From contig VBBS01000033.1 in assembly GCA_005888745.1 (NCBI GenBank), forward strand, positions 18,128 through 82,127: DNA of 64,000 nt, read 5' to 3'. Shown in pieces: positions 1 through 64,000 of this stretch (the stretch's first letter is position 1; each line of letters opens with the position of its first letter). Origin of the DNA: Candidatus Bathyarchaeota archaeon (GTDB lineage: Archaea > Thermoproteota > Bathyarchaeia > 40CM-2-53-6). The translations under genes and the position numbers were made by a program. A model generated the notes under the pieces. The model worked only from the letters and a program-made list of their open reading frames with translations. It had not been told where the DNA came from and searched no databases.

Positions 1-1
1 C

Positions 2-319
2 ACTCCCTGCCCGAAATGTGGGCTGAAACTTGCTGTCGTTCGCAGTCGTGGGACTGGCAAGAGATTCGTCGGTTGCAGCGGGAAATGGCAAACTGGATGC
101 AATTTTACCCTTCCATTGCCCCAATTTGGCAATCTTACGCTCTTGAAGCGGTGTTGCAAGGCTTGTGGATTTCAAATGGTCCAAGCAAGATCAATGGGTC
201 GCAGGCCGTTGGTCTCTTGCCCCCGTTGCTATGCAACGAAAGCTAGGGAAACGAAACCGGGTTCTGGCAGGAGCAGGATTCCTGCGCAAATATCGCGGGA
301 TGCTCCCCCTGCTACTTGA
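2..319 (+). CDS. topA: DNA topoisomerase I C-terminal zinc-ribbon region (5' truncated by window edge)
   Basis: The frame from base 2 is open from the window edge and reads as the C-terminal tail of archaeal type IA DNA topoisomerase. Two four-cysteine zinc ribbons are visible: CPKCG with later GC, then CCKACG followed by CPRC. Between them lies the family-typical string FTLPLPQFGNL. Topoisomerase I relaxes negatively supercoiled DNA through a 5'-phosphotyrosine intermediate; the catalytic domains lie outside the window. The ORF track begins this frame only at an internal TTG (116), which is not the real start. It converges with the next gene and overlaps its 3' end by 8 bases. Another multi-ribbon protein cannot be fully excluded from 105 residues. 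Confidence 0.8.
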   Translation, partial: TPCPKCGLKLAVVRSRGTGKRFVGCSGKWQTGCNFTLPLPQFGNLTLLKRCCKACGFQMVQARSMGRRPLVSCPRCYATKARETKPGSGRSRIPAQISRDAPPAT

Positions 320-764
320 AGCTCCTTCTCTTATCTAGAACAGTAAGGAAAGTCAGGGACGCGAAGAACATCAAGATTACAAGTGATACGATGAAGACTA
401 GCGCGGTGCTGCTTGATGCTACCCCTGGGTATTGGAGGGCGGTCATCAGAGCGAATGCAGGGGCTACTATCTGAAGTGGAAAGAGAGCGAGGCCGACCCA
501 TAGGCCCCATCTCGTCACCCTCATTATTCCCACGGAGCCGACTATCGACAAGGCCCCGATGACGTACAGCGGGTACAGTGTCGTGTCCTGTACTATGAGG
601 GGATAGATGAGGTAGTACAGGCCAGAGGCGGCGTAGAAGAACGAGGAGAAGGAGAGACCAATCGGGCGTATCACGCCTGCGGAAATTGTCTCGTCTTTCG
701 ATTCCTGTTTCGCCTCTTGCTTAGGCATTGCAGTATTCGGTTGGCGGGTCAGTATCTTCCCCAA
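312..764 (-). CDS. Small integral membrane protein, function unknown
   Basis: This 150-residue protein has about four hydrophobic segments (roughly residues 38-58, 65-82, 86-108 and 118-142), a charged Lys/Glu-rich N-terminus and a basic tail. No catalytic motif is visible. The TTG at 764 gives the longest form; an in-frame ATG at 728 (MPKQEAK) is an equally good or better start. It is divergent from the agmatinase gene on the right, so the roughly 40-75 base gap must carry promoters for both. Membership of a generic archaeal four-helix membrane family is plausible, but nothing points to a role. Confidence 0.6.
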   Translation of the reverse strand: MGKILTRQPNTAMPKQEAKQESKDETISAGVIRPIGLSFSSFFYAASGLYYLIYPLIVQDTTLYPLYVIGALSIVGSVGIMRVTRWGLWVGLALFPLQIVAPAFALMTALQYPGVASSSTALVFIVSLVILMFFASLTFLTVLDKRRSFK

Positions 765-803
765 TAAGCTTTACAATGACTTCCCGCATGGTGTCGAGCA
801 GAT

Positions 804-1697
804 TTGAGCCGAGCGAAACTCTACCTTTCAACTAGAGTTCCATTCACCGGGATGTCATCGGCCTACGACAAGTCACGCTTCGTCTTTTTCGGTGTCCCCT
901 ACGACAGGACGAGCACTTACAAGGCCGGATCCCGATTTGCGCCCGGGGTGCTCCGAGATGTTTCGGCGAACATGGAACTCTACAGCGTTAGGTCAGAAGT
1001 GGATTTAGAGAAAGTCGCAGTCCACGACTGGGGAGATGTCGATATCGTTGAGAATCTTGTCGAGACCCTCGACAGAGTCAAGTCTGTTTGTTCTGAACTG
1101 TTGGAAGCAAAGAAGATTCCTATTATGGCTGGAGGAGAGCACTCCATAACGAAGGCAGCGGCTGATGCTCTCCCCGAGGACACAGGCCTGGTGAGTTTTG
1201 ACGCACATCTTGACCTGCGGGACGAGTTTCTTGGAGAGAAGCTCTCTCATGCTACCTTCATGCGTAGGGTATCGGAGCGGCTTGGCTCGGATCACATTAT
1301 GGAAATCGGAATCCGAGCCTTCTCCAAGCTCGAGCTGGATTTCACAAGGAAATCCGGAGTCACAATGATTACTCCACAAGACTTGAGGAACGCGGGGCTT
1401 CCAAAGACAGCTCAGAGAATCAGAGGATTCCTGTCCAAATTCTCGCATAGCTATGTTACGATCGATATCGACGTGCTGGATCCAGCGTTCGCCCCAGGCG
1501 TGGGAAATCCTGAGCCAGATGGCCTTTCAACAGACGAGCTTCTTTCACTTGTTCATGAATCGATGGAAAAGAACACTGTCGGGTTCGACCTTGTCGAGGT
1601 ATCTCCACAACTGGATTCGGGCCAAACGGCTGCAGTCGGTGTAAAGGTCATATTCGAGGCTATCGCCGCTCTGTCAACGCGGAGCGGTAAAACGTGA
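804..1697 (+). CDS. speB: Agmatinase / arginase-family ureohydrolase
   Basis: This is a binuclear-manganese ureohydrolase that should convert agmatine to putrescine and urea, the archaeal route to polyamines. The family metal-binding motifs appear in order: GGEHS near residue 110, FDAHLDLRDE near 133, and DIDVLDPAFAPGVGNPEPDG near 220. The length of 297 aa is normal for the family. The start is a TTG at 804; an ATG at codon 17 is the alternative. The stop overlaps the start of the next gene (GTGA), so the two are probably translationally coupled. Arginase or formiminoglutamase cannot be separated from agmatinase by motif alone; agmatinase is the usual archaeal assignment. Confidence 0.88.
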   Translation: MSRAKLYLSTRVPFTGMSSAYDKSRFVFFGVPYDRTSTYKAGSRFAPGVLRDVSANMELYSVRSEVDLEKVAVHDWGDVDIVENLVETLDRVKSVCSELLEAKKIPIMAGGEHSITKAAADALPEDTGLVSFDAHLDLRDEFLGEKLSHATFMRRVSERLGSDHIMEIGIRAFSKLELDFTRKSGVTMITPQDLRNAGLPKTAQRIRGFLSKFSHSYVTIDIDVLDPAFAPGVGNPEPDGLSTDELLSLVHESMEKNTVGFDLVEVSPQLDSGQTAAVGVKVIFEAIAALSTRSGKT

Positions 1698-2869
1698 AAC
1701 TGGACAACTACATTACAGCTTCCACCGCTCGAGTCAAAAGCGACAAGAACGTACCAAGAGCCAAGTTTGAAAAGCTCAAGGCCGCCGCCGAGCAAAAACT
1801 CCTAGACACGAGAGCAGCAAGCTCAAAGGCCAACCTCAACGGTGTTACGGTCGAGTTCTACGGCAACAGTAAACATCAGTACGACTTTTGGAAACTAAAC
1901 TGGAAGCAGGCGCCCGATTCCTCCCATACTGATGCGAAGATCTTCTCAGCATACGGGGTTGAGGGACACGAGCCTGCCGCCTACTACTGCCCGGAAACGC
2001 ACGAATCAGTCTTCTTCAACACGGAATACTACGGACAGTGCAAAAGCTGGGCCCTGGGCATGGCCGCCGCGATCATGGAGGAGAAAAGGAATACCCACTC
2101 CATACACGGCGCCTGCGTTGATGTATCGGGGAGAGGAGTCATAATCGTTGCTCCAACAGGCACGGGGAAAACGACTCAAGCCTTCAAACTGATGGAGCTT
2201 CCGGGAGCAAGAATCGTTGGAGACGACTGGGTCTACATAGACCACAACGAAGGAGAACAACTCGGCTACCTGATCGGGAGGCAACCTGAGAAGAGCCTCT
2301 ACATGAGAACGGAGACACAGATGAGCAAGCCGTGGCTCCGAAAAATCTTCGACAAGAACAACTGCGAGAACGTCACTACGAAGAAAGCGGATTGCGAGTT
2401 CACCCAGGGCCCAACAAATTGCAAATTAACAAAGGGCAAGTGCGTGTTCGATGAAGGGCAGCAATGGTGCTACTACGCTTTCGGAAACAGCAGAGCACTG
2501 GTCCCTCGAGAAAAAGCGTTCGGGGCTGGAAAGGTTACCGATCAGGCGAAAATCAGGCTATTGGTTCTCTTGCGAAGAGACGACAAGAGTCCTCCAGAAG
2601 TCCATTTGGACGCTGACGAGGCGATAACGATCCTCAGGAAGGGAGAGTACATGGTACGCCCTGGTGCAGGGCCGAAAGAGATGTGGGGCAAACTTGCCAG
2701 CGAACCTTGGTACAACCCCTATTTGCTGCTCTTGGACCATGCTCGCCAAGAACAATTCTTCCGGCGGATGATTTCCAAGTTCCACGTCAAATGCCTGCTG
2801 CTAAACACAGGCGTCGACAGCATAGAAGGAACTCACAGACAAATTATTTCCATGCTAGACAGCGCCTAG
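1694..2869 (+). CDS. HPr-kinase-like P-loop ATPase with cysteine-rich insertion, function unknown
   Basis: A 391-residue protein with a P-loop APTGTGKTT at residues 153-161, preceded by IHGACVDVSGRGV and followed by GARIVGDDWV. This order (H-G-x, glycine turn, Walker A, then an acidic DD) resembles the C-terminal kinase domain of HPr kinase/phosphorylase and the related PEP carboxykinase fold. HPr is not normally present in archaea, so the substrate is probably something else. An insert at about 224-259 carries five cysteines (C224, C234, C243, C250, C259), possibly a metal site. The GTG start overlaps the agmatinase stop by 4 bases. I do not recognise a specific family; a small-molecule or protein kinase role is inference. 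Confidence 0.7.
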   Translation: MKLDNYITASTARVKSDKNVPRAKFEKLKAAAEQKLLDTRAASSKANLNGVTVEFYGNSKHQYDFWKLNWKQAPDSSHTDAKIFSAYGVEGHEPAAYYCPETHESVFFNTEYYGQCKSWALGMAAAIMEEKRNTHSIHGACVDVSGRGVIIVAPTGTGKTTQAFKLMELPGARIVGDDWVYIDHNEGEQLGYLIGRQPEKSLYMRTETQMSKPWLRKIFDKNNCENVTTKKADCEFTQGPTNCKLTKGKCVFDEGQQWCYYAFGNSRALVPREKAFGAGKVTDQAKIRLLVLLRRDDKSPPEVHLDADEAITILRKGEYMVRPGAGPKEMWGKLASEPWYNPYLLLLDHARQEQFFRRMISKFHVKCLLLNTGVDSIEGTHRQIISMLDSA

Positions 2870-2919
2870 ACTCAATTCGTTCTCAAAAACGTTAAGACGC
2901 CCACAGGAAATCGTAGCAT

Positions 2920-3066
2920 ATGCCTGCGAAACGTTCGGGTACGACGGCGAAGAAACGAAAAGCGTACTATTACTACGCTGGAAAAGAGACCAAAGCAAAG
3001 AAAGTCGCAAGGAAAAAGGCAAAGAAGCCTACGAAAAAGCTAATCCCGAAACCAAGAAGGCAATAG
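2920..3066 (+). CDS. 48-residue lysine-rich basic protein
   Basis: Too short for the ORF track. An ATG at 2920 opens a 48-codon frame ending at TAG 3064-3066: MPAKRSGTTAKKRK, then a YYYYAGKE segment, then a run of KAKK/KKPTKK repeats ending PKPRRQ. Nearly half of the residues are Lys or Arg. Such composition suggests nucleic-acid binding, as in small archaeal chromatin proteins or ribosome-associated peptides, but no family is recognised. It lies between the HprK-like gene and the convergent primase-like gene, ending 5 bases before the latter's stop. Chance A-rich sequence is the main alternative. Confidence 0.5.
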   Translation: MPAKRSGTTAKKRKAYYYYAGKETKAKKVARKKAKKPTKKLIPKPRRQ

Positions 3067-3071
3067 CCGGT

Positions 3072-3884
3072 TCAGTTCAACGCGAAACCGGGAAGAAAGC
3101 GAGAGTCAGTCACGGGATCGAGAGAACGGACGCGGAACCTATCCAACGGTACAGCAAGGCGACTTACTAACCCGTTGAGGGAGTGGGGCAGTCTGATCAG
3201 CCTCATACCTCCGCCCCCAACCCACTCGTCCATCAAGTAGCCTCTACGAACAAGAGAGCGGATCAACGCGAGACGTTGTCTTTGTGTCCAGAAGAACGTG
3301 TCTTCATCCAGAACATGGATGTGGAACCCTCTCCCGGAATATACAAGCCGGAGTTCTCTGAAAGAACCAGACAGCTCGTCCATCAGCTCGAGTGCCTGCT
3401 CTTGGGCCAATTGGAGTTCTAATCTACAAAACGACAATCCTTGCCGTTTGCTCAGTTTCTCCTCAAGGTTGCCGTGTATTGGACAATCGAAATTCTCTGG
3501 GTCAATATCAAAAGCTAGTTGTTGACCGAAGGATTTGCCGAGTTCTTCGATCTTGCCGGGGCCACGTCTGGCTTCTTTCCAGTTTCCGTATACGTTCCTG
3601 TCATAATATACTGATTCGGGCCGGAACTCTACACAATATCGTCGGAGATCCTGCAACCCGTTGTATTCATCAATGAGAATTGTTCGTGATCTATCTCTTC
3701 GATATTCAGCGGGGAAGATTTTGGTGTGTCGTCCGATGACAACCGCGAAGACTATTGGTCTTGACCAGCCTCGAAACCATTTTTGCACGAGATCTGTCTT
3801 GAACTCTTGCCGGTAGAATTCGTACCTCTCCTGGATCGTTGCGGGGCGCATTTGGTCCGGGAATCGGTATTGCGATCTCATCAT
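3072..3884 (-). CDS. PriS-like archaeo-eukaryotic primase (DNA primase small-subunit family)
   Basis: Residues 125-128 (FDID) match the catalytic acidic motif of the primase small subunit. C134/H137 and C153 sit where PriS has its zinc knuckle, SGRGFHIHV (183-191) is the nucleotide-binding motif, and RLIRLPHSLNG (228-238) matches the third conserved block. At 270 aa it is shorter than the usual 330-350 aa. The N-terminal RREF-type block of canonical PriS is replaced by RPIVFAVVIGRH. It begins with ATG ATG directly after the ligase TAG, so the two are one operon. It may be the replicative primase catalytic subunit or a repair-type primase-polymerase paralogue; finding a second, canonical priS in the genome would decide. 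Confidence 0.8.
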   Translation of the reverse strand: MMRSQYRFPDQMRPATIQERYEFYRQEFKTDLVQKWFRGWSRPIVFAVVIGRHTKIFPAEYRRDRSRTILIDEYNGLQDLRRYCVEFRPESVYYDRNVYGNWKEARRGPGKIEELGKSFGQQLAFDIDPENFDCPIHGNLEEKLSKRQGLSFCRLELQLAQEQALELMDELSGSFRELRLVYSGRGFHIHVLDEDTFFWTQRQRLALIRSLVRRGYLMDEWVGGGGMRLIRLPHSLNGLVSRLAVPLDRFRVRSLDPVTDSRFLPGFALN

Positions 3885-5669
3885 CTACGCTGCTTCGACT
3901 GTAGTATTTTCGGTAACCTTCTTCAGTTGAGCCCGATACATTTCTACTATTTCATCCGTCGTGGTGCTGTCTTCAGCTGACTTGTCCTGACGATATTTTC
4001 CGGTAAACCTTGGAAACCTGACCGCTAGACCTGCCCCCGGCCTGATACTATTCATTCCACACGTGTGTATTGGGCTCAGCGTGATTTCTGCGCCAACTAT
4101 TTCGAGGACGAGTCCTGGGACGAACCACACGTCTGCCTCGATCTTGGAATCTACCCTCGAGTGACGGTGATCTACCCTATATTTCTCAAGAACTTTGGGC
4201 AATTTGTCCAAGTCTTCATCGGTAAATCCAGAACCGCATTTGCACGCCGTTCTGAATACGTCGTTGCGCTTATCATAGGCGGCAAGAAGCAGGGCGCCGT
4301 AGGTTCCACCTCGCCGTCCTCTGCCTGCGAATGCTCCCACTACGGCCAGATCGACGCTATCTTGCATTTCCGATCTATAGTCGCGTTTATACTTGATCCA
4401 GGTCCATCCCCTTGCCCCAGCCTTGTAAGTAGAGTCAGGGCCAATTGATTTGATCATCAAGCCTTCACAACCATTGGCGACTGCCTCCTGCATGAATTCA
4501 TCTAGCTGCACGGGGTCATTGCAAATTTTCTGTTGAGAAAGGTCAAGTCTTTCACTCTTTGGGATCAGCTTTCGAAGCCGTTCGCGTCTTTCGAGATAAG
4601 GCCGGTCAGTAAAGTCAATTGTGTCAGCGTACAGGAGGTCAAAGGGAAAGAAAGCAACCGGTATGTACTGGATCGTTTTTTCAAGGTCGTATTTTCTGCC
4701 TCTACGCTGCGAGATTAACTGGAATGGTAGAAGTTCACCCGTCGCCGAGGCAACGGGAACCGGTTCTCCTTCAAGGGTTAGTTCAGTTGCTGCTAGGTTA
4801 TTCTTCAGTAGTTGTTGCACATCTGGAAATTGGCCAGTGATGTTCTCAAGGCGTCTGGAGAAGAGCGTTGTCCCCTTAGGGGAGACATGCGCTTGAATCC
4901 TTAGGCCGTCGTACTTGTACTCGGCTGCACACTCTCCATTCATCTTCGCAAGGATTGCTTTCGCGTCAGAGAGCCGTTCCGCAAGCATCGGCCTGATAGG
5001 CTTCCCAATGGTAACCTTGAGGGACTCAATTGCTTTCATTCCTCGAGTAGCAAGAGTTTTAGCAACGTAACCGAGGTCGGACGAGCGATTGTAGGCGCGC
5101 TCTAGAGAGGGTCTTGATTCTTTTCCACCTCCAAGGGAAATCGCGAGAGCGTCAAGAATGGTCATGTCGGCGACTCCAAGCCGAAGACGGCCTAGAGCCA
5201 TTCGAGTGATGTATTTCGCTTCGGTTGGAGAAGCTTTTCCCAAGAGGTTTGTTAAATGTCTAAGCTTAGAGTTAATGGAGCCTTGGCCTGCTTCATGTGC
5301 TATTGTGTCGAAAGCGTTGTAGACTTGTTCTACGGAGAGGGCCTCTCTCTCAAAGGACACTTCGGTCTTTTCTTTGAGGAGCTGCTCAGCAACTGTTCCT
5401 AGATCGCCCAGCTTCTTGTAGAGAATTGTAACCTTCACTTCGGTTTGCCCGGTTACCGTCGCGAGAGCACGAAACAGGAGCTTCTCTGCTACTCCTAGCT
5501 CAATGCCGAGAAAATCTGGATACAGTCTTCCCTGAGTGAGGTAAACCACCTTATCGATAATTGGCTGCGGAGTATCATCTATGAGTTTGACAAGAAGACG
5601 GGTGATCTCCAACCGTTTCGTGGTCGCTTCGATCTTAGCGTACGTATCTACTATTCGCGAATAGAGCAA
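3885..5669 (-). CDS. lig: ATP-dependent DNA ligase
   Basis: A 594-residue ligase that seals nicks using ATP, joining Okazaki fragments and repair gaps. The N-terminal helical DNA-binding domain spans about 1-220. The nucleotidyltransferase domain starts at PMLAERL (227), with catalytic lysine K252 in EYKYDGLRIQAH. Later motifs include LEGEPVPV, EGLMIKS and WIKYKRDY, followed by an OB-fold. This is the archaeal/eukaryotic ligase I layout with no extra nuclease domain. The primase-like gene follows with zero spacing. The start codon at 5669 is TTG (MLYSRIV...); MLYSRIVDTYAKIE reads as a normal archaeal ligase N-terminus. Confidence 0.95.
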   Translation of the reverse strand: MLYSRIVDTYAKIEATTKRLEITRLLVKLIDDTPQPIIDKVVYLTQGRLYPDFLGIELGVAEKLLFRALATVTGQTEVKVTILYKKLGDLGTVAEQLLKEKTEVSFEREALSVEQVYNAFDTIAHEAGQGSINSKLRHLTNLLGKASPTEAKYITRMALGRLRLGVADMTILDALAISLGGGKESRPSLERAYNRSSDLGYVAKTLATRGMKAIESLKVTIGKPIRPMLAERLSDAKAILAKMNGECAAEYKYDGLRIQAHVSPKGTTLFSRRLENITGQFPDVQQLLKNNLAATELTLEGEPVPVASATGELLPFQLISQRRGRKYDLEKTIQYIPVAFFPFDLLYADTIDFTDRPYLERRERLRKLIPKSERLDLSQQKICNDPVQLDEFMQEAVANGCEGLMIKSIGPDSTYKAGARGWTWIKYKRDYRSEMQDSVDLAVVGAFAGRGRRGGTYGALLLAAYDKRNDVFRTACKCGSGFTDEDLDKLPKVLEKYRVDHRHSRVDSKIEADVWFVPGLVLEIVGAEITLSPIHTCGMNSIRPGAGLAVRFPRFTGKYRQDKSAEDSTTTDEIVEMYRAQLKKVTENTTVEAA

Positions 5670-5710
5670 GATGTAGATGCAGCCTGGTGGGTGATGATGG
5701 CTAGGTGTTC

Positions 5711-6661
5711 TTAATTTCTTACTTGTGTTCCGGTAGAACCTTTGATTGCCCTTCCGAGGTCTCCGAGGTTAGCTATCACCGATCTTTTCCCACCGTTCCG
5801 AAGGAACCGGATCGCAGCTTCCACTTTAGGCCCCATGCTTCCTATAGCGAAAAATCCCTCCTTGGCGTACTCCTCAAGCTCATCTCGACTAATCTTTGAC
5901 AATAATTGCTGGTCCCGTTTGCCGTAATTAATGTAGACTCCGTCAACGTCTGTCAGAATGACCAGGTTTTCTGCGTGAATCGATGTAGCCAATCTTTCAG
6001 CGGCTAGGTCCTTGTCTATCACGGCCTCTACCCCCTGCAGCCGGCTGCCTTGTCTTATGACCGGTATGCCTCCTCCTCCACATGCAATTACCACGGACTC
6101 TTCATCGACTAGAACCCGGATTGCTTCATTCTCTATGACGGCCTTAGGATCAGGTGATGGAACGAGTCTTCTGTATCCTCTGCCCGAATCCTCTTTAACA
6201 ACGAGGTCGCTTCTAGATCTCAGCAAACCATCTCTCTGCTCCTTTGTGTAGAATGGCCCTATGGGCTTTGACGGGTTCCTGAATGCGGGATCGTTCGGCT
6301 CCACTAGAACCTGTGTGACAATTGTTGCAACTGACTTGTTTGTTCGACGTTTGGATAATTCATCTTGGAGAGATTGTTGAATAATATAGCCGAGGAATCC
6401 TTGGGTTTCTGCTCCGCAAGCGTGGAGGGGCAAGGGGGGTACCTTCTCTCGACCCATCTCATGCCTAATGACGGTCGCCCCTATCTGGGGGCCATTTCCG
6501 TGGACAATGACAATTCTAAGGCCCTGATCCACAAGCGTCGCTATTTGAGTCGCAGTCGATCTTACGTTCTCATACTGTTCTTCGAATGTTCCCTCTTGAT
6601 TACGTTGAAGAATGGCGTTCCCGCCAAGGGCGAGAACCGTTATGGGAGTCCGGGGCGGCAA
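5711..6661 (-). CDS. arcC: Carbamate kinase
   Basis: A 316-residue amino-acid-kinase-fold enzyme that interconverts carbamoyl phosphate plus ADP with carbamate plus ATP. Diagnostic segments are LALGGNAI at residues 10-17, VHGNGPQIG near 54, ACGGGGIPV near 205 and GSMGPKVEAA near 273. Length and motif order match the family. The first codon is TTG at 6661 with MPPRTPITVLALGG; no better start lies between it and the glycine loop. It lies upstream of ligase on the same strand with a 41-base gap, so co-transcription is possible. It could generate ATP by substrate-level phosphorylation or supply carbamoyl phosphate; no arginine deiminase partner is in view. Confidence 0.93.
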   Translation of the reverse strand: MPPRTPITVLALGGNAILQRNQEGTFEEQYENVRSTATQIATLVDQGLRIVIVHGNGPQIGATVIRHEMGREKVPPLPLHACGAETQGFLGYIIQQSLQDELSKRRTNKSVATIVTQVLVEPNDPAFRNPSKPIGPFYTKEQRDGLLRSRSDLVVKEDSGRGYRRLVPSPDPKAVIENEAIRVLVDEESVVIACGGGGIPVIRQGSRLQGVEAVIDKDLAAERLATSIHAENLVILTDVDGVYINYGKRDQQLLSKISRDELEEYAKEGFFAIGSMGPKVEAAIRFLRNGGKRSVIANLGDLGRAIKGSTGTQVRN

Positions 6662-6894
6662 GCTCGTTCTGTCTCTTTCGAAGGAATCGAGAAGAAGGCG
6701 GGGTCCCTTTTGTCTCTAACGTCCCCGCTCCGGAGCAAGGCTGGGTATTCAATGATGCCTAAGTTACGAACAAGTTCTATTCCTGTTCGACAGATTTTTG
6801 CGGACTTAAAGGCGAGCTGTGGTTGCTTTCTGCGCGTGCTAGGATGTTGGAATTTGTCGAGCATCCCATGTGATCGAGATGGTTGAATTGAAGC

Positions 6895-7560
6895 GTGGTG
6901 ACCACTGATATGGACGCGTCCCCGCACAACGATGCTCGAAGCGTAAAGCGCTATTATGTCGTGGGTGAGTTCTACGACTGGGTAACCGATCCCAGGGCCC
7001 TGGAACGGATATTTCATTGGGGAAGATCCACCGTTGCCAAGAGGTTGATTCGAAGGATAGGCAGATCACGGTTTGCACTCGATATCGGCTGCGGGACGGG
7101 TCTGATTACGAGGTATCTTCGGTCTTCGCGAATCGTTGGCGTTGATATCAATCGATGGAACCTTGGCAGGGCAAAGAGACGGATTCCTGATGCGGACTTT
7201 GTACAGTGCGATGTTGAGCACTTGCCCCTCCGAAATGGTCTTGCGGATCTTGTAGTCTGCACTGAAGTGGTGGAGCATCTCTACCTTCCTGCTCGGGCTC
7301 TTGGGGAAATCGCGAGGGTAATGAGACCTAATGGTACATTCATCGGCTCGGTTCCAAGCAGCAATCCCTTGTGGAGGTTCCGAAACATTCTAAGTGTGAC
7401 CCATCCACAATCTGAACCGTTTCACAACAATTTCTCAAAGCCACAGCTGAAAGCATTGTTGTCGAGGTTCTTCGCTGATACAAATTTGTTCTATGAGAAT
7501 CTACTGATGAACCTCTTCTTCATGGCCCGTGGACCTGATTCCAGCCGAAACCCAGCCTGA
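6895..7560 (+). CDS. Class I SAM-dependent methyltransferase
   Basis: A 221-residue protein with the class I motifs ALDIGCGTGLITRYL (motif I, about 62-76), VGVDIN (acidic loop after strand 2), FVQCDVEHLPL (motif II) and DLVVCTEVVEHL (motif post-II). These bind S-adenosylmethionine. The substrate cannot be read; the IARVMRPNGTFIGSVPS segment is typical of UbiE/bioC-like small-molecule or lipid methylases. The start is GTG at 6895; an in-frame ATG at 6910 is also possible. The neighbours (carbamate kinase, divergent; DUF4382-like protein downstream) give no functional clue. Confidence 0.82.
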   Translation: MVTTDMDASPHNDARSVKRYYVVGEFYDWVTDPRALERIFHWGRSTVAKRLIRRIGRSRFALDIGCGTGLITRYLRSSRIVGVDINRWNLGRAKRRIPDADFVQCDVEHLPLRNGLADLVVCTEVVEHLYLPARALGEIARVMRPNGTFIGSVPSSNPLWRFRNILSVTHPQSEPFHNNFSKPQLKALLSRFFADTNLFYENLLMNLFFMARGPDSSRNPA

Positions 7561-7580
7561 AGGCCGAAGCTGGCTGGTTG

Positions 7581-7588
7581 TTAAATAG
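7581..7588 (+). promoter_or_regulatory. TATA box for the DUF4382-like gene
   Basis: TTAAATAG lies about 35 bases before the ATG at 7619 in the short gap after the methyltransferase gene, matching the archaeal TBP-site position for a short-leader transcript. Confidence 0.5.
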
Positions 7589-7618
7589 CAGTGTTTTCTC
7601 CCAAGCGCCATAATACCA

Positions 7619-8143
7619 ATGTATCCTTATCCCGGATGGCGGCGAGTGATCTTCGTTGCAGTGCTCGTCGTCGTGCTGGTCATTGCCTTGGCCCCCTCGA
7701 TCACCCAGGGCACCATCAAGGTTCACATCTATGGATTAACTGCCCGCGGGGTCATTGACCATCTGTACATTAAATTTGCAAACTTGCAATTCCACACTTA
7801 CGGTTTCGGATCCAATGCTGGATGGGTGAACGTTACCGAGACTACCCCGATCATCGATCTCATTCCGATTGCCTCTCAGTTCTTGCCGGAGATCGTGGCC
7901 TCTCCTCAGATAACGTCGGGTACATATGATGCAATCCGGTTATTCATGACAAATTCTACCGCACTGGTAGGCTCTAATCACGTGTCTCTATCAAATACCC
8001 CAACGTTGATGGCAAACTTCACGCTACCCGTTCCTCCGAACGGCTTTGGAGACGTTCTGTTGCTGATAAGCTTCGATGTGTCCCTTGTCTTTGCTAAGCC
8101 AGCTACTCTATCGGTCCAAGTTGTCCAGACATCGGTCGTCTGA
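7619..8143 (+). CDS. DUF4382-like secreted or membrane-anchored protein
   Basis: This 174-residue protein starts with an N-terminal hydrophobic segment (about residues 9-28: VIFVAVLVVVLVIALAPSI) that looks like a signal anchor. A beta-rich domain follows, with TIKVHIYG, LYIKFANLQFH, TSGTYDAIRLFMTNSTA and a final LLLISFDVSLVF strand. The pattern resembles DUF4382 proteins, extracellular archaeal and bacterial domains of unknown role. No catalytic residues are evident. The ATG start fits the upstream TATA box. Expected location is the outer face of the membrane. The family assignment is by eye. Confidence 0.68.
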   Translation: MYPYPGWRRVIFVAVLVVVLVIALAPSITQGTIKVHIYGLTARGVIDHLYIKFANLQFHTYGFGSNAGWVNVTETTPIIDLIPIASQFLPEIVASPQITSGTYDAIRLFMTNSTALVGSNHVSLSNTPTLMANFTLPVPPNGFGDVLLLISFDVSLVFAKPATLSVQVVQTSVV

Positions 8144-8190
8144 CACTGCTACCGAAACTATCAAATTCGACCCTCGAATAGGCGATTTGC

Positions 8191-8727
8191 ATGTGCGTAA
8201 TTGGCAAGAACCAATTGGTTAGCCTGATTAAGGCTTACAAGAGCATTCATCCATTTGATTACGGGCTCCTTGACGGAGATGGCTACGTTCTCACGGTGAA
8301 GGAGGAGAGGACTCTTCATTATCTGGAACACCGGAACCTTATCTCCAACGAGATTGTGTTTACTCCTCCGGAATTTGTGGCGCATCTCACCGCCAAGAGT
8401 AAGTATGGCAGAATGGGGCTTTCGTTTCTGAACGCCGCAAAAGTACATAGCGGCTTCATAGGTCGTCTCGCCCTCGAACTTGTTAACCTCAGCAACGAGC
8501 GACAACCGATTACAATCAAGAGGGGCGATCCTCTGATGCACATTGAGTTCATGAAGCGTGAGGGAGAAGCTTCACCCTACAATGGAGGCTACATGTTCCA
8601 ATTCATGAGTGAAGACGAAATCGGGGAATACATGTTGATCCTTGGGAGAGATTTCAAGACTTTGTTCTCCAAAGAGTACCTAACAAAGGCGGCTCAAGCG
8701 CGGGTTGCGCTAGTTACTCAAATCTAG
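8191..8727 (+). CDS. dcd: dCTP deaminase / dUTPase superfamily protein
   Basis: A 178-residue trimeric-fold nucleotide hydrolase. AKSKYGRMGLSFLNAAKVHSG followed by FIGRLALELVNLS matches the dCTP deaminase/dUTPase core, including the glutamate in the G-x-L-A-L-E strand used by dCTP deaminases. GDPLMHIEF fits the following strand. It should deaminate dCTP or hydrolyse dUTP, keeping uracil out of DNA and supplying dTMP synthesis. The RSS motif of most homologues reads KSKYGR here, so the exact activity is uncertain. It converges with an HD nucleotidase gene of related metabolism 68 bases downstream. Confidence 0.8.
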   Translation: MCVIGKNQLVSLIKAYKSIHPFDYGLLDGDGYVLTVKEERTLHYLEHRNLISNEIVFTPPEFVAHLTAKSKYGRMGLSFLNAAKVHSGFIGRLALELVNLSNERQPITIKRGDPLMHIEFMKREGEASPYNGGYMFQFMSEDEIGEYMLILGRDFKTLFSKEYLTKAAQARVALVTQI

Positions 8728-8742
8728 CGGGCTCGATTGTCG

Positions 8743-8765
8743 AATAAACTGGAGTGATTGTCCAT
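8743..8765 (+). repeat. AATAAACTGGA element, copy 1
   Basis: AATAAACTGGA followed by ATTG and CCAT with short spacers. A close copy with the same order of blocks lies at 12954-12974. The two sit at either side of the region containing the recombinase modules. An attachment-like or dispersed repeat is possible; chance is not excluded. Confidence 0.3.
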
Positions 8766-8795
8766 GGCCAGACCCCGATCCGGATGGTACCGATC

Positions 8796-9344
8796 TCAGT
8801 TCTTGGGGGAAATTTCGTCCAGGAGCCTCCTTAGCTTGGGATCTTTCATTGTTGCCATAGAGGACTGATAGAATTCTTTCAGTTTCGTCGCTTCGATCCC
8901 TCCCCTAGCATATTCGTTCGCCTGAAGCGCCATCTCCAGCTTATCGAGTTCGTGAACTAGCTGGGCTTCCTTACTCCTTTCGTTCTCCAGCTGCGACCAC
9001 AGCTCCCGATAAGCTCGCTGATTCTCCTGCGGAAAATACGAAAGGAGTTGTTCTCTGGCGGAGATTTTCTGAGTTCTGACGACGTTTTCTCCCCTTGACT
9101 CTTTCTCCTTAGGCGTGAGATCCCCTGTAATCGCTTCTTCCAAGTCGTGCAATAGCGCGAGCTTTAGCAATTTTTCCACGTCATAGCCTCGCCTCTCACC
9201 TTCGAATAAGCAGAGCAGCGATAGTGCAAAAGAGTGATCGGCAACCGATTCATTTCTTTGAAGACGAAGCTTCTTGAGCCAGCCTCTGCGCGGCTCAGCT
9301 TTCAATCTCGCAGCGATTTCCCAAAACTGGACAAGCTGGTCCAA
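8796..9344 (-). CDS. HD-domain protein, YfbR-type 5'-deoxynucleotidase family
   Basis: A 182-residue HD phosphohydrolase. Metal ligands are visible as VADHSF (H near residue 37), LLHDLEEAITGD (HD near 68-69) and a later aspartate in HELDKLEMAL. The order and length match small HD proteins such as bacterial YfbR, which dephosphorylate deoxynucleoside 5'-monophosphates. The substrate here is inferred. It faces a dCTP deaminase/dUTPase homologue tail to tail, which fits a nucleotide-pool role. The start is an ATG-type codon at 9344 giving MDQLVQFWEIAARLK, a normal family N-terminus. Confidence 0.8.
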   Translation of the reverse strand: MDQLVQFWEIAARLKAEPRRGWLKKLRLQRNESVADHSFALSLLCLFEGERRGYDVEKLLKLALLHDLEEAITGDLTPKEKESRGENVVRTQKISAREQLLSYFPQENQRAYRELWSQLENERSKEAQLVHELDKLEMALQANEYARGGIEATKLKEFYQSSMATMKDPKLRRLLDEISPKN

Positions 9345-9398
9345 GCCTAATTCCGCCTAGTCGGCAAACTCGTCCACAATGCCTAAAAACCCTTCACG

Positions 9399-9680
9399 AT
9401 GCAAATACGTCATCTATTCGACTCGTCAAGGCGTGGTAGATTGGTTAAGAAAATCCTAACTAGATTCGCCGTGGCAAAGAAGCCAGCTCGAACTGCGGGC
9501 ACGCAATATAGGTCCCCTCGAATTTATCTGCCTACAAAGTTGACTGATGATTCTAGCTTTCCTTTCAAAGAGGGAGATCTACTTACCATCCGAGTTGATG
9601 GGCGCAAGCTGATAGTCCAGAGGGCTCAGAAAAGCATTCAACAGTCGTTTGAAAACCAAGATACTCGGCAGAAACCATAA
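9399..9680 (+). CDS. Small AbrB-like / SpoVT-fold protein, function unknown
   Basis: The last two thirds read RIYLPTKLTDDSSFPFKEGDLLTIRVDGRKLIVQ, which resembles a swapped-hairpin AbrB domain (a P-x-x-L-turn-G-D-x-V pattern). The ORF-track ATG at 9399 adds a 24-residue basic lead of doubtful value; a GTG at 9471 starting VAKKPARTAG gives a compact 69-residue protein and may be the true start. Such proteins act as small DNA-binding regulators or antitoxins. No toxin partner is adjacent. The next gene follows after 38 bases on the same strand, so co-transcription is likely. Confidence 0.55.
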   Translation: MQIRHLFDSSRRGRLVKKILTRFAVAKKPARTAGTQYRSPRIYLPTKLTDDSSFPFKEGDLLTIRVDGRKLIVQRAQKSIQQSFENQDTRQKP

Positions 9681-9718
9681 TATCGCGCACCGCCACCCTG
9701 CCCTTCGCTGGAAGCCGA

Positions 9719-10162
9719 ATGCTAAGGGTGACCGTACAGATCACAAGCCTCACAGGCGAACGTTTCTGGGGTCAGGAGTCGCAATTATCTCCTCAAGTCC
9801 AGATTGCTGTGAACATCAATGTGGTGGGATTGGACTTGAAGAACGAGTCCACGGCGGATGCTCCGTTTGTTTTCACGGTGAATTACAATCCATCGATCGC
9901 GCAACTGAGCGTTAAAGGTAGGGCCCAAGTGTCCGGGGAAAAAGAAGAGATCTCTAAGATGATGGATGAACATAAGCAGAACAGGCCGCCTCCTGTAGCG
10001 ATAATCCAGGCTGTATCGAGCATTGCGATGGCTGAGGCGATTCTATTGTCGAGGAGTCTGGGGATTCCGCCACCACTTCCCCCTATGGGCCTGCCGCCAG
10101 AGCAAATGCAGGCGCAGCAACAGCAAGCACAGAAAAAATCCGAGCCGCGCTATACGACGTAG
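9719..10162 (+). CDS. Conserved-looking beta-rich protein with Pro/Gln-rich tail, unknown function
   Basis: A 147-residue protein. The first 80 residues alternate hydrophobic residues in a beta pattern (VTVQITSLTG, QVQIAVNINVVGLDL, FVFTVNYNPSIAQLSVKG). Then comes an amphipathic helix (PVAIIQAVSSIAMAEAILLSRSLG) and a low-complexity PPPLPPMGLPPEQ, QQQQ tail. The beta sheet followed by a long helix is reminiscent of the SecB-like chaperone fold, but no sequence signature proves it. The ATG start is clear. It is the last gene before the recombinase patch. A cytoplasmic binding or chaperone role is speculation. Confidence 0.55.
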   Translation: MLRVTVQITSLTGERFWGQESQLSPQVQIAVNINVVGLDLKNESTADAPFVFTVNYNPSIAQLSVKGRAQVSGEKEEISKMMDEHKQNRPPPVAIIQAVSSIAMAEAILLSRSLGIPPPLPPMGLPPEQMQAQQQQAQKKSEPRYTT

Positions 10163-10240
10163 TTTGATCCCGAGTTGTCTTGCGGTCCAAAATATTGGAG
10201 GATCGGCTATCTCTCCAAAAAATTGGACTCCCGCACCTGC

Positions 10241-10894
10241 TCATAGAAGCGGAATACCTTCTTCAGCCAGCACCGTTTGCACTATGGCTCGCCTCCTATC
10301 CAATGCCGTTGCGGGCACGTATCTCGCGATAACACCCAGCGGTGTTCGGTCATGCCTCTCAATGTCGTAGAATTCGAACTGGTTCAAGGGCTGTCCAGAT
10401 ATCGGAACGCCAAGCCTCTTGGCCATTATTCCATGAAACCAGTGTCGTATGCGATGCGGATGGGCGCAAGCCCAATCTTCGATTCCAATCATTCTCGCGT
10501 ATTTATGCAGCAGATTGTTAGGGGTCTGATGACTGATCTGAAACACCTTTCCACTTCTTCGTGGTCCGACGAACTCCTTTAGTCGACTCAACAAGACGGG
10601 CGATATTGGGATTGATTCCCACGCTTTCCTCCACGGCTTATCAGAGGTTGGCGCGTATCCCTTTCCGGTTATCCAGACATATCCATCGTTCCACTTGATG
10701 TCCTCAATCATGATACCTGGCAGGTGGTTTCCTTTCTGATCTCCCCCTATCGCCTCTGCTCTTCTAAGCCCGTAATCAATGTAGAAGCCAAAGAGACAGA
10801 AGTGCTCTAGGTTCTCCTTCTCGGTAATCGTGAGGATTTGAGCGAGGTTACGACTCGTAAGATCGATCTCGTGCTTAGGCCCTTTTTTTTTCAA
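10241..10894 (-). CDS. Tyrosine recombinase / integrase catalytic domain (left module)
   Basis: A catalytic-core-only tyrosine recombinase of about 217 aa. Visible residues are the first arginine in YIDYGLRRAEAIG, a beta-hairpin lysine region (ITGKGYAP), H-x-x-R in HPHRIRHWF, a histidine in IERHDRTPLG and the likely nucleophile in VIARYVPA. The ORF track begins at 10993, inside the GIY-YIG gene. The better start is a TTG at 10894 that overlaps the upstream TGA (TTGA) with a GGAG-type site before it. An A9 run sits just after this start. No N-terminal arm-binding domain is present. It shares the motif LxKYARxxGxxxW with the right-hand recombinase, so the two are related. Confidence 0.75.
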   Translation of the reverse strand: MKKKGPKHEIDLTSRNLAQILTITEKENLEHFCLFGFYIDYGLRRAEAIGGDQKGNHLPGIMIEDIKWNDGYVWITGKGYAPTSDKPWRKAWESIPISPVLLSRLKEFVGPRRSGKVFQISHQTPNNLLHKYARMIGIEDWACAHPHRIRHWFHGIMAKRLGVPISGQPLNQFEFYDIERHDRTPLGVIARYVPATALDRRRAIVQTVLAEEGIPLL

Positions 10895-11445
10895 TTTTCT
10901 CCAAGCGTTTGCATCGCAAGCCTTCGAGTATGATGTGAGACCAGGTTCGACAGGGCTTTGGATTTGAGGTATTTCGCGGGAAAGTATTTCCACCTGTCAG
11001 ACTCGGCGACCTCAACGTTGTATTGATAGTTGAAAGGTGGCTTGAGCGAGCGGATGTGTTTGATTTCCTCGAGGTCCAACTCTCCTGGCCAGCATGGGTC
11101 GCTTTTGATCGAGTTTACCGTATCGTAGCAACAATCGATTGCCTGTTTGGACTCTATTATCGCTAAAGGCCATGCTATGATACGAGAAATCCTGTCAAAT
11201 GAAGCGACGTCTGTGCGCTGAGCCGCTTTCCTAATACGGATGTTCAGATGCTCGAAGTGTTCGTCGAAGAAGGATATCCATGAGCGAACGACATCGTGAT
11301 CGGCTTCATGTTTCGCTAGTCGAGCTCGAAGATTATTGGCTTTGCCAACGTAAAGTACGAGTCCCTGCTTGTTGTAGAGGAAGTAAATTCCCGGTTCGGC
11401 TCGAAACTCACCATGATGCTTCATTTTCACGTCAAATGGCATCAT
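10891..11445 (-). CDS. GIY-YIG endonuclease-like protein
   Basis: A 184-residue protein with PGIYFLYNKQG and LVLYVGKANNLRARLAKH near residues 18-45, the hallmark of the GIY-YIG nuclease domain (Y-x-Y-V-G-K-A-x-x-L-x-x-R). The catalytic glutamate may be in LDLEEIKHIRSLKPPFNYQ. The fold occurs in UvrC, Slx4-type repair nucleases and mobile homing endonucleases. Position immediately upstream of, and overlapping, a tyrosine recombinase suggests a mobile-element role. It is divergent from the HNH/recombinase module across a gap of about 50 bases that should hold both promoters. Confidence 0.8.
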   Translation of the reverse strand: MMPFDVKMKHHGEFRAEPGIYFLYNKQGLVLYVGKANNLRARLAKHEADHDVVRSWISFFDEHFEHLNIRIRKAAQRTDVASFDRISRIIAWPLAIIESKQAIDCCYDTVNSIKSDPCWPGELDLEEIKHIRSLKPPFNYQYNVEVAESDRWKYFPAKYLKSKALSNLVSHHTRRLAMQTLGEN

Positions 11446-11497
11446 TGTCCGCTGGAGAGCGAATTTAGTCTTTCTGTAATGGAAAGACTAATGATTC

Positions 11498-11774
11498 ATG
11501 GTCAATCCCAGGCGAAACAGCATGTTTGTTGATATACCCTGCACTTCAACTAATACGTGTCAGAGATGCGGCATGGTCTCGCTCTACAGCCCTAGGAGGG
11601 GCCTGGTTTCAGGGCGCTGGGACCCCTACATGCTTGTCCATCATATCGACAAGAAATCGTAGCAATAATTCTCTTGAGAACCTCAAGCTCGTTTGCCCAA
11701 CATGTCATGTCAAAGAACATGGCAAAGAGTGGGGAAATACCGGGAAGGAAAAGAAGCAGGGACGTGTTTGTTAG
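11498..11774 (+). pseudogene. HNH endonuclease, split by a single-base frameshift
   Basis: Two frames together give one HNH nuclease. From ATG 11498 (or 11522) the first frame encodes CQRCG, then SGRWDPYMLVHHIDKK and a stop. The second frame (ORF-track 11526..11774) continues with SNNSLENLKLVCPTCHVKEH. Joined, they give C-x2-C, HHID, N-x-x-x-N-L and C-x2-C-H, the full HNH plus zinc layout. The break is at the A-run in GACAAGAAATCG near 11656, where one extra base is present. It is either decayed, an assembly indel, or read by frameshifting. It lies one base before the right-hand recombinase start. Confidence 0.7.
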
Positions 11775-12383
11775 ATGCGTGTAAGTAGAGATGGACGGGG
11801 AGAGACCTGGCTGACTGACGCACAGAAGAACCGTATTCTTGGGTTAGCCAGGATGGTTCCTAGGGACGAGCTACTTTTGGGACTTCAACTTGAACGGGGA
11901 TGGCGTATCGGCAGCATCGTGGGTTGCCACAACAGAGTGACATACACGAGAAAGAGGACGGGTGAAAAGGTTGTGTGCATCGTTGATCTTCCAGGAATAA
12001 GAAAGGAGGACGTGGGGCCGGAGACCATAATGGTCCGATTCAAGGGCGGAAGGACAGAGGCGGACTACCCTGGGAAGAAGTGGCTCAGACTCGCTCAGAG
12101 ACTAGCGTCTAAAACCGAAGAGGGTGAAAGAATCATTCCTCTTAGCGAGTGGCATTCAACAAATATTCTACGGAAATACGCAAGACTCGCGGGGGTTCCA
12201 AACTGGGACCGTCTCCATAACCACCGCCAACGGGCCTATTTCGGGACATTCTGGGCCCGCAAGACCGGTAGGGACCCTTGGAAGGTTCAGAGCCTGATGG
12301 GACACAAGGACTTGAGGGCAACAGAAGTATACGTTAAACAGCTGTCTCTCGAGGAGAAGAAGAAACTCCTAGACAAGTCCTAG
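11775..12383 (+). CDS. Tyrosine recombinase / integrase catalytic domain (right module)
   Basis: A 202-residue recombinase core. Catalytic positions: arginine in LERGWRIGSIVG (near 44), H-x-x-R in NHRQRAYFGTF, histidine in LMGHKDLRATEVYV and the nucleophilic tyrosine of EVYV. Like the left-hand copy it lacks an N-terminal core-binding or SAM-like domain, and shares RKYARLAGVPNW. It begins with ATG directly after the HNH gene stop. Such enzymes integrate or excise elements or resolve dimers. Short length may mean an archaeal minimal integrase or a remnant. Confidence 0.78.
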   Translation: MRVSRDGRGETWLTDAQKNRILGLARMVPRDELLLGLQLERGWRIGSIVGCHNRVTYTRKRTGEKVVCIVDLPGIRKEDVGPETIMVRFKGGRTEADYPGKKWLRLAQRLASKTEEGERIIPLSEWHSTNILRKYARLAGVPNWDRLHNHRQRAYFGTFWARKTGRDPWKVQSLMGHKDLRATEVYVKQLSLEEKKKLLDKS

Positions 12384-12546
12384 AATCCCAGCCTAGCAGC
12401 ATGTCAGAATGTTACGCGAGGATGTAGGAGGACAAGTAAGGCGTGATTCAGGGAAGAATTTACGTTAGAAATCTCTTAGCCAACAATCCATCTTTTTCTC
12501 TCTTCTTCAGTAACCATAAGGATTAAACGAAAGGTGAAATCGCCGG

Positions 12547-12942
12547 TTGTCGGATGCGAAACACTTGCCCCGGAGAGCCGTTCGAAGACCAGCCAAGCAA
12601 AAAACCACGATCTTGTTCAAGGCGGGGAACCTGCCTAGTACTCCGGAGGAGCTCTTCCGTCGGGTCTTCTGGAAGAGCGACTTTCTTGCCGGCGAAGCTC
12701 ACAACTTCTGGAAGGAAGTCAAGAAAGCGGAACCTAGTGGTCTACCAATCCAGGCATGGAAAGACTGGATCTCGAAAAGGGAGATGAGCGTCGGACAATT
12801 CTACAACATGATCCATGGACTTGTTGGGGCAGGATTCATCGAAAAACGCGATTCCAAATGGCATATGAGTGGAGGGTTCATGCAGGAACTAGAACAGATG
12901 ATGAAGGTCTACTCCTCGGAAAGCGGTTACGAAGCTAGGTGA
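12547..12942 (+). CDS. Putative winged-helix-like protein, unknown function
   Basis: 131 residues with a basic N-terminus (PRRAVRRPAKQK), then an alpha-rich region and a MSVGQFYNMIHGLVGAGFIEKRDSKWHMS segment that looks like a helix-turn-helix plus wing. The start is TTG at 12547. A role as a regulator of the adjacent recombinase patch is possible. It has no recognised homologue by eye. The two AATAAA-type repeats follow just after its stop. Confidence 0.5.
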   Translation: MSDAKHLPRRAVRRPAKQKTTILFKAGNLPSTPEELFRRVFWKSDFLAGEAHNFWKEVKKAEPSGLPIQAWKDWISKREMSVGQFYNMIHGLVGAGFIEKRDSKWHMSGGFMQELEQMMKVYSSESGYEAR

Positions 12943-12951
12943 AATAGATCT

Positions 12952-12990
12952 CCAATAAACTGGACCATTGCCATACATCCAATAAATTGA
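12952..12990 (+). repeat. AATAAACTGGA element, copy 2, in a short direct repeat
   Basis: CCAATAAACTGGA (from 12952) is followed 14 bases later by CCAATAAATTGAA, a degenerate tandem pair. The first unit plus its 3' flank (ATTG, CCAT) matches the element at 8743-8765. It lies in the gap between the wHTH-like gene and convergent coaD. Confidence 0.3.
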
Positions 12991-12994
12991 ACGC

Positions 12995-13486
12995 TTAACG
13001 GCGAGTCCTCAAGGCGCGCCCTTGAAGATCGATTTCCCCATTTCTAATTCTTGTCGTCGAGATCGGCTTTCCATCCCTAGCCTTAAGCAAGTCGACGACG
13101 AACAGATCTAACGGTTGGAGACCCCCCTTCCGCCTGAGCCGGTTCAGCCGACGGCCGCTCGCAACAGTGCCCCTACTGACTATCAGTGCTTGCAATTTCT
13201 TTCGCCTAGCCGCGGGTCCATAAGGCTCGCGAAGAACAGTCACTCTGGCTCTCGATGACCAGCCCCGAGTCTTCAGGAACCGGTCCAGGTCACGAACCCG
13301 AATTGAAAACGGACGAACTTTGTGTTTCTTATGGAGGGTCGCGACAAACCGATCACTTGTAACTCCGATCAAAACCGTGTCGCCCAGCTTGAAAGCCCCA
13401 TCGAGCAAATGCCGGTGGCCCGCGTGTAAAACGTCAAAGGTTCCCCCAAGAGCCACAAGCTTGTATTTGCGGGCTGATTGAGACAT
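12995..13486 (-). CDS. coaD: Phosphopantetheine adenylyltransferase (archaeal type)
   Basis: A cytidylyltransferase-fold enzyme that adenylates 4'-phosphopantetheine to dephospho-CoA. It shows GGTFDVLHAGHRHLL (the HxGH nucleotide site) near residues 14-28 and ISTTRIRNGEI at the C-terminal ISSTR position. The ORF track extends to 13603, but the ATG at 13486 (MSQSARKYKLVALGG) gives a normal 163-residue protein. A TATA-like CTTTATCCTTAAAATT lies about 30 bases upstream of it. It completes the CoA pathway encoded at 25.7-29.3 kb, though it is not in that operon. Other small nucleotidyltransferases are less likely. Confidence 0.87.
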   Translation of the reverse strand: MSQSARKYKLVALGGTFDVLHAGHRHLLDGAFKLGDTVLIGVTSDRFVATLHKKHKVRPFSIRVRDLDRFLKTRGWSSRARVTVLREPYGPAARRKKLQALIVSRGTVASGRRLNRLRRKGGLQPLDLFVVDLLKARDGKPISTTRIRNGEIDLQGRALRTRR

Positions 13487-13696
13487 GTAGCACAACCTGG
13501 CCGGAATTTTAAGGATAAAGCTTGGTCTGACAGGGGCAATTCCTTCGGTTTTCTGGAGACTGGTGCAAAAACTGTCGCACCACATCCTTGTCACATGGAT
13601 CAAGGGAGAGATGAGAGCCAGTCCTGAGATCGGGACTGATTGGTACTCTCATCCTCAAATTCGCGATCGGCCCACTAGATAAGTGAGGGGAGAGCG

Positions 13697-14191
13697 GTGG
13701 GTTCGAATTCCAGATCTCCCAAGGCTCGTCACCGGTTCGGTTTCTCTGGCCCACCCACCAGAGAGAAGGGGGACAGGATTACCACCGACGACATTCTTGC
13801 TAGCCTTACCAGGCAGGCCGAGCTCAAGCAGAAACTTGGGAAAAAGGATCAGGTGGCACTAGAGGAGATTGCAGAGACGGAAGACCTAAGTCGGTTTCAG
13901 GGGTTTAGTCCTGAACCTGAGCCCCCTTCGATAGATGCAGGAAAGACAGGCTACGGACATCTTGTATTCGTCTTCATGCTCCTAACCGGGTTAGCGATCG
14001 TTTGGTTATACAGTTCGATCTCAAAGCCTTTTGATCTCGCAAGCTTGAACGGAGTTCTTCAGAAATCTGGTGTACAAACGATTTTCGCGAACCTGTCTCA
14101 ATTAGGGATAATCGCGTTAGCCGCTCTGGTTGGTGCTCTCTGGATTCGACGCAAGAGACGAGGTTCAAGCCCACAGCTCCTCTCTCTCTAA
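13697..14191 (+). CDS. Hypothetical protein with two C-terminal membrane segments
   Basis: 164 residues. The first 95 are polar, with an acidic stretch (ALEEIAETEDLSRF), then two hydrophobic helices (HLVFVFMLLTGLAIVWLY and LGIIALAALVGALWI) and a basic tail. The only usable start is GTG 13697, preceded by a purine-rich GGGGAG site; the first codons coincide with a tRNA T-arm-like string, so the true start is uncertain. The function is unknown. Confidence 0.5.
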   Translation: MGSNSRSPKARHRFGFSGPPTREKGDRITTDDILASLTRQAELKQKLGKKDQVALEEIAETEDLSRFQGFSPEPEPPSIDAGKTGYGHLVFVFMLLTGLAIVWLYSSISKPFDLASLNGVLQKSGVQTIFANLSQLGIIALAALVGALWIRRKRRGSSPQLLSL

Positions 14192-14325
14192 GAGGGAGGC
14201 TCACCGCTTAGTCGAAGTCCGCAGTCTGTGTGATGAGGGGTCTCTGACTCGGTAGAGGCGCGCTTGTTAGTTCTAAGGGAGATTCTTTGCTGCAAGTTAT
14301 ATGATGGTGAAGACAGTCCTGTCTC

Positions 14326-14940
14326 GTGACCGAAAATATCCAGGCTTCCACGGAGAAGAAATCAAACCCATACCTGATCTCCCCAACTCTCATCCTCTCG
14401 CTCATACTCATCTGTGTCTACGGAGCCATTGGATTCCTGGTAGGTGACTTTGTCAGTCCTCTGTCGACAAATTCACCCGTACTCCTACTTCTCGCCCAGT
14501 GCGACGGTCCGCTACCTATCTATTCATGGACCTTGGTGACTTCAATTTTTCTTCATGCGAGTATCATCCATATCGCGAGCAACATACTATTTCTGTTGCT
14601 GTTCGGTTTCATTCTTGAAGAGCAAGTCACGAAAACCCGGTGGATGACGACCTTTTTCCTCACTGGTATCATGGGAAACCTCACATTTGTGGGATCCGAT
14701 CTTGCCGGATTCTTTCTCACCGGCTTCCCCAACTCTCTCTCCTTGAGCTGCGGGGTTGGCGCCTCCGGCGCAGTCTACGGCATAATGGGAGCAGCAACTG
14801 GACTCCGAGGCGTTGTCTTGATCATATTCATCGCCGGTTTGGACATTTTCGCTGGGGGAGGGTTCTTTGCACATATCGGAGGTTTGGTCACGGGGCTCCT
14901 TCTGCGAAGGTTCTGGAGTTCAGAGTTGAAGAATTTCTAG
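14326..14940 (+). CDS. Rhomboid-family intramembrane serine protease
   Basis: 204 residues with six predicted membrane helices. Catalytic serine S147 lies in GVGASGAVYG, catalytic histidine H183 in FFAHIGGLVTG, and the helix-2 motif FLHASIIHIASN supplies the conserved His/Asn. These are the rhomboid signatures. The enzyme cleaves membrane proteins within the bilayer. The start is GTG 14326, with a TATATGA box about 25-30 bases upstream. It converges with the tRNA-Gln gene 44 bases downstream. The substrate is unknown. Confidence 0.88.
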   Translation: MTENIQASTEKKSNPYLISPTLILSLILICVYGAIGFLVGDFVSPLSTNSPVLLLLAQCDGPLPIYSWTLVTSIFLHASIIHIASNILFLLLFGFILEEQVTKTRWMTTFFLTGIMGNLTFVGSDLAGFFLTGFPNSLSLSCGVGASGAVYGIMGAATGLRGVVLIIFIAGLDIFAGGGFFAHIGGLVTGLLLRRFWSSELKNF

Positions 14941-15021
14941 TCACCAGCTTCCCGGAGAAAGCTGCGCGCTTCATGCGACTGCGTGGTAGCCCGGGGGAGA
15001 TTCGAACTCCCGTCAGCAGGT

Positions 15022-15048
15022 TGCTCCAACCCCTCTGTTTGAGGGGAT
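15022..15048 (-). other. tRNA-Gln intron 2, canonical position 37/38
   Basis: A 27-base intron with an internal CCCCTC-AAACA-GAGGGG hairpin and a canonical bulge-helix-bulge at its borders, the substrate of the archaeal tRNA-splicing endonuclease. Confidence 0.88.
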
Positions 15049-15056
15049 CCAGAGCC

Positions 15057-15095
15057 GACTAGGGACGCTTCCGTGTTTCTGGCCCGAAACGCCCA
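15057..15095 (-). other. tRNA-Gln intron 1, non-canonical position 29/30
   Basis: Its 39 bases interrupt the 5' strand of the anticodon stem. Intron GGGCG can pair with CGTCC and flanking ATAG with CTAG, leaving 3-base bulges CAT and TCG, which places cuts so that exon GCA joins exon GG. Confidence 0.8.
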
Positions 15096-15229
15096 TGCTA
15101 TGCTAGACCACTACACCACCGGGCTACAGAGTTCTCGGTTGCTCTCTAACTAACCATAATAGGTTTCGTCGAACTTGATAGATCAAAACCTGACAATTGC
15201 TTGATTTAGCTGCTTTCTTCCTGCAGATC

Positions 15230-15247
15230 ATTTGCCGAACGGCAAAT
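15230..15247. repeat. Perfect inverted repeat ATTTGCCG-AA-CGGCAAAT
   Basis: An 8-bp arm palindrome with a 2-base centre, isolated in the gap between tRNA-Gln and TFB. The short centre favours a dimeric-protein operator rather than an RNA hairpin. Confidence 0.5.
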
Positions 15248-15646
15248 CGCCGGTTAGTTGGCTCTCGAGCCTGTTACTGTTGCTTGGTCCGTTTGAATCA
15301 TGTCAAGGGAAAGACTCCGCCAATCTTTTCTCTTGCAAGGTTGCACGACAATCTCGCACAGCTATGAGTGAAGCCTTGATTATCCAGCGAATCGCCAGGT
15401 TTCAGCTCTATTCTCAAATCGGAGACCTCTCTAGAGGTTCTCCCGAAATTCGTGCGGAATTGTCGTCTTCTTGTCAAGGCCTTGCGAACCAGAATTGCGC
15501 CCTGAAGACCGGACTCCCCTGTTATCGACACTAGACAAGGACGGTCTCTGGAAAACTAGGGCTTTGCGACCTTCCCTCGCGGATGTTTCGTTCGGCTGGA
15601 CGCTCAAAATGGGCATAAATCCGAGGGACATCGGAACCCGACCTAG

Positions 15647-15680
15647 TCTATATACTTGTCGAAACACTTATATTTGAAAT
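15647..15680 (+). promoter_or_regulatory. Tandem TATA boxes upstream of TFB
   Basis: TCTATATACTT and CTTATATTTGAAAT are 20 bases apart and about 110-140 bases before the TFB ATG. Either would give a leader of roughly 80-110 bases, long for an archaeon, with the inverted GCCTTCCG / CGGAGAGGC pairing inside it. Confidence 0.5.
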
Positions 15681-15787
15681 CGAACGCGTCGCTTTCGCTT
15701 TCCGAGCTTGGACTCTTCTAAAGCGCCTTCCGAAACCAGTCTGGCAAGCGGAGAGGCACCCGGTCCACGGAAACCCAGGCAAGAACA

Positions 15788-16720
15788 ATGAGCACACCTT
15801 CCCCAAGCGCACACTCACCCAAGGTTCACGTTTGCCCCGAATGCGGAAGCCTCAATCTCATAGAGGACTTCGACCAAGGAGAAACTATCTGCCAAGATTG
15901 CGGCCTGGTTCTGTCCCAGAATCTGATGAGTCGCGGGCCGGAGTGGCGGGCATTCACCAAGGAGGAAAAGGATGAGAGAGGTCGCGTTGGAATACCGACC
16001 TCCTTTTCCATCCACGACAAAGGGCTCTCAACTGTAATCGACCGAGTCAACAGAGATGCATTTGGCAGACAATTGCCCTTTGAGACAAGAATGGAAATGT
16101 TGCGTCTCCGGAAATGGCAAATCCGGACCAGAGTACACTCATCATCGGACCGCAACCTAGCCCAAGCAATGGCCGAGCTGGACCGTCTAACAGACAGGTT
16201 ACACGTACCCGCCAACGTCAAAGAAGATTCAGCAGTCGTATACAGAAAGGCACTCGACAGCGGACTTGTCAGAGGACGCTCAATTGCCGCAATAGCAGCC
16301 GCATCCCTCTACGCAGCATGCAGATCTAGCGAGACCCCCCGAACCCTCAAGGAGGTGGCGTCGGCAAGCAGAATCAAGAAGAAAGACGTCGCACGCTGCT
16401 ACCGTCTCCTCCTGAGAGAGCTAGAAATGTCGATGCCAGTCGAAGACCCGATCCGGTGCATATCAAAAATCGCCAGCCGAGCCGAAATCACAATACAGAC
16501 ACAGCAATCGGCTATACAAGTACTAAAAGACGCACGAACGAAGGGAGTTGTAGCCGGCAAGGATCCGATGGGCCTAGCTGCAGCCGCGCTCTATGTTGCT
16601 TGTGTCCTTCAAAGAGAGAAGAAGACTCAAAAGGAGATCGCAGAGATTGCGAACGTCACAGAGGTAACTGTCCGGAATAGGTACAAGGGCCTGAAAGACG
16701 CCCTTGGCCTAGCTGCCTGA
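15788..16720 (+). CDS. tfb: Transcription initiation factor B (TFB)
   Basis: 310 residues. The N-terminal zinc ribbon has C16, C19, C35 and C38 (CPECGS, CQDCG). The B-reader/linker follows (GPEWRAFTKEEKDERGRVG), then two cyclin-like repeats from about 115 and 210. Each contains SIAAIAAASLYAACR or GLAAAALYVACV and ends in a helix-turn-helix (EIANVTEVTVRNRY). TFB recruits RNA polymerase to TBP-bound TATA boxes and recognises the BRE. The ATG start matches family length. The long leader and tandem TATA boxes suggest regulated expression; whether other TFB copies exist cannot be seen. Confidence 0.97.
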   Translation: MSTPSPSAHSPKVHVCPECGSLNLIEDFDQGETICQDCGLVLSQNLMSRGPEWRAFTKEEKDERGRVGIPTSFSIHDKGLSTVIDRVNRDAFGRQLPFETRMEMLRLRKWQIRTRVHSSSDRNLAQAMAELDRLTDRLHVPANVKEDSAVVYRKALDSGLVRGRSIAAIAAASLYAACRSSETPRTLKEVASASRIKKKDVARCYRLLLRELEMSMPVEDPIRCISKIASRAEITIQTQQSAIQVLKDARTKGVVAGKDPMGLAAAALYVACVLQREKKTQKEIAEIANVTEVTVRNRYKGLKDALGLAA

Positions 16721-16729
16721 CGCCGGGTT

Positions 16730-16978
16730 CTAGCGAAGATACTGGCGCATGCTCTGAATATTGTTGAAAACCGTGGCCCATTGTGGCGCTGGGTTCGGCT
16801 TCGTCGTGCTATATCCTGTCATAGAAATGGAAAATTTCACGCGCGGGTCCCTAGAATAGTAATAGATAATGTCCAATTTTCTCTTTGGATTCGCGTTGTA
16901 GAGACTCCTCTTTAGAGCGTTGAAAAGGTATTTGTTAAAGAACTCCAGCTCAATCGAGACGGTGATCCGCTCACTCAA
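16730..16978 (-). CDS. Small protein, unknown (faintly Pcc1/KEOPS-like size and pattern)
   Basis: 82 residues starting TTG at 16978, MSERITVSIELEFFNKYLFNAL. A strand-helix-strand-strand-helix pattern with a terminal helix NNIQSMRQYLR loosely recalls the KEOPS subunit Pcc1, but key residues do not prove it. A TATATA box at 17008-17013 on this strand lies at a proper distance for a short leader, which supports expression. It converges with TFB 9 bases away. Confidence 0.5.
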   Translation of the reverse strand: MSERITVSIELEFFNKYLFNALKRSLYNANPKRKLDIIYYYSRDPRVKFSISMTGYSTTKPNPAPQWATVFNNIQSMRQYLR

Positions 16979-17005
16979 TCGAGAACCTTCTAACTCGCAC
17001 GGTCG

Positions 17006-17014
17006 TATATACCG
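17006..17014 (-). promoter_or_regulatory. TATA box for the 82-aa gene
   Basis: GTATATACG on the minus strand, about 30-35 bases before the TTG start at 16978. Confidence 0.5.
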
Positions 17015-17034
17015 GCCATGCCTATTTATCGATA

Positions 17035-17129
17035 GCCCCTGGAGCCGACTAAACCTCCACTAATCCTCTGGAAAGCGCTGGAAACCCATGGCAATACTGA
17101 GAAACCTGAAGCAGGAGCGGGCCGGGGGC
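17035..17129 (+). other. Structured intergenic segment, possible small RNA or leader
   Basis: GCCCCTGG (17035-17042) can pair over 8 bp with CCGGGGGC (17122-17129), enclosing CCTG-AAG-CAGG and GGAG/CTCC hairpins. CGGGGGC can alternatively pair with GCGCCCC just downstream, so two exclusive folds exist. A TATTTATC box precedes it at about 17023. No known RNA family was recognised. Confidence 0.25.
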
Positions 17130-17227
17130 TCAATCTCGCGGCGCCCCACCCAAGATTCGTTCTCCTACTCCGTTCTCACGGTTACAATCCGGATTTTACT
17201 CGTAGATACAGGTGACATAAGAGAAAC

Positions 17228-17311
17228 ATGACAGAAAAGACGACTATAATTCTTGCTCTCGGGATGGCTTGGCTGTTCTGGTTCCTCTTCTTCCTTTACC
17301 TCGGCGTTTAG
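17228..17311 (+). CDS. 27-residue single-helix membrane peptide
   Basis: Too short for the ORF track. ATG 17228 opens MTEKTTIILALGMAWLFWFL, continuing FFLYLGV to TAG at 17309. A charged six-residue head precedes an uninterrupted hydrophobic, aromatic-rich helix. It lies 86 bases before the eIF1-like gene on the same strand. Small single-pass peptides often bind larger membrane complexes; the partner is unknown, and chance cannot be excluded. Confidence 0.45.
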   Translation: MTEKTTIILALGMAWLFWFLFFLYLGV

Positions 17312-17397
17312 TCCACCGTTTCTGAAGGCACGCTTAAATACACAAACCCGCGATAGGATCATCGTGGACGATTACAAGGGAGAACTGGGCTTCTAGG

Positions 17398-17706
17398 ATG
17401 GCCGACGTCTGTTCGACCTGCGGCCTTCCCAAAGACCTGTGCGTCTGCGGCACAATTAGCATGGAGCAGCAGACAGTAAAGGTGCGCATGGAAATGCGCA
17501 AATGGGGCAAACCCGCCACCATAGTTGAAGGAATCGACGGTAAGAGCGTTGACCTTCCAGACCTCGCAACAAAACTGAAAACGTACTGCGCATGTGGCGG
17601 AACATCCAAGAACAATTCCATCATCCTGCAAGGGGACCATCGTGATAAAGTAAAGAAGGTCCTAGTTGGATACGGCTTCCCTGAAACCAGCATAGAGCTT
17701 CACTAG
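17398..17706 (+). CDS. Translation initiation factor aIF1 / SUI1 family
   Basis: 102 residues: an N-terminal C-x2-C-x4-C-x-C knuckle (CSTCGLPKDLCVCG), then the SUI1 core with VKVRMEMRKWGKPATIVEGID, TYCACGGTSKNNSIILQGDHRDKV and LVGYGFPETSIE. aIF1 binds the small ribosomal subunit and enforces start-codon selection. The length and ATG start fit the family. The next small zinc-ribbon gene follows after 13 bases and is probably co-transcribed. Confidence 0.93.
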   Translation: MADVCSTCGLPKDLCVCGTISMEQQTVKVRMEMRKWGKPATIVEGIDGKSVDLPDLATKLKTYCACGGTSKNNSIILQGDHRDKVKKVLVGYGFPETSIELH

Positions 17707-17719
17707 GCGACCATGGAGG

Positions 17720-17917
17720 ATGTCAAGCCTCAAGGAAATCCTAGGCTCATTTCGGCGAAGTCCGGCAAGCACCCAAACGTGTCCCCAATGCGGTTCATCC
17801 GTCATAAAATCTCGAATGCCCCTAGAAGGATGGATATGGCCTGTAAGGTACGTGTGCAAGAACTGCGGATATCAGGGGTTCGTTGCACTAGAAGAGGAGC
17901 GAGACGCAGAACCCTAG
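17720..17917 (+). CDS. 65-residue zinc-ribbon protein
   Basis: MSSLKEILGSFRR, then CPQCGSS and, after about 20 residues, CKNCGYQG: a compact four-cysteine zinc ribbon with a Glu/Asp-rich tail. Similar small ribbons occur beside translation genes in archaea. The start is the second of two overlapping ATGs (17713 is out of frame). It converges with a glycosyltransferase gene 11 bases away. Function is unknown. Confidence 0.7.
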   Translation: MSSLKEILGSFRRSPASTQTCPQCGSSVIKSRMPLEGWIWPVRYVCKNCGYQGFVALEEERDAEP

Positions 17918-17928
17918 TAGCTTCTAGC

Positions 17929-19038
17929 TCAAGACGCTTGAAGGAGTCTTGCTATTTCCGCTTCGAAAACCTCAGGTCGAAACTGCTGCGCCTTAGAAGC
18001 GGAGGCAGCGGAAAACTCTCCACGGAGCCGATCGTTTTCACCAAGCATTGTGATCTGTTGTGCCGCAACAGCTAAGGAACGCCATCGGAAACCCACGTCG
18101 TTAGTTACAATCTCTCTGGGTCCCCCGCTGTCATGGACGATGGGGACGCACCCGGCTGCCATAGCCTCAACGATCGTTATCCCAAAATGCTCGTTCTCAG
18201 CACAATGAATGTACGCCATGGCTCTTCCTAGAAGGTCCTTTATTTTTCTTAGCGGTGAGAGGACGAAGGAAACATTCCCCGGTGCGGTTCTCCTCAGCAT
18301 CTCATAGTAAGAGGAGCTCTCCCCGGAGAGACTTCCTATAGCGATGAATCTTGTCCTAGGAACCATCCGAGCCAATTCAACGAATAAGTGGAACCTCTTT
18401 TCTGGAACAAACCTACCAACCGTTACTACCAAATTCTCCCTTCGCTGGACCGCGCTTAGATCTGAATAGGTTTCGACTGGACAAGGCGGATACACTGTCT
18501 TGGAATCGCGTCCCCACTTTCTCTTCACGAATCCTCGAGTAAAATCCGAGACGCTTAGAAGGACTCTGACGCGGCGAACGCGGTTCCGGTAATAGGCGCT
18601 TGCAGGCCGATAGTACAAGCGCCACATTGGAGAGGACGATGACTGCAAATGAGAGAAGTATTCCGGAAAGTAGCAATACTGTACGACGGGAGCACGTGTT
18701 GAAGGCACGTAACCGATGTCCTGCGTACTTAGCACGATATCGAAGGAATCTGGCGAGACAATACCTCTGATCCGATACCACTGATATGCTAGCCTTTGGT
18801 AGAGCAGAACCCGAGGCCCAAGGACCGGTCTGAAGGGAGGATAATAAGATCGGTTGACGTTATCAAAGAGCCCGGGGCAACCATAAAAGTCCTCGAAACT
18901 CGCCTCGTCGAACCGTTCGCTAACGAGCGAAACGTCGTGGCCGGCCTTGGTCGCAGCAAGGATCGAGTGGATAGCAATTCTCTCGCCACCACCCTTAACA
19001 CTCAGTCGAGGATGTACCAGGAGTACCTTCATGTACAA
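17929..19038 (-). CDS. GT4-family glycosyltransferase
   Basis: 369 residues with a GT-B two-domain pattern. N-terminal: MKVLLVHPRLSVKGGGERI. C-terminal nucleotide-sugar domain: LVVTVGRFVPEKRFHLFVELA, then CAENEHFGITIVEAMAAGCV (E-x7-E motif) and HDSGGPREIV. The GGGERI and HFGITIVEAMAAG segments resemble ALG11-type mannosyltransferases. It should transfer a sugar to a lipid-linked or surface glycan at the cytoplasmic face. The true start may be the second Met (MKVLLV). Downstream of the epimerase and nucleotidyltransferase genes on the same strand, it is probably part of that operon. Confidence 0.87.
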   Translation of the reverse strand: MYMKVLLVHPRLSVKGGGERIAIHSILAATKAGHDVSLVSERFDEASFEDFYGCPGLFDNVNRSYYPPFRPVLGPRVLLYQRLAYQWYRIRGIVSPDSFDIVLSTQDIGYVPSTRAPVVQYCYFPEYFSHLQSSSSPMWRLYYRPASAYYRNRVRRVRVLLSVSDFTRGFVKRKWGRDSKTVYPPCPVETYSDLSAVQRRENLVVTVGRFVPEKRFHLFVELARMVPRTRFIAIGSLSGESSSYYEMLRRTAPGNVSFVLSPLRKIKDLLGRAMAYIHCAENEHFGITIVEAMAAGCVPIVHDSGGPREIVTNDVGFRWRSLAVAAQQITMLGENDRLRGEFSAASASKAQQFRPEVFEAEIARLLQAS

Positions 19039-19056
19039 ACCGCAGTGATCTGAAAC

Positions 19057-20031
19057 CTAATCGACGCGCCGATTGCTGTTCTTAGACCTCCACATCTCTA
19101 CCGTAAGCTTCAATCCCTCTTGAAGAGTATGCGACGGCTTCCAACCTAGTTCCTTTGATATTTTCGAGTTGTCCAATACTAGATATTGCGGATCCTGCGA
19201 CTTCGGCCGCTGAGGGTAACCGGGCGGATACGATCCAAACACAATCTTACCTTTGAACCCTGTCATCTCGGTCAATATTTTCGCCAACTCAGAGTTTGTA
19301 ACAGGATTGCCGGGTGACACGTTGTAGACTTGGCCTATGGCTTTAGGTAGTTTGGCGGCGAGGATGTAGCTGCTGACGTGGTCTTCTGCAAACATATAGT
19401 CTCGGATCGAGTCTGGAGCTCCAACGTAGCAGGTTTCTCCTACGAGCATTTTTGAGATGAGATACTCGGTGTAGAACCCGCCTTCGCCGGTTCTCCCATA
19501 GCTGTTGATCGGTCGGAGCACGGTTCCCTTTAGATGGTAGACGCGGTCAGCCATCTGAACGTACTGATCGGCGGCGGATTTTGTAACGGCGTAGGGGGAA
19601 GCTGGATTGAGTATGGCATCTTCTGCGATGGGTCTGTTGCCATCTTGCCAGCCGTATACCTCGGCCGTGGAGGCTGCGATCAGTCGTGCGTTAGGCGCTT
19701 CTCGCAAAATCGCGTGAACCAGATTGACCGTTCCCTCGAAGTTTGTTGCGATATATGGATAGGGATCGTCAAAAGACAACCTGACAGGAGTTAGCGCTCC
19801 GAGATGAAAGATTATCTCTGGCTCTGAGGCCTCCACCGCTGATATGATGGAGTGGAAAGTTCCAAGATCTCCTTCTATAAGATGAACTTGGGAAATTACA
19901 TCTCTGATTCTGCTCAGTTCTCTTTCAGACGAGTGCCTGACTAGACCGTGGACGTTGTAGCCGTCCCTAACAAGGCGAGAGGCTAACCTTGAACCTATGA
20001 ATCCCGTTATTCCGGTTATGAGCACGTTCAT
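19057..20031 (-). CDS. NAD-dependent sugar epimerase/dehydratase (extended SDR)
   Basis: 324 residues. The Rossmann glycine motif is GITGFIGSRLA (6-16), the catalytic Y-x3-K is YAVTKSAADQ, and an upstream serine/threonine lies in AASTAEVYG. These define extended SDR enzymes such as UDP-glucose 4-epimerase and GDP-mannose 4,6-dehydratase. The exact sugar cannot be read. It overlaps the upstream nucleotidyltransferase by 4 bases and precedes the glycosyltransferase, giving an activate-modify-transfer gene order. Confidence 0.87.
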   Translation of the reverse strand: MNVLITGITGFIGSRLASRLVRDGYNVHGLVRHSSERELSRIRDVISQVHLIEGDLGTFHSIISAVEASEPEIIFHLGALTPVRLSFDDPYPYIATNFEGTVNLVHAILREAPNARLIAASTAEVYGWQDGNRPIAEDAILNPASPYAVTKSAADQYVQMADRVYHLKGTVLRPINSYGRTGEGGFYTEYLISKMLVGETCYVGAPDSIRDYMFAEDHVSSYILAAKLPKAIGQVYNVSPGNPVTNSELAKILTEMTGFKGKIVFGSYPPGYPQRPKSQDPQYLVLDNSKISKELGWKPSHTLQEGLKLTVEMWRSKNSNRRVD

Positions 20032-20735
20032 ACTGGGCTTCCAACCTTTAGTGCTTCGTCAGCCTCTTCGAGCTCCCTCAACGAGTTAACGGTGATAAAA
20101 GATCCATCGTGCTTGAAGGCTTTTAGCTTATTCATCTGCGCCAGCTTCGGAAAAGTTGTTCTTTCAACATCGCCTTTCCTAGGCATGTACTTCAGCACTT
20201 TCCGATCGAAGACGTATATTCCAGTCGAACAGAAGAAATCTCTCAGAACCGGTTTCTCCACGAAACCTTCGCAGAACCCTTTGGAGCTGATTTTGACGAG
20301 GCCGAAAGGCAGCCTCGGATGCACGACCGCAATTGATGCCAACGCTCCATCCTTCGAGTGGTTGTTGTGGAATGCCCCTAGTCTGAGATCCGTAATTTGG
20401 TCACCGTTAAGCGCAAAGAATGAGGGAGAGTCCACATAACGTGAGATGGCAAGGCGAAATCCCTCGCTCGTTCCGCCCTCCACAGTATGAACGCTGTATC
20501 GAATATCCACGCCAAACTTTCCCCCGCTTCCGAGGTGACGGATTATTTTCTCCTTTAGATAGGCTACACCTATGACTAAGTTCGTGACTCTGTTCTGTTG
20601 GAGCCATTCGATAACCCATTCGAGGAGAGGTTTTCCCCCGACTTTGACCAGTCCTTTCGGAATGTCATGAGTAATCGGTCTTAGTCGGAGTCCTTCTCCA
20701 CCGGAGAGGATCACGGCTGTCTTAGGAGTTGTCAT
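20028..20735 (-). CDS. Sugar-phosphate nucleotidyltransferase
   Basis: 235 residues with the signature VILSGGEGLRLRPITHDIPKGLVKVGGKPLLEW. FFALNGDQITD supplies the metal-binding aspartate and GFVEKPVLRD the conserved EKP. It forms an NDP-sugar from a sugar 1-phosphate and NTP, probably GDP-mannose, UDP-glucose or dTDP-glucose. There is no C-terminal beta-helix, unlike the homologue at 24.6 kb. It is the first gene of the three-gene sugar operon running to 17.9 kb. Confidence 0.88.
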   Translation of the reverse strand: MTTPKTAVILSGGEGLRLRPITHDIPKGLVKVGGKPLLEWVIEWLQQNRVTNLVIGVAYLKEKIIRHLGSGGKFGVDIRYSVHTVEGGTSEGFRLAISRYVDSPSFFALNGDQITDLRLGAFHNNHSKDGALASIAVVHPRLPFGLVKISSKGFCEGFVEKPVLRDFFCSTGIYVFDRKVLKYMPRKGDVERTTFPKLAQMNKLKAFKHDGSFITVNSLRELEEADEALKVGSPV

Positions 20736-20849
20736 TCCGATTGACTCACAGCTTCCTGCTAAACGAAAGCAAGAGACTCAGGTTCAATGGTGGGGATCGG
20801 CTCGTTTTGTCTTGATAACTAAGTTTTCGGTCGGAAGGATATTCGGGGA

Positions 20850-21248
20850 CTACTCGATGTTCACAGCAAGCAAATAGACAATGGAGGCGACAACGGCGAA
20901 GAAGGCGAGAGGCACGTACCAAAGAAGTAGACCTCCAATGACCAATACAAGTAGCGCCCCCAGATCCGCTTTGTCCTTTCTCCTTGACAAGTCCACCTTC
21001 CATATGCCCAGGGAATAGAGGCTTACCGCCAGGATCCCTAGCACTGCGGCAACGCTGAAAAAGAGAACCGAGAAGATCGAGCCCCCAATGGGTTTGTCAT
21101 TGGAGATGGTGGGAACTATGCCTACGATGGGTCCGAGAAGGAATCTGAGGCCATAGACCAGGCCGAGGCCGAAAACGACCCAAGCCAAAGGCAGTAGAAA
21201 GAGCCGTTTCTCCAAGTGCTTTCCTGAACTGTCCGCCGACCGATATTT
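20850..21248 (-). CDS. Membrane protein with four to five helices, unknown
   Basis: The ORF track extends to 21296, but the ATG at 21248 (MKYRSADSSGKHLEK) gives a cleaner 132-residue protein. Hydrophobic segments cover most of the chain (LLPLAWVVFGLGLVYGLRFLL, IFSVLFFSVAAVLGILAVSLY, LVLVIGGLLLWYVPLAFFAVV). No functional motif is visible. It is divergent from another small membrane protein gene, sharing a roughly 20-40 base promoter gap. Confidence 0.55.
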   Translation of the reverse strand, partial: KYRSADSSGKHLEKRLFLLPLAWVVFGLGLVYGLRFLLGPIVGIVPTISNDKPIGGSIFSVLFFSVAAVLGILAVSLYSLGIWKVDLSRRKDKADLGALLVLVIGGLLLWYVPLAFFAVVASIVYLLAVNIE

Positions 21249-21270
21249 CATATAAACGTTAGCGGAGCGT

Positions 21271-21774
21271 ATGATCGAACGAATGATGAACCTCACTAGG
21301 CTGATTTTTAGAAGCTGGTACTATTTTCGAATTGGTTATGGAACCTATGTCGCGTTCCCACTTGGCTTCGCTAGTACTATGATCGTGATTTATGAGCTTG
21401 CTCTGAAAGATGTCCCTCAAGTCCATGACTACTTTCCGCATTTGTACATCTTTGGCATAATCGCCCTATTGATCATAGGTCCAATTAGCATCTACGCTGG
21501 ACTCTACCACATAAAACGGACAGGGGCATACTCCGCGGAAGCTTCCGTACTTACCGAATCAAATCCTTACGTCTATAGGGCCATACCTGGCAAAGAGCGC
21601 GAGGTCTTCCTCCCGTTGATGATGCTCACCGCAAAGGGACTGGCAAAAATGATGGAGCAGCAACACTCAATGACCCTGGAGGAGCAAAGGGAATTCCAGA
21701 CCGTTCTCGACAAAGCGAATTCCCTGTTGAAAGGCGCCTCAATTGGACGGCCGAAAGATAAGCAAAAGGACTAA
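21271..21774 (+). CDS. Small membrane protein with cytoplasmic helical tail, unknown
   Basis: 167 residues: two hydrophobic helices (about 27-45 and 58-78) followed by a soluble, helix-rich tail (MMEQQHSMTLEEQREFQTVLDKANSLL) ending in Lys/Asp. The TATA-like CATATAAACG at 21249-21258 suggests the real start may be ATG 21283 or 21286 rather than 21271. No family is recognised. Confidence 0.6.
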   Translation: MIERMMNLTRLIFRSWYYFRIGYGTYVAFPLGFASTMIVIYELALKDVPQVHDYFPHLYIFGIIALLIIGPISIYAGLYHIKRTGAYSAEASVLTESNPYVYRAIPGKEREVFLPLMMLTAKGLAKMMEQQHSMTLEEQREFQTVLDKANSLLKGASIGRPKDKQKD

Positions 21775-21857
21775 CCTATGCTTTGGGCCGTGTTAGACGT
21801 TCTCGAGTAACAAAGGGATAATTAGCAGTCCGGACCGGACCCAGCGACTGGAAGCAG

Positions 21858-22121
21858 ATGAGCGAAGACCTTCCTCAAGCAAAGTATGTTGTGGAAGTCA
21901 CCGTTCCCGAAAAAAGCCCGCCAACCCCAAAACAGTGTATTCAAGATCTAAAAGGCGTCGTCGGAGGCAAACAGCTAGCTAGAATGAAGAAGGAAGCTGT
22001 CGACTGTCCAGTGCTCTCGAAGACCGTTTCTTTTGCGCAGTGTTTCGCATGTCCCAACTTTATTCGGCGAGTGAAAGGGAACGTTGACTGTAGAGGTTTC
22101 CCCCTGCCAACGTCTACTTGA
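21858..22121 (+). CDS. Small cysteine-containing protein, unknown
   Basis: 87 residues. After a Pro-rich opening the second half reads VDCPVLSKTVSFAQCFACPNFIRRVKGNVDCRG, with five cysteines spaced as a possible metal or disulfide site; this C-P-N-F-x-x-R-x-x-G pattern looks conserved rather than random. It is followed by a TrmB-type regulator on the same strand. Confidence 0.6.
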   Translation: MSEDLPQAKYVVEVTVPEKSPPTPKQCIQDLKGVVGGKQLARMKKEAVDCPVLSKTVSFAQCFACPNFIRRVKGNVDCRGFPLPTST

Positions 22122-22157
22122 AAGCTGTCGATTCCTAGGGCCAAGGCGACTCCAGGA

Positions 22158-22955
22158 TTGAACGACGAAGCCCAAAAACTCATGGAAGAACTCGGTTTCT
22201 CGAAAGAAGGATGCTCAATCTATTTCTCCCTCCTAGAGAAGCCCTCAGGTGAGACTATCGAGCAGATTCTGGCTCATTCAAGCTTCTCATCGCGCGAGGC
22301 TGAAAGGGCGGTCAAGGAGCTTGTCGAGAAGGGTATTGTCAGGGTTAGCAGCAACAAGCTCGAAGCGTCAGAGCCCAAGCAGTTCGTAGCTAGGATTCAG
22401 GACATGAAAAGGACAGAGATGTCAAGAGATCTTGACACCTTAAACGCTAAGAGTACACGATTGTTGTCCTTGCTGGAACCCCAGTATTGGGAGCTGCGAC
22501 TCGGGATCAAACCGGAGGACCTTCTGGAACCGTTGCCGACGCTTGAAGAGATGGAGATCAGGACGGTCAAAGTGATCGCCAACGCTTCTAGAAAAATCTG
22601 GATCTCAGCGGAAACGTTTGGCTGGTTCGGGAAGGTCAAAGAAGAAGTCTATCGCGCAATAGAGAGAAAGGTGAAATTTCGACTCCTGATGACCGCGAAA
22701 GATCCTGAGGCAGTCTCAAGGGCCCGCGAGGCAATAGGATTGGGCATAGAGGTCCGACAACCCAGGGAAGATTGGTATCCTGTAAGAGGCACATTGTCAG
22801 ACGACAATGAGCTCGTGTTTCTCATATGGGCCACAAACGAGAGAAATGGCCGACGGCCAAAGTTTTTCCGGCCACACTTCACCAAGAACGACGGGATGAT
22901 ACGGGTCTTCGCCGACGCGTTTGACAAACGCTGGTCGGACGCAAGTCCAATCTAG
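22158..22955 (+). CDS. TrmB-family transcriptional regulator
   Basis: 265 residues. The N-terminal winged helix has LMEELGFSKEGCSIYFSLLEKPSGE, a recognition helix FSSREAERAVKELVEKGIVRV and a short linker helix. The C-terminal part (about 120-265) resembles the PLD-like effector domain of TrmB proteins (VIANASRKIWISAETFGWFGKVKEE). Archaeal TrmB proteins respond to sugars or act globally on metabolism, which fits the surrounding sugar-nucleotide genes. The start is TTG 22158. Confidence 0.78.
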   Translation: MNDEAQKLMEELGFSKEGCSIYFSLLEKPSGETIEQILAHSSFSSREAERAVKELVEKGIVRVSSNKLEASEPKQFVARIQDMKRTEMSRDLDTLNAKSTRLLSLLEPQYWELRLGIKPEDLLEPLPTLEEMEIRTVKVIANASRKIWISAETFGWFGKVKEEVYRAIERKVKFRLLMTAKDPEAVSRAREAIGLGIEVRQPREDWYPVRGTLSDDNELVFLIWATNERNGRRPKFFRPHFTKNDGMIRVFADAFDKRWSDASPI

Positions 22956-23086
22956 AGAACAGCTGACGGGAACCGCGGATTGATCCACATTTGTGCACTA
23001 CTGCACAGACTCCGGATTGATGCCTATGTTACGTATCGGGAATGACTTCTTGGCATGACCTAAACAACCCACCCTTGTCGAGTATA

Positions 23087-23153
23087 GCCCAATGCTGCCC
23101 AGGCGATTGCAACGTGCCTGAAAACGAGCTTGCTTCTGGCATGAATATTGGGC
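23087..23153 (+). ncRNA. Candidate structured RNA (H/ACA-like hairpin) between TrmB and phosphomutase genes
   Basis: GCCCAAT (23087-23093) pairs perfectly with ATTGGGC (23147-23153). Inside, TGCC/GGCA and CAGGC/GCCTG can stack, with unpaired stretches between, and an ACA trinucleotide follows the outer stem at 23157. That outline resembles a single-hairpin archaeal H/ACA guide RNA. No kink-turn was confirmed and no promoter is obvious. Confidence 0.25.
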
Positions 23154-23247
23154 GGGACAGGGGGCGACAGCTCCGAAGGAAGTTCAAGAGAGTTCACCCG
23201 GGGGCGCTCACAGATTGAAGATCAAGACGTGTTTCCGGCGAATTCCA

Positions 23248-24600
23248 TCACGTTACCGCCTTCAGCACTAGTGGTCGAAATTCGTCTAGTATCTCTTGGA
23301 CTTGGCTCTCAGTCTTCGCTTCAACGTAAATCCTAAGCAAAGGCTCGGTACCACTGGCCCGAATCAGAACCCATCCTCGTCCATCTAGGTCAACTCGTAC
23401 ACCGTCGAGGTTGCTGGATATCCTGCCTTTGAGCCTAGCCTTTAGGGCCTTGATTGCGCGGTTCTTTGCTCCTTCCTTGCAGGGAATTTTCTCTTTGACC
23501 ATATAGAACTTGGGGAGCCCATCAAGTAACTTGGAAAGAGATCTACCATTCTTGATCATGGTATTCACAATTAGGACTGCGGCGATTGTTCCGTCCCTGA
23601 CGGGATGATGGGGAGCGTAGAAGATACCACCGTTTTCCTCACCACCCAGCAACGCGCCTACTTTTGCGACTGTTCTTGAGACCTCGATACTTCCGACCTT
23701 AGTCAGCATAAGTTTGCCCTTTCTCTTGCTAGCAATCTCCGATACCACCATCGAGGTGTTGATGGGTGTTACAACCCTCGCGCCGGGATGATCCCTCAAT
23801 AGCTCGTCCTCGATAAGTGCAAGAGTCCGATCTCCCGGTTGAACTATGCCCTTCTCGTCGACAAAGATCGCCCTATCGCCGTCCCCATCATGAGCAATTC
23901 CTAGGTCGGCCTTTTCCTCTCTGACAATCCTCGAGAGGGCTCCGAGGTTTTCGGGCCGCGGCTCCGAATTCCGACCGGGAAACTTGCCATCAATGGCATC
24001 ATTGATACCAATCACATGGGCTCCAAGCTTCCTTAGCAACCTCGGGGTGGTAAGTTCAGCGACTCCATTACCGGTATCGATGACAATCTTAAGATCTCTG
24101 ATTTCGTCCCTAGGTAGGACATGGGTTTCGACTTTCTCTAAATAGGACTTTATTCCATCCTCTTTTCTCACCCGCTGACCTGGCTGACGACTGGCGCGCC
24201 ATTTATCTCGATGAATGAGTAGCTCCATTTTTTCCTCTTTTGAACGATTGATCTCGATCCCGTCAGAATCAACTACCTTGAATCCGTTGTACTCAGGCGG
24301 GTTGTGACTTGCAGTAATCATCACTCCGGCCGAAGACGAAGTATTCTTCACCAGATATTCCAACGCTGGCGTTGTGATCAAACCAAGATCTTCCACATCG
24401 TTCCCTCGTGCAAGTAGACCCGCCGCTACCCCTTCGAGAAGCACAGGACTAGAAATCCGACCGTCCATGCCAACCAGCATTTTGTACCTAGGAAAGAGCG
24501 TTGCAAAGGCTGAACCGACACGGAAAGCTAGGGCGAAGTCAATCTCCTTACCGGCGAGCCCCCTAATCCCGTTGGTTCCGAAGAGTCTTGGTGCCTTCAA
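23248..24600 (-). CDS. glmM: Phosphoglucosamine mutase / phosphomannomutase family
   Basis: 450 residues of the alpha-D-phosphohexomutase family. The phosphoserine loop is TASHNPPEYNGFKV (S98), the magnesium loop DGDGDR lies near 240, the sugar-binding loop GGEENGG near 320, and the phosphate-binding RASGTEPLLRIYVEA is near the end. Archaeal members of this length act on glucosamine-6-P, mannose-6-P or glucose-6-P; glmM is the most usual assignment but not proven. It follows the sugar nucleotidyltransferase on the same strand, giving sequential steps to an NDP-sugar. Confidence 0.85.
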   Translation of the reverse strand: MKAPRLFGTNGIRGLAGKEIDFALAFRVGSAFATLFPRYKMLVGMDGRISSPVLLEGVAAGLLARGNDVEDLGLITTPALEYLVKNTSSSAGVMITASHNPPEYNGFKVVDSDGIEINRSKEEKMELLIHRDKWRASRQPGQRVRKEDGIKSYLEKVETHVLPRDEIRDLKIVIDTGNGVAELTTPRLLRKLGAHVIGINDAIDGKFPGRNSEPRPENLGALSRIVREEKADLGIAHDGDGDRAIFVDEKGIVQPGDRTLALIEDELLRDHPGARVVTPINTSMVVSEIASKRKGKLMLTKVGSIEVSRTVAKVGALLGGEENGGIFYAPHHPVRDGTIAAVLIVNTMIKNGRSLSKLLDGLPKFYMVKEKIPCKEGAKNRAIKALKARLKGRISSNLDGVRVDLDGRGWVLIRASGTEPLLRIYVEAKTESQVQEILDEFRPLVLKAVT

Positions 24601-24627
24601 TCCTTGGCTAACTCCTTCGCTTCCATT

Positions 24628-25683
24628 CTAGCAGAGAATAAGCGAGTTCGGAGACAATATTGACCCCTCGGGGAGGGTTAACTGTCCAGCTATTATTGAC
24701 CCATTCCCTATTCTCGATCGCTTACCGATTACTACCCTCTCACCAATTATCGAGCCTTCGACAGTAGCCTTCTCACCAATCGATGTTTCTTCAAATATTA
24801 TTGAATTCCGCACGATTGCCTCATCTCCAACACTCACGTTGTCGCTGAGAATCGCGAGAGGGCCCACCTTCGCGCCCACTCCTATGTGCGTCCGTGTGCC
24901 TAAATACGAGGGACGTAAAATCTCCCCCCCGTCTTCGCTTGCAACGGGTTTTGCGGCCTTTAGCTCTTGCTTCTCCAGGAGCTCATGGTTGGCTCGCACA
25001 TATTCTGAAACTCTTCCGATGTCATACCAGAATCCCTTGTGCATCCACGACTGCATTCGCCCATTCCGAACTAACTTAGGGAAAACTTCCTTCTCCAGAC
25101 TGACTGACCGGCCGCCCGGTATCGAATCAATAACGCCGGGACTGAGCACGTAAACTCCGGCATTCACATGACTCGTAGCCGAGAGAACCGCCGATTTTTC
25201 CTCGAATTTTTTCACCTTTCCGTTAGGATCGGTCAAGACTGAGCCGTAAGGAGACGGGTCAGGGACGGAGACCAACGCGATTGTTGCCTCTGCATTCGTC
25301 TCTTCGTGCACCGCTAGCATGTGTCTAATCTCGATATCGCTCACTATGTCACCGTTTGCGACAAAGAACGGGTCGTCCCTGCCCAGAAGATTAGCCGCAA
25401 GCCGAATCGGACCTGCAGTTCCCAGCGGCGTTTCTTCTACTGAAAACTTGACAGGCACGCCTGCAACATGGTGACCTACTTCGATCTTCAACTTATCTGA
25501 AAGGTGATTGACTGCTAGGATTATCTGATTAATCCCACCGGAGCTGAGCCAGCGTGCCATCGACTCAACAAGCGGCATGCCAACGATCGGAAATAACAAC
25601 TTTGGCTTAGAGCAGCTGAGTGGTCGGAGTCTTGTTGCAAAACCTCCAGCAAGTATCAATCCTCTCAAGTGTATCCTAAGCAA
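24628..25683 (-). CDS. NDP-sugar pyrophosphorylase with left-handed beta-helix domain
   Basis: 351 residues. The N-terminal nucleotidyltransferase domain has LILAGGFATRLRPLSCSKPKLLFPIVGMPL, FFVANGDIVSD and KFEEKSAV. The C-terminal part (about 245-350) has hexapeptide-type repeats (IGVGAKVGPLAIL, VSVGDEAIVRNSIIF, VVIGKRSRIGNGSII). This layout matches archaeal mannose-1-P guanylyltransferases or bifunctional GlcNAc-1-P uridylyltransferases. It stands upstream of the phosphohexomutase gene in a two-gene unit. Confidence 0.87.
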   Translation of the reverse strand: MLRIHLRGLILAGGFATRLRPLSCSKPKLLFPIVGMPLVESMARWLSSGGINQIILAVNHLSDKLKIEVGHHVAGVPVKFSVEETPLGTAGPIRLAANLLGRDDPFFVANGDIVSDIEIRHMLAVHEETNAEATIALVSVPDPSPYGSVLTDPNGKVKKFEEKSAVLSATSHVNAGVYVLSPGVIDSIPGGRSVSLEKEVFPKLVRNGRMQSWMHKGFWYDIGRVSEYVRANHELLEKQELKAAKPVASEDGGEILRPSYLGTRTHIGVGAKVGPLAILSDNVSVGDEAIVRNSIIFEETSIGEKATVEGSIIGERVVIGKRSRIGNGSIIAGQLTLPEGSILSPNSLILC

Positions 25684-25755
25684 CCCGTGAACTTTCCGTT
25701 CGTTAGTCCCCTATATTGTCTTTAGAGCCGGACACAGAATAGTTTGGAACTACCG

Positions 25756-26703
25756 ATGTCCAAGAGAGGAGCCTTACAATGGTCTCCAAGAGTGATCCTT
25801 ACGGTCAAGACTGGATTGTCATTTTCGCCCTGTCAGATTACTGGCTTCTTTAGCATACATGACACTCCAAGCGACCCTCTAAAGATCGGATCGACCGGGG
25901 CTGGAGTGAACCTTCAACATGGAGTGACGACTTCGGTAAGAATTACTCGGGCGTCGCGAACGAAACTTTCTATCTCATTTAATGGAAAGCCACTCGCCAA
26001 CCCAGTCGTTTCGAGAACCGTTGCTCGAGAACATCTAGAAAGATCGTCAAAAACATTGAGAGTGAACGTCTCTCACAATGGGATCCTCCCAATGGGTTGC
26101 GGCTACGGAACCAGCGGCGCAGGAGCGCTAAGTCTATCTCTGGCGCTTAACGAGGCGCTGGGTTCCCACCTTAGCGAGCTTGAGGCAGCACAGATCGCAC
26201 ACAAAGTCGAGGTGAAGCACAAGACTGGTCTTGGAACAGTTACTTCCGCGTTCTATGGAGGACTGTTGATACGGACCCGTCCCGGAGCACCGGGAATCGC
26301 AGAGGTCAAGAAAATCATTCCCCCGTCCTCACTAAGAGTTGTGTCAGGTGCGTTCGGACGGATATCGACGGCGGACATTCTAACTGACAGAGTCTTGAGG
26401 AAGAGAGTCAACCTATGCGGACGAGGATTAGTCTCGCTTCAAGTTAGGAGCCCTGAATCTAATACTTTCATCAAATTATCGCGAAGGTTCGCGGATTGCC
26501 TAGGAATATTCTCTCCGCGACTGCGCGGAGCTATCGCAAACATGCAGAGGAGGCAGATAACCTCTAGTATGATGATGATTGGGGAATCACTGTTCACGGT
26601 AGTTAGCAGAGACCGCGTCCCTGAGGCAAAGGCGACCATCATATCCAGTGGTCTCATTCCGGTAGTTAGCAAGATCTCTAGACATGGAGCTGTTGTGTTT
26701 TGA
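25756..26703 (+). CDS. Pantoate kinase (archaeal GHMP kinase)
   Basis: The GHMP kinase glycine loop appears as GILPMGCGYGTSGAGALSLS. The N-terminal FSPCQITGFFSIHD segment and overall length (about 315 aa) match archaeal pantoate kinase, which phosphorylates pantoate to 4-phosphopantoate. The ORF track starts at TTG 25744; ATG 25756 (MSKRGALQWS) is preferred. A TATA-like CTATATTG lies about 45 bases before it. The next gene, phosphopantothenate synthetase, overlaps by 4 bases (TTGA). Operon context makes the assignment firm. Confidence 0.88.
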   Translation: MSKRGALQWSPRVILTVKTGLSFSPCQITGFFSIHDTPSDPLKIGSTGAGVNLQHGVTTSVRITRASRTKLSISFNGKPLANPVVSRTVAREHLERSSKTLRVNVSHNGILPMGCGYGTSGAGALSLSLALNEALGSHLSELEAAQIAHKVEVKHKTGLGTVTSAFYGGLLIRTRPGAPGIAEVKKIIPPSSLRVVSGAFGRISTADILTDRVLRKRVNLCGRGLVSLQVRSPESNTFIKLSRRFADCLGIFSPRLRGAIANMQRRQITSSMMMIGESLFTVVSRDRVPEAKATIISSGLIPVVSKISRHGAVVF

Positions 26704-27455
26704 AAATATCACGTAACCATCCACGTTTTAGATCGCTCGAGACTAGAGAGCGATTGGTCCGAGGATTTCAAAGTGGGATCGTAGCCCAGCAGGGCTTGAT
26801 CGCCCACGGCCGCGGAGAGGCGTTCGATTATCTGTTCGGTGAGACCACACCAAAATCTTCTCGACTCGCAACCAAGGCTGCAGTCGCGCTTCTATTGGGA
26901 GCAAGAAACCCCGTCATATCCATCAATGGCAATACTGCAGCATTAGTACCGCAGGATATCGTCAAACTAGCACGTTCAGTCCCTGCTGTCCTTGAGGTAA
27001 ATCTGTTTCACAGAAGCCTCGCGCGCGAGCGAAGAATCGCTTCTTTGCTCAAGCGCAACGGAGCAGATCAAGTCCTGGGGTTGGAGGCAAAGGCAAGAAT
27101 GAGGATCCGAGGAGTGGCAAGCCCAAGGCGGAGCGTCGATGCACATGGAATAGGTAACGCGGATGTTGTATTGATCCCGCTTGAAGATGGTGATCGAGCT
27201 GAAGCACTCAGAAAGGCCGGGAAGGCCGTGATCGCGATAGACCTCAATCCAATGTCGCGAACCTCCCGGTCCGCAAATGTCACCATTGTGGATAACATTA
27301 TCAGAGCTGTTCCCGAACTGCTTCGGATCACGCTAAGAATGAAACCTCTTTCGAAGTCTAGATTATCTGCGATAGTTTCGAACTTTGACAATGGTAAAAA
27401 TCTTGGAAAAGCGATGCAAGACATGATCCACTACATGCAAGGATGGGAAGCCTAG
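26700..27455 (+). CDS. 4-phosphopantoate--beta-alanine ligase (phosphopantothenate synthetase)
   Basis: 251 residues, archaeal-specific enzyme joining 4-phosphopantoate and beta-alanine with ATP. Family strings: HPRFRSLETRERLVRGFQSG at the N-terminus, GRGEAFDYLFGE, NPVISINGNTAAL, and IDLNPMSRTSRSANVTIVDN. With pantoate kinase it replaces the bacterial PanC/PanK route. The TTG start overlaps the pantoate kinase stop. PanB begins 13 bases before its end, so the four genes form a compact operon. Confidence 0.92.
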   Translation: MKISRNHPRFRSLETRERLVRGFQSGIVAQQGLIAHGRGEAFDYLFGETTPKSSRLATKAAVALLLGARNPVISINGNTAALVPQDIVKLARSVPAVLEVNLFHRSLARERRIASLLKRNGADQVLGLEAKARMRIRGVASPRRSVDAHGIGNADVVLIPLEDGDRAEALRKAGKAVIAIDLNPMSRTSRSANVTIVDNIIRAVPELLRITLRMKPLSKSRLSAIVSNFDNGKNLGKAMQDMIHYMQGWEA

Positions 27456-28327
27456 ACTTGAGCGAAAATTCGATCACAGAAAGAAAAAAGGTAACGGTTG
27501 CCGACCTCTCGAAAATGAAGACACAGGGTCAGAGGATCGTAATGCTAACTTCATATGACTACCCCACTTCGATTATCGCGGATGATGTCGGAGTCGACTC
27601 GATCCTCGTCGGAGACTCGTACGGAATGGTGGTTCTGGGCTACGATACAACCATTCCTGTAACAATAGAAGAACTCATACCAGTATGCCAAGCAGTGAAG
27701 AGAGGCGCGAGCCATCCACTTCTGATCGGCGACATGCCATTCCTAAGCTTCCAAGTCTCTGAAGAGGATGCAATAAGAAACGCGGGGCGCTTTATCAAAG
27801 AAGGAAGAATGGAAGCTGTCAAGATCGAAGGAGGAAAAGAAATGGCGCACATAGCCAAGGCCGTCGCAAACGCAGGGATACCTGTGCTCGGACACATTGG
27901 CCTAACCCCGCAAACTGCAACTCTCCACGGAGGATATAGAATTCAGGGCAAAAACGCTCGCTCCGGTAATGGACTGATCGACGATGCTAAGTCGTTGGAA
28001 GACGCGGGAGTGTTCGGAATTGTCCTTGAGATGATAACAGAAGAGGTAGCTAGGGCTATCACGGAGACCGTATCGGTTCCAACCATTGGCATCGGTTCAG
28101 GCAGATACTGCGATGGTCAAGTCTTGGTATTACACGACATTCTGGGGCTATATCCGAGGTTTGTGCCAAAATTCGCGAAGCGGTATACTGACCTCGCATC
28201 ATCGATAAGAGGAGCCGTTAAGGAGTACGCCTCAGAGGTCCGACTGGGCATCTTTCCCGAAGAGAAGCATGTCTTCAAGATGGACAACTCGGAACGAGAC
28301 AAGCTAGAAGCACGCCAGAAGTCCTGA
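27443..28327 (+). CDS. panB: 3-methyl-2-oxobutanoate hydroxymethyltransferase
   Basis: 294 residues, a TIM-barrel enzyme that makes ketopantoate from 2-oxoisovalerate and methylene-tetrahydrofolate (or an archaeal C1 carrier). Signature segments: MLTSYDYPTSIIADDVGVD, VGDSYGMVVLGYDTTIPVT, VKIEGGKE, HIGLTPQ and PTIGIGSGRYCDGQVLVLHD. Length is normal. The ATG at 27443 overlaps the previous gene by 13 bases. PanE follows after 4 bases. First step of the CoA pathway in this operon. Confidence 0.95.
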   Translation: MGSLDLSENSITERKKVTVADLSKMKTQGQRIVMLTSYDYPTSIIADDVGVDSILVGDSYGMVVLGYDTTIPVTIEELIPVCQAVKRGASHPLLIGDMPFLSFQVSEEDAIRNAGRFIKEGRMEAVKIEGGKEMAHIAKAVANAGIPVLGHIGLTPQTATLHGGYRIQGKNARSGNGLIDDAKSLEDAGVFGIVLEMITEEVARAITETVSVPTIGIGSGRYCDGQVLVLHDILGLYPRFVPKFAKRYTDLASSIRGAVKEYASEVRLGIFPEEKHVFKMDNSERDKLEARQKS

Positions 28328-28331
28328 AAGC

Positions 28332-29264
28332 TTGCGCTTCAGCATTGTCGGTGCAGGCGCCATTGGCTGTCTATTCGGAGCGAGGCTAAAGCTGGCCGGT
28401 CACGATGTCACACTGATACATCAGGACTCGTTCATTGTCCAAGCAATCCGAAAAAATGGCGTTAGGCTCCAAGAGGTTAACGGAAGACTCTCCAGAGTTC
28501 GCGTGCCTGCTCGAAGGGGGCCAACCGAGCTACTTGGAACCGAGGTCCTAATCGTCGCTGTGAAAGCCTACGACACGAGAGAAGTCGCTGCGAGCTACGT
28601 CGGAATGGTAGAGCCTAAGACGACGGTGTTGAGCCTTCAAAATGGGATAGGTAACGTTGAAACATTACAATCTAGCTTCAAGAATGAGATTCTCGCAGGG
28701 TCGACCACGGAAGGAGCCCTCTCCCTTGGTCCCGGCTCCGTACTGCATACAGGGAAAGGTTTGACAGTCATTGGAGATCCGCGGAGAATAAACGAGGGCA
28801 CCTGCCTTCGCATCAAGATTGCCTTCGATAGTGCAGGGCTCAAGACAAGAACTAGTTCCAATATTCGAGGAGTGTTGTGGACGAAGGCTATAGTCAATGC
28901 CGCCATAAACCCGATCTCAAGTCTGACTAGACTCCCCAATGGCGCGCTAGCAAAGAACGCGGCAATTCGAGAGATCGCCCGCAAAGTGATGGCAGAGGGG
29001 ATATCGGTTAGCCGTGTCTCAGGGATCAGATTGGTTGGAGATCCGAGAAAACTATGGCAGAGAACCCTCTCTATGACTGGAGCCAACAAGTCTTCGATGC
29101 TTCAAGACATAGAGAGAGGAAAGATGACAGAAATTAGGCAATTGAACGGTGTTATTCTTTCGCAGGGAAAAAAGACACGGGTAAAGACCCCTGTCAACGA
29201 GATCCTGACAGGCCTGGTTCTGGGACTAGAAAAATCATACGAGCCGAGTACACTGAAGTCTTAG
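28332..29264 (+). CDS. panE: 2-dehydropantoate 2-reductase
   Basis: 310 residues. The NADPH-binding loop is FSIVGAGAIGCLFGARL at the N-terminus, catalytic lysine is in LWTKAIVNAAINPISSL, and a substrate loop SSMLQDIERGKMTEI contains the conserved S-M-x-Q-D. It reduces ketopantoate to pantoate. The start is TTG (LRFSIVGAG). It is the last gene of the pantothenate operon and ends 27 bases before a convergent oxidoreductase. Confidence 0.93.
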   Translation: MRFSIVGAGAIGCLFGARLKLAGHDVTLIHQDSFIVQAIRKNGVRLQEVNGRLSRVRVPARRGPTELLGTEVLIVAVKAYDTREVAASYVGMVEPKTTVLSLQNGIGNVETLQSSFKNEILAGSTTEGALSLGPGSVLHTGKGLTVIGDPRRINEGTCLRIKIAFDSAGLKTRTSSNIRGVLWTKAIVNAAINPISSLTRLPNGALAKNAAIREIARKVMAEGISVSRVSGIRLVGDPRKLWQRTLSMTGANKSSMLQDIERGKMTEIRQLNGVILSQGKKTRVKTPVNEILTGLVLGLEKSYEPSTLKS

Positions 29265-29291
29265 GTTACCTCCCCGAGTTGGCCCGGGGTC

Positions 29292-30233
29292 TTAGTTCTG
29301 ACAGACCGCTTTCGTCTTTCCTGATTTCAAAGCCGTCTCGCATACCCGGATAGCTTCTATCGCGTCCTTCCCGGAAGGGATAGGGTCCAAGTCATTGCTT
29401 ACAGCTTTTATGAAGTACTCGAGCTCCAACCGTAGCGGCTCATCCCATCGAATGTGGGGTTTAGTCATTGTTTTCGAATTTTCAACCGTTAACTCTTGAG
29501 TTATGTAATCAAGATTAATCGTCGCCTCGCTTCCCGTAATTATGAGGGTGCGTACTTTGCGCGGAGTCAACCAGTTTGCGTCCAAGAAACCTGTAACGCC
29601 ACGACTGAACCGTAGCATGATTTCTGCGTAATCCTCAAACGAATGCTTCAATGAGCCGGTTTGAGCGTAGACTACGGAGACTTTGTCCTGCAGGAGGAAG
29701 CGCATGATGTCAATGTCATGTATCGCAGTGTCTTTGATCACCCCTACATCGCCGATTCTGACCGGCCAACGAGCCACTCGCCTCCCCGTAGCAATGATGA
29801 CTTCTCCCGCCGCCTTCCGATCGAGTAGCTCCTTCACAAATCGAACTCCAGGGTTGAAACGTTCAATGAATCCGACCATTAGCTTCAACCCCTTTTTTGA
29901 AGCCGCGGCGTCGAGTTTGCGCGCTTGTTCCTGATTGCCGGTCATAGGTTTCTCCACCAAGAGATTCTTTCCGGCTTCTAGAATTTGCATTCCAACTTGG
30001 AAGTGTGTGTGGGTAGGTGTTGCAACCGTCACGGCTTCCATTTCTGGAATCCTCAAGAATTCCCGAACGTTGGTATACCAGGGGACCGAATATTTCGATC
30101 CGACCTGTCTCGCTCGCTCGCGATTAGAGTCGCAGATTCCGATAAGATTGCATTTGGGACTCTGGCGCAGAACCCGTACTTGGTTTTCACCCCAGAATCC
30201 GGTCCCTACGACACCAGCGCCGACTCGTTTCAT
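29292..30233 (-). CDS. Gfo/Idh/MocA-family sugar oxidoreductase
   Basis: 313 residues. N-terminal Rossmann motif GVVGTGFWGENQVRVL, followed by TPTHTHFQVGMQILEAGKNLLVEKPM containing the conserved EKP lysine, and a C-terminal domain with KDTAIHDIDIMRFLL (catalytic histidine). The family oxidises sugar rings; members next to UDP-sugar dehydrogenases often act as UDP-GlcNAc(A) 3-dehydrogenase in surface-glycan synthesis. It overlaps the upstream dehydrogenase-like gene by 4 bases, supporting a joint pathway. The exact substrate is inference. Confidence 0.85.
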   Translation of the reverse strand: MKRVGAGVVGTGFWGENQVRVLRQSPKCNLIGICDSNRERARQVGSKYSVPWYTNVREFLRIPEMEAVTVATPTHTHFQVGMQILEAGKNLLVEKPMTGNQEQARKLDAAASKKGLKLMVGFIERFNPGVRFVKELLDRKAAGEVIIATGRRVARWPVRIGDVGVIKDTAIHDIDIMRFLLQDKVSVVYAQTGSLKHSFEDYAEIMLRFSRGVTGFLDANWLTPRKVRTLIITGSEATINLDYITQELTVENSKTMTKPHIRWDEPLRLELEYFIKAVSNDLDPIPSGKDAIEAIRVCETALKSGKTKAVCQN

Positions 30234-31375
30234 GTCCCCGAGCTGCCTCTTCCAATCGAAGTATAGAAGAGGCCGGCTCTTTCCACATTTGAAGCTTCCA
30301 GAACCCTTGAGAGATCACATATCGCCCCTGGACGGCTCATTTCCGAGGCCAATTTCTGCGGACTTATTTCTCCAAAGTCGGACCTGTCCAGCGCGACCAG
30401 AGCGCAACTGGTTTTTGAGGCAGCTCGCAACGGTGTGTTCTCTATCCTAACGCCGTCGCCTAGGACTCCGGCTTCGAACCACCTATTGTCTCTGCCTGGA
30501 TACACTGAAAGTATCGCACCTCGCCTTTCAAGCGTCCGGATGATTGGAGGAGCAGTGGGTTTCGGTTCTCGGGGAGATTCCAGACCACTGAAACCCAAGA
30601 TTGCAATTCTTGTATGGCGGAAACGTTTTCCGCAAAGAGACAAGGCATTCTTGAGCAAAGCTATCACTTTTTGCTCTCCAGCCTCGTTGATCCGTCGAGC
30701 TGCTCTAACTATCCCGATGCTTCCCCGCGCACCCATGCTGCCGATGACGATGTTGCTTGCAATTGCATCTCTGGCCACGAAGTTCCTCGGGATCCCCAAG
30801 TTGTCGGTTCCGGATTGTCTGCAGAGATTTAGGGCCTCGGAATAGTCCACATCATCGGTTTCACACAAACTTGCCAGTTCGAACTCCAACGCTCGCAGGA
30901 CATCTCGATATATTGGTCCGAATAGTCCGGCCGCCTCAGTGGCGCTGAGCTTTGTGCTGGTACTAATGGAGGGGAATATTGAGAGAAAAATTTCCTGCGC
31001 TATAGAGGGTGGGCTTGACTCGGTTCCTGCGATGAGCTTCGGTTTCTCTTTGAATTTCTGAAGCGTCTCACCTCCCCAAAATAAGGGCATGTAGCTCAGT
31101 TGTACGTCTCTGCCAACCGTATGGCCGCTGTGTTTTTCGATCATTTCTCGAAGAGTTGTACTAGTAAAGTTCGGGGGACACAACCCTGTAAACGTGAGGC
31201 TTGCCCCCTGAGGGAGAACCCTGCAAATGGTCCGAGTGGTTCTCTCAAGCTCACTAAGCTCCCTTTGACTTACGGCGTGTCCAGTTAGGATAACAACCGA
31301 CGGTGGATTTGTCGACAGTTCCTCGACGCTAGAGAGGAGGGTGGTAGTTCCAGCCTTCCGGTGAATTCCGAGCAA
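30230..31375 (-). CDS. Nucleotide-sugar dehydrogenase-like protein, N-terminus lacks a usable start
   Basis: The middle region SATEAAGLFGPIYRDVLRALEFELASLCE matches the UDP-glucose/GDP-mannose dehydrogenase central helix, and a C-terminal Rossmann-like part follows (IAILGFSGLE, later GVRIENTPLRAA). The annotated TTG (31375) falls inside the first Rossmann domain. In the same frame the sequence upstream to about 31522 reads SKVAIVGNQPEALLLS and onward, clearly coding, but no ATG/GTG/TTG exists before an upstream TAA. The catalytic cysteine region of true dehydrogenases (GxGGxC) is not evident; the nearest is GTDNLGIPRN. It may be a degenerate or repurposed paralogue, or frameshifted near its start. 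Confidence 0.68.
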   Translation of the reverse strand: MLGIHRKAGTTTLLSSVEELSTNPPSVVILTGHAVSQRELSELERTTRTICRVLPQGASLTFTGLCPPNFTSTTLREMIEKHSGHTVGRDVQLSYMPLFWGGETLQKFKEKPKLIAGTESSPPSIAQEIFLSIFPSISTSTKLSATEAAGLFGPIYRDVLRALEFELASLCETDDVDYSEALNLCRQSGTDNLGIPRNFVARDAIASNIVIGSMGARGSIGIVRAARRINEAGEQKVIALLKNALSLCGKRFRHTRIAILGFSGLESPREPKPTAPPIIRTLERRGAILSVYPGRDNRWFEAGVLGDGVRIENTPLRAASKTSCALVALDRSDFGEISPQKLASEMSRPGAICDLSRVLEASNVERAGLFYTSIGRGSSGT

Positions 31376-31788
31376 CCATCTCGCCTCGCCCAGCCCATCG
31401 GTTTCCGTTCTCCTCCTAGCTTCGTCGAATTGCCCTACGAGGAGGTTGGATTGTCCAGACTCAGCAAAAAGCGTTGAAAGCAGGAGTGCTTCCGGTTGGT
31501 TCCCGACGATTGCGACCTTGGATTCGGAAAGTTGATTGTTCGTTCGAGACCACCCATAATTTTGCCGGAGTCGGTAATCCTTGCATGTGAGGGTTAACGA
31601 ATTGATACGAATCCGTTACAATATTACCGGTCGGACAAAGGGAAGTTGTCATCCTCACGAGATGGCGGCAATAGCCAGTTAACACGAATGGTATTGGTCC
31701 TCCTCATGGAAATAGTTAGAGGCTCAGATTATTTGCATCTTTTATCTACTTGTCGTTTGGTCTTCGGTGACTGCTCGGAAAATAGACT

Positions 31789-32871
31789 ATGAAAGTCTGG
31801 ATTGAGATTCTCACACCGAAACAGGCACTGTTCTTTGAGCCGTTATACCACGCGCTTAGGCGGAATGGACATGAGGCGTTGATCACAACCCGGGTCTACC
31901 GTGAAGCCGAACAAACTCTCGAGCTGAAGAAACTGCGATTCTCTGTGGTGGGACGCCACGGCGGGGGAACGGCATTCGGAAAACTAATCGCGAGCGCTGA
32001 GAGAATTACAAAGCTTGCGAACCTGATTCAAAAATGGAAGCCGAGCGTGGCCGTCTCCTTCTCATCAGTCGAGGCATCTCGGGTCGCATTCGGCCTTGGA
32101 ATTCCACAAGTTGCGGCCAACGACTCGCCACACTCGTGGATGGTAGCCAGGTTGACAATTCCTCTTACAACTTTCCTATGCTGTCCATGGATCATCGGTC
32201 GATCCGTTTGGAAAGAGTTCGGCGGACCCATGAGGAAAGTCATCCTTTACAGGGCCTTAGACCCAGCGGCTTGGCTCAAACGTCATCATCCCAAAGGCGA
32301 GGTTCTAAGACAATTGGACTTGAAGAGGGATCGGCCAATTGTTGTTTTCCGAACAGAAGAAGCATTCGCATCCTATCTCATGGGGAAAGCCAGTGACAAG
32401 GAGCCTGTCGTTGCACCGATCATCGATGAGCTGTTGAGGAGGCGATTGGACTGCCAAGTGGTCGTCTCGACACGGTACGGAATGCAAGCTCCTGTGATAA
32501 AAAAGCGGTTCGGCGAAAGGGTTACCGTAGTTGACAGGATCATTGATGCGACTAGCTTGCTTTCACATTCGTCGGCGTTTGTTGGATCAGGGGGCACGAT
32601 GACTGTTGAGGCTGCGCTCCTTGGCATTCCATCAATTTCTTGCTTTCCAGGGCCCAAACCCCTCTACATCCAGTATCTAGAGCGCCTCGGTCTGGTCGAG
32701 ACTATTAGGTCTCCTCGGGAGATCTCCACCAGGGTTCATAGAATACTAACCGACCCGGAAGCGTTTGAAAGCCAGTCGAGAAGGGGAAAACAACTTCTAA
32801 TCAATATGGAGGACCCCGTCGCCAAGATTCTTAGCACGGTAGAGCGAGCAGGGAAGCAGAGAACACGTTGA
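31789..32871 (+). CDS. DUF354-family glycosyltransferase-like protein
   Basis: 360 residues. N-terminus MKVWIEILTPKQALFFEPLYHALRRNGHEALITTR is the DUF354 signature; the C-terminal half has LSHSSAFVGSGGTMTVEAALLGIPSIS and FPGPKPLYIQYLERLGL, the UDP-GlcNAc 2-epimerase/GT-B-like nucleotide-sugar site. DUF354 proteins are found in archaeal and bacterial polysaccharide loci, but their reaction is unsettled. It overlaps the next gene, a nucleotide-sugar dehydrogenase, by 4 bases, so the two should act together. Confidence 0.83.
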   Translation: MKVWIEILTPKQALFFEPLYHALRRNGHEALITTRVYREAEQTLELKKLRFSVVGRHGGGTAFGKLIASAERITKLANLIQKWKPSVAVSFSSVEASRVAFGLGIPQVAANDSPHSWMVARLTIPLTTFLCCPWIIGRSVWKEFGGPMRKVILYRALDPAAWLKRHHPKGEVLRQLDLKRDRPIVVFRTEEAFASYLMGKASDKEPVVAPIIDELLRRRLDCQVVVSTRYGMQAPVIKKRFGERVTVVDRIIDATSLLSHSSAFVGSGGTMTVEAALLGIPSISCFPGPKPLYIQYLERLGLVETIRSPREISTRVHRILTDPEAFESQSRRGKQLLINMEDPVAKILSTVERAGKQRTR

Positions 32872-34226
32872 ACGGAAATACCGCTGTCTTGCTGGATAAG
32901 ATAAGGTCGAAGACCGCGAAAGTGTGTGTTGTCGGCCTGGGTTATGTCGGTGTTCCACTCGCAGTCGCTTCTGCCCAAGCGGGCTTTGGCGTAACCGGTG
33001 TCGATGTAGAAAAAGACAAGGTAGCCATGATCAACGAGGGTACATGCTATGTCGAAGATGCTTATAGCGAGAAACATCTACCGGAGCTTGTAAGGGCCAG
33101 ATCGATCAGTGCTACGGCGAACCTGTCCGAGGGGGCCAAAGCCTCCGATATCGTCATCGTATGTGTGCCAACTCCCCTCAACGGCAAGGGCGAGCCGGAC
33201 CTGTCATTTCTCCGATCGGTCGCAAAGAACTTGTCGAAGAACCTCACAGGATTCAAGCTCGTCATCGTTGAGAGTACCAGTTTTCCAGGGACCACTACAG
33301 ACATATTCCAACCCCTGCTAGAACGAGACGGAAAGAAACCTGATAGTGATTTCGCCCTCGTCTATTCCCCCGAACGAATAGACTACGGTAATGCAAAGTT
33401 CGGGGTCAGAAACATTCCAAAAGTCGTAGGAGGGATCAACGACGAATCAACCCAACTTGGCGCTGAATTCTACAAGGCGATATTGGACGCGCCTGTTGTC
33501 ACGGTTGGAAACCCTTCAGTGGCCGAGGCAACAAAGATGCTTGAGAACATATTCCGCTACGTGAACATCGCGTTGGTAAACGAGCTGGCCGTCCTTCATG
33601 AGACTCTAGGAGTTGACTTTATCGAAGCGATCAATGCAGCGGCGACGAAACCATTTGGATTCATGCCACACTATCCCGGTCCAGGAGTTGGCGGTCACTG
33701 CATTCCCAAGGACCCGTTCTATCTCGCCTTCAAAGCAAAACAGGTCGGATTCGCGCTGCGCTTGGTATCCGCATCCAAGGCCGTTAACAAAATGATGCCC
33801 GTCCACACCATTGAACGGTTGACTACCACACTGAAAACCACCAAAAAGAATCTATCAGACTCTACGGTAACCATCTGGGGCTTAGCATACAAGGGCGAGG
33901 TCAAAGATACCCGAAGAAGCCCGACCTTAGAGCTCCTTAAACTGCTCAAACAATCCCGAGCAAAGATTCGGGTCTTCGACCCCTACGCTCCACGTGTGAC
34001 CGTGGGAGGGAAAGTCTACGAATCCAGTAGCTCCGAAACCGAATCAGTCCGAGACGCGGACGCGCTCATCATAGCAACAGCACACAATTCGTTTCGAAGT
34101 GTCGACCTCTCGAAAATAAGCCCGCTCATGCGGGATCGTCCTATCCTGTACGATACAAGAAACCTGCGAAACAGGAGAGAGTGCGAAGAGGCCGGATTTA
34201 CATACCTTGCAACAGGACGACCGTAG
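32868..34226 (+). CDS. UDP-sugar dehydrogenase (UDP-glucose/UDP-ManNAc 6-dehydrogenase family)
   Basis: 452 residues. The NAD site is VCVVGLGYVGVPLAVASAQAG, the central part has IFRYVNIALVNELAVL, the catalytic cysteine lies in GPGVGGHCIPKDPFYL, and the C-terminal domain has VTIWGLAYKGEVKDTRRSP. It oxidises the C6 alcohol of a UDP-sugar to the uronic acid in two NAD-dependent steps. It resembles WecC/WbpA-type UDP-ManNAc or UDP-GlcNAc dehydrogenases more than UDP-glucose dehydrogenase, but this is a judgement by eye. TTG start overlapping the DUF354 stop. Confidence 0.93.
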   Translation: MNGNTAVLLDKIRSKTAKVCVVGLGYVGVPLAVASAQAGFGVTGVDVEKDKVAMINEGTCYVEDAYSEKHLPELVRARSISATANLSEGAKASDIVIVCVPTPLNGKGEPDLSFLRSVAKNLSKNLTGFKLVIVESTSFPGTTTDIFQPLLERDGKKPDSDFALVYSPERIDYGNAKFGVRNIPKVVGGINDESTQLGAEFYKAILDAPVVTVGNPSVAEATKMLENIFRYVNIALVNELAVLHETLGVDFIEAINAAATKPFGFMPHYPGPGVGGHCIPKDPFYLAFKAKQVGFALRLVSASKAVNKMMPVHTIERLTTTLKTTKKNLSDSTVTIWGLAYKGEVKDTRRSPTLELLKLLKQSRAKIRVFDPYAPRVTVGGKVYESSSSETESVRDADALIIATAHNSFRSVDLSKISPLMRDRPILYDTRNLRNRRECEEAGFTYLATGRP

Positions 34227-34302
34227 AATCGCTGTCCATCGGTCGCAGGCATAGTTACCCTTATCCGGGAAAGCCTAGCCCCTCAGAGTCTGAGGAATTG
34301 CG

Positions 34303-34581
34303 TTGAAGAGACGGCTGATGGATATCCTCGCTTGTCCGATCGACAAGCACTACCCCCTCGACTTGCACGTCTTCGAGGAGAAAGACGAGATCGTCGAAGG
34401 ACTGCTTGTGTGTTCCGAGTGCGGCCGCTGGTATCCAATTATCGACGAGATACCCCAACTCCTCCCCGACGATTTACGGGAGCAAAGAGACGAACTATCC
34501 TGGCTAAGCAAGTGGAAAGAAAACGTCCCGCCTCAAGTGTTGAAGGAAGGTAAACCCTTCAATCTCCAATTGTCACGCTGA
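34303..34581 (+). CDS. Trm112-family zinc protein
   Basis: 92 residues. KRRLMDILACPIDKHYPL and LLVCSECGRWYPIIDEIPQLLPD are the Trm112/YcaR signature, with three or four zinc-liganding cysteines. Trm112 activates several SAM methyltransferases that modify tRNA, rRNA and release factors. TTG start with GAGGAA upstream. Its 3' end overlaps the next convergent gene by 9 bases. Confidence 0.88.
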   Translation: MKRRLMDILACPIDKHYPLDLHVFEEKDEIVEGLLVCSECGRWYPIIDEIPQLLPDDLREQRDELSWLSKWKENVPPQVLKEGKPFNLQLSR

Positions 34582-35349
34582 AGAAACCGATTCCGTCCGT
34601 ATGGGGACTTCCGGGAGGTCGTACCAACGCTTCTTCTCCCCAACCTTGTCACGCAACTTCCACTTGAACGACTTCGGAACCGTCTGAATCGTGTGAAGAA
34701 GCTTGTTGATACGGCTTTCGAGGATCTGTTTAGCTTCTGCTTCTAGCTCGTATTTCGACAGGAAGGTTAGAACTTTCCCCAACGTCAGCGAGATAGTCTT
34801 ACACAAGCCCCAATCGTCCGCACACAGGCGCGAGACATAACCGGCATCAATTACTTCCTTATCTCCGGGCGCAATTTGATCGATTACATCGTGGTCCTTC
34901 AGAATCGCAATTAGATCTCGGATATCCTTCTCATTAACTTCTACAACCTGGAGTTTCGTCATCAACAAGTCGGAGATGGGGATAGTATAGTCATCAAGAG
35001 AGAGCCTCTCTCCGAGATGAAGAATATGGCACATTCTAAAAACATCTAAGAAAATGTCCACGACCCTCTGATTCTTTGCGTCTTCAAAGATCAACCTAGT
35101 GACGCCATGGAGCGCGTTGAACCTTTGGTTAGGCTCATAGCCAAGATCCAAGAAGAGTCTCCTGATTTCTCGACCTTGTTTACCCCTTCCAAAGAAATCC
35201 AAGTCAGGATAGGATCTCTGGAGTGACCTGTGAGTTGCGCTTGGACAACGATACTTTACTGCAACTCCACCGAAGAGCCGAAGAATGATCCCTCTTCCCT
35301 TTGCCTCGTCCAATACTCGTTTCGCTTCGTCAGATATTGCTGATTGCAT
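34573..35349 (-). CDS. Predicted nucleotidyltransferase-fold protein
   Basis: About 258 residues from the ATG at 35349 (MQSAISDEAKR); the ORF track's 35373 adds eight doubtful residues. ILRLFGGVAVKYRCPSA then YPDLDFFGRG supplies a glycine-rich helix and D-x-D pair typical of minimal nucleotidyltransferase folds, followed by VVDIFLDVFRM as a third acidic strand. Similar stand-alone proteins in archaea are uncharacterised; some relate to AbiEii-type toxins. No antitoxin partner is adjacent, so a housekeeping role is equally possible. Confidence 0.65.
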   Translation of the reverse strand: MQSAISDEAKRVLDEAKGRGIILRLFGGVAVKYRCPSATHRSLQRSYPDLDFFGRGKQGREIRRLFLDLGYEPNQRFNALHGVTRLIFEDAKNQRVVDIFLDVFRMCHILHLGERLSLDDYTIPISDLLMTKLQVVEVNEKDIRDLIAILKDHDVIDQIAPGDKEVIDAGYVSRLCADDWGLCKTISLTLGKVLTFLSKYELEAEAKQILESRINKLLHTIQTVPKSFKWKLRDKVGEKKRWYDLPEVPIRTESVSSA

Positions 35350-35478
35350 GAGTAGGTAGCTTCTTCCACCCAAGCGCAGAAGGGTCTCGCTTCGTACTTA
35401 ACTTTCGTATAACCCGAGATACTACGCCAACAATTACCCTAGAGGATTTAAGGGATCAAAGATCTCCCTTTCTCGGGT

Positions 35479-36382
35479 TTGCCCAAGACCAGAATAATCT
35501 TCTCCTCGGACTTTCATGGAAGCGACGTAGTTTGGAGAAAGTTCCTGAACTCCGCGTCCATGTTCAAAGCAAATGTCTTGTTGATGGGAGGAGACATGAC
35601 GAGCAAGGTGATGGTTCCCATCGTACGAGAGCCTGAAGGAGGTTACACAGCCAACTTTCTAGGCAAACAGGTGAAGATTTCGGAGGAACCTCCCCTACGT
35701 TTGCTCTAAGGCTGAAGTCGAAAAGCTAAGCCAAGATCAGGAGTACGTCGAGAAGGTCTTCGAGGATCTGGAAGTGGAGATGGTAAGAGACTGGCTGTCT
35801 CTAATCCCAAAAAAAGCCCCAGATGCAAAAGTGATCATACACCCAGGGAACGATGACAAGTTCGTTCTCGACGACGTTCTAAGGGGTTCTCCAAACGTAG
35901 TTTTTGCAGAGGAGTCAGTCGTCCATTTCGACGATTTCCACGAAGCCGCATGCGTTGGTTGGTCAAACCCAACTCCGTGGCACAGCCCACGAGAGTGCAC
36001 TGAAGAACAACTCTTGGAAAAATTAGAGAAGACCGTGTCGCAACTGAAGTCCATCAAGACATCATGCTTCTGCTTCCACGTGCCCCCATATAATTCCACC
36101 ATCGACATGGCTCCGAAACTTGACGCGACCTTCAGGCCGGTCTATGAAGGAGGACGACCCGCGTTCGTACCAGTTGGATCCACGTCTGTAAGGAAGATGA
36201 TCGAGAAGTATGAACCACTCCTCGGGCTCCACGGTCACATACATGAGAGTCCAGGATTGGTAAAAATCGGAAGGACCCAGTGTATCAATCCGGGAAGCGA
36301 GTATTCAGAGGGCATTCTTCGGGCTTATGTAATAGAACTGGAGAATGGAAAGGTTAAGCGGCTTCAACGGCTCGAGGGCTAA
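35479..36382 (+). pseudogene. Calcineurin-like metallophosphoesterase, split by one frameshift
   Basis: Two ORFs (35479-35709 and 35774-36382) join into one protein of about 300 residues. Frame one has FSSDFHGSD (D-x-H) and LMGGDMT (GD). Frame two has IIHPGNDD (GND), CFHVPPYNS (H) and LLGLHGHIHESPG (GHxH). All five metal motifs survive. The break is at GAGGAACCTCCCC near 35690, where one extra base shifts the frame; reading across it gives ISEE then LPYVCSKAEVEKLS. It is either a recent pseudogene or an indel in the assembly. Confidence 0.75.
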
Positions 36383-36818
36383 CCCGTTGCGACTTTTCTG
36401 TTTCAAGAAATCCCTGCACTCGGTCTCGAATCTTTTGTGGCCTTACATTCGTCCTGGAAATCGGCAAGTCAAGATGGTCCCCATCGATTGACTTGTAGAG
36501 TCTCAGGTTAGGCCTTCCGTATCGATCTATGATGATGGATACGAATCTGTAGCTACGCCAAAAGCCAGTCGCAATTTCTTTCGACCCCTTAACAACGCTG
36601 AAACTCTGGGAATCGAATGCAATCAGGGTGTGAGACCATCTAAGATAAATCGCTCGGCCAATGGAGAATCCTATCGGAAAGGCGGTACTGAGGAAGACCA
36701 ACCGGGAGGGCGTTCCGGAAAGGCCGTAGGCTTGAAGAAGATTATTGATGACGATTGCGGAGAGAAGGACAAAAGGCATGCTGTAGGAGACCACCACCGA
36801 AACTTGGGTTTTCGTCAA
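36354..36818 (-). CDS. Membrane protein with PH-like C-terminal domain, unknown
   Basis: 154 residues: two hydrophobic helices (about 8-28 and 40-58) then a beta-rich region (LIAFDSQSFSVVKGSKEI, FRFVSIIIDRYGRPNLRLYK) similar in feel to bacterial-PH-like domains. It overlaps its upstream partner by 4 bases (operon) and its 3' end runs 29 bases into the metallophosphoesterase tail on the other strand. No function recognised. Confidence 0.55.
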   Translation of the reverse strand: MTKTQVSVVVSYSMPFVLLSAIVINNLLQAYGLSGTPSRLVFLSTAFPIGFSIGRAIYLRWSHTLIAFDSQSFSVVKGSKEIATGFWRSYRFVSIIIDRYGRPNLRLYKSIDGDHLDLPISRTNVRPQKIRDRVQGFLETEKSQRVSPRAVEAA

Positions 36819-37345
36819 ACGTTCCGAGTCTCTTCCCCTCCAAGCGACTTGCTTAGCCGTAGATGTTTCTCGATGCTTTTTCCAATCTGATTGTTGCTCA
36901 GGACGATTTGTTTCGATGATGTGCTTGCTACTGCGAGACCTAATTCTCTTTTGTCATAACGCGACACATAGGAAGCGATCGATGGCTGAATGTTTTTCCT
37001 TGAAAACACAATGAGCCAAGCCCATTGGAGTTCGTTGTCCTTGGAGATTCTTGTGATTTGGTCGATTCTATTCCTAAGCGTTTCCAAGCCTATGATACGA
37101 TCTTCCTCATCGACGCAGAAGAGGGCAACTGAGTAGTTTGGTAGCACGGTCCATGCAAAGAATCTCGATATCAAGAATCCGGAATTTCTAGTTCTACCTC
37201 TCGCATAAAGTGAGAAGATCGTACCATCATCAGTCCGATAATCTCTGAAGAATTCTGTTAGGTCCGCTATCCACCTTGCCCTGCCTCGAATAAGTCCCCG
37301 TTCAAAGGCATCTACCGGTAGCGGATCTTCTTCAACAGCGCGCAT
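36815..37345 (-). CDS. Hypothetical protein, partner of the downstream membrane protein
   Basis: 176 residues, soluble, with an early GLIRGRARWIADLTEFFRDYRTDDGTIFSLYARG and a beta-rich middle (YSVALFCVDEEDRIIGLETL). Its last 4 bases overlap the next gene, so the two are translationally coupled. No motif or family is recognised; a sensor or adaptor for the membrane partner is only a guess. Confidence 0.55.
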   Translation of the reverse strand: MRAVEEDPLPVDAFERGLIRGRARWIADLTEFFRDYRTDDGTIFSLYARGRTRNSGFLISRFFAWTVLPNYSVALFCVDEEDRIIGLETLRNRIDQITRISKDNELQWAWLIVFSRKNIQPSIASYVSRYDKRELGLAVASTSSKQIVLSNNQIGKSIEKHLRLSKSLGGEETRNV

Positions 37346-37441
37346 GCCGTAAGCACGTTAGTGCGGTGAAATAAGTCGATCGGTCTCGGATCAAATTATC
37401 GTCCTGCGAGCGCAGACTTGCAGAAGGAGGCCTGTAGTCTC

Positions 37442-39178
37442 CTACTCGGGCGGGATCTGAGCGAAGATAGTTGAGTAGTTTATGCCCCGCCTCATTCTGT
37501 GAGCATAGAATACAACAACTCCGATTGCGGCAACGATGACCGTGAATACGATCGCGTAAGTGTCTGGGGTCGCTTGTGAGAGTTCGAAATCGCCATACTT
37601 TGCAAACACGAAGATATAGTCCACAGTTAGGTTTGCTACGAAACCAAGAACTCCCAAGAGGACCATTCCCCATTTGCCTCCTGGCTTGTAGGGCGCGGTG
37701 TCAAAAATCTGCCTCCGACTGGCCCTTAACGGGAGAATCACTAGGGAGAGAGTGAAGAGCGTAAAGAACAACGAGTCGTAAAAGTCTGTGATGGCCACCC
37801 CGCCGCTACTACTGAGGATCTGCCCGAGCAAAACATTACCTCCCAAGTTCCAGCTACCGGTCCCGGCGTCTACGATTCCCGACTCGGAGAAACAACCCAA
37901 TATACCCACGATCCCGGTTATGATGACGGCATTTATCGGAGAATGGAATCGGTCATTAATGTTCGCAAGCGGGGCGGGAAGCACACGGTCGAATGACATA
38001 GCGAAGAGTATTCTCGAGGCTGTAAGAATGAAGGGAGGAATGTCGTTTGCAATCCAGAAGACTCCGAAGACTACCAGCAAGAAGTTGGCCGAACCCAAGT
38101 TGATCCCGCTTCCGGTCAGTCCCGCAACAGTGGTAGTCCAGAGCTTCACATTTGGCAGGCCTGCCTTGACAAGGTCTCCTCCTCCATAAGAGAGGTAGCT
38201 CCATGCGGAGAGAAGGGAATACGTGTTCCCGCTAGTTGTCGTAACGGTTGCGAGTCCTTTGATTGAGTCAGCAGCCACAACGGAAATGCTGACGTAAAGG
38301 GCGATTATCAGTACCGAAGCGAGTACGAGAGTTTTTGGGAGAGATTTGTTGGCCTGCTTGATTTCTCCTGCGACGAATGTTGAAGCTGCATACCCAATGT
38401 ATGCAAAATATGCCCCCACCAGGGCGGTAGAAACAGCTCCCCAGTATCCCCCGGCCGAGGACCCGGCTGCATCCAGCCCCTGAGTCAAGGCACCGTTAAC
38501 GTAGTCAAGCGGGGCGTGACCTAAGACATTGGTCATTCCTTGGGTGACGGTGGTCGAGTTCGCTTGGCTCAGTAGACCGAACACGTAAAATGTTAGGATC
38601 GAAGGAACCCAGAACATTGCCTGAAGTAAAAGGCCCGTTAGTTTTACCCCAAAGATACCAATTACCGTAAACACGAGGACTAGTACGAGACCTCCTGAGA
38701 AGAGGGTGATATCATTAATGTTAGAGCCGAAAGCGTTCGCGCCAAGCGGGAAAGGCCCGAAGGCGACTGGGCCCATTATCTGGAAGATCCCCTCAAAGAC
38801 CGCGACAGCTATAATCCCAAAGGACCATGCAATGCTCAGAAACTCAAGCCATGCACCCAGGAACCCCCAAACTGGCCCGATGATTCTTGAAATGACGACG
38901 TAGCCACCTCCTGACCTAGGCATCGCCGAAGATAAGACCGAAACCGCTAGGACTGAAAGAAGGATTGCAATTCCGCCAAGAATGAAGGCCATCGTCATAG
39001 GGGGGATCCCCGCGAGATACTGGTTCTCCGGAAGTGGAGCTCTTCCTGTATATTGGAAGACCCTTTTCTGCCAACCCAAACCGATCGTGTTCGCCATCAC
39101 GATGATAATAGCAGTAATTGCCCCTATTTCGCGGACAAGTCCTGTTGCCTTTCGGACGAATAACTTCTCTTCTGCCAA
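37442..39178 (-). CDS. APC-superfamily amino acid permease
   Basis: 578 residues with about 12-14 membrane helices. The first has GAITAIIIVMANTIGLGW, the APC glycine motif in helix 1; PRSGGGYVVISRIIGPVWGFLGAWLEFL matches the helix 2-3 region. LPKTLVLASVLIIALYV and ILFAMSFDRVLPAPLANIN are typical of amino acid or polyamine antiporters. It should import an amino acid or amine by cation symport or exchange. It lies alone, divergent from RIO1; substrate unknown. Confidence 0.87.
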   Translation of the reverse strand: MAEEKLFVRKATGLVREIGAITAIIIVMANTIGLGWQKRVFQYTGRAPLPENQYLAGIPPMTMAFILGGIAILLSVLAVSVLSSAMPRSGGGYVVISRIIGPVWGFLGAWLEFLSIAWSFGIIAVAVFEGIFQIMGPVAFGPFPLGANAFGSNINDITLFSGGLVLVLVFTVIGIFGVKLTGLLLQAMFWVPSILTFYVFGLLSQANSTTVTQGMTNVLGHAPLDYVNGALTQGLDAAGSSAGGYWGAVSTALVGAYFAYIGYAASTFVAGEIKQANKSLPKTLVLASVLIIALYVSISVVAADSIKGLATVTTTSGNTYSLLSAWSYLSYGGGDLVKAGLPNVKLWTTTVAGLTGSGINLGSANFLLVVFGVFWIANDIPPFILTASRILFAMSFDRVLPAPLANINDRFHSPINAVIITGIVGILGCFSESGIVDAGTGSWNLGGNVLLGQILSSSGGVAITDFYDSLFFTLFTLSLVILPLRASRRQIFDTAPYKPGGKWGMVLLGVLGFVANLTVDYIFVFAKYGDFELSQATPDTYAIVFTVIVAAIGVVVFYAHRMRRGINYSTIFAQIPPE

Positions 39179-39396
39179 GGTGTCTCGTTAGAAGGGCTGA
39201 TTTGCGCCCCATTGTTAATTTAAGCCTTTGCAATGGCTTCCAAAATAGCTTCTGGGGAAAATTTGACAAAATCATGTCATGATCCTAACAAACCTCCGTC
39301 AACAAGGATACGTGAAAAACCCAGACTTGGCATTGATTTTATCGTTTTGCGCCGCAGATATCCTCTTAGCTGTCAGTATGAAAAGATGGATTCCCC

Positions 39397-40170
39397 TTGA
39401 GCGATAAAGTCGACGAAAATGTTCGACGAAGAGAAGTCCGATACGATAGAGAACGCAGAGTGAGGATAAAGTGGAGTGAGGATACGGAATCGCTTGAGGA
39501 GGTCTTCGACCGACGAACGATAATGACAGTTCTCAAGATGCTGAACACTGGGATATTAAGAGAACTTCACGGCGCGATAAAGTCGGGAAAGGAGAGCAAG
39601 ATCTACCACGGGTTAGACCCGAAAGGCAAAGAAGTAGCCGTGAAGATTTTCCTAACCACATCAAACATATTCCGGCATGGCCGGTTGAAGTACATTCGCG
39701 GAGACCCTCGGTTCAAGGATATTCCGCATGACACGACATCTCTCGTAGATCAATGGGCATCGAAAGAGTACAAGAACCTAGAACTGGCAGACCGTGCAGG
39801 AATATCTGTTCCGAAACCAATCCATGTGGAGAAGAATGTCTTGATTCTCGGGTTTATCGGGAAGGATGGAATACCTGCTCCAGTTCTTAGAGAAGTCCGG
39901 CTTCAGGCGGCGGCCGATTGGTACAAGAAAATCATCGAATTGATCAAGCAACTGTACGATAAGGCGAAACTCGTCCACGGCGATCTAAGCGAGTATAATA
40001 TCATGATTCCCAATGGATACCCGGTCATCATCGACTTCGGGCAAGCAGTCACCACAGAACATCCAGAGGCCCGCGCCTTCCTCGAAAGAGATGTCGAGAA
40101 CATCAACCACTATTTTGAGGGCCTCAATGTCAGGACCCAATCTCCAGCGAGGGTCATAGGAGCTCGATAG
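39397..40170 (+). CDS. RIO1-type serine/threonine kinase/ATPase
   Basis: 257 residues. ATP loop GAIKSGKESKIYHG, lysine in KEVAVKIFLT, catalytic loop LVHGDLSEYNIMI and metal loop IIDFGQAV are RIO1 hallmarks, along with FRHGRLKYIRGDPRF. RIO1 acts in late maturation of the small ribosomal subunit. Its start is TTG 39397. It is immediately followed by the Dim2 homologue (4-base gap), another small-subunit maturation factor, a conserved archaeal pairing. Confidence 0.94.
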   Translation: MSDKVDENVRRREVRYDRERRVRIKWSEDTESLEEVFDRRTIMTVLKMLNTGILRELHGAIKSGKESKIYHGLDPKGKEVAVKIFLTTSNIFRHGRLKYIRGDPRFKDIPHDTTSLVDQWASKEYKNLELADRAGISVPKPIHVEKNVLILGFIGKDGIPAPVLREVRLQAAADWYKKIIELIKQLYDKAKLVHGDLSEYNIMIPNGYPVIIDFGQAVTTEHPEARAFLERDVENINHYFEGLNVRTQSPARVIGAR

Positions 40171-40173
40171 AAA

Positions 40174-40764
40174 TTGGCCGAGACAAGGATGACCGCCGTA
40201 ATACCAAAGGATAGAGTAGGAGTACTTGTTGGTTCAGGTGGCACAGTTAAGTCGACGATCGAAGAAAAACTGTTTGTAGATCTCAAGATAGACAGCCCAT
40301 CTGGTGCGGTAGAGATTGGAGTGAAGCCTAATGCCCCCGATCCGTCGGGCGCCCTGCAAGCCAAGGATATCGTTCTCGCAATTGGAAGAGGGTTTTCTCC
40401 CGAGCGAGCGTTCAGGCTCTTCAGCGAGGACAATACTTTGGACATTATCGATCTTCACGACTTCTTCGGCAAGAATGAGGCCGAGATCCGAAGGGTTGAC
40501 GGCAGAATCATCGGCAGAGAAGGCAAGACCAGAAGGATTCTAGAAGAACTGACCGGAACCGCCATCTCTGTTAGCGGGCATACAGTGTCGATCATTGGCG
40601 GCTATGAAGCCGTCACCATGGCGAAGGACGCGTTAGAGAAACTGATCAAGGGCCGACAGCACGGGACGGTCTACAAGTTCCTACGAAGAAGAAGACAGGA
40701 GATCAAAAAGGAGAAAGCTTTAGGACTCTGGGAAGGCCAAGTACCTACAGCAAAGAAACCATGA
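40174..40764 (+). CDS. Dim2/Pno1-type KH-domain ribosome maturation protein
   Basis: 196 residues with two KH domains. The first has AVIPKDRVGVLVGSGG, the second EAEIRRVDGRIIGREGKTRRILEELTG with the canonical GxxG in IGREG. The C-terminal basic tail FLRRRRQEIKKEKALGLWEGQ is typical of archaeal Dim2 homologues, which bind the 3' end of 16S rRNA during maturation. TTG start. It forms an operon with RIO1 and probably the Top6 genes. Confidence 0.92.
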   Translation: MAETRMTAVIPKDRVGVLVGSGGTVKSTIEEKLFVDLKIDSPSGAVEIGVKPNAPDPSGALQAKDIVLAIGRGFSPERAFRLFSEDNTLDIIDLHDFFGKNEAEIRRVDGRIIGREGKTRRILEELTGTAISVSGHTVSIIGGYEAVTMAKDALEKLIKGRQHGTVYKFLRRRRQEIKKEKALGLWEGQVPTAKKP

Positions 40765-40792
40765 CCAAAGCGGACCTCCCGGAGCGGGCCCT

Positions 40793-42370
40793 ATGACAGT
40801 GGCCGAGGTCTTCCAAGAAATCAGCGCCGCCGACTTCTTTTATCGTAACCGAGATATCGCAGGATTCACAAGCCCTTCCAGGTCAATATACTCGACGATT
40901 CGCGAACTTGTGGAAAACTCTCTAGATGCCTGCGAGACAGGCGGAATTCCCCCCGACATTTACGTGCGATTGTCCCATGAATCCGGTCCCCTGGACGGTC
41001 CCGGCACCTACATTGTACGGGTAGAAGACAACGGCATAGGGATCCCGTCAAACGTAATCCCGTCCGCCTTCGGACAAGTTCTCTATGGTTCGAAATACAA
41101 ACTCCGACAGACGAGAGGCACCTTTGGCCTTGGCGGGAAAATGGCCCTGCTCTATGGACAGATCACCACACATTCTGAAGCCGCCATAACGTCGAGCACA
41201 GGAGCGAAGTCCCGGATAGCTGAGGTAATTCTTCGAATCGATATCCAACAGAACAAGCCCGTCATTATCAAAAACAAGACTAGGACCAACAAGCCTCACT
41301 GGCAGGGCACAATTATCGAGTTCAAGACAGAAGCGGACTACTCACGGGCAATGCCCAGGATTCTCGAATACTTCAAACAGACAGCAATCATAGTTCCCTA
41401 TGCAAATATCACATTCGTGGACCCCAGGGGAAGGCTCTACAAGTTCTTACGTGGCACTACAAAGGTACCACCAGCGCCCACTGAAACTTCTCCTCACCCT
41501 CATGGAGTTGACGTTGAAACCGTACAGCGAATGCTGAAGCTAACCAATGCTAAGAGCGTACAGGAGTTCATGCGAAAGAACTTCCAGAGAATAGGAGAGA
41601 CCACAGCCCGCAAATTTCTCCAATTCGCGAGCCTCGGACAAAAGAAGAATCCTAGAAACCTATCGGCACAGGACATGGTCAAACTAGTCAATGCGATGAA
41701 GAACTACGATGGATTTCTCTCTCCGGATCCCACCTGTCTCTCGCCTCTTGGCGAAGACCTGATGGAAACGGGGATCAAGAAGGAACTTGGAATAACGGAT
41801 GAGGAAATTCAGTCCGGCTCTGCCTTCGTGACTACTCTTCAGAGACGCCCTGCGACGTACGCTGGCTTTCCCTTCATCATCGAAGTCGGGCTCGCTAGCT
41901 CGAAACAAATCGAGATGCAAGGCAAGATTCTCCTATTCAGATTTGCAAACAAGATCCCACTACTTTTCGATGAAGCAAGCGACGTTTCATGGAAGGTTGT
42001 CGATACGGAGATTGATTGGCGCAACTACAAGGTCATCCCTGGTGAGACCCCTCTTGCCGTTTTCATTCATGTCTGCAGTACGAAGATCCCCTACAAGACA
42101 GTCGGAAAAGAATTCATCGCTGACCGGCCTGAGGTGGAGCATGAGATTCTCAACGCTATCCGGGAAGTTGGTCGAAACCTCAGGCTCTACCTTTCAAAAC
42201 GTGAACATCTTACCCAAGAGAAGAGACGTCTAGACGTGTTCGAGAAGTATTTGCCGAAAGTAGCCCAGTTCGCGACGAAACTCGCCAAGGAGAAGAGAGA
42301 GCCAGACATCAAACCGTTGCTCAAAGGAGTGACCAAGTATGGTGCAGAAGAGGAAGAAGAGGAAGAGTAA
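40793..42370 (+). CDS. top6B: DNA topoisomerase VI subunit B
   Basis: 525 residues of the GHKL ATPase family. N-box RELVENSLDACE (37-48), G1 box VEDNGIGIP, and lid motif GTFGLGGKMALLYGQ are present, followed by an H2TH-like region and the transducer. With subunit A it forms the A2B2 type IIB enzyme that relaxes and decatenates DNA. The tail is glutamate-rich (GAEEEEEEE). Its last 32 bases overlap the start of top6A, so the subunits are translationally coupled. Confidence 0.96.
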   Translation: MTVAEVFQEISAADFFYRNRDIAGFTSPSRSIYSTIRELVENSLDACETGGIPPDIYVRLSHESGPLDGPGTYIVRVEDNGIGIPSNVIPSAFGQVLYGSKYKLRQTRGTFGLGGKMALLYGQITTHSEAAITSSTGAKSRIAEVILRIDIQQNKPVIIKNKTRTNKPHWQGTIIEFKTEADYSRAMPRILEYFKQTAIIVPYANITFVDPRGRLYKFLRGTTKVPPAPTETSPHPHGVDVETVQRMLKLTNAKSVQEFMRKNFQRIGETTARKFLQFASLGQKKNPRNLSAQDMVKLVNAMKNYDGFLSPDPTCLSPLGEDLMETGIKKELGITDEEIQSGSAFVTTLQRRPATYAGFPFIIEVGLASSKQIEMQGKILLFRFANKIPLLFDEASDVSWKVVDTEIDWRNYKVIPGETPLAVFIHVCSTKIPYKTVGKEFIADRPEVEHEILNAIREVGRNLRLYLSKREHLTQEKRRLDVFEKYLPKVAQFATKLAKEKREPDIKPLLKGVTKYGAEEEEEEE

Positions 42371-43454
42371 GGGCGTAATCAAAGAACGGAAGGAAAAGGT
42401 TCTATCCGCGATGCGGGACCTAGGCGGACAGGTCTACAGCCAGCTCGACAAGAAGGAATTTCCAACCTTCCGCATGCCAAGCCGATCCATAGCCAACATA
42501 CTATACGATTCCAAGACAAGGCAGTACATTCTGGGAAAAAGAACTGTCAAGAGAAGCGCGCGAAACGTAAGACATCTCCGCCCTTTCACGCAACTCCTCT
42601 GGACGGCTATGTTCGCTGACGAGCTCACAGAACAGAACAAGACCAGCACGTTGAGAGATGTGTTCTATTCGGCGCAAGCGTACGAGATGGACTTTCAGGA
42701 CCAGCAGGAAAGCGACAATCTCATCACCGACCTAGAAACTGTGACTGGATACTCGAGAGAAGACTTCAACGTCTACCCTGAAGAGAGGAGCGCGATATTC
42801 GGCGACCTCACAATCGAATACACTGTCCCTGGATACGAAGGACGCCGGCTAAACCTAGCCTCTCACCCTGACGGCGTAATGATAGGACCGGCCCTGACAA
42901 CCTCAGAGTTCATCCAACCTGACAGTCGTAAAGTCGACAAGGTAATCGCGATCGAGAAAGGCGGATTGTTCACGAGGTTCATAGAAGAACGCGTGCACCA
43001 GCGTTTCAAAGCGGTCCTTATCCACACCGCGGGACAAGCACCCAGAGCAACGAGGTTCCTACTTCGCAGGCTCAACCAGGAATTGGACATCCCAGTCTAC
43101 ATATTCACCGACGGTGATCCATGGGGAATGCACATCGCCATGGTCATTATCTCCGGATCCGCGAATGCAGCCCACCTTCGCGAGCTAAACACTCCAGATG
43201 CAATCTGGGGCGGGGTCTGGGCGACAGATATTGTCGACTACAAACTTCCGAGCGATCCGCTAACGGACTTGGATGTCAAGCGATTGAACGAGTTGGAAAA
43301 AGATCCCCGCTACGCTGGCGGCCTCTGGCAACGGGAAATAGACACCTTCAGGAAGGTTAAGAAGAAATCGGAACAAGAAGCATTCAGCAGATACGGGCTC
43401 ACATACATTGTTGACGAGTATCTACCGAAAAAGCTGAAGATCAAATCCAACTAG
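42339..43454 (+). CDS. top6A: DNA topoisomerase VI subunit A
   Basis: 371 residues, Spo11-related. The catalytic tyrosine is Y110 in TLRDVFYSAQAY within the winged-helix domain. The Toprim domain has VIAIEKGGLFTRFIEE (Glu) and FTDGDPWGMH (D-x-D). The lysine-rich N-terminus (KRKKRKSKGVIKERK) is unusual in charge density. ATG 42339 lies within the top6B tail. Its stop shares the palindrome CTAG with the convergent EndoQ gene. Confidence 0.96.
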   Translation: MVQKRKKRKSKGVIKERKEKVLSAMRDLGGQVYSQLDKKEFPTFRMPSRSIANILYDSKTRQYILGKRTVKRSARNVRHLRPFTQLLWTAMFADELTEQNKTSTLRDVFYSAQAYEMDFQDQQESDNLITDLETVTGYSREDFNVYPEERSAIFGDLTIEYTVPGYEGRRLNLASHPDGVMIGPALTTSEFIQPDSRKVDKVIAIEKGGLFTRFIEERVHQRFKAVLIHTAGQAPRATRFLLRRLNQELDIPVYIFTDGDPWGMHIAMVIISGSANAAHLRELNTPDAIWGGVWATDIVDYKLPSDPLTDLDVKRLNELEKDPRYAGGLWQREIDTFRKVKKKSEQEAFSRYGLTYIVDEYLPKKLKIKSN

Positions 43455-44719
43455 ACAAACTGTTCAAGTCCCAAAGCCGCGGTTTTCTTTATTGGAACGG
43501 GCTTCTTGAGGTCAAGTTTTCCGTAAACTCCATCGTAGCCTGGTTCGACAAATATGTTGTCATTCCGCACTCGAAGAACCGCACTTGAGACCTCTGGTCC
43601 AGCCACTTGCAACAAGTGATCTTCAGGCACGTCTAGCATCACAGAATATTCTGAGCCGAATTTTCCTACAAGCATATTGTACTTTTCCCAGACCTTCATC
43701 GATCCGGGATTGACATCTCCGATTACCATTGCAATAATCTCGGAGAGAGGGAGCAGATGGCGGTATCCAGTTGCGTTTTTAGGCATGTAGCCTTCTGGTC
43801 GGTCCGCAAGCTCTTCTATCCGCTCTTCGACGCCTCGAGTCATCTTCTTTCCGCACTTGGGACACTTATCGTCCAGTTTGCGAGCGTCCCTGGCGGACAT
43901 TGAAACCTGACACTCACGATGTCCAGTCCAGTGATATTTGCCGTAGGCGGGCGAGGTCTCTATTGTGAACAAGAAGCGTTTAGGGTCCTTATCTTTGATC
44001 GCAGCGACCAGATTCTGATACGTGAGCTGCTCCAGATCGAACACGTTCGCTTCCCTTCCCAACCGCCACGGCCACGCGGAGTGGGCATCGGAATTGGAGA
44101 CGAGACAGAGACGATCGAGCTGGGATAGCCGCCAGTTCATCCCGGGATCCGAACTTAGGCCAGTTTCGAGCGCGAATATCTTGTCAGATCGATCCTGGTA
44201 GCAATCGATGAGGCTGTTGAACCCATTGCTTGCCCCAAAGAGGCTGAACCATGGGGTCCAGGCATGTGCGGGAAAGATCACGCATTGTCTGTCGGCTTCG
44301 ATCACTTCATCTACGAGCTCCGGAGCGGTCGCACGGAGCGTTGGCCGACCATCGCTCCCGAGGTTGCCATATTTCGCTAGTCTATCACTTACGGCATCCG
44401 CGGATTCTATCGAAGGGACGAGAAGGCAATGATGTATCCGTCGTGACTTTTCACCCAATTGGAACGTGGTGTTGACCTCCCCTGTAATCATGTACTGCAC
44501 GTGAGCCGTACCGTCCTTCAACTGGTAGAGTCCTGAGCCCGGGACGGCTTGAAGGTCCGTCCTAATCTCCTTCCTCCAGTCAGGATGAGTGCAATCGCCC
44601 GTTCCTACGAGATTTAGTCCCTTGATTGATGCAAAGTAGGCAAGCTCCTTCAGGTTCATGTTTTTGCTTGTTGCCCTGCTGTAAGGACTGTGGAGCTGAA
44701 GGTCAGCAAAAACACGCAT
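43451..44719 (-). CDS. Endonuclease Q (PHP-domain DNA repair nuclease)
   Basis: 422 residues. The PHP metal site is seen as ADLQLHSPYSRA, GTGDCTHPDW, FPAHAWTPW and VSNSDAHSAWPWRLG. A zinc finger follows (HRECQVSM, then KCPKCGKKM), then a C-terminal domain. This layout and length match archaeal EndoQ, which nicks DNA 5' to deaminated bases (uracil, hypoxanthine) and abasic sites. The neighbouring topoisomerase VI and the dUTPase family gene at 8 kb fit a genome-maintenance theme. Start at 44719, MRVFADLQLHS. Confidence 0.88.
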   Translation of the reverse strand: MRVFADLQLHSPYSRATSKNMNLKELAYFASIKGLNLVGTGDCTHPDWRKEIRTDLQAVPGSGLYQLKDGTAHVQYMITGEVNTTFQLGEKSRRIHHCLLVPSIESADAVSDRLAKYGNLGSDGRPTLRATAPELVDEVIEADRQCVIFPAHAWTPWFSLFGASNGFNSLIDCYQDRSDKIFALETGLSSDPGMNWRLSQLDRLCLVSNSDAHSAWPWRLGREANVFDLEQLTYQNLVAAIKDKDPKRFLFTIETSPAYGKYHWTGHRECQVSMSARDARKLDDKCPKCGKKMTRGVEERIEELADRPEGYMPKNATGYRHLLPLSEIIAMVIGDVNPGSMKVWEKYNMLVGKFGSEYSVMLDVPEDHLLQVAGPEVSSAVLRVRNDNIFVEPGYDGVYGKLDLKKPVPIKKTAALGLEQFV

Positions 44720-44831
44720 AACGAATGCCAGCGATTCCTCAGCGTCCCCCGTATCTATAAGACAGTGTTTGAAAGGACCGTCCGCTTTATTAGCTGTTCA
44801 AAGGACCCGGCTTGAACCCCGAGGACGACTA

Positions 44832-45104
44832 TTGCAGAACGAAGTCCGAGTTATCCTTAACCTGTTCGTTGAATCGAAGGACTTGGAGTTGGTCACTGAC
44901 AGCCTCGTGAAACTTTCTGAGGTTACAGATGTGTACGAGGTCACTGGTGAATACGATATTGTCTGCTTGCTCAGGACAGAAGGCATACTTGCGTTTCGCG
45001 AGGTTCTAAAGAACAAGATCCTAAAAATTCCGGGCGTGAAGAGTACCGTCTCTTCAATAGTTCTCTACACACACAAGCGCGACCGGAAACCAGTATCGGA
45101 ATAA
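44832..45104 (+). CDS. Lrp/AsnC effector-binding (RAM) domain protein
   Basis: A stand-alone RAM domain: VILNLFVESKDLELVTDSLVKL, VTDVYEVTGEYDIVCLL, and KILKIPGVKSTVSSIVLY. No DNA-binding helix-turn-helix is present. The ORF track starts at 44769, but TTG 44832 (LQNEVRVILNLF) gives the usual 90-residue size. Such proteins bind amino acids and can modulate full-length Lrp regulators by heteromer formation. Confidence 0.82.
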   Translation: MQNEVRVILNLFVESKDLELVTDSLVKLSEVTDVYEVTGEYDIVCLLRTEGILAFREVLKNKILKIPGVKSTVSSIVLYTHKRDRKPVSE

Positions 45105-45209
45105 CTACTAACGGAAGTCGGCAAACTGCACCAGTGGATCTGGTAGTCTCGAATCGTCCGGTGATTATCCTCATTTGGAATCAGAAAGACTAAATACTCT
45201 CGAGAAGCG

Positions 45210-45247
45210 ATCGCCCAGTTAGTTCCGAGGGTTCCAAAATGGGCGAT
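45210..45247 (+). promoter_or_regulatory. Inverted repeat in the proS upstream region
   Basis: ATCGCCCA (45210-45217) and TGGGCGAT (45240-45247) are perfectly complementary with a 22-base loop, 67 bases before the proS ATG. A TATA-like ACTAAATACT lies 20 bases upstream, so the hairpin would be at the 5' end of a long leader. Confidence 0.4.
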
Positions 45248-45313
45248 TTACTTCCAGAATCACCTTTCATGCTGTAACAATCCTCGTGTGCGTTTAATCC
45301 GGAGATTTTCCCT

Positions 45314-46756
45314 ATGAGCAGCAAAGAGCTAGGGATTACTGTAAAGAAAGACCAAGACCTCTCGGAATGGTATACGCAAGTAGTGACCAAGGCACAACTA
45401 GCGGATTATTCTAGCGCGAAAGGCTTCATGGTTCTAATGCCGTACGGCTTTTCTATCTGGGAGAAAATCAAAGAGGATTTTGACAAGAAGATCAAGGCAA
45501 TAGGGCACAAGAACGCTTACTTCCCGCTGCTCATACCCGAGCGACTGCTCAAAACGGAAACCGAACACTTCGCAGGCTTCACCCCTGAGGTCTTCTGGGT
45601 CACGCACTCGGGAGAAACGGAACTCGCCGAGAAGCTAGCCGTGAGGCCGACTTCTGAGACCATAATCTACGAGTCATACAGCAAATGGGTGAAGAGCTGG
45701 AGGGACCTACCCATTCTTATCAACGTATGGAACTCGGTAGTGAGGGCCGAGATAACGTCTACGCGACCCTTCCTACGAACGACAGAATTCCTCTGGCAGG
45801 AGGGACATACAGTACACGAAACGGAAAGGGAGGCAGAGGAGGAAGTGATGACAATCCTAGGCATCTACACGAAGCTGATCGAGGATGAATTAGCGATCCC
45901 GATTCTTGTGGGCAAGAAGACGGAGAGAGAGAAGTTCAAGGGCGCCGTGTATACGACGACGATGGAGGCTATGATGCCGGATGGCAAGGCGTTGCAAATG
46001 GGAACGTCTCACCATCTAGGACAAAAGTTCTCGATTCCTTTTGAGATCAAATACCTCGGAAAGGATGAGAAGGAGCATTACGGGTGGACAACGTCTTGGG
46101 GAATATCTTGGCGACTCATCGGAGCCGCAATCCTTAGCCACGGCGATGACCGAGGACTAGTTCTTCCGCCCAGGATAGCGCCCACGCAAGTCGTAATCAT
46201 TCCCATCTTCTACAAAGAGACCGATCAGAAAGACATCTCCGAGGAGGTAAGACACCTCTCATCGCAACTTGAACAGAACGGGATAAGAACACTGATTGAT
46301 GATCGAGCCCAGTACACTCCAGGCTGGAAATATCACGAATGGGAAATGAAAGGAGTTCCGCTTCGCGTCGAGATTGGACCCAAAGATGTCCAGGCGCAAC
46401 AGGTGACACTAGTTAGACGAGATACGAGAGAGAAAACAGCGGTCCACCGTAGTGACGCGAAGGACCGAATCAACGGAATACTCAAGGAGATCCAGAATCA
46501 CTTATACGAAAGAGCAAAGAAGTCTCTCGAAGGTTTGACAACCACAGTATATGATATCCAATCTTTCAAGAAGGTCTTAGAAGAAAAGGGAGGATTCATC
46601 AAAGCCTTTCTCTCCGACGACTCTTGCGAGGAAAAGATCAAGATCGAGACAGGAGCAACCGTACGAGTTATGCCCATGACAGCATCGAAAAAAGGCAAGT
46701 GCGTATACTGCGGAACCGACAATTCGAACGAGGTCTACTTCGCACGCTCGTACTAG
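45314..46756 (+). CDS. proS: Prolyl-tRNA synthetase
   Basis: 480 residues, class II, archaeal/eukaryotic type without the bacterial editing insert. Motif 1 region PYGFSIWEKIKEDFDKKIKA, motif 2 RPTSETIIYESYSKWVKSWRDLP with FLRTTEFLWQEGHTVH, and motif 3 HGDDRGLVLPPRIAP are evident, then an anticodon-binding domain and a C-terminal zinc-like CVYCGTDN ending in SY (YFARSY), the typical C-terminus. It charges tRNA-Pro. Stop overlaps the convergent PfkB gene by 4 bases (CTAG). Confidence 0.96.
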   Translation: MSSKELGITVKKDQDLSEWYTQVVTKAQLADYSSAKGFMVLMPYGFSIWEKIKEDFDKKIKAIGHKNAYFPLLIPERLLKTETEHFAGFTPEVFWVTHSGETELAEKLAVRPTSETIIYESYSKWVKSWRDLPILINVWNSVVRAEITSTRPFLRTTEFLWQEGHTVHETEREAEEEVMTILGIYTKLIEDELAIPILVGKKTEREKFKGAVYTTTMEAMMPDGKALQMGTSHHLGQKFSIPFEIKYLGKDEKEHYGWTTSWGISWRLIGAAILSHGDDRGLVLPPRIAPTQVVIIPIFYKETDQKDISEEVRHLSSQLEQNGIRTLIDDRAQYTPGWKYHEWEMKGVPLRVEIGPKDVQAQQVTLVRRDTREKTAVHRSDAKDRINGILKEIQNHLYERAKKSLEGLTTTVYDIQSFKKVLEEKGGFIKAFLSDDSCEEKIKIETGATVRVMPMTASKKGKCVYCGTDNSNEVYFARSY

Positions 46757-47655
46757 CCTTTGATGAGACTCGAGTTCTTGTAGACCCATGACGCTCGTCG
46801 GAATAGTTCTCGTCTAGCAAATCGGAACTTCGAAGCCCCAATGCCCTGTACTGAAAGAGAGGCAAAAGCAGCGCCCACAGCCCCGGCCCAAGAAGGATCC
46901 TTGAGGGCCAGAAAGGTTGCAAGCCAGCTGCCAACGAAAATATCTCCCGCCCCAGTTGGATCAGCCACTTTTCCTTCCCGAACCGATGGTATGCTGAGGG
47001 CGCTGCCGTCCTTCCTCACCAGAAGGGAACCTGACCGGCCCTGCGTAATTATCACGAATTGAGCCCCCTTGCGCAGGATCTGCCTTGCAGTGGCGACTAA
47101 GGTCGCGGCGGGAGCGATCAGGCAAGCCTCCTCCTCCGTTGCTTTCACTAGATTGCACTTTGACAGGAATGGGCCGATGCTTCTTCTAACAAGCCGAACG
47201 AACCCGTCTCGGTCTGAGGTTCGTAAGAGACCCTGCACGTCCAAGGAGAGGAACTGGGAGCGTCGGCGCGCGTAATCTAGCACGTCGAGTCCAACTTCCC
47301 TGAAGACGGGTCCGAGGTGAATAGCGTCGAGCGAACTATGGGGGCCAGCGGGATTGATTTTTGGGCCGGAATGAATCAACGCTAGCTTCCGCGCGTCTCC
47401 GTGATAGGATATTCTGAAGCGAGTGGTGCAGGCATCAGACGTCTTGACCCTAGTAACATCTATTCCACGGTTTTGGATCGAGGACAGGATACTTCTCGGG
47501 TAATCGCGGCCTATGTTCGAGAAAACGGACACTCTGGCGCCCAAGTAACCAGCGGCAAGAGACGAGTAGAGAGCTGAACCACCAGGGCGGACAATGATTG
47601 TGCCGTTTCGGTCAAACTCGTCCAGGGTGAGGTTGCCATAGACACCGATTCTCAG
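46753..47655 (-). CDS. PfkB-family carbohydrate kinase, apparent CTG start
   Basis: PfkB signature 2 is VADPTGAGDIFVGSWLATF. The ORF track begins at TTG 47544, which cuts off signature 1. Extending in frame gives RIGVYGNLTLDEFDRNG and RPGGSALYSSLAAGYLGA, a perfect PfkB N-terminus, back to a CTG at 47655 two codons after a TAA. GGAGG lies 9 bases before that CTG. About 300 residues is normal for ribokinase-like enzymes. The phosphate acceptor is unknown; the long insertion-free form suggests a nucleoside or sugar kinase. Confidence 0.85.
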   Translation of the reverse strand: MRIGVYGNLTLDEFDRNGTIIVRPGGSALYSSLAAGYLGARVSVFSNIGRDYPRSILSSIQNRGIDVTRVKTSDACTTRFRISYHGDARKLALIHSGPKINPAGPHSSLDAIHLGPVFREVGLDVLDYARRRSQFLSLDVQGLLRTSDRDGFVRLVRRSIGPFLSKCNLVKATEEEACLIAPAATLVATARQILRKGAQFVIITQGRSGSLLVRKDGSALSIPSVREGKVADPTGAGDIFVGSWLATFLALKDPSWAGAVGAAFASLSVQGIGASKFRFARRELFRRASWVYKNSSLIKG

Positions 47656-47742
47656 CGGTTAGACCCTCCGATGACTCGGTTTCACTCTTCGGGAAGAGAT
47701 TATGTACTCATGACACTCCTTGTGTGGTAGGATTGTTAGATA

Positions 47743-48015
47743 GTGCCTAAGAAAAGACGGTCTAGGGGACGAAGCAAGGGAGGCAAAGGAAGAAGCGAGC
47801 TGGTCCAATGTGCGAATTGCGGAATGCTCACGCCTCGAGACAAGGTCAAGAGGGTGACTAGCTGGGTGTCCCTGGTTGAGCCGTCGTTGGCAAAGGAACT
47901 GAGAGCTCGAGGAGCCTATATTGCGCGGCAGAGAGTCATGAAGAACCTCTGCGTTTCCTGCGCGGTGCATTTCGGAGTCTCCAAAGTCCGATCCGCAGAA
48001 GACAGACGCCTCTAA
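47743..48015 (+). CDS. rps26e: Ribosomal protein eS26
   Basis: 90 residues: MPKKRRSRGRSKGGKGRSELVQCANCG with C-x2-C, then KNLCVSCAVHFGVSKVRSAEDR with the second C-x2-C. This is the S26e zinc protein of the small subunit head/platform near the mRNA exit channel. It is known from eukaryotes and TACK archaea, not Euryarchaeota. GTG start. The TAA stop overlaps the convergent neighbour by 4 bases. Confidence 0.93.
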   Translation: MPKKRRSRGRSKGGKGRSELVQCANCGMLTPRDKVKRVTSWVSLVEPSLAKELRARGAYIARQRVMKNLCVSCAVHFGVSKVRSAEDRRL

Positions 48016-48623
48016 GCTAGGCCGCTCCTAGAGCCTAGGAGCACGGCTCGAGTTCTGTAGAGACGCTCGACAATAGTTAACGAAGACAGTAGGGCAATTA
48101 GGCCGACTCCGGCCTCCAACGACAAGGAACTAAAGACAGCAAAGATTGTTGCGAAGATTAGAATTAACAACCGCTCTGGACGCTCAGCCAATCCAACCCC
48201 CTTCAACTTTACACCCTCAACATCAACCCTAGCCCTAATGTAGCTCACCATCAATGACGCCGAAAGCGCCCACAGCGATAGCCATCCCGGGACAAGACCC
48301 CCGATAAAAAGACTGGAATAGAGCGCTATTTCGCCCACGCGATCCAAGACACTGTCCAGTATTCCTCCCATTTTCGAGATCAGATGGTACCGCCGAGCCA
48401 TGGCACCATCCACCGCGTCGAAATACGTGCCAACCAAGAGTGCCAAGACAACCCCCCAGATTAGCCAGACCGTTCCCAGACCTGTTGAGTAAAGAAGCGA
48501 GGCGACCAGGGTCAGTAGGAAGCCGACTGCAGTGACTGAGTTCGGAGTCCATCCAGTCTTGTTGAACGCTCCCGCGGCACGCTGAAAATGTCCCTCCACT
48601 AGATACTGTATCTTAGAGAGCAT
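48012..48623 (-). CDS. CDP-alcohol phosphatidyltransferase family (archaeal lipid head-group synthase)
   Basis: 203 residues, about six membrane helices. The family motif is DAVDGAMARRYHLISKMGGILDSVLDRVGE, matching D-x2-D-G-x2-A-R-x8-G-x3-D-x3-D. In archaea this enzyme transfers inositol-1-phosphate or a similar alcohol from or to CDP-archaeol. Length matches archaetidylinositol phosphate synthase, but the alcohol is uncertain. It faces eS26 tail to tail. Confidence 0.87.
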   Translation of the reverse strand: MLSKIQYLVEGHFQRAAGAFNKTGWTPNSVTAVGFLLTLVASLLYSTGLGTVWLIWGVVLALLVGTYFDAVDGAMARRYHLISKMGGILDSVLDRVGEIALYSSLFIGGLVPGWLSLWALSASLMVSYIRARVDVEGVKLKGVGLAERPERLLILIFATIFAVFSSLSLEAGVGLIALLSSLTIVERLYRTRAVLLGSRSGLA

Positions 48624-48726
48624 TTGACCAGGGATGCCTCTACTAAACCGCCATTAGAGTATTGTCATCCCCATCGCAAAACCTTCTATTATGGTTCAAT
48701 AATGCGATGACGCAAGGGCTCCACAT

Positions 48727-48933
48727 TTGGGTAAGGTTGCAAAGGGCGTCAAATGCTCCATTGTCGGGTGCAAAGAAGACGCCGTCCGTTCCATCTCGCT
48801 AGAAGAGATCTCAAGGGCCGGTTTGAAAGCCTCTGCTTCAGGTCGAGGCTATCTCTGTAAGAACCACTACAAAGAACTCAAGAAGAAACTCCGGAAGGAC
48901 AAGCAGATCGAAAAGTGGCGCATGAAACGATGA
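48727..48933 (+). CDS. 68-residue zinc-finger-like basic protein
   Basis: KCSIVGCKEDAVRSIS followed by GYLCKNHYKELKKKLRKDK gives a C-x4-C ... C-x2-H arrangement, a compact metal site, with a strongly basic tail. TTG start at 48727. The last 4 bases (ATGA) overlap the preferred thrS start, suggesting co-translation with a tRNA synthetase. No named family. Confidence 0.65.
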   Translation: MGKVAKGVKCSIVGCKEDAVRSISLEEISRAGLKASASGRGYLCKNHYKELKKKLRKDKQIEKWRMKR

Positions 48934-50780
48934 GACTACTGCTAGTTCATGCGGATCGATTTGAATACGAGGCGCGAGAAAAAGCAGTCAAAGAACCCGA
49001 GCCTCTGGACGAATCGCATAAGAAGGGAGCCCTCGAAAATGGGCTTGTCGTATTCTCGACAGTCGAGAAGAGTGACGAGCAAGAGCCTGAACAGATTGCA
49101 TCAAACGCAGCCTCCTCAATTGAGGAAGTTCTCGGATGGCTGAAGACAAAGAAAGTGATGGTGTACCCCTACGCCCATTTATCCACTAGCCTAGCCTCCC
49201 GCGAGCCAGCGATCTCAATCCTAAAGTCCCTAGAGGAAAGGCTTGCGCAGAAGGGCTACGAGGTGAGCAGAAGCCCCTTCGGATGGTACAAGAGCTTCAC
49301 GATAACCGCCAAGGGACACCCTCTATCTGAATTATCCAGAACCATAACGGTAGACACAAAATCACGACAGGCGGCTCCAGCGGTCAAGACTGAATACGCC
49401 ATCATGGACCAGAAGGGAACCCTACACACTCCCGAAGAATTCGTTTTTGGGCCACATGACACAGAATTCAAGTCTCTTGTGGAAAAAGAAGCACTCAAGA
49501 AGGGACTGACAGGAGGCGAGCCGCATTTTCTAGACTATGCCCGTCGATTCGGGATCGAGTGGGAATCTTTCGCGGACGTCGGACAGATGAGGTTCGGACC
49601 CGAAGCGAACCTGATAATGGACCTTCTAGCGGAATACGCCGGACAAGTAATCCGACGGATCGGTATCCCCATACTGAACGTGAAAGGTACTAACATGTTC
49701 GATGTCGCCATCAAACCGATCAAAGAACACCTCCAACTGTTCGGATCCCGAGCCTACGAGGTGAAGGTGGACGAGAGAACATTCGTTCTCAGATACGCCG
49801 CATGCTTTCAGCAATTCTCAATGGTCAAAGACTGGACCCTAAGCTACAAGACACTGCCCTTCGGAACCTTCGAGGTTGCGGACAGCTACCGGATGGAACA
49901 AAGCGGCGAACTGCTTCTCTCTTTCAGGCTCAGAAAATTTCTCATGCCTGATCTGCACATCTACCTCAAGAGCCTCACGGAAGCCATCCGGATCGGAGAC
50001 AAGATCCATCGTACAATCTACGAAGAAATCAGGAAGCTGAACAGAGAATACGTATCGCTCTACAATACCACACGATCATTCTTCGAGGCGAACAAAGACT
50101 CGTTCATGGAACTTGTGAAGGTAGAGAAGAAACCGATACTGCTCAACTTCGTCCCGGAGGGACTGTACTACTGGGTGCTCAACGTGGAATACAACATTAT
50201 TGACGATCTGGACAGACCCCGGGAAATCGGGACTTTCCAGATAGACATTGGCAACGCGAAACGGTTCGGAATAGCCTATACGGATGAGAAGGGCGAGAAG
50301 CAATTCCCAGTCATCATACACACTGCGGTCATAGGCGGACTGGAAAGATACCTCTTCACTTTGCTCGACTCAGCAGTTCGTCTAGAGAGACAGGGCAAGA
50401 AACCAATGCTGCCCGTCTGGATCTCACCGACACAGGCTCGAATCATCCCAATCGCCAAACAATTCGTAAAGCAAGGAACGATGCTTCTGGAGACGTTGGA
50501 GAAGGCCGGGATTCGAGCTGACCTCGATGATCGAGACGATACCATGCAGAGCAAAGTGCGAGACGCAGAGCTAAGCTGGATACCTTACACCATTGTTTAT
50601 GGGGAAAAGGAGATTGAGACAAAGGAGCTATCGATCAGGTCGAGAGCCGATTCTAAAGAAAGCAAGATTGGGCTAACCGCCTTTGTGAAGAGAGTCAAAG
50701 CTGAGATTGAAGGATACCCGGAAAGAACCCTCACATATCCGTCGCTGCTCTCCCAGCGTCCAGGGTACAAGAGAATGTAA
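48930..50780 (+). CDS. thrS: Threonyl-tRNA synthetase (archaeal type)
   Basis: 616 residues from ATG 48930 (MRLLLVHADRFEYEA); the ORF-track start at 48915 adds five residues. The N-terminal 140 residues form the archaeal D-aminoacyl-tRNA-deacylase-like editing domain. Motif 2 LRYAACFQQFSM and DSYRMEQSGELLLSFRLRKFLMPDLHIY and the C-terminal anticodon domain (LPVWISPTQARIIPIAKQF) are present. It charges tRNA-Thr and edits Ser-tRNA-Thr. Overlaps the small zinc-finger gene by 4 bases. Confidence 0.95.
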   Translation: MRLLLVHADRFEYEAREKAVKEPEPLDESHKKGALENGLVVFSTVEKSDEQEPEQIASNAASSIEEVLGWLKTKKVMVYPYAHLSTSLASREPAISILKSLEERLAQKGYEVSRSPFGWYKSFTITAKGHPLSELSRTITVDTKSRQAAPAVKTEYAIMDQKGTLHTPEEFVFGPHDTEFKSLVEKEALKKGLTGGEPHFLDYARRFGIEWESFADVGQMRFGPEANLIMDLLAEYAGQVIRRIGIPILNVKGTNMFDVAIKPIKEHLQLFGSRAYEVKVDERTFVLRYAACFQQFSMVKDWTLSYKTLPFGTFEVADSYRMEQSGELLLSFRLRKFLMPDLHIYLKSLTEAIRIGDKIHRTIYEEIRKLNREYVSLYNTTRSFFEANKDSFMELVKVEKKPILLNFVPEGLYYWVLNVEYNIIDDLDRPREIGTFQIDIGNAKRFGIAYTDEKGEKQFPVIIHTAVIGGLERYLFTLLDSAVRLERQGKKPMLPVWISPTQARIIPIAKQFVKQGTMLLETLEKAGIRADLDDRDDTMQSKVRDAELSWIPYTIVYGEKEIETKELSIRSRADSKESKIGLTAFVKRVKAEIEGYPERTLTYPSLLSQRPGYKRM

Positions 50781-50802
50781 GCTGAGCAAGGGAGAATAAG
50801 CA

Positions 50803-50812
50803 ATTTATATGC
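50803..50812 (+). promoter_or_regulatory. TATA box for the small membrane protein at 50.85 kb
   Basis: ATTTATATGC follows the thrS stop by about 20 bases and precedes the TTG start at 50851 by about 45. Confidence 0.45.
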
Positions 50813-50850
50813 AGCCATTCATAGCCCGTCGCGATAAGTGATTACCTGAC

Positions 50851-51114
50851 TTGAACAAGGACCAATCATATGGCGGTCTGATATTCGCAGTATCCGCAAT
50901 CGTATTCATCGTATATCTGATCTCCTTGACTGGCGAACCTTGGCGGACGTACGCGATCGAAATCCCAGTCGTTCTTGGTGTTCTAGGAATTCTTGGCATA
51001 ACAGGCTGGATAGGTTGGACTATGCTCACAACTCCTCCTCCCGCGCCTTTGGAGGCTGAGCCGAGTACCACTGGAACCGGTTCGAGCGGTTCGAAGACCG
51101 AAGAGAAGCATTAG
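50851..51114 (+). CDS. Small two-helix membrane protein with Ser/Thr-rich tail
   Basis: 87 residues: helices at about 9-28 (GLIFAVSAIVFIVYLISLTG) and 35-60 (IPVVLGVLGILGITGWIGWTML), then a hydrophilic tail rich in Pro, Ser, Thr and Gly. TTG start. No function is recognised; genes of this shape are common beside translation genes in TACK archaea. Confidence 0.6.
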   Translation: MNKDQSYGGLIFAVSAIVFIVYLISLTGEPWRTYAIEIPVVLGVLGILGITGWIGWTMLTTPPPAPLEAEPSTTGTGSSGSKTEEKH

Positions 51115-51211
51115 TCTCTCTGATCTGAGGTTACTATTTCCCGGGGTTTCCGGTTACAACAGCTGTAATTCCGGCTTTATCGTCTCTCAGCCTACTCTTC
51201 GGTGCAACCAG

Positions 51212-51616
51212 ATGAGTGAGGCAGCGATAGAAAAGGTAGTTACTGAGATCAACGGTTTCCGCCAGAGGCTAGCTATGCTGAAGGAGGAATACGCCAGGGC
51301 CAACCGGGCCATGGCTGATAAGATGGCCCAACTCGGAGAGAATCTCACCCGAAGAGTCCGGGACCTCAGAGACCAGGTCACTACTGCTCCTCAGAACCTG
51401 CTTGGACTAGAGAGTCGTTTCATGTCTGGCGATATTCCGGAACAGGAGTACAAGTCGACAAGAGAGGAGTACCGGAACCAACTTCAAACGAACCTACGCA
51501 GCATCGACGAGATCCGCAGCCTTCTTATGGTCATGAGCCAACTCGAGTTGCGACCTGGTACCCCGGGCGGAACTGGCCAGGGGGGCATGTCTCCGCGCCC
51601 CTCACCAACCGATTAG
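51212..51616 (+). CDS. Coiled-coil protein, unknown
   Basis: 134 residues, almost all helical: EKVVTEINGFRQRLAMLKEEYARANRAMADKMAQL, then LRDQVTTAPQNLLGLESRFMSGDIPEQEYKSTREEYRNQL, and a Gly/Pro-rich tail. The FMSGDIPEQEYKSTREEY segment resembles short SHOCT-like helices. A structural or scaffolding role is likely, but nothing specific. ATG start at 51212 with a TTTATCG box about 34 bases upstream. Confidence 0.6.
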   Translation: MSEAAIEKVVTEINGFRQRLAMLKEEYARANRAMADKMAQLGENLTRRVRDLRDQVTTAPQNLLGLESRFMSGDIPEQEYKSTREEYRNQLQTNLRSIDEIRSLLMVMSQLELRPGTPGGTGQGGMSPRPSPTD

Positions 51617-52332
51617 TTTTGAACTCGACTTACCGTAGCTCTCCTTAGGGAGAGCATCGTCCGTTGCCTTAAACGGACTGAAGGACGGCGAGCGGGAATG
51701 GTTTTCGAGGAAGACGGGACATCGGGGTTGCACGGTTCAGCATGGCTTCGCGTGTTCGTTTGTACTCGTTGATCTCATTATTGTGAAAGGTTCGCTTCGC
51801 TAACTTACCATGTCGTATGAAGAAGATGTATTGGAGAGTCTGGAGGCGATGCGTGAGTTCTCAATGAGACAATCAGAGAGACACTGCTATCGAGGAGGAA
51901 GTTTTTGATCGAACTCGAAAAGGTGAACAAAACATGCAGCAGCGCCCTCCCCGGTACGCTAGACAAGGGGAAAGGCTCCTCAGACAATCCTCAAAGTAAG
52001 ACATCACCAGCAGGGGCTGGGAAAAGCTACGGCGGGATACTTTCCGCCTCGTGAAGGTACGCGGCACCTGAAAAACGACGATCTAGGGAGCCACTAGCAA
52101 AACACAAGCTTGACAATAGTTAGAGGAGAGAAGAGGCTCAATTCTGAGTTGCAGCGTTTGAATCGGACGTGGGAGACCGTAGGCGTCGCCGAAGGCTCAT
52201 CAAATTTACCATATTCTATTGCTACAGTTAAATAGCGTAGGGGTAGAAAGGAGACCTCGGCGGTATTTTGAGGTCGTTTAGAGTAGAAATATACTTTTTT
52301 CCGTAGGAATAAGGAATTCAGCTAGCACGTTC
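51617..52332. other. Gene-poor stretch of about 700 bases
   Basis: It starts with two tandem hairpins. From 51810 a 32-codon frame (MSYEEDVLESLEAMREF) breaks into other frames that still look helical and charged (LSRRKFLIELEKVNKT), perhaps a decayed gene. TATA-like boxes GTTAAATAG (near 52229) and GAAATATAC (near 52287) occur. No intact gene is supported. Confidence 0.4.
51638..51678 (+). terminator. Two adjacent hairpins after the coiled-coil gene
   Basis: GCTCTCC-TTAG-GGAGAGC (51638-51655) is followed 3 bases later by GTCCGTT-gcctta-AACGGAC (51659-51678). Both have perfect 7-bp stems. They may end the transcript, or be part of a small RNA; no T-run follows. Confidence 0.35.
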
Positions 52333-52468
52333 ATGGTAACCATCCCGAAGGCGCTCCGAGCGCTAGCCGACCTTGTTAGACAAGGGCGATGCGGACAATC
52401 TAATAACCTTGTTACCTAAAAAAGGTAGCTTCCTCAAAGGCAACTCGCATGGCAGCAAGAAAGCTTAG
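52333..52468 (+). pseudogene. AbrB-like DNA-binding protein fragment, frameshifted
   Basis: Frame one from ATG 52333 reads MVTIPKALRALADL, the AbrB swapped-hairpin N-terminus; after one extra base near 52372 the second frame reads LLDKGDADNLITLLPKKGSF with the expected G-D turn. Together they make a complete small antitoxin/regulator domain. Each frame alone is too short to be listed. The 3' end overlaps the next gene's start. No toxin gene is adjacent. Confidence 0.5.
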
Positions 52469-53132
52469 TTTCACACGACTCGACCAGGGAAAACCACTCC
52501 TCAATCGAGGAACACTCGACCAATATCGACTAGTTGTGGTTTGCGTCCGAGGGAATGTCAGCATCAAGGAAACAATGAGCCTCATTCTAAAGGAAGCAAT
52601 CGGACCTGAAGGACCCTGCCCGACCCTCGTGCTTGGACCAACCGCGCCTGAGGAGCTCTCTACCGATTGGACAGGTAAGGTAGGATGGATTACCTTCGTT
52701 GACGGAACATCCATGGCTCACCCTTCCACGAATGTAGAGATTATCTCCCCTGACAACTTGTTGGAGATCAACCTATTCATCGAAAAAGCCTCCCAGGGAG
52801 AAGGAGCGCAAGTGATTCTCGGCGATTTTCTCGACAACATCATCAAGAGCATTGGATCTCCTGAGAGCTTCTACTCATTCTTCTGCCAATTGGCCTCGAG
52901 GGTCCGGCTTAGAAAGAGAACCGCGATTTTGGTGATCAAGGAGGACATACACGAGAAGCCGATGGTCGAGATGGTCAAACGATTCGCCGACATTGTCCTT
53001 GAATTCCGTGACCAAGACAATGAAGGCGCATTAAGTGTCGAAATGAGGACGCTAAATTTTGCCGATAATATCTACACGAGATGGTTACCCTTTCCACAGG
53101 CTCTAAGACCACTTTGCATGAATTACACCTAA
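52449..53132 (+). CDS. Archaeal protein of unknown function, possible inactive RecA/KaiC-like fold
   Basis: 227 residues with alternating strands and helices (YRLVVVCVRGN, PTLVLGPTAPEEL, GKVGWITFVDG, AQVILGDFLDNIIKSI, TAILVIKEDIHE, FADIVLEFRDQ). The end ALSVEMRTLNFADNIYTRWLPF resembles the terminal strand of archaeal KaiC/DUF835-type ATPases, but no Walker A is present. ATG 52449. It precedes the biotin ligase gene; a link to carboxylase is not evident. Confidence 0.6.
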   Translation: MAARKLSFTRLDQGKPLLNRGTLDQYRLVVVCVRGNVSIKETMSLILKEAIGPEGPCPTLVLGPTAPEELSTDWTGKVGWITFVDGTSMAHPSTNVEIISPDNLLEINLFIEKASQGEGAQVILGDFLDNIIKSIGSPESFYSFFCQLASRVRLRKRTAILVIKEDIHEKPMVEMVKRFADIVLEFRDQDNEGALSVEMRTLNFADNIYTRWLPFPQALRPLCMNYT

Positions 53133-53169
53133 AAACCGAGGATTCAGCCCAACGTTCTGGGGCTGCAGC

Positions 53170-53880
53170 CTGAAGATCATCAGATACAAACGGATCTCCT
53201 CAACGAACACTGAGGCAAAGACCCTTGCCGAAGAAGGCGCTGCCGAATGGACCATTATTGTCTCTGAGGTTCAGACACACGGCCGAGGCCGATCAGGACG
53301 AACTTGGAAATCGCCTAAGGGCGGATTGTGGTTTTCAGTAATCATCAGACCAAGAATACCAGCTGAACAGGTCCCCCTTCTCCAGTTCTTGTTCGCAAAT
53401 GCACTCCGAAGGGCGATCGAGAGAGTATTCGGCGTCCATCTAGAGGTAAAATGGCCTAACGACCTAGTAGTCAACTGGAAGAAACTAGCGGGCATACTCA
53501 TCGAAACAAAGATCAGCGGTTCAAAAGTCGGGTACGTGATCGTCGGGATTGGCCTCAATGTGAATTTGACGGCCAAAGACCTACCGATTGGAGCGACATC
53601 AATCTTCATGGCAAGTAAAAAGCATTTCAGTTTGGAAAAGACGATGAGCTCAGTCCTAACGGCCTTGGAAGGACATTACAATGCCATCGAAGACAAGAAA
53701 TCTGTCCTTAGTGATTGGTGGAATCATTGCGCCCACCGAATGAAACCAGTAATAATTGAAACAGGCAACGGTCTCGTACGCGGAAAATGTGTTGGAGTGA
53801 ACCTGGACGGAAGCATCATCGTCAAGACAGATAAGGGAAACGTAGTGGTTACCGATGGGACGTTGCGATCTGACGTATGA
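53170..53880 (+). CDS. birA: Biotin--[acetyl-CoA-carboxylase] ligase, apparent CTG start
   Basis: The conserved biotin-binding loop GRGRSGRTW and KWPNDLVVNWKKLAGILIETK define biotin protein ligase, which attaches biotin to the carrier lysine. The ORF track begins at TTG 53326, after the GRGRSGR loop. The same frame upstream reads KIIRYKRISSTNTEAKTLAEEG and reaches a CTG at 53170; no ATG, GTG or TTG occurs between it and an upstream TGA. With this start it has 236 residues, normal for a ligase without DNA-binding domain. Its substrate is encoded 3 genes downstream. Confidence 0.88.
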   Translation: MKIIRYKRISSTNTEAKTLAEEGAAEWTIIVSEVQTHGRGRSGRTWKSPKGGLWFSVIIRPRIPAEQVPLLQFLFANALRRAIERVFGVHLEVKWPNDLVVNWKKLAGILIETKISGSKVGYVIVGIGLNVNLTAKDLPIGATSIFMASKKHFSLEKTMSSVLTALEGHYNAIEDKKSVLSDWWNHCAHRMKPVIIETGNGLVRGKCVGVNLDGSIIVKTDKGNVVVTDGTLRSDV

Positions 53881-53934
53881 GCCTGTCTTCCGCACTTTAA
53901 TACGAGAAGCCCATCCAACGAGCGACAATCGACC

Positions 53935-55482
53935 ATGACGATGAAGGAACTGTCCAAGGAGCTCAGCGATCTCAGACAAAAATCTGAGGCTGGTGGTGGT
54001 AAGGACAAGATCGAGGATCAACATTCGAAGGGAAAGATGACCGCCAGAGAGAGAATTGTTGCACTTGTCGACCCTGGCAGTTTCGTAGAAATGGACCGCT
54101 TCGCAGTTCACCAAACCGCCGACTTTGGCATGGCCGAGAAGAAGATACTCGGAGACGGGGTCGTAACGGGCCACGCCAAGATTGATGGAAGAACAGTCTA
54201 CCTGTTCTCTCACGACTTTACCGTCTTCGGAGGATCTCTCGGAGAAATGTTCGCCCGTAAGGTCACCAAGATCATGGATCTCGCCCTCAAAACAGGCGTT
54301 CCGGTCATAGGGATCAACGATTCTGGAGGCGCGAGAATCCAAGAAGGGGTTGTCAGTCTGGGTGGTTATGCTGAGATATTCTTTCGGAACGTCCTTGCAT
54401 CAGGAGTGATCCCTCAGATATCAGCTGTTATGGGTCCGTGCGCGGGAGGTGCGGTGTATTCCCCCGCCATGACCGATTTCACGATTATGGTCGACAAGAC
54501 CAGTTACATGTTCATAACAGGACCCGATGTGATCAAGGCTGTTCTCAACCAGGACGTTAGCTTCGAAGAGCTCGGCGGAGCAAGACTTCACAACAGCAAG
54601 AGTGGTGTCGCGCACTTTTTCGCACAGAACGAGCAGGAAGGGCTGCAACAAATCCGGAAACTATTGAGCTTCATCCCATCCAACAACACCGAAGACCCTC
54701 CCAGAGCAAAACCGAAGCCTCCCTCCACCGACAAAGAAGAACTCAACGACATTCTCCCAGACAATCCTGACAAAGCCTACGACATGCAGGAGATCATAAC
54801 CCGAATTGTCGATGGAAGTGAACTGTTGGAGATACAACCACTCTGGGCTCAGAACATGATCATCGGACTCGCCAGACTCAATGGATACTCGATCGGAATT
54901 GTTGCGAACCAGCCGAAGGTCAACGCTGGGACCCTCGACATCGATTCGTCCGTCAAAGCAGCGCGATTCGTCAGATTCTGTGACGCATTCAATATTCCCA
55001 TCCTAACTCTGGTGGATGTTCCCGGGTTCTTGCCAGGAATAGATCAGGAGCACAATGGGATCATCCGTCACGGGTCCAAACTCCTCTACGCATATTGCGA
55101 AGCATCAGTTCCCAAACTTACAATCATCGTACGGAAGGCATATGGAGGCGCCTACGACGTCCTCGGAAGCAAGCATATCAGAGCTGACGTCAACCTTGCG
55201 TGGCCCTCTGCCGAGATCGCCGTAATGGGACCTGAGGCAGCGATCAACATAATCTTCCGCAACGAAATAGCAAAAGCGAAAGATACCCTAACCGAGAAAC
55301 GGAAACTTGTCAAAGAATATCGCGAAAAATTCAGCAACCCATACATTGCCGCAGGAAGAGGATATGTAGACGATGTCATCGAACCGTCGGAAACAAGGGA
55401 AGCCTTGATCAAATATCTTGAGGCAGTAAAAACGAAGAGAGAGGCCCGCCCTCCCCGCAAGCACGGCAACATACCGCTCTAG
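53935..55482 (+). CDS. pccB: Acyl-CoA carboxylase carboxyltransferase subunit (PccB/AccD-like)
   Basis: 515 residues, crotonase-like carboxyltransferase: [66 protein letters not shown] (oxyanion hole), and [23 protein letters not shown] with [14 protein letters not shown] (second oxyanion hole). It transfers carboxyl from carboxybiotin to acetyl- or propionyl-CoA to give malonyl- or methylmalonyl-CoA. A TATA-like CTTTAATACG lies about 40 bases upstream. First of three carboxylase subunit genes. Confidence 0.94.
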
Positions 55483-55497
55483 TCCGGATCCCACCAG

Positions 55498-57012
55498 ATG
55501 TTCAGAAAGATCCTTATCGCCAATCGCGGAGAGATCGCCGTTAGAATCATACGAACCTGCAGGAAACTAGGAATCAAGACTGTAGCAGTCTATTCAGAAC
55601 CTGACATAGAGTCACAGCACGTCACTTACGCTGACGAAGCCTACCACATCGGGCCCGGACAGCCATCTGAAAGCTACCTAAACATCCCAAAGGTTGTCAA
55701 GGTTGCAAAGACATCCAGAGTCGAGGCAGTGCATCCGGGCTACGGTTTTCTGGCGGAAAATCCCGAATTTGCACGAGGATGCGAAGAAGCAGGCCTCGTT
55801 TTCATCGGACCAAGGAGCAAGATACTAGCTTCAGCCGCCAACAAATTTGAATCCAAGGAGACGGCCCAACGGGCAGGCGTTCCCATTATCCCTGGGTCGA
55901 AACTCGAGATTGAGAAGGTGGAAGAGGCGGAAGCCGAGGCAAATCGCCTAGGGTTCCCAATACTGGTCAAAGCCTCCTACGGGGGAGGCGGAAGAGGCAT
56001 GAGAATCGTCAAGACCGCACGAGAATTACGGAGAGCTTTCGGGCTTGCAGCCTCCGAGGCAGAAGTAGCCTTTGGTCGTTCAGAACTCTATCTGGAAAAA
56101 CACCTGAAGAATCCACGACACATTGAAGTCCAGATTATCGTGGGTCCAAGAGGACGTTTGGTTCAACTCGGCGAAAGAGAATGCTCACTTCAGAGACGCC
56201 ATCAGAAAATTCTGGAAGAGACACCCGCTCCATGTCTGGATTCGGCAGCCAGGAAACGACTCGTGTCGATGGCCTTGAAAATTGCAAAGGCGACAAGATA
56301 CGAGAATGCAGGAACAGTGGAGTTTGTGAGATCAGAGCAAGGCGACTTTTACTATATGGAGATAAACAAGAGGATACAAGTGGAGCATCTCATTTCAGAG
56401 ATGGTGACTGGAGTTGATATCGTCGAGCAGCAGATACGGATAGCCTACGGTGACGGTCTCGGGCTTTCTCAAGAAGAAGTCCAGTTCAATGGCGCGGCCA
56501 TGAATTGCAGGATCAACGCCGAGGATCCGTCGAGAAACTTTGCCCCCGCACCGGGACGGATAGAAGAATTCGTCCCGCCAGCCGGCCCCGGTATCAGGGT
56601 CGATACAGCCTTGTTCAACGGAATGGTTGTCCCGGAGTATTACGATTCGCTAATCGCGAAGATTGCATCGCACGGACGAACACGGGACGAAGCGATTCAG
56701 AGACTCAAGGGCGCTTTGAGTGAGACTATCATCGCCGGGATCGAGACGACCATTCCCGTCCATCAAACCATTCTGGAAGACGAGGGCTTTGTCGGCGGTG
56801 ACTACCATACTCAACTCCTCGATAACAAAATCTCCGCGTGGGATTTCAGTCCACACGTGTCGGAAGAGGAGATCGCGATGCTCCACTTGACACTGAACTA
56901 CCCCTCATCAAGACGGGACAAAATCCAATTACAAGCCAGTCAGAGCAAATGGAGAACCAATCCACAAATACAACCAACACCGAGGAAACCCCTCTTTGTC
57001 GAAGGACTCTAA
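55498..57012 (+). CDS. accC: Biotin carboxylase subunit
   Basis: 504 residues, ATP-grasp enzyme: FRKILIANRGEIAVRIIRTCRKLGI, HPGYGFLAENPEFARGCEEAGL, KASYGGGGRGMRIV (glycine loop), GERECSLQRRHQKILEETPAP, EINKRIQVEHLISEMVTGVDIVEQQI. Note that most homologues have MN-x-R-x-Q-VEH here (EMN), so the IN reading is a small variation. It carboxylates biotin with bicarbonate and ATP. 15 bases after pccB and overlapping the biotin carrier gene by 17 bases. Confidence 0.95.
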   Translation: MFRKILIANRGEIAVRIIRTCRKLGIKTVAVYSEPDIESQHVTYADEAYHIGPGQPSESYLNIPKVVKVAKTSRVEAVHPGYGFLAENPEFARGCEEAGLVFIGPRSKILASAANKFESKETAQRAGVPIIPGSKLEIEKVEEAEAEANRLGFPILVKASYGGGGRGMRIVKTARELRRAFGLAASEAEVAFGRSELYLEKHLKNPRHIEVQIIVGPRGRLVQLGERECSLQRRHQKILEETPAPCLDSAARKRLVSMALKIAKATRYENAGTVEFVRSEQGDFYYMEINKRIQVEHLISEMVTGVDIVEQQIRIAYGDGLGLSQEEVQFNGAAMNCRINAEDPSRNFAPAPGRIEEFVPPAGPGIRVDTALFNGMVVPEYYDSLIAKIASHGRTRDEAIQRLKGALSETIIAGIETTIPVHQTILEDEGFVGGDYHTQLLDNKISAWDFSPHVSEEEIAMLHLTLNYPSSRRDKIQLQASQSKWRTNPQIQPTPRKPLFVEGL

Positions 57013-57529
57013 TCAGATCCATCGCCTCACTGTCAGCGGAAAAACCTGGCTCGTGACTGAGCTCGACAGAAAGAACATGGTTCAGAGGGTCGAGGTTGAC
57101 GACGAAGAACTGAGCATTCGGATCCTCAAAGAGCCGTCAGTTGACCAGCCAAACCTGCTGGCGAGTATTGCTGGCAGGGTTTTCATCGGGAAATTGGAGG
57201 AGAGCGGCGAGGGAAGTGGCTACGTTGTCCGACTAAATGGAAGACTATTCAAGATAAGCCTGGAGGGAGGCCAACAAAAGGCTCAGAACTCAGGAGCAAT
57301 TGCGGCCGTTCTTGGGCCGATGGTCATAACTGCGCCAATGAGCGGGAGAATTGTCTCGCTAAAAGCATCTCCCGAACTATTAGTACATGAAGGCGAGCCC
57401 ATAGCTGTGCTAGAGGCAATGAAGATGGAGAATGAAATAGCAGCGCCGAAAACTGGTACTGTGAGAGAAGTCTACGTCAAGCCAGGAGCTTTGGTGAAGG
57501 CTGGGGACCGCTTATGCCTGATCATTTGA
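56996..57529 (+). CDS. Biotin carboxyl carrier protein subunit
   Basis: 177 residues. The C-terminal biotinyl domain has APMSGRIVSLKASPELLVHEGEPIAVLEAMKMENEI, with biotinylated lysine K143 in EAMKMEN, then TGTVREVYVKPGALVKAGDRL. The N-terminal half is the acyl-CoA carboxylase linker (BT-like) domain. Start TTG 56996 lies inside the accC tail. With pccB and accC it forms the three-part archaeal acyl-CoA carboxylase; BirA is on the same strand upstream. Confidence 0.93.
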   Translation: MSKDSNQIHRLTVSGKTWLVTELDRKNMVQRVEVDDEELSIRILKEPSVDQPNLLASIAGRVFIGKLEESGEGSGYVVRLNGRLFKISLEGGQQKAQNSGAIAAVLGPMVITAPMSGRIVSLKASPELLVHEGEPIAVLEAMKMENEIAAPKTGTVREVYVKPGALVKAGDRLCLII

Positions 57530-57537
57530 TTGTCGTA

Positions 57538-59547
57538 TCATCTCCCCTGGATTATCGAAAGAAGTCCTCTGTAGAAATCGAGAGATTCGGGATTTGCCAA
57601 AGCATCACGATTCGTTACAGGCCTGTTGTTCACGATATTCGCAACCGCAACCTCAACTTTCTTCATGTTGAGCGTATACGGAATATCAGGCACCTCAAAT
57701 ATCAACGCCGGAACATGCTTCGGGGAGGCTTCTTCCCGAACTGATCTCCTAATCCTCTCCTTCAGCTCCTCGGTTAGATAGTGGTTCGGGGCTAGTTTGA
57801 CGAACAGAATGATCCTCTGGTCTCCGCCCCAGTTCTGACCTACAGCCAAGCTATCGGCGACCTCGGGGAACCTCTCCACCACGTTGTAGATTTCTGAAGT
57901 GCCGACCCGGACCCCGGACGCCTTTATCACAGCGTCAGATCGACCAAGGAAAGTGTATCCACCGGTATCGCCGTGAACGAGAACATAGTCGCCATGTCTC
58001 CAGACGTTCTTGCCCTTGGCCCTATAATATTCGAAGTAGGCTTCCCGGTACCTCTTGTTGTCGGGATCGTTCCAGAAGTACAGAGGCATTGGCGGAGCAG
58101 GAGCCTCGCAGACCAGCTCGCCCATCGTGTCGACGACAGGATCACCATTCTCATCATACACGTTGATCTTCATCCCAAGTCCCGGGCCCTGAAGCTCGCC
58201 GCCGTAAACCGGCGATATTGGTACACCGCCGGCGAAACAACCGTTGATATCCGTGCCTCCTGAGATCGAGTTGAGATGTAGATCTTCTTTGACTTCTTTG
58301 TAGACCCACTCGAACCCATCAGCAGAAAGAGGAGACCCCGTCTGGGAAATCTCCTTAAGCGATGACAGGTCGTAATCCTGGCCAGGTCTAGCTCTTATCG
58401 TTCTGAGATGATTGATGTAACTGGCGCTCAATCCCATGATCGTCAGCCTCTCCTCTTGAACTAACCTCCACATCGCTCCCCAGTCAGGGTACAAGGGATT
58501 TCCATCGTGCAAGACAACCGTTGCTCCCACTGCGAGGCAGCTCATCAGCCAGTTCCACATCATCCAGCTCGGCGAGGTAATGTAGCTGATACGATCAGTC
58601 TTCTTCAAATCAGCATGGAGCAGAACCTCCTTCAACTGATTGACCAGAATCCCCGCCGCTCCCTGAACCATACACTTCGGCCTCCCCGTTGTCCCCGAGG
58701 TAAACATCACATACACTGGATGGTCGGAGGGCAACTGCTCAAAACGAATTTCTCCAATTTCCCCGGTCGATCCGAGCTGATCGAACCCAATTGACCCAGC
58801 AAAGTATTCCCCACCGGGGTTCATCCCCAGATTGGAGACGATCACGACCTTCTCAATCGAAGGAATTGCACCAGCAACCCTCTCGACATTTGACAGAATG
58901 TTGAACTTCCTTCCCTTGTAGGAATACCCGTCAACGGCAACTATGACCTTCGGCTTGATCTGGCCCAGCCGGTCCAACACAGCGCCCGAGCCAAGCTCTG
59001 CACCACAACACGCCCAGATAGCTCCAACACTTGTCGCAGCCAACATGGCGACGACCGCTTCCTCAATGTTGGGCAGGTAGCCTGCTACCCGATCTCCAGG
59101 ACGAACGCCCATCTCGCGGAGAGCATTCGCCACGCGCGCCACTTTTCTATAGAGGCCGGAATACGTCAGGCTTGAACGATCGCGCCCCTCCGATCTTGAG
59201 ACGACCGCGACCCTCTCGTCTCGGAATCTTAGGAGGTTCTCAGCAAAGTTGAGTTGAGCTCCTGGAAACCATTTCGCCCCAGGGAATTTTCCGAGGTCAT
59301 CAACAACCTTCATGAATCTTCCGGACGATACAATGCCTGCATAATCCCAAATGGCGGACCAGAATTCCGAAACACTCTCTATCGACCACCTGTACAGCTC
59401 GGAATATGATAGGAGATTGAGCCGATACTTCTCATTGACAATGGCAAGAAAGCCGGTGAGGTTGGCCTGTCTTACTCGTTCACCAGAAGGAACCCACAGT
59501 GGTTCTCGTCTAACGCCTACTGCAACCAAATCGGCCAACCGCTCCAA
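57538..59547 (-). CDS. Acetoacetyl-CoA synthetase
   Basis: 669 residues of the acyl-CoA synthetase (ANL) family. AMP-binding P-loop YVMFTSGTTGRPKCMVQGAAG, GTDINGCFAGG, GHTGGYTFLGRSDAVIKASGVRVGTSEIYN-type core (here VHGDTGGYTFLGRSD) and C-terminal lysine in TLNMKKVEVAV. The N-terminal WSIESVSEFWSAIWDYAGI and KWFPGAQLNFAENLL segments are characteristic of acetoacetate-CoA ligase. It activates acetoacetate or a related short acid to the CoA ester. Convergent with the BCCP gene (9-base gap). Confidence 0.87.
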   Translation of the reverse strand: MERLADLVAVGVRREPLWVPSGERVRQANLTGFLAIVNEKYRLNLLSYSELYRWSIESVSEFWSAIWDYAGIVSSGRFMKVVDDLGKFPGAKWFPGAQLNFAENLLRFRDERVAVVSRSEGRDRSSLTYSGLYRKVARVANALREMGVRPGDRVAGYLPNIEEAVVAMLAATSVGAIWACCGAELGSGAVLDRLGQIKPKVIVAVDGYSYKGRKFNILSNVERVAGAIPSIEKVVIVSNLGMNPGGEYFAGSIGFDQLGSTGEIGEIRFEQLPSDHPVYVMFTSGTTGRPKCMVQGAAGILVNQLKEVLLHADLKKTDRISYITSPSWMMWNWLMSCLAVGATVVLHDGNPLYPDWGAMWRLVQEERLTIMGLSASYINHLRTIRARPGQDYDLSSLKEISQTGSPLSADGFEWVYKEVKEDLHLNSISGGTDINGCFAGGVPISPVYGGELQGPGLGMKINVYDENGDPVVDTMGELVCEAPAPPMPLYFWNDPDNKRYREAYFEYYRAKGKNVWRHGDYVLVHGDTGGYTFLGRSDAVIKASGVRVGTSEIYNVVERFPEVADSLAVGQNWGGDQRIILFVKLAPNHYLTEELKERIRRSVREEASPKHVPALIFEVPDIPYTLNMKKVEVAVANIVNNRPVTNRDALANPESLDFYRGLLSIIQGR

Positions 59548-59624
59548 TTTGCACTTGATAACTCGTCCGGGTTTCCCTTTGAAGGATTTCTAACTGGATA
59601 ATTTATAGCCTTTCGATCACTCGA

Positions 59625-60353
59625 TTGATCCGAGATGCGTTGACAGTCACTGAGGTAAGACTGCTAACTGATGGCTTTTTCACGCTCGACAAGAGCTTTC
59701 TTGTATTCGGGAAATATCAAGGAACAAAGTACAAGGCGGCGCTCAAGCCACTGTTGATACGAACGGAAAAGGAGAACATCCTTGTGGACACCGGAATCGG
59801 AACGTTGCCACTGAAATACGAGAGGTTTCATGAAGTCATCAGAACCAAAGAAGAACAATTACGATTATCGCTGAAGAAAACAGGGCTAGAGCCTAGCGAC
59901 ATTACGCTGGTGGTGAACACTCATCTACACTTTGATCACTGCGGGAACAATCTTCTCTTTCCCAACGCAAAGTTTCTAGAACAAACGGATGAGATTCGCT
60001 ACGCCTTCTTCCCAGACCGCTTCATGCGAGTGAGCTACTTGCGGGAATTCTTCGATCTCGAAGGAGAATTCGTTCCACTGCGAGGAAGATACACTATTGA
60101 GGATGGGGTAGAGATTGTGCCGACGCCAGGGCATACGATCGGACATCAGTCTGTGATCGTGAAATGGAAGAACCGAAACCTCGTCTACGCAGGAGATGCA
60201 GCTCCTCTACCGGAAAACATCGAGAAACGGAACATCACTGGAATGATCTATAACACGTCACAGGGATTGGAATCAATTGACCTCTTACGAAGGATAGAGA
60301 ACCCGGTATACATCTACTCCCACGACAACGAACAGCTGAGAACTCCTGCCTAG
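59625..60353 (+). CDS. Metallo-beta-lactamase-fold hydrolase (lactonase-like)
   Basis: 242 residues. The zinc motif is VNTHLHFDHCGNN (HxHxDH near residue 98), with later PTPGHTIGHQS, YAGDAAPL and IYSHDNEQ supplying the remaining ligands. N-terminal PLLIRTEKENILVDTGIG fits. It resembles quorum-quenching lactonase/AttM-like MBL proteins; substrate unknown. TTG 59625 is used; a TTG at 59640 also fits the TTTATAG box near 59600. Divergent from acetoacetyl-CoA synthetase. Confidence 0.85.
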   Translation: MIRDALTVTEVRLLTDGFFTLDKSFLVFGKYQGTKYKAALKPLLIRTEKENILVDTGIGTLPLKYERFHEVIRTKEEQLRLSLKKTGLEPSDITLVVNTHLHFDHCGNNLLFPNAKFLEQTDEIRYAFFPDRFMRVSYLREFFDLEGEFVPLRGRYTIEDGVEIVPTPGHTIGHQSVIVKWKNRNLVYAGDAAPLPENIEKRNITGMIYNTSQGLESIDLLRRIENPVYIYSHDNEQLRTPA

Positions 60354-60389
60354 ATCTCGCTGGTTCCAATCTTCAGAACTCGATACAGC

Positions 60390-61451
60390 CTATGACCAAC
60401 CTCTCGCAATCGCGCGCGAGTAGGCCTTCCAGTAAGGGTCCACGCTAGGATAGCGCAGGGACCGCTTCCCTTTACTCGTAGATCCTTTGCAACCTCGAAA
60501 CTTCGAAGTTAGCCTCCCCACAATCTGCGAAGGAATTCCCCGTGAAGACAATGTGGCCAATATCTTACCCGACTTGGCTGGTCTGGAAGCGATGATGAGG
60601 CTTCCCTCGCTCAAAGAGACCATCGGGTCAATCCCGAAAAGCTCGCACAACATCTGGGTTTCATCGCTGATCTGAATCTCTTCTAGATCCACTATCAAGC
60701 CGAGGTTGGATGCCGATGTCAACTCGATCATCCCGGCGATTACTCCACCTTCCGTCGCATCGTGCATTGCTGTGACGCCGCTTTGTCGGACCCCTACTGA
60801 TGATGCCGTTAGCGCATCTTCCACTGTACTCACTTTGTCGAGATAGTTCCACGCCTTGTCGAACAGTCTAGCGCCGAGGGCCTTTCTCACGCTCTGCGGA
60901 AATGTACGGGTTAAGACTGCGGTTGTCTCGATGGCCGCTCCCTTTGTTAATATGATGTCGTCTCCATCTCGAGCCATGCTTGATGTTACATACCGGTCAT
61001 CGGGACCCGTGGCCATCACGACGCCACCCCCAACGATCGTGTAGTCTATGCCCGCATATCTTCCTGTGTGGCCACCAATAATGGACAGTCCCAGCCTCTT
61101 GCATTCCCTGTGAAAAGACCTCCAATATTTTCCAAAGTTTAGGTCATTAAGGGTTGGTGGGAGATTGAAGTCAAAGAGTCCGTACTCTGGGGAGAATCCG
61201 CTCGTCGTGAGATCCGAGGCCAATAGATGAACTGACAGCCACGCTGATGCTTCTGGGCCTAGTGAAGGAATGTATGATAAAGGATCGGTGGTCGCTGCCA
61301 GTACCCGGCCACCACTGAGCCGAACAATCGAGTTGTCAACGCCGAATGAAGGGCCTATGATTATTTGCGATCGTGAAGCGCCCAAGGATCGATAGATTAC
61401 GGACTCTAGGATATTTCGCCCCGCTTTGCCAAGCCTGAGAGATCTGGGCAT
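60390..61451 (-). CDS. AIR-synthase-family protein (HypE/ThiL-like), in TPP riboswitch operon
   Basis: 353 residues with the PurM fold: GPSFGVDNSIVRL (N-terminal glycine/aspartate loop), LAATTDPLSYIPSLG, LSVHLLASDLTTSGFSP (phosphate/Mg site), IIGGHTGRY, ATEGGVIAGMIEL, and LSEGSLIIAS near the C-terminus. It resembles HypE-type proteins but has no C-terminal PRIC cysteine tail. Being 10 bases downstream of a putative thiamine-precursor transporter in a TPP-riboswitch operon, a thiamine-phosphate or hydroxymethylpyrimidine kinase-like role is inferred. Confidence 0.75.
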   Translation of the reverse strand: MPRSLRLGKAGRNILESVIYRSLGASRSQIIIGPSFGVDNSIVRLSGGRVLAATTDPLSYIPSLGPEASAWLSVHLLASDLTTSGFSPEYGLFDFNLPPTLNDLNFGKYWRSFHRECKRLGLSIIGGHTGRYAGIDYTIVGGGVVMATGPDDRYVTSSMARDGDDIILTKGAAIETTAVLTRTFPQSVRKALGARLFDKAWNYLDKVSTVEDALTASSVGVRQSGVTAMHDATEGGVIAGMIELTSASNLGLIVDLEEIQISDETQMLCELFGIDPMVSLSEGSLIIASRPAKSGKILATLSSRGIPSQIVGRLTSKFRGCKGSTSKGKRSLRYPSVDPYWKAYSRAIARGWS

Positions 61452-61461
61452 AGGGCAGGGC

Positions 61462-62127
61462 CTAATCGAAATGCTGGACGCGAAATGCCCTCTGTGCAGC
61501 CACGACGAGTATCAGAGCAACAGGTATCCAAGCTAGGTCAATGAGCGTCGCGAAGTCGAAGGATGCGAGCCAAAAACCTTGGACCAATCCGGAGGAGCTG
61601 CAGCCTGGTTGAGTGCAGTAAAACGCGGTAAACGAGTAAATTGGCCAGTCGATGAGAAAGAAGGCAACGGTCTCATAGACGGTCGCGAGGGCCATTCCGA
61701 AAGCCAGAAGATGTCTTGTTTTTTCTCTAAATCTGTGAGCAATTAGAACCTCGGGTGCTCTCGCTAATACTATTCCTGGAATGAAGGTCAATGCCCAAGT
61801 GGAAGGGGCCTCGCCAAAGACGAAAATGTTGATAGTCTCACCAATCGCTGAACCGATTGCCGTCGACCAGAGGCTGACTTTACGAGAAAACAGAACAGCG
61901 ATGGCAAGATAGAAGGGAGGTGCAGCCGTAATTTCTCCCAGCGGGTAGGGAAGTGTGAAACCAAACAGGACATTAGATATGATCGTTCCAACGGCCACTA
62001 GCGCCGAAAAGGCACCAATCCTCGCTATGTCCAGCACTGGATTATTTGGATGAGTGTCTCTCTGAGAGGTACCAGATGCTGATGGCGCCAGTGAATTCTG
62101 TACCGAACCATGTCGACGTTGGTTCAT
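61462..62127 (-). CDS. ECF-type S-component-like membrane transporter, probably thiamine or precursor
   Basis: 221 residues with about six membrane helices (IGAFSALVAVGTIISNVLFGF, YPLGEITAAPPFYLAIAVLF, KVSLWSTAIGSAIGETINIFVFG, and others). The GAFSALVAVGTII and GAP-like acidic/hydrophobic pattern fits ECF substrate-binding proteins. A strong Shine-Dalgarno AAGGAG lies 6 bases before ATG 62127. The TPP riboswitch about 50 bases upstream argues for thiamine, HMP or thiazole as substrate. No ECF ATPase genes are adjacent. Confidence 0.75.
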   Translation of the reverse strand: MNQRRHGSVQNSLAPSASGTSQRDTHPNNPVLDIARIGAFSALVAVGTIISNVLFGFTLPYPLGEITAAPPFYLAIAVLFSRKVSLWSTAIGSAIGETINIFVFGEAPSTWALTFIPGIVLARAPEVLIAHRFREKTRHLLAFGMALATVYETVAFFLIDWPIYSFTAFYCTQPGCSSSGLVQGFWLASFDFATLIDLAWIPVALILVVAAQRAFRVQHFD

Positions 62128-62179
62128 TTTTTCTCCTTATTGTGGGAGCGAGAAGACAGGCAGGAATCAGGCTTCGTAT

Positions 62180-62272
62180 CGTCCCTCCGCCGGCATTACC
62201 CGGATCAGGTTCAAAGGGTCGATGGCAAGCGAAGCCATCCTCTCAGCCGGGTTTATCCCAGCTCCCCGTTGA
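62180..62272 (-). promoter_or_regulatory. TPP (thiamine pyrophosphate) riboswitch
   Basis: On the minus strand the THI-element core is clear: GGGGAGCTGGG near the 5' end, CGGCTGAGAGG (the CUGAGA motif), then TTTGAACCTGATCCGGGTAA and TGCCGGCGGAGGGA at the 3' side. Order and spacing match the TPP aptamer. It sits in the leader of the transporter gene, with the AAGGAG ribosome site about 40-45 bases after it, so control is probably at translation. It should repress the transporter and the downstream AIR-synthase gene when thiamine pyrophosphate is abundant. Confidence 0.93.
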
Positions 62273-62314
62273 CAGAGAATAGAAGTGGCTGCGTATTTAA
62301 GCGCTGGCCGAAGG

Positions 62315-62719
62315 TCAGTCGGTTTCTTTGAAGAAATAGCGCGGCCAGTGAGGCCAACTGGTCTCTTGAGACTTGGGGCTAAAATCGACTTCGAGCTCCA
62401 TACCGATCTTCAAAGATTCCAGTCGCGAAGTTCGTATAATGCTAGGCAACTTGACTCCTTCTTCCATGTCGACTATTCCTACCGCGTATGGAGTCATGTG
62501 TTTGAATTGCGGGGGTGAGACGTGGACAATAGTGTACGTTACGAGCTTGCCTTTGGTTCCGAGCTGGACCCATTCAACCCTTGAGGATCGACATTTCGGG
62601 CATATGGCCCTAGGTGGGACCATGATGTGTTTGCAGCGAACGCACCTTACGGCCATCAGTTTTCGATCCGCGCACTGTCGATAGAACTCTTCGATTGTAG
62701 GGGGTGGGAGCTCGCTCAA
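62315..62719 (-). CDS. DUF35 OB-fold/zinc-ribbon acyl-CoA-associated protein
   Basis: 134 residues: rubredoxin-like zinc ribbon VRCVRCKHIMVPPRAICPKCRS followed by an OB-fold (GKLVTYTIVHVSPPQF, PYAVGIVDMEEGVKLPSII). In archaea this DUF35 protein bridges acetoacetyl-CoA thiolase and HMG-CoA synthase in one complex, channelling acetoacetyl-CoA to the mevalonate pathway. Here it follows the thiolase gene after 3 bases, exactly that gene pair. The third partner is expected just past the window edge. Confidence 0.9.
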   Translation of the reverse strand: MSELPPPTIEEFYRQCADRKLMAVRCVRCKHIMVPPRAICPKCRSSRVEWVQLGTKGKLVTYTIVHVSPPQFKHMTPYAVGIVDMEEGVKLPSIIRTSRLESLKIGMELEVDFSPKSQETSWPHWPRYFFKETD

Positions 62720-62722
62720 TTC

Positions 62723-63907
62723 TCAAGCACTCCTCAAGATGTGAACCACGCCTGTGGCGCCGGACCCGCCTAGGTTGTGGGCGAGAGCAATCTCGGCATC
62801 CTCGACCTGTCTCCTGTCAGCCTGTCCCGTCAGTTGGAGATATAGCTCGTGGATCTGGGCTGTTCCGGTGGCGCCTACCGGGTGCCCTTTCGACTTCAGA
62901 CCGCCACTCGTGTTTATCGGAATGGTGCCGCCAATCTTCGACGCACCACTCTCCACGAACTTGCCTCCTTGGCCAGGCCTGCAGAAACCCAAGTCCTCAC
63001 AAGCGATTATCTCTGCTATCGTGAAGCAATCGTGGACCTCTGCAACGTCGATGTCCTTCGCCTTTACATCCGCCATCCTGTAGGCCTCCTGAGCGGCTTG
63101 TTTTGCTGCACTGATAGTCGTGAGGCTATCACGTTCGTGCAGACAGAATGTGTCCTGAGACTGTCCCGAGCCGATAATGTGGACATAGTTGTCGCTGAGC
63201 TTCTTCGCAAGCTTCGGGGAGGTCAGGATGAGACAGCTGGCTCCGTCTGTTATGAGGGAACAGTCGTACAGTTTGAGAGGCCAGGCGACCATACGAGATT
63301 TCATGACCTCATCGAGGGTCACTTCCTTTTGCATGTGGGCCTTGGGGTTCAGTGAGCCGTTCTTGTGGTTCTTCACCGCCACAGCAGCCATTTGTTCCTC
63401 GGTCGTGCCATAATCATTCATGTGGACGGTTGCCATGAGGGCGAAGAGCCCTGGGAATGTCATGCCGTTCCACTGTTCGAAGGGGTAGTCTGACGCTGTC
63501 GCCAGTATTCCCGTAACCTCTGGCGTCGGCTGATTCGTCATTTTTTCCACGCCCCCAACCAATACAATGTCATAGAGGCCGGACTTGATCGCCATTATCC
63601 CGCAGCGAAGAGCTGATCCTGAAGACGCGCAAGCGTTTTCGATCCTCGTTGCAGGCGCCGGCAGCAGGCCCGCCCAGCTCGCAGCTATCGGAGCATCATG
63701 CGCTTGGTGCTCGTAGGCTTCACTCATCTGGCCGATGAACGCGGCTTTGATATCTTTGCCCGGGTCTAGATCCTCGACCCTGTGAAACGCTTCTAGGGCT
63801 GCCTCTGCAAACAGCTCACGGGCATAGACGCCTTCCCGCCGGCCAAACTTGGAGAGGCCTGCGGAAATTATTGTAGCCAGCGGCTTGACCCGACGCGGGC
63901 GACGCAA
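62723..63907 (-). CDS. Thiolase (acetoacetyl-CoA thiolase, archaeal DUF35-linked type)
   Basis: 394 residues. Catalytic cysteine is in RIENACASSGSALRCGIMAI; VHDCFTIAEIIACEDLGFC, NTSGGLKSKGHPVGATGTAQIHELY (His) and AHNLGGSGATGVVHI are the remaining thiolase blocks. The family condenses two acetyl-CoA to acetoacetyl-CoA. TTG start 63907 (LRRPRRVKPLATIIS). A TATTTTAG box lies about 35 bases upstream. With DUF35 it probably feeds HMG-CoA synthase; acetoacetyl-CoA synthetase nearby is a second source of the same intermediate. Confidence 0.9.
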   Translation of the reverse strand: MRRPRRVKPLATIISAGLSKFGRREGVYARELFAEAALEAFHRVEDLDPGKDIKAAFIGQMSEAYEHQAHDAPIAASWAGLLPAPATRIENACASSGSALRCGIMAIKSGLYDIVLVGGVEKMTNQPTPEVTGILATASDYPFEQWNGMTFPGLFALMATVHMNDYGTTEEQMAAVAVKNHKNGSLNPKAHMQKEVTLDEVMKSRMVAWPLKLYDCSLITDGASCLILTSPKLAKKLSDNYVHIIGSGQSQDTFCLHERDSLTTISAAKQAAQEAYRMADVKAKDIDVAEVHDCFTIAEIIACEDLGFCRPGQGGKFVESGASKIGGTIPINTSGGLKSKGHPVGATGTAQIHELYLQLTGQADRRQVEDAEIALAHNLGGSGATGVVHILRSA

Positions 63908-63937
63908 CTAAATCTAGAATCAAGGCGTGACTCTTCA

Positions 63938-64000
63938 CTAAAATAGGCTTCCTTCGATTGGAAACGCCGAATTCGCCGCATCGTCTAGTCCAACCGGCAG
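63938..64000 (-). CDS. Possible C-terminal end of a gene extending past the window
   Basis: The minus strand is open from the window edge for 20 codons (LPVGLDDAANSAFPIEGSLF) and then stops at TAG. By archaeal gene order this could be the end of HMG-CoA synthase, but 20 residues cannot prove it. Confidence 0.25.
   Translation of the reverse strand: MPVGLDDAANSAFPIEGSLF

Follow-up and report, generated by a model that had tools for sequence, protein, structure and literature searches.

A gene encoding a protein related to the catalytic subunit of archaeal primase (PriS) lies directly behind a DNA ligase gene in the genome of a soil Candidatus Bathyarchaeota archaeon, raising the question of what a primase-polymerase of this kind does beside a ligase, i.e., whether it serves replication, end joining or some other form of DNA repair. 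The locus was studied within a window, that is, the whole stretch of 64,000 nucleotides analysed (C46:18128-82127), which belongs to a 2.195-Mb assembly that is 93% complete. The PriS-like protein is referred to here as mini-PriS.

The Locus and Its Two Genes

Both open reading frames of the preliminary description were verified on the minus strand (Table 1), together with their junction, which reads GAA GCA GCG TAG followed directly by ATG ATG. The two genes had been called fused; they are indeed adjacent, and it is adjacency only, with no fusion.

Table 1. Positions of the two genes, their junction and the motifs of mini-PriS in the window.
Feature	Position	Strand	Basis
ATP-dependent DNA ligase, 594 aa, most simply class-wide LigA-type housekeeping	3885..5669	-	PF04675/PF01068/PF04679; TIGR00574 471.9 bits; 52-59% identity to ~590-aa ligases of other sampled Bathyarchaeia
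TAG-ATG ligase/mini-PriS junction, zero spacer	3882..3887	-	read from sequence
mini-PriS, 270-aa PriS-like archaeo-eukaryotic primase/polymerase (AEP) paralogue	3072..3884	-	ORF; PF01896; TIGR00335 below cut-off; AF2 pLDDT 92.3; best PDB fold matches archaeal PriS
Family-specific N-terminal block FAVxIGRHTxI ... PESxYYDRNxY, residues 46-99	3588..3749	-	kept in short family
Motif I, catalytic D126-x-D128 (AFDIDPEN)	3501..3509	-	invariant in 36 sequences
Putative zinc-binding Cys134-Pro-x-His137-Gly ... Cys153, between motifs I and II	3426..3485	-	invariant residues; metal role by analogy with PriS zinc motifs (PMC4434180)
Motif II, S183-GRGF-H188	3321..3338	-	S183, G184, R185, G186, H188 invariant
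Third catalytic D219 and flange R231-LPxSL-N237 (DEWVxxGxMRLIRLPxSL)	3174..3230	-	D219, R231, L232, P233, L236 invariant; D219 aligns with canonical D310

The 30-kDa mini-PriS barely passes the Pfam threshold for DNA_primase_S (E=4.4e-6, 27.6 bits against a cut-off of 26.8) and reaches 45 bits with the NCBIfam PriS model TIGR00335, far under its equivalog cut-off of 143.5; it is therefore no regular PriS. All three DNA ligase domains are present in its neighbour according to Pfam. Low dN/dS values relative to the nearest relatives (about 0.12-0.15 for mini-PriS, 0.09-0.15 for the ligase) indicate that both genes are under purifying selection. Given these values and an adjacency to the ligase that is kept down to 55% protein identity, mini-PriS is no chance ORF. 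Those relatives that carry a name, with identities of 91% or lower, are MAGs of Bathyarchaeota/Crenarchaeota obtained from soil.

Several other genes surround the pair. Between a 391-aa gene and mini-PriS lies a Lys/Arg-rich ORF of 48 codons (MPAKRSGTTAKKRKAYYYYAGKETKAKKVARKKAKKPTKKLIPKPRRQ, window 2920-3066, plus strand), which by eye resembles a small basic protein that binds DNA or RNA. Upstream of the ligase, at a distance of a few kb, a dCTP-deaminase-like gene (8191-8727, plus strand) and an HD-domain nucleotidase-like gene (8796-9344, minus strand) were also named by eye; both are kept as neighbours across the family to which the window belongs, so that dNTP-pool genes are found near the ligase/mini-PriS pair. 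Further on, two related tyrosine-recombinase-like ORFs of one cluster (c30; 10241-10993, minus strand, and 11775-12383, plus strand) have between them a UvrC/GIY-YIG-like ORF (10891-11445, minus strand), and the region 10241-12383 is possibly the leftover of an integrated element.

A Shortened Member of the PriS Clade

The invariance of sequence motifs was scored in 36 mini-PriS sequences from several phyla. D126, D128, H188, D219 and R231, as well as the SGRG and RLPxxL motifs, are invariant in all of them, which places the family by motif in the AEP-proper (PriS) clade. Mini-PriS shares with canonical archaeal PriS (TIGR00335, PF01896; P. furiosus 1g71, P. horikoshii 1v33) the three catalytic aspartates, the SGxRGxH motif, the RLPxSL flange and an N-terminal helix of the form REVTxEERxxFYxxE. 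An altered N-terminal block had been reported in the preliminary description. This does not hold for the first helix (RPATxxERxxFYxxEF), a normal PriS N-terminus, but it does for a family-specific stretch at about residues 37-99; the alignment with canonical PriS begins only at residue 74, so that the first part of the block at residues 46-99 is unmatched there.

Members of the family are about 265 aa long, and a large difference from canonical PriS is found between motif II and the third aspartate. While 126 residues separate the motif II histidine from the third aspartate in the genome's own canonical PriS, only 31 do so in mini-PriS, which is about 95 residues shorter in this part. It has been described that a helical subdomain is inserted in the prim domain of cellular PriS, and that in plasmid AEPs the helical subdomain is required for primer synthesis (PMC4434180). 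This subdomain would be the natural candidate for the stretch absent from mini-PriS, and the AlphaFold2 (AF2) model displays only short helices between motif II and the third aspartate, with no helical subdomain.

The AF2 model is confident (mean pLDDT 92.3), and its top solved matches in Foldseek are archaeal PriS structures (TM 0.70, E=2.1e-12), pointing to a predicted prim fold, while Prim-PolC and LigD-Pol structures are more distant, at a TM of about 0.5 (0.52 for Prim-PolC). A profile comparison with hhalign aligned mini-PriS to canonical PriS with 99.7% probability, bridging the large internal gap and setting D219 on the third catalytic aspartate, against 3.8% for LigD-Pol; Pfam and NCBIfam searches yielded no LigD-Pol family match for mini-PriS.

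The family also differs from canonical PriS in its own Cys/His pattern. In addition to C134, H137 and C153, many non-bathyarchaeal members carry an extra CxxC...CxxC cluster directly before motif I, observed in Archaeoglobi, Asgard and Thermoplasmatota (L112, L114, L118, L125, L132 and similar loci), which most bathyarchaeal members have lost. By analogy, the two sets of residues can be regarded as two putative metal sites.

Spread and Phylogeny of the Family

A family search of 201 sampled Bathyarchaeia genomes returned 62 matches at E<=1e-3, two of which were weak matches to canonical PriS and were left out, so that mini-PriS is counted in 60 of the 201 genomes; canonical PriS exceeds the curated cut-off in 171 of them. 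Scanning a species-level genome collection extended the family to Archaeoglobi (Archaeoglobus, Geoglobus), the Asgard groups Jordarchaeia and Freyarchaeota, and Thermoplasmatota, and further to Altiarchaeales, a DPANN archaeon, Jingweiarchaeum and Methylarchaceae. The two groups of proteins are well apart in family-profile scores, mini-PriS members reaching at least 306 bits versus 37-84 for canonical PriS. Some soil Thermoplasmatota loci (L119, L130, L135, L138) seemed to carry tandem or fused copies, but this proved to be an effect of clustering, which had merged a neighbouring aldo-keto reductase via an overlapping ORF. Among the 12 non-bathyarchaeal mini-PriS genomes checked, 10 also encode a canonical PriS over the cut-off. 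Jingweiarchaeum (L095, G205) and one Archaeoglobi MAG (L121, G211) present mini-PriS only, no match to canonical PriS being found in either MAG; these may be incomplete assemblies or carry a divergent primase.

In a tree of 64 sequences, 37 short proteins are split from 27 canonical ones by one long branch (SH-aLRT 100); the tree comes from a quick search without bootstrap, and the split is very long and not reliant on fine detail. The bathyarchaeal mini-PriS proteins fall inside the short clade, away from bathyarchaeal PriS, and since they group with the short clade and not with their own PriS, the duplication is old. Judged from its sequences, mini-PriS is a discrete, ancient archaeal AEP family. 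It is a variant inside the AEP-proper clade and not a new kind of system. The Methylarchaceae members (L083, L085) are nested among Bathyarchaeia, which suggests either a transfer between both groups or a classification problem, and this nesting, together with the patchiness of the family, suggests loss and transfer in its history. Searches of the open literature, with arCOG tables and subscription papers out of reach, returned no description of mini-PriS.

In mobile elements, the PolpTN2 and PrimPol-PV1 families (PMC5862659) also contain a PriS-like AEP domain that differs from the replicative primase, but unlike them mini-PriS lacks a PriL-like or helicase part. No relatives were found in the viral contig collection and no PHROG matched; on these results and the defence checks, a viral or defence origin was rejected.

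The Ligase and the Gene Neighbourhood

The ligase of the window is closest to a type of about 590 aa from other sampled families of the class (Table 1), including genomes in which it is the single ligase detected (G004, G008, G123), while its identity to the second class-wide ligase type is only about 28-34%. Because of this identity and of its presence as a single detected ligase, it is read most simply as the housekeeping ligase of the cell, of a class-wide type. The idea that it might be an extra, specialised third ligase was ruled out by the comparison across the class.

Ligase and mini-PriS follow each other in the same direction in all 15 gene-carrying genomes of the window's family f1 (genera g1 and g3), about -4 to +36 nt apart, the exact zero spacing being particular to the window species. 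In other lineages the two genes are unlinked: a ligase next to mini-PriS was absent from all sampled loci outside f1, and a conserved neighbourhood was sought there and not found. The neighbours vary, and comprise a TrpRS gene (4-nt overlap, two genera), AdoHcy hydrolase/IMPase, a CCA-adding enzyme and a SOD/DLDH region. In genera g7 and g10 (L048 1484-2257; L106), mini-PriS overlaps or abuts the end of the tryptophanyl-tRNA synthetase-like gene; the CCA-adding-enzyme-like gene precedes it in G181.

Within this frame, the adjacency might be fortuitous, reflecting a single landing of mini-PriS downstream of the ligase in the f1 ancestor that was kept for expression from the ligase operon. This explanation, to which we give slightly less than an even chance, fits the confinement of the link to f1 loci and the junction spacing, which is not conserved. 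It also fits three genomes (G070, G082 and G115) in which the ligase and its flanks are kept and the slot is without mini-PriS; such an empty slot with intact flanks indicates that mini-PriS is accessory and was gained or lost as a unit. On the other hand, the link persists in g1 and g3 at 55-60% identity while the downstream flanks have changed in g3, and of the possible sites mini-PriS is located behind a DNA-repair partner.

Replication and End Joining Have Their Own Genes

The same genome encodes, on contig C60, a canonical 404-aa PriS that overlaps PriL, the pair whose search had been proposed in the preliminary description. On contig C33, a NHEJ locus (L004, G000:C33:28294-31839) contains Ku and, behind it on the same strand, a small LigD-type ligase; an adjoining 302-aa LigD-type Pol runs divergently on the opposite strand. 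A second large ligase is also found on C33, beside a gene that we take, by eye, to be FEN1-like. The presence of a canonical PriS-PriL pair and of a NHEJ set at other loci implies that the pair of the window is distinct from both the replicative primase and the NHEJ set.

The earlier view of mini-PriS as a shortened, divergent PriS paralogue, distinct from the replicative primase, is borne out by the C60 pair and by a phylogeny in which none of the sampled canonical PriS groups with the short family. The refuting condition set in the preliminary description, a genome without another priS and a place inside ordinary PriS in the tree, thus did not come true. That mini-PriS is an alternative replicative subunit, working with PriL to make Okazaki fragments, is very improbable. 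Although the PriS fold and motifs and the two MAGs with mini-PriS only would agree with it, those MAGs may be explained as stated above, mini-PriS is not beside PriL, which is overlapped by the canonical PriS, and the gene is dispensable.

The preliminary description also took a ligase next to an AEP as a mark of end joining, and saw no Ku. The latter is true of the window, where no Ku lies at or near mini-PriS, but not of the genome, whose sole Ku is that of C33, with its own ligase and Pol. A NHEJ or back-up NHEJ module formed by the ligase and mini-PriS is quite improbable, Ku-dependent end joining being less likely than damage tolerance. The adjacency resembles LigD and the archaeal AP-NHEJ operons, and in Methanocella paludicola, with its Pol/Lig/PE/Ku set, separate AEP and ligase genes also lie side by side (PMC4797286). 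In addition, the PriSL of Sulfolobales is capable of microhomology-mediated joining (PMC12019639). Unlike the Methanocella locus, that of mini-PriS lacks Ku, and it involves another AEP family, with the hhalign result against LigD-Pol given above, and another ligase, of housekeeping type.

Co-occurrence was counted over the 201 Bathyarchaeia genomes, uncorrected for phylogeny, genome size or incompleteness. Mini-PriS and Ku are found together in 31 genomes, mini-PriS only in 29, Ku only in 16 and neither in 125, a positive association (odds ratio 8.4, p=3e-9 by genome; p=0.0017 by genus) that is above expectation also within family f11 (p=3e-6, uncorrected for phylogeny) and speaks for the end-joining reading. 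A part in break repair, a shared genome size or common ancestry could lie behind this correlation. Against that reading, 29 of the 60 mini-PriS genomes have no detected Ku, among them all 11 mini-PriS members of family f15, which shows that mini-PriS does not depend on it. Ku itself, present in 47 of the 201 genomes, is commoner here than the literature, with its "very few archaea", suggests.

A Candidate Gap-Filling Repair Polymerase

The intact active site, the loss of the insert, the coexistence with PriSL and the NHEJ Pol and the link to the ligase make gap filling in excision-type repair the most likely function. By analogy, mini-PriS may be an AEP-superfamily polymerase with an accessory role in the repair of short gaps, a stand-alone enzyme without the helical insert that hands over its product to a ligase; we consider this proposal evenly poised between being right and wrong. 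The patchy presence of the gene (60 of 201) and its clean absence from the three empty slots argue for the accessory role. Mini-PriS would extend a 3'-OH across short gaps arising in base excision, ribonucleotide removal or flap processing, using two-metal catalysis at D126, D128 and D219. Lacking the helical subdomain, it would make primers de novo only poorly, and, being translated with the ligase, it would pass the filled nick over for sealing. Nevertheless, loss of the helical insert alone leaves priming possible, and the ligase link, being found in one family only, may be a local one.

The mode of work envisaged is like that of mycobacterial Prim-PolC, which fills gaps of 1-3 nt that the operonic LigC then seals (PMC5663958). 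There too a stand-alone AEP goes with an ATP-dependent ligase in a host that has a separate LigD-type NHEJ. The descent would be different, as Prim-PolC is a relative of LigD-Pol, whereas mini-PriS lacks LigD-Pol profile affinity, has a weaker fold match to Prim-PolC and would derive from PriS; moreover, the ligase of the window is of the three-domain housekeeping type and not LigC.

Full-length PolX occurs in 34 of the 201 genomes and shares only one with mini-PriS, where about 10 would be expected (p=5e-5 by genome, 0.17 by genus). This near-exclusive pattern was counted toward the reading of mini-PriS as a repair polymerase; by genome, though non-significantly by genus, it suggests an interchange between both enzymes. 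The Y-family polymerase DinB is positively associated with mini-PriS (42 of the 60 mini-PriS genomes), and its replacement by mini-PriS was rejected.

The main rival to gap filling is damage tolerance, in which mini-PriS would act like PrimPol, bypassing lesions or repriming past stalled forks, and the neighbouring ligase would merely seal later. We regard it as unlikely, albeit worth serious attention. UV photoproducts, 8-oxo-G and uracil are all bypassed by the PriS proteins of P. furiosus and A. fulgidus, and eukaryotes have in PrimPol a separate AEP for this task (PMC4538821); likewise, mini-PriS is patchy and coexists with canonical PriS, and its extra Cys cluster could be a zinc element in several lineages. 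Set against this are the lack of the helical insert and the association with DinB, by which mini-PriS is no simple replacement of TLS polymerases. The likelihoods given to the different readings do not sum to one, since an incidental adjacency is compatible with both gap repair and damage tolerance.

Significance

In its broadest form, the gap-repair proposal would make mini-PriS an unrecognised second PriS-derived polymerase family without the helical insert, spread across several archaeal phyla and adding a third AEP class to the replicative PriS and LigD-Pol of archaea. It would be a dedicated gap-filler that one bathyarchaeal family has coupled to its housekeeping ligase, in convergence with bacterial excision repair by Prim-PolC/LigC. 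This view is tentative, somewhat more apt to fail than to hold. As the closest solved homologues are primase catalytic subunits, members are likely to receive the label "DNA primase small subunit" and to escape notice, and surveys or phylogenies could mistakenly count them as replicative PriS. Gap-filling repair polymerases are unclear in many archaea, and a compact PriS-derived protein present in several phyla, including Asgard, is a concrete candidate. If the proposal is true, repair would have gained a polymerase through the trimming of a replicative primase, by a route independent of LigD.
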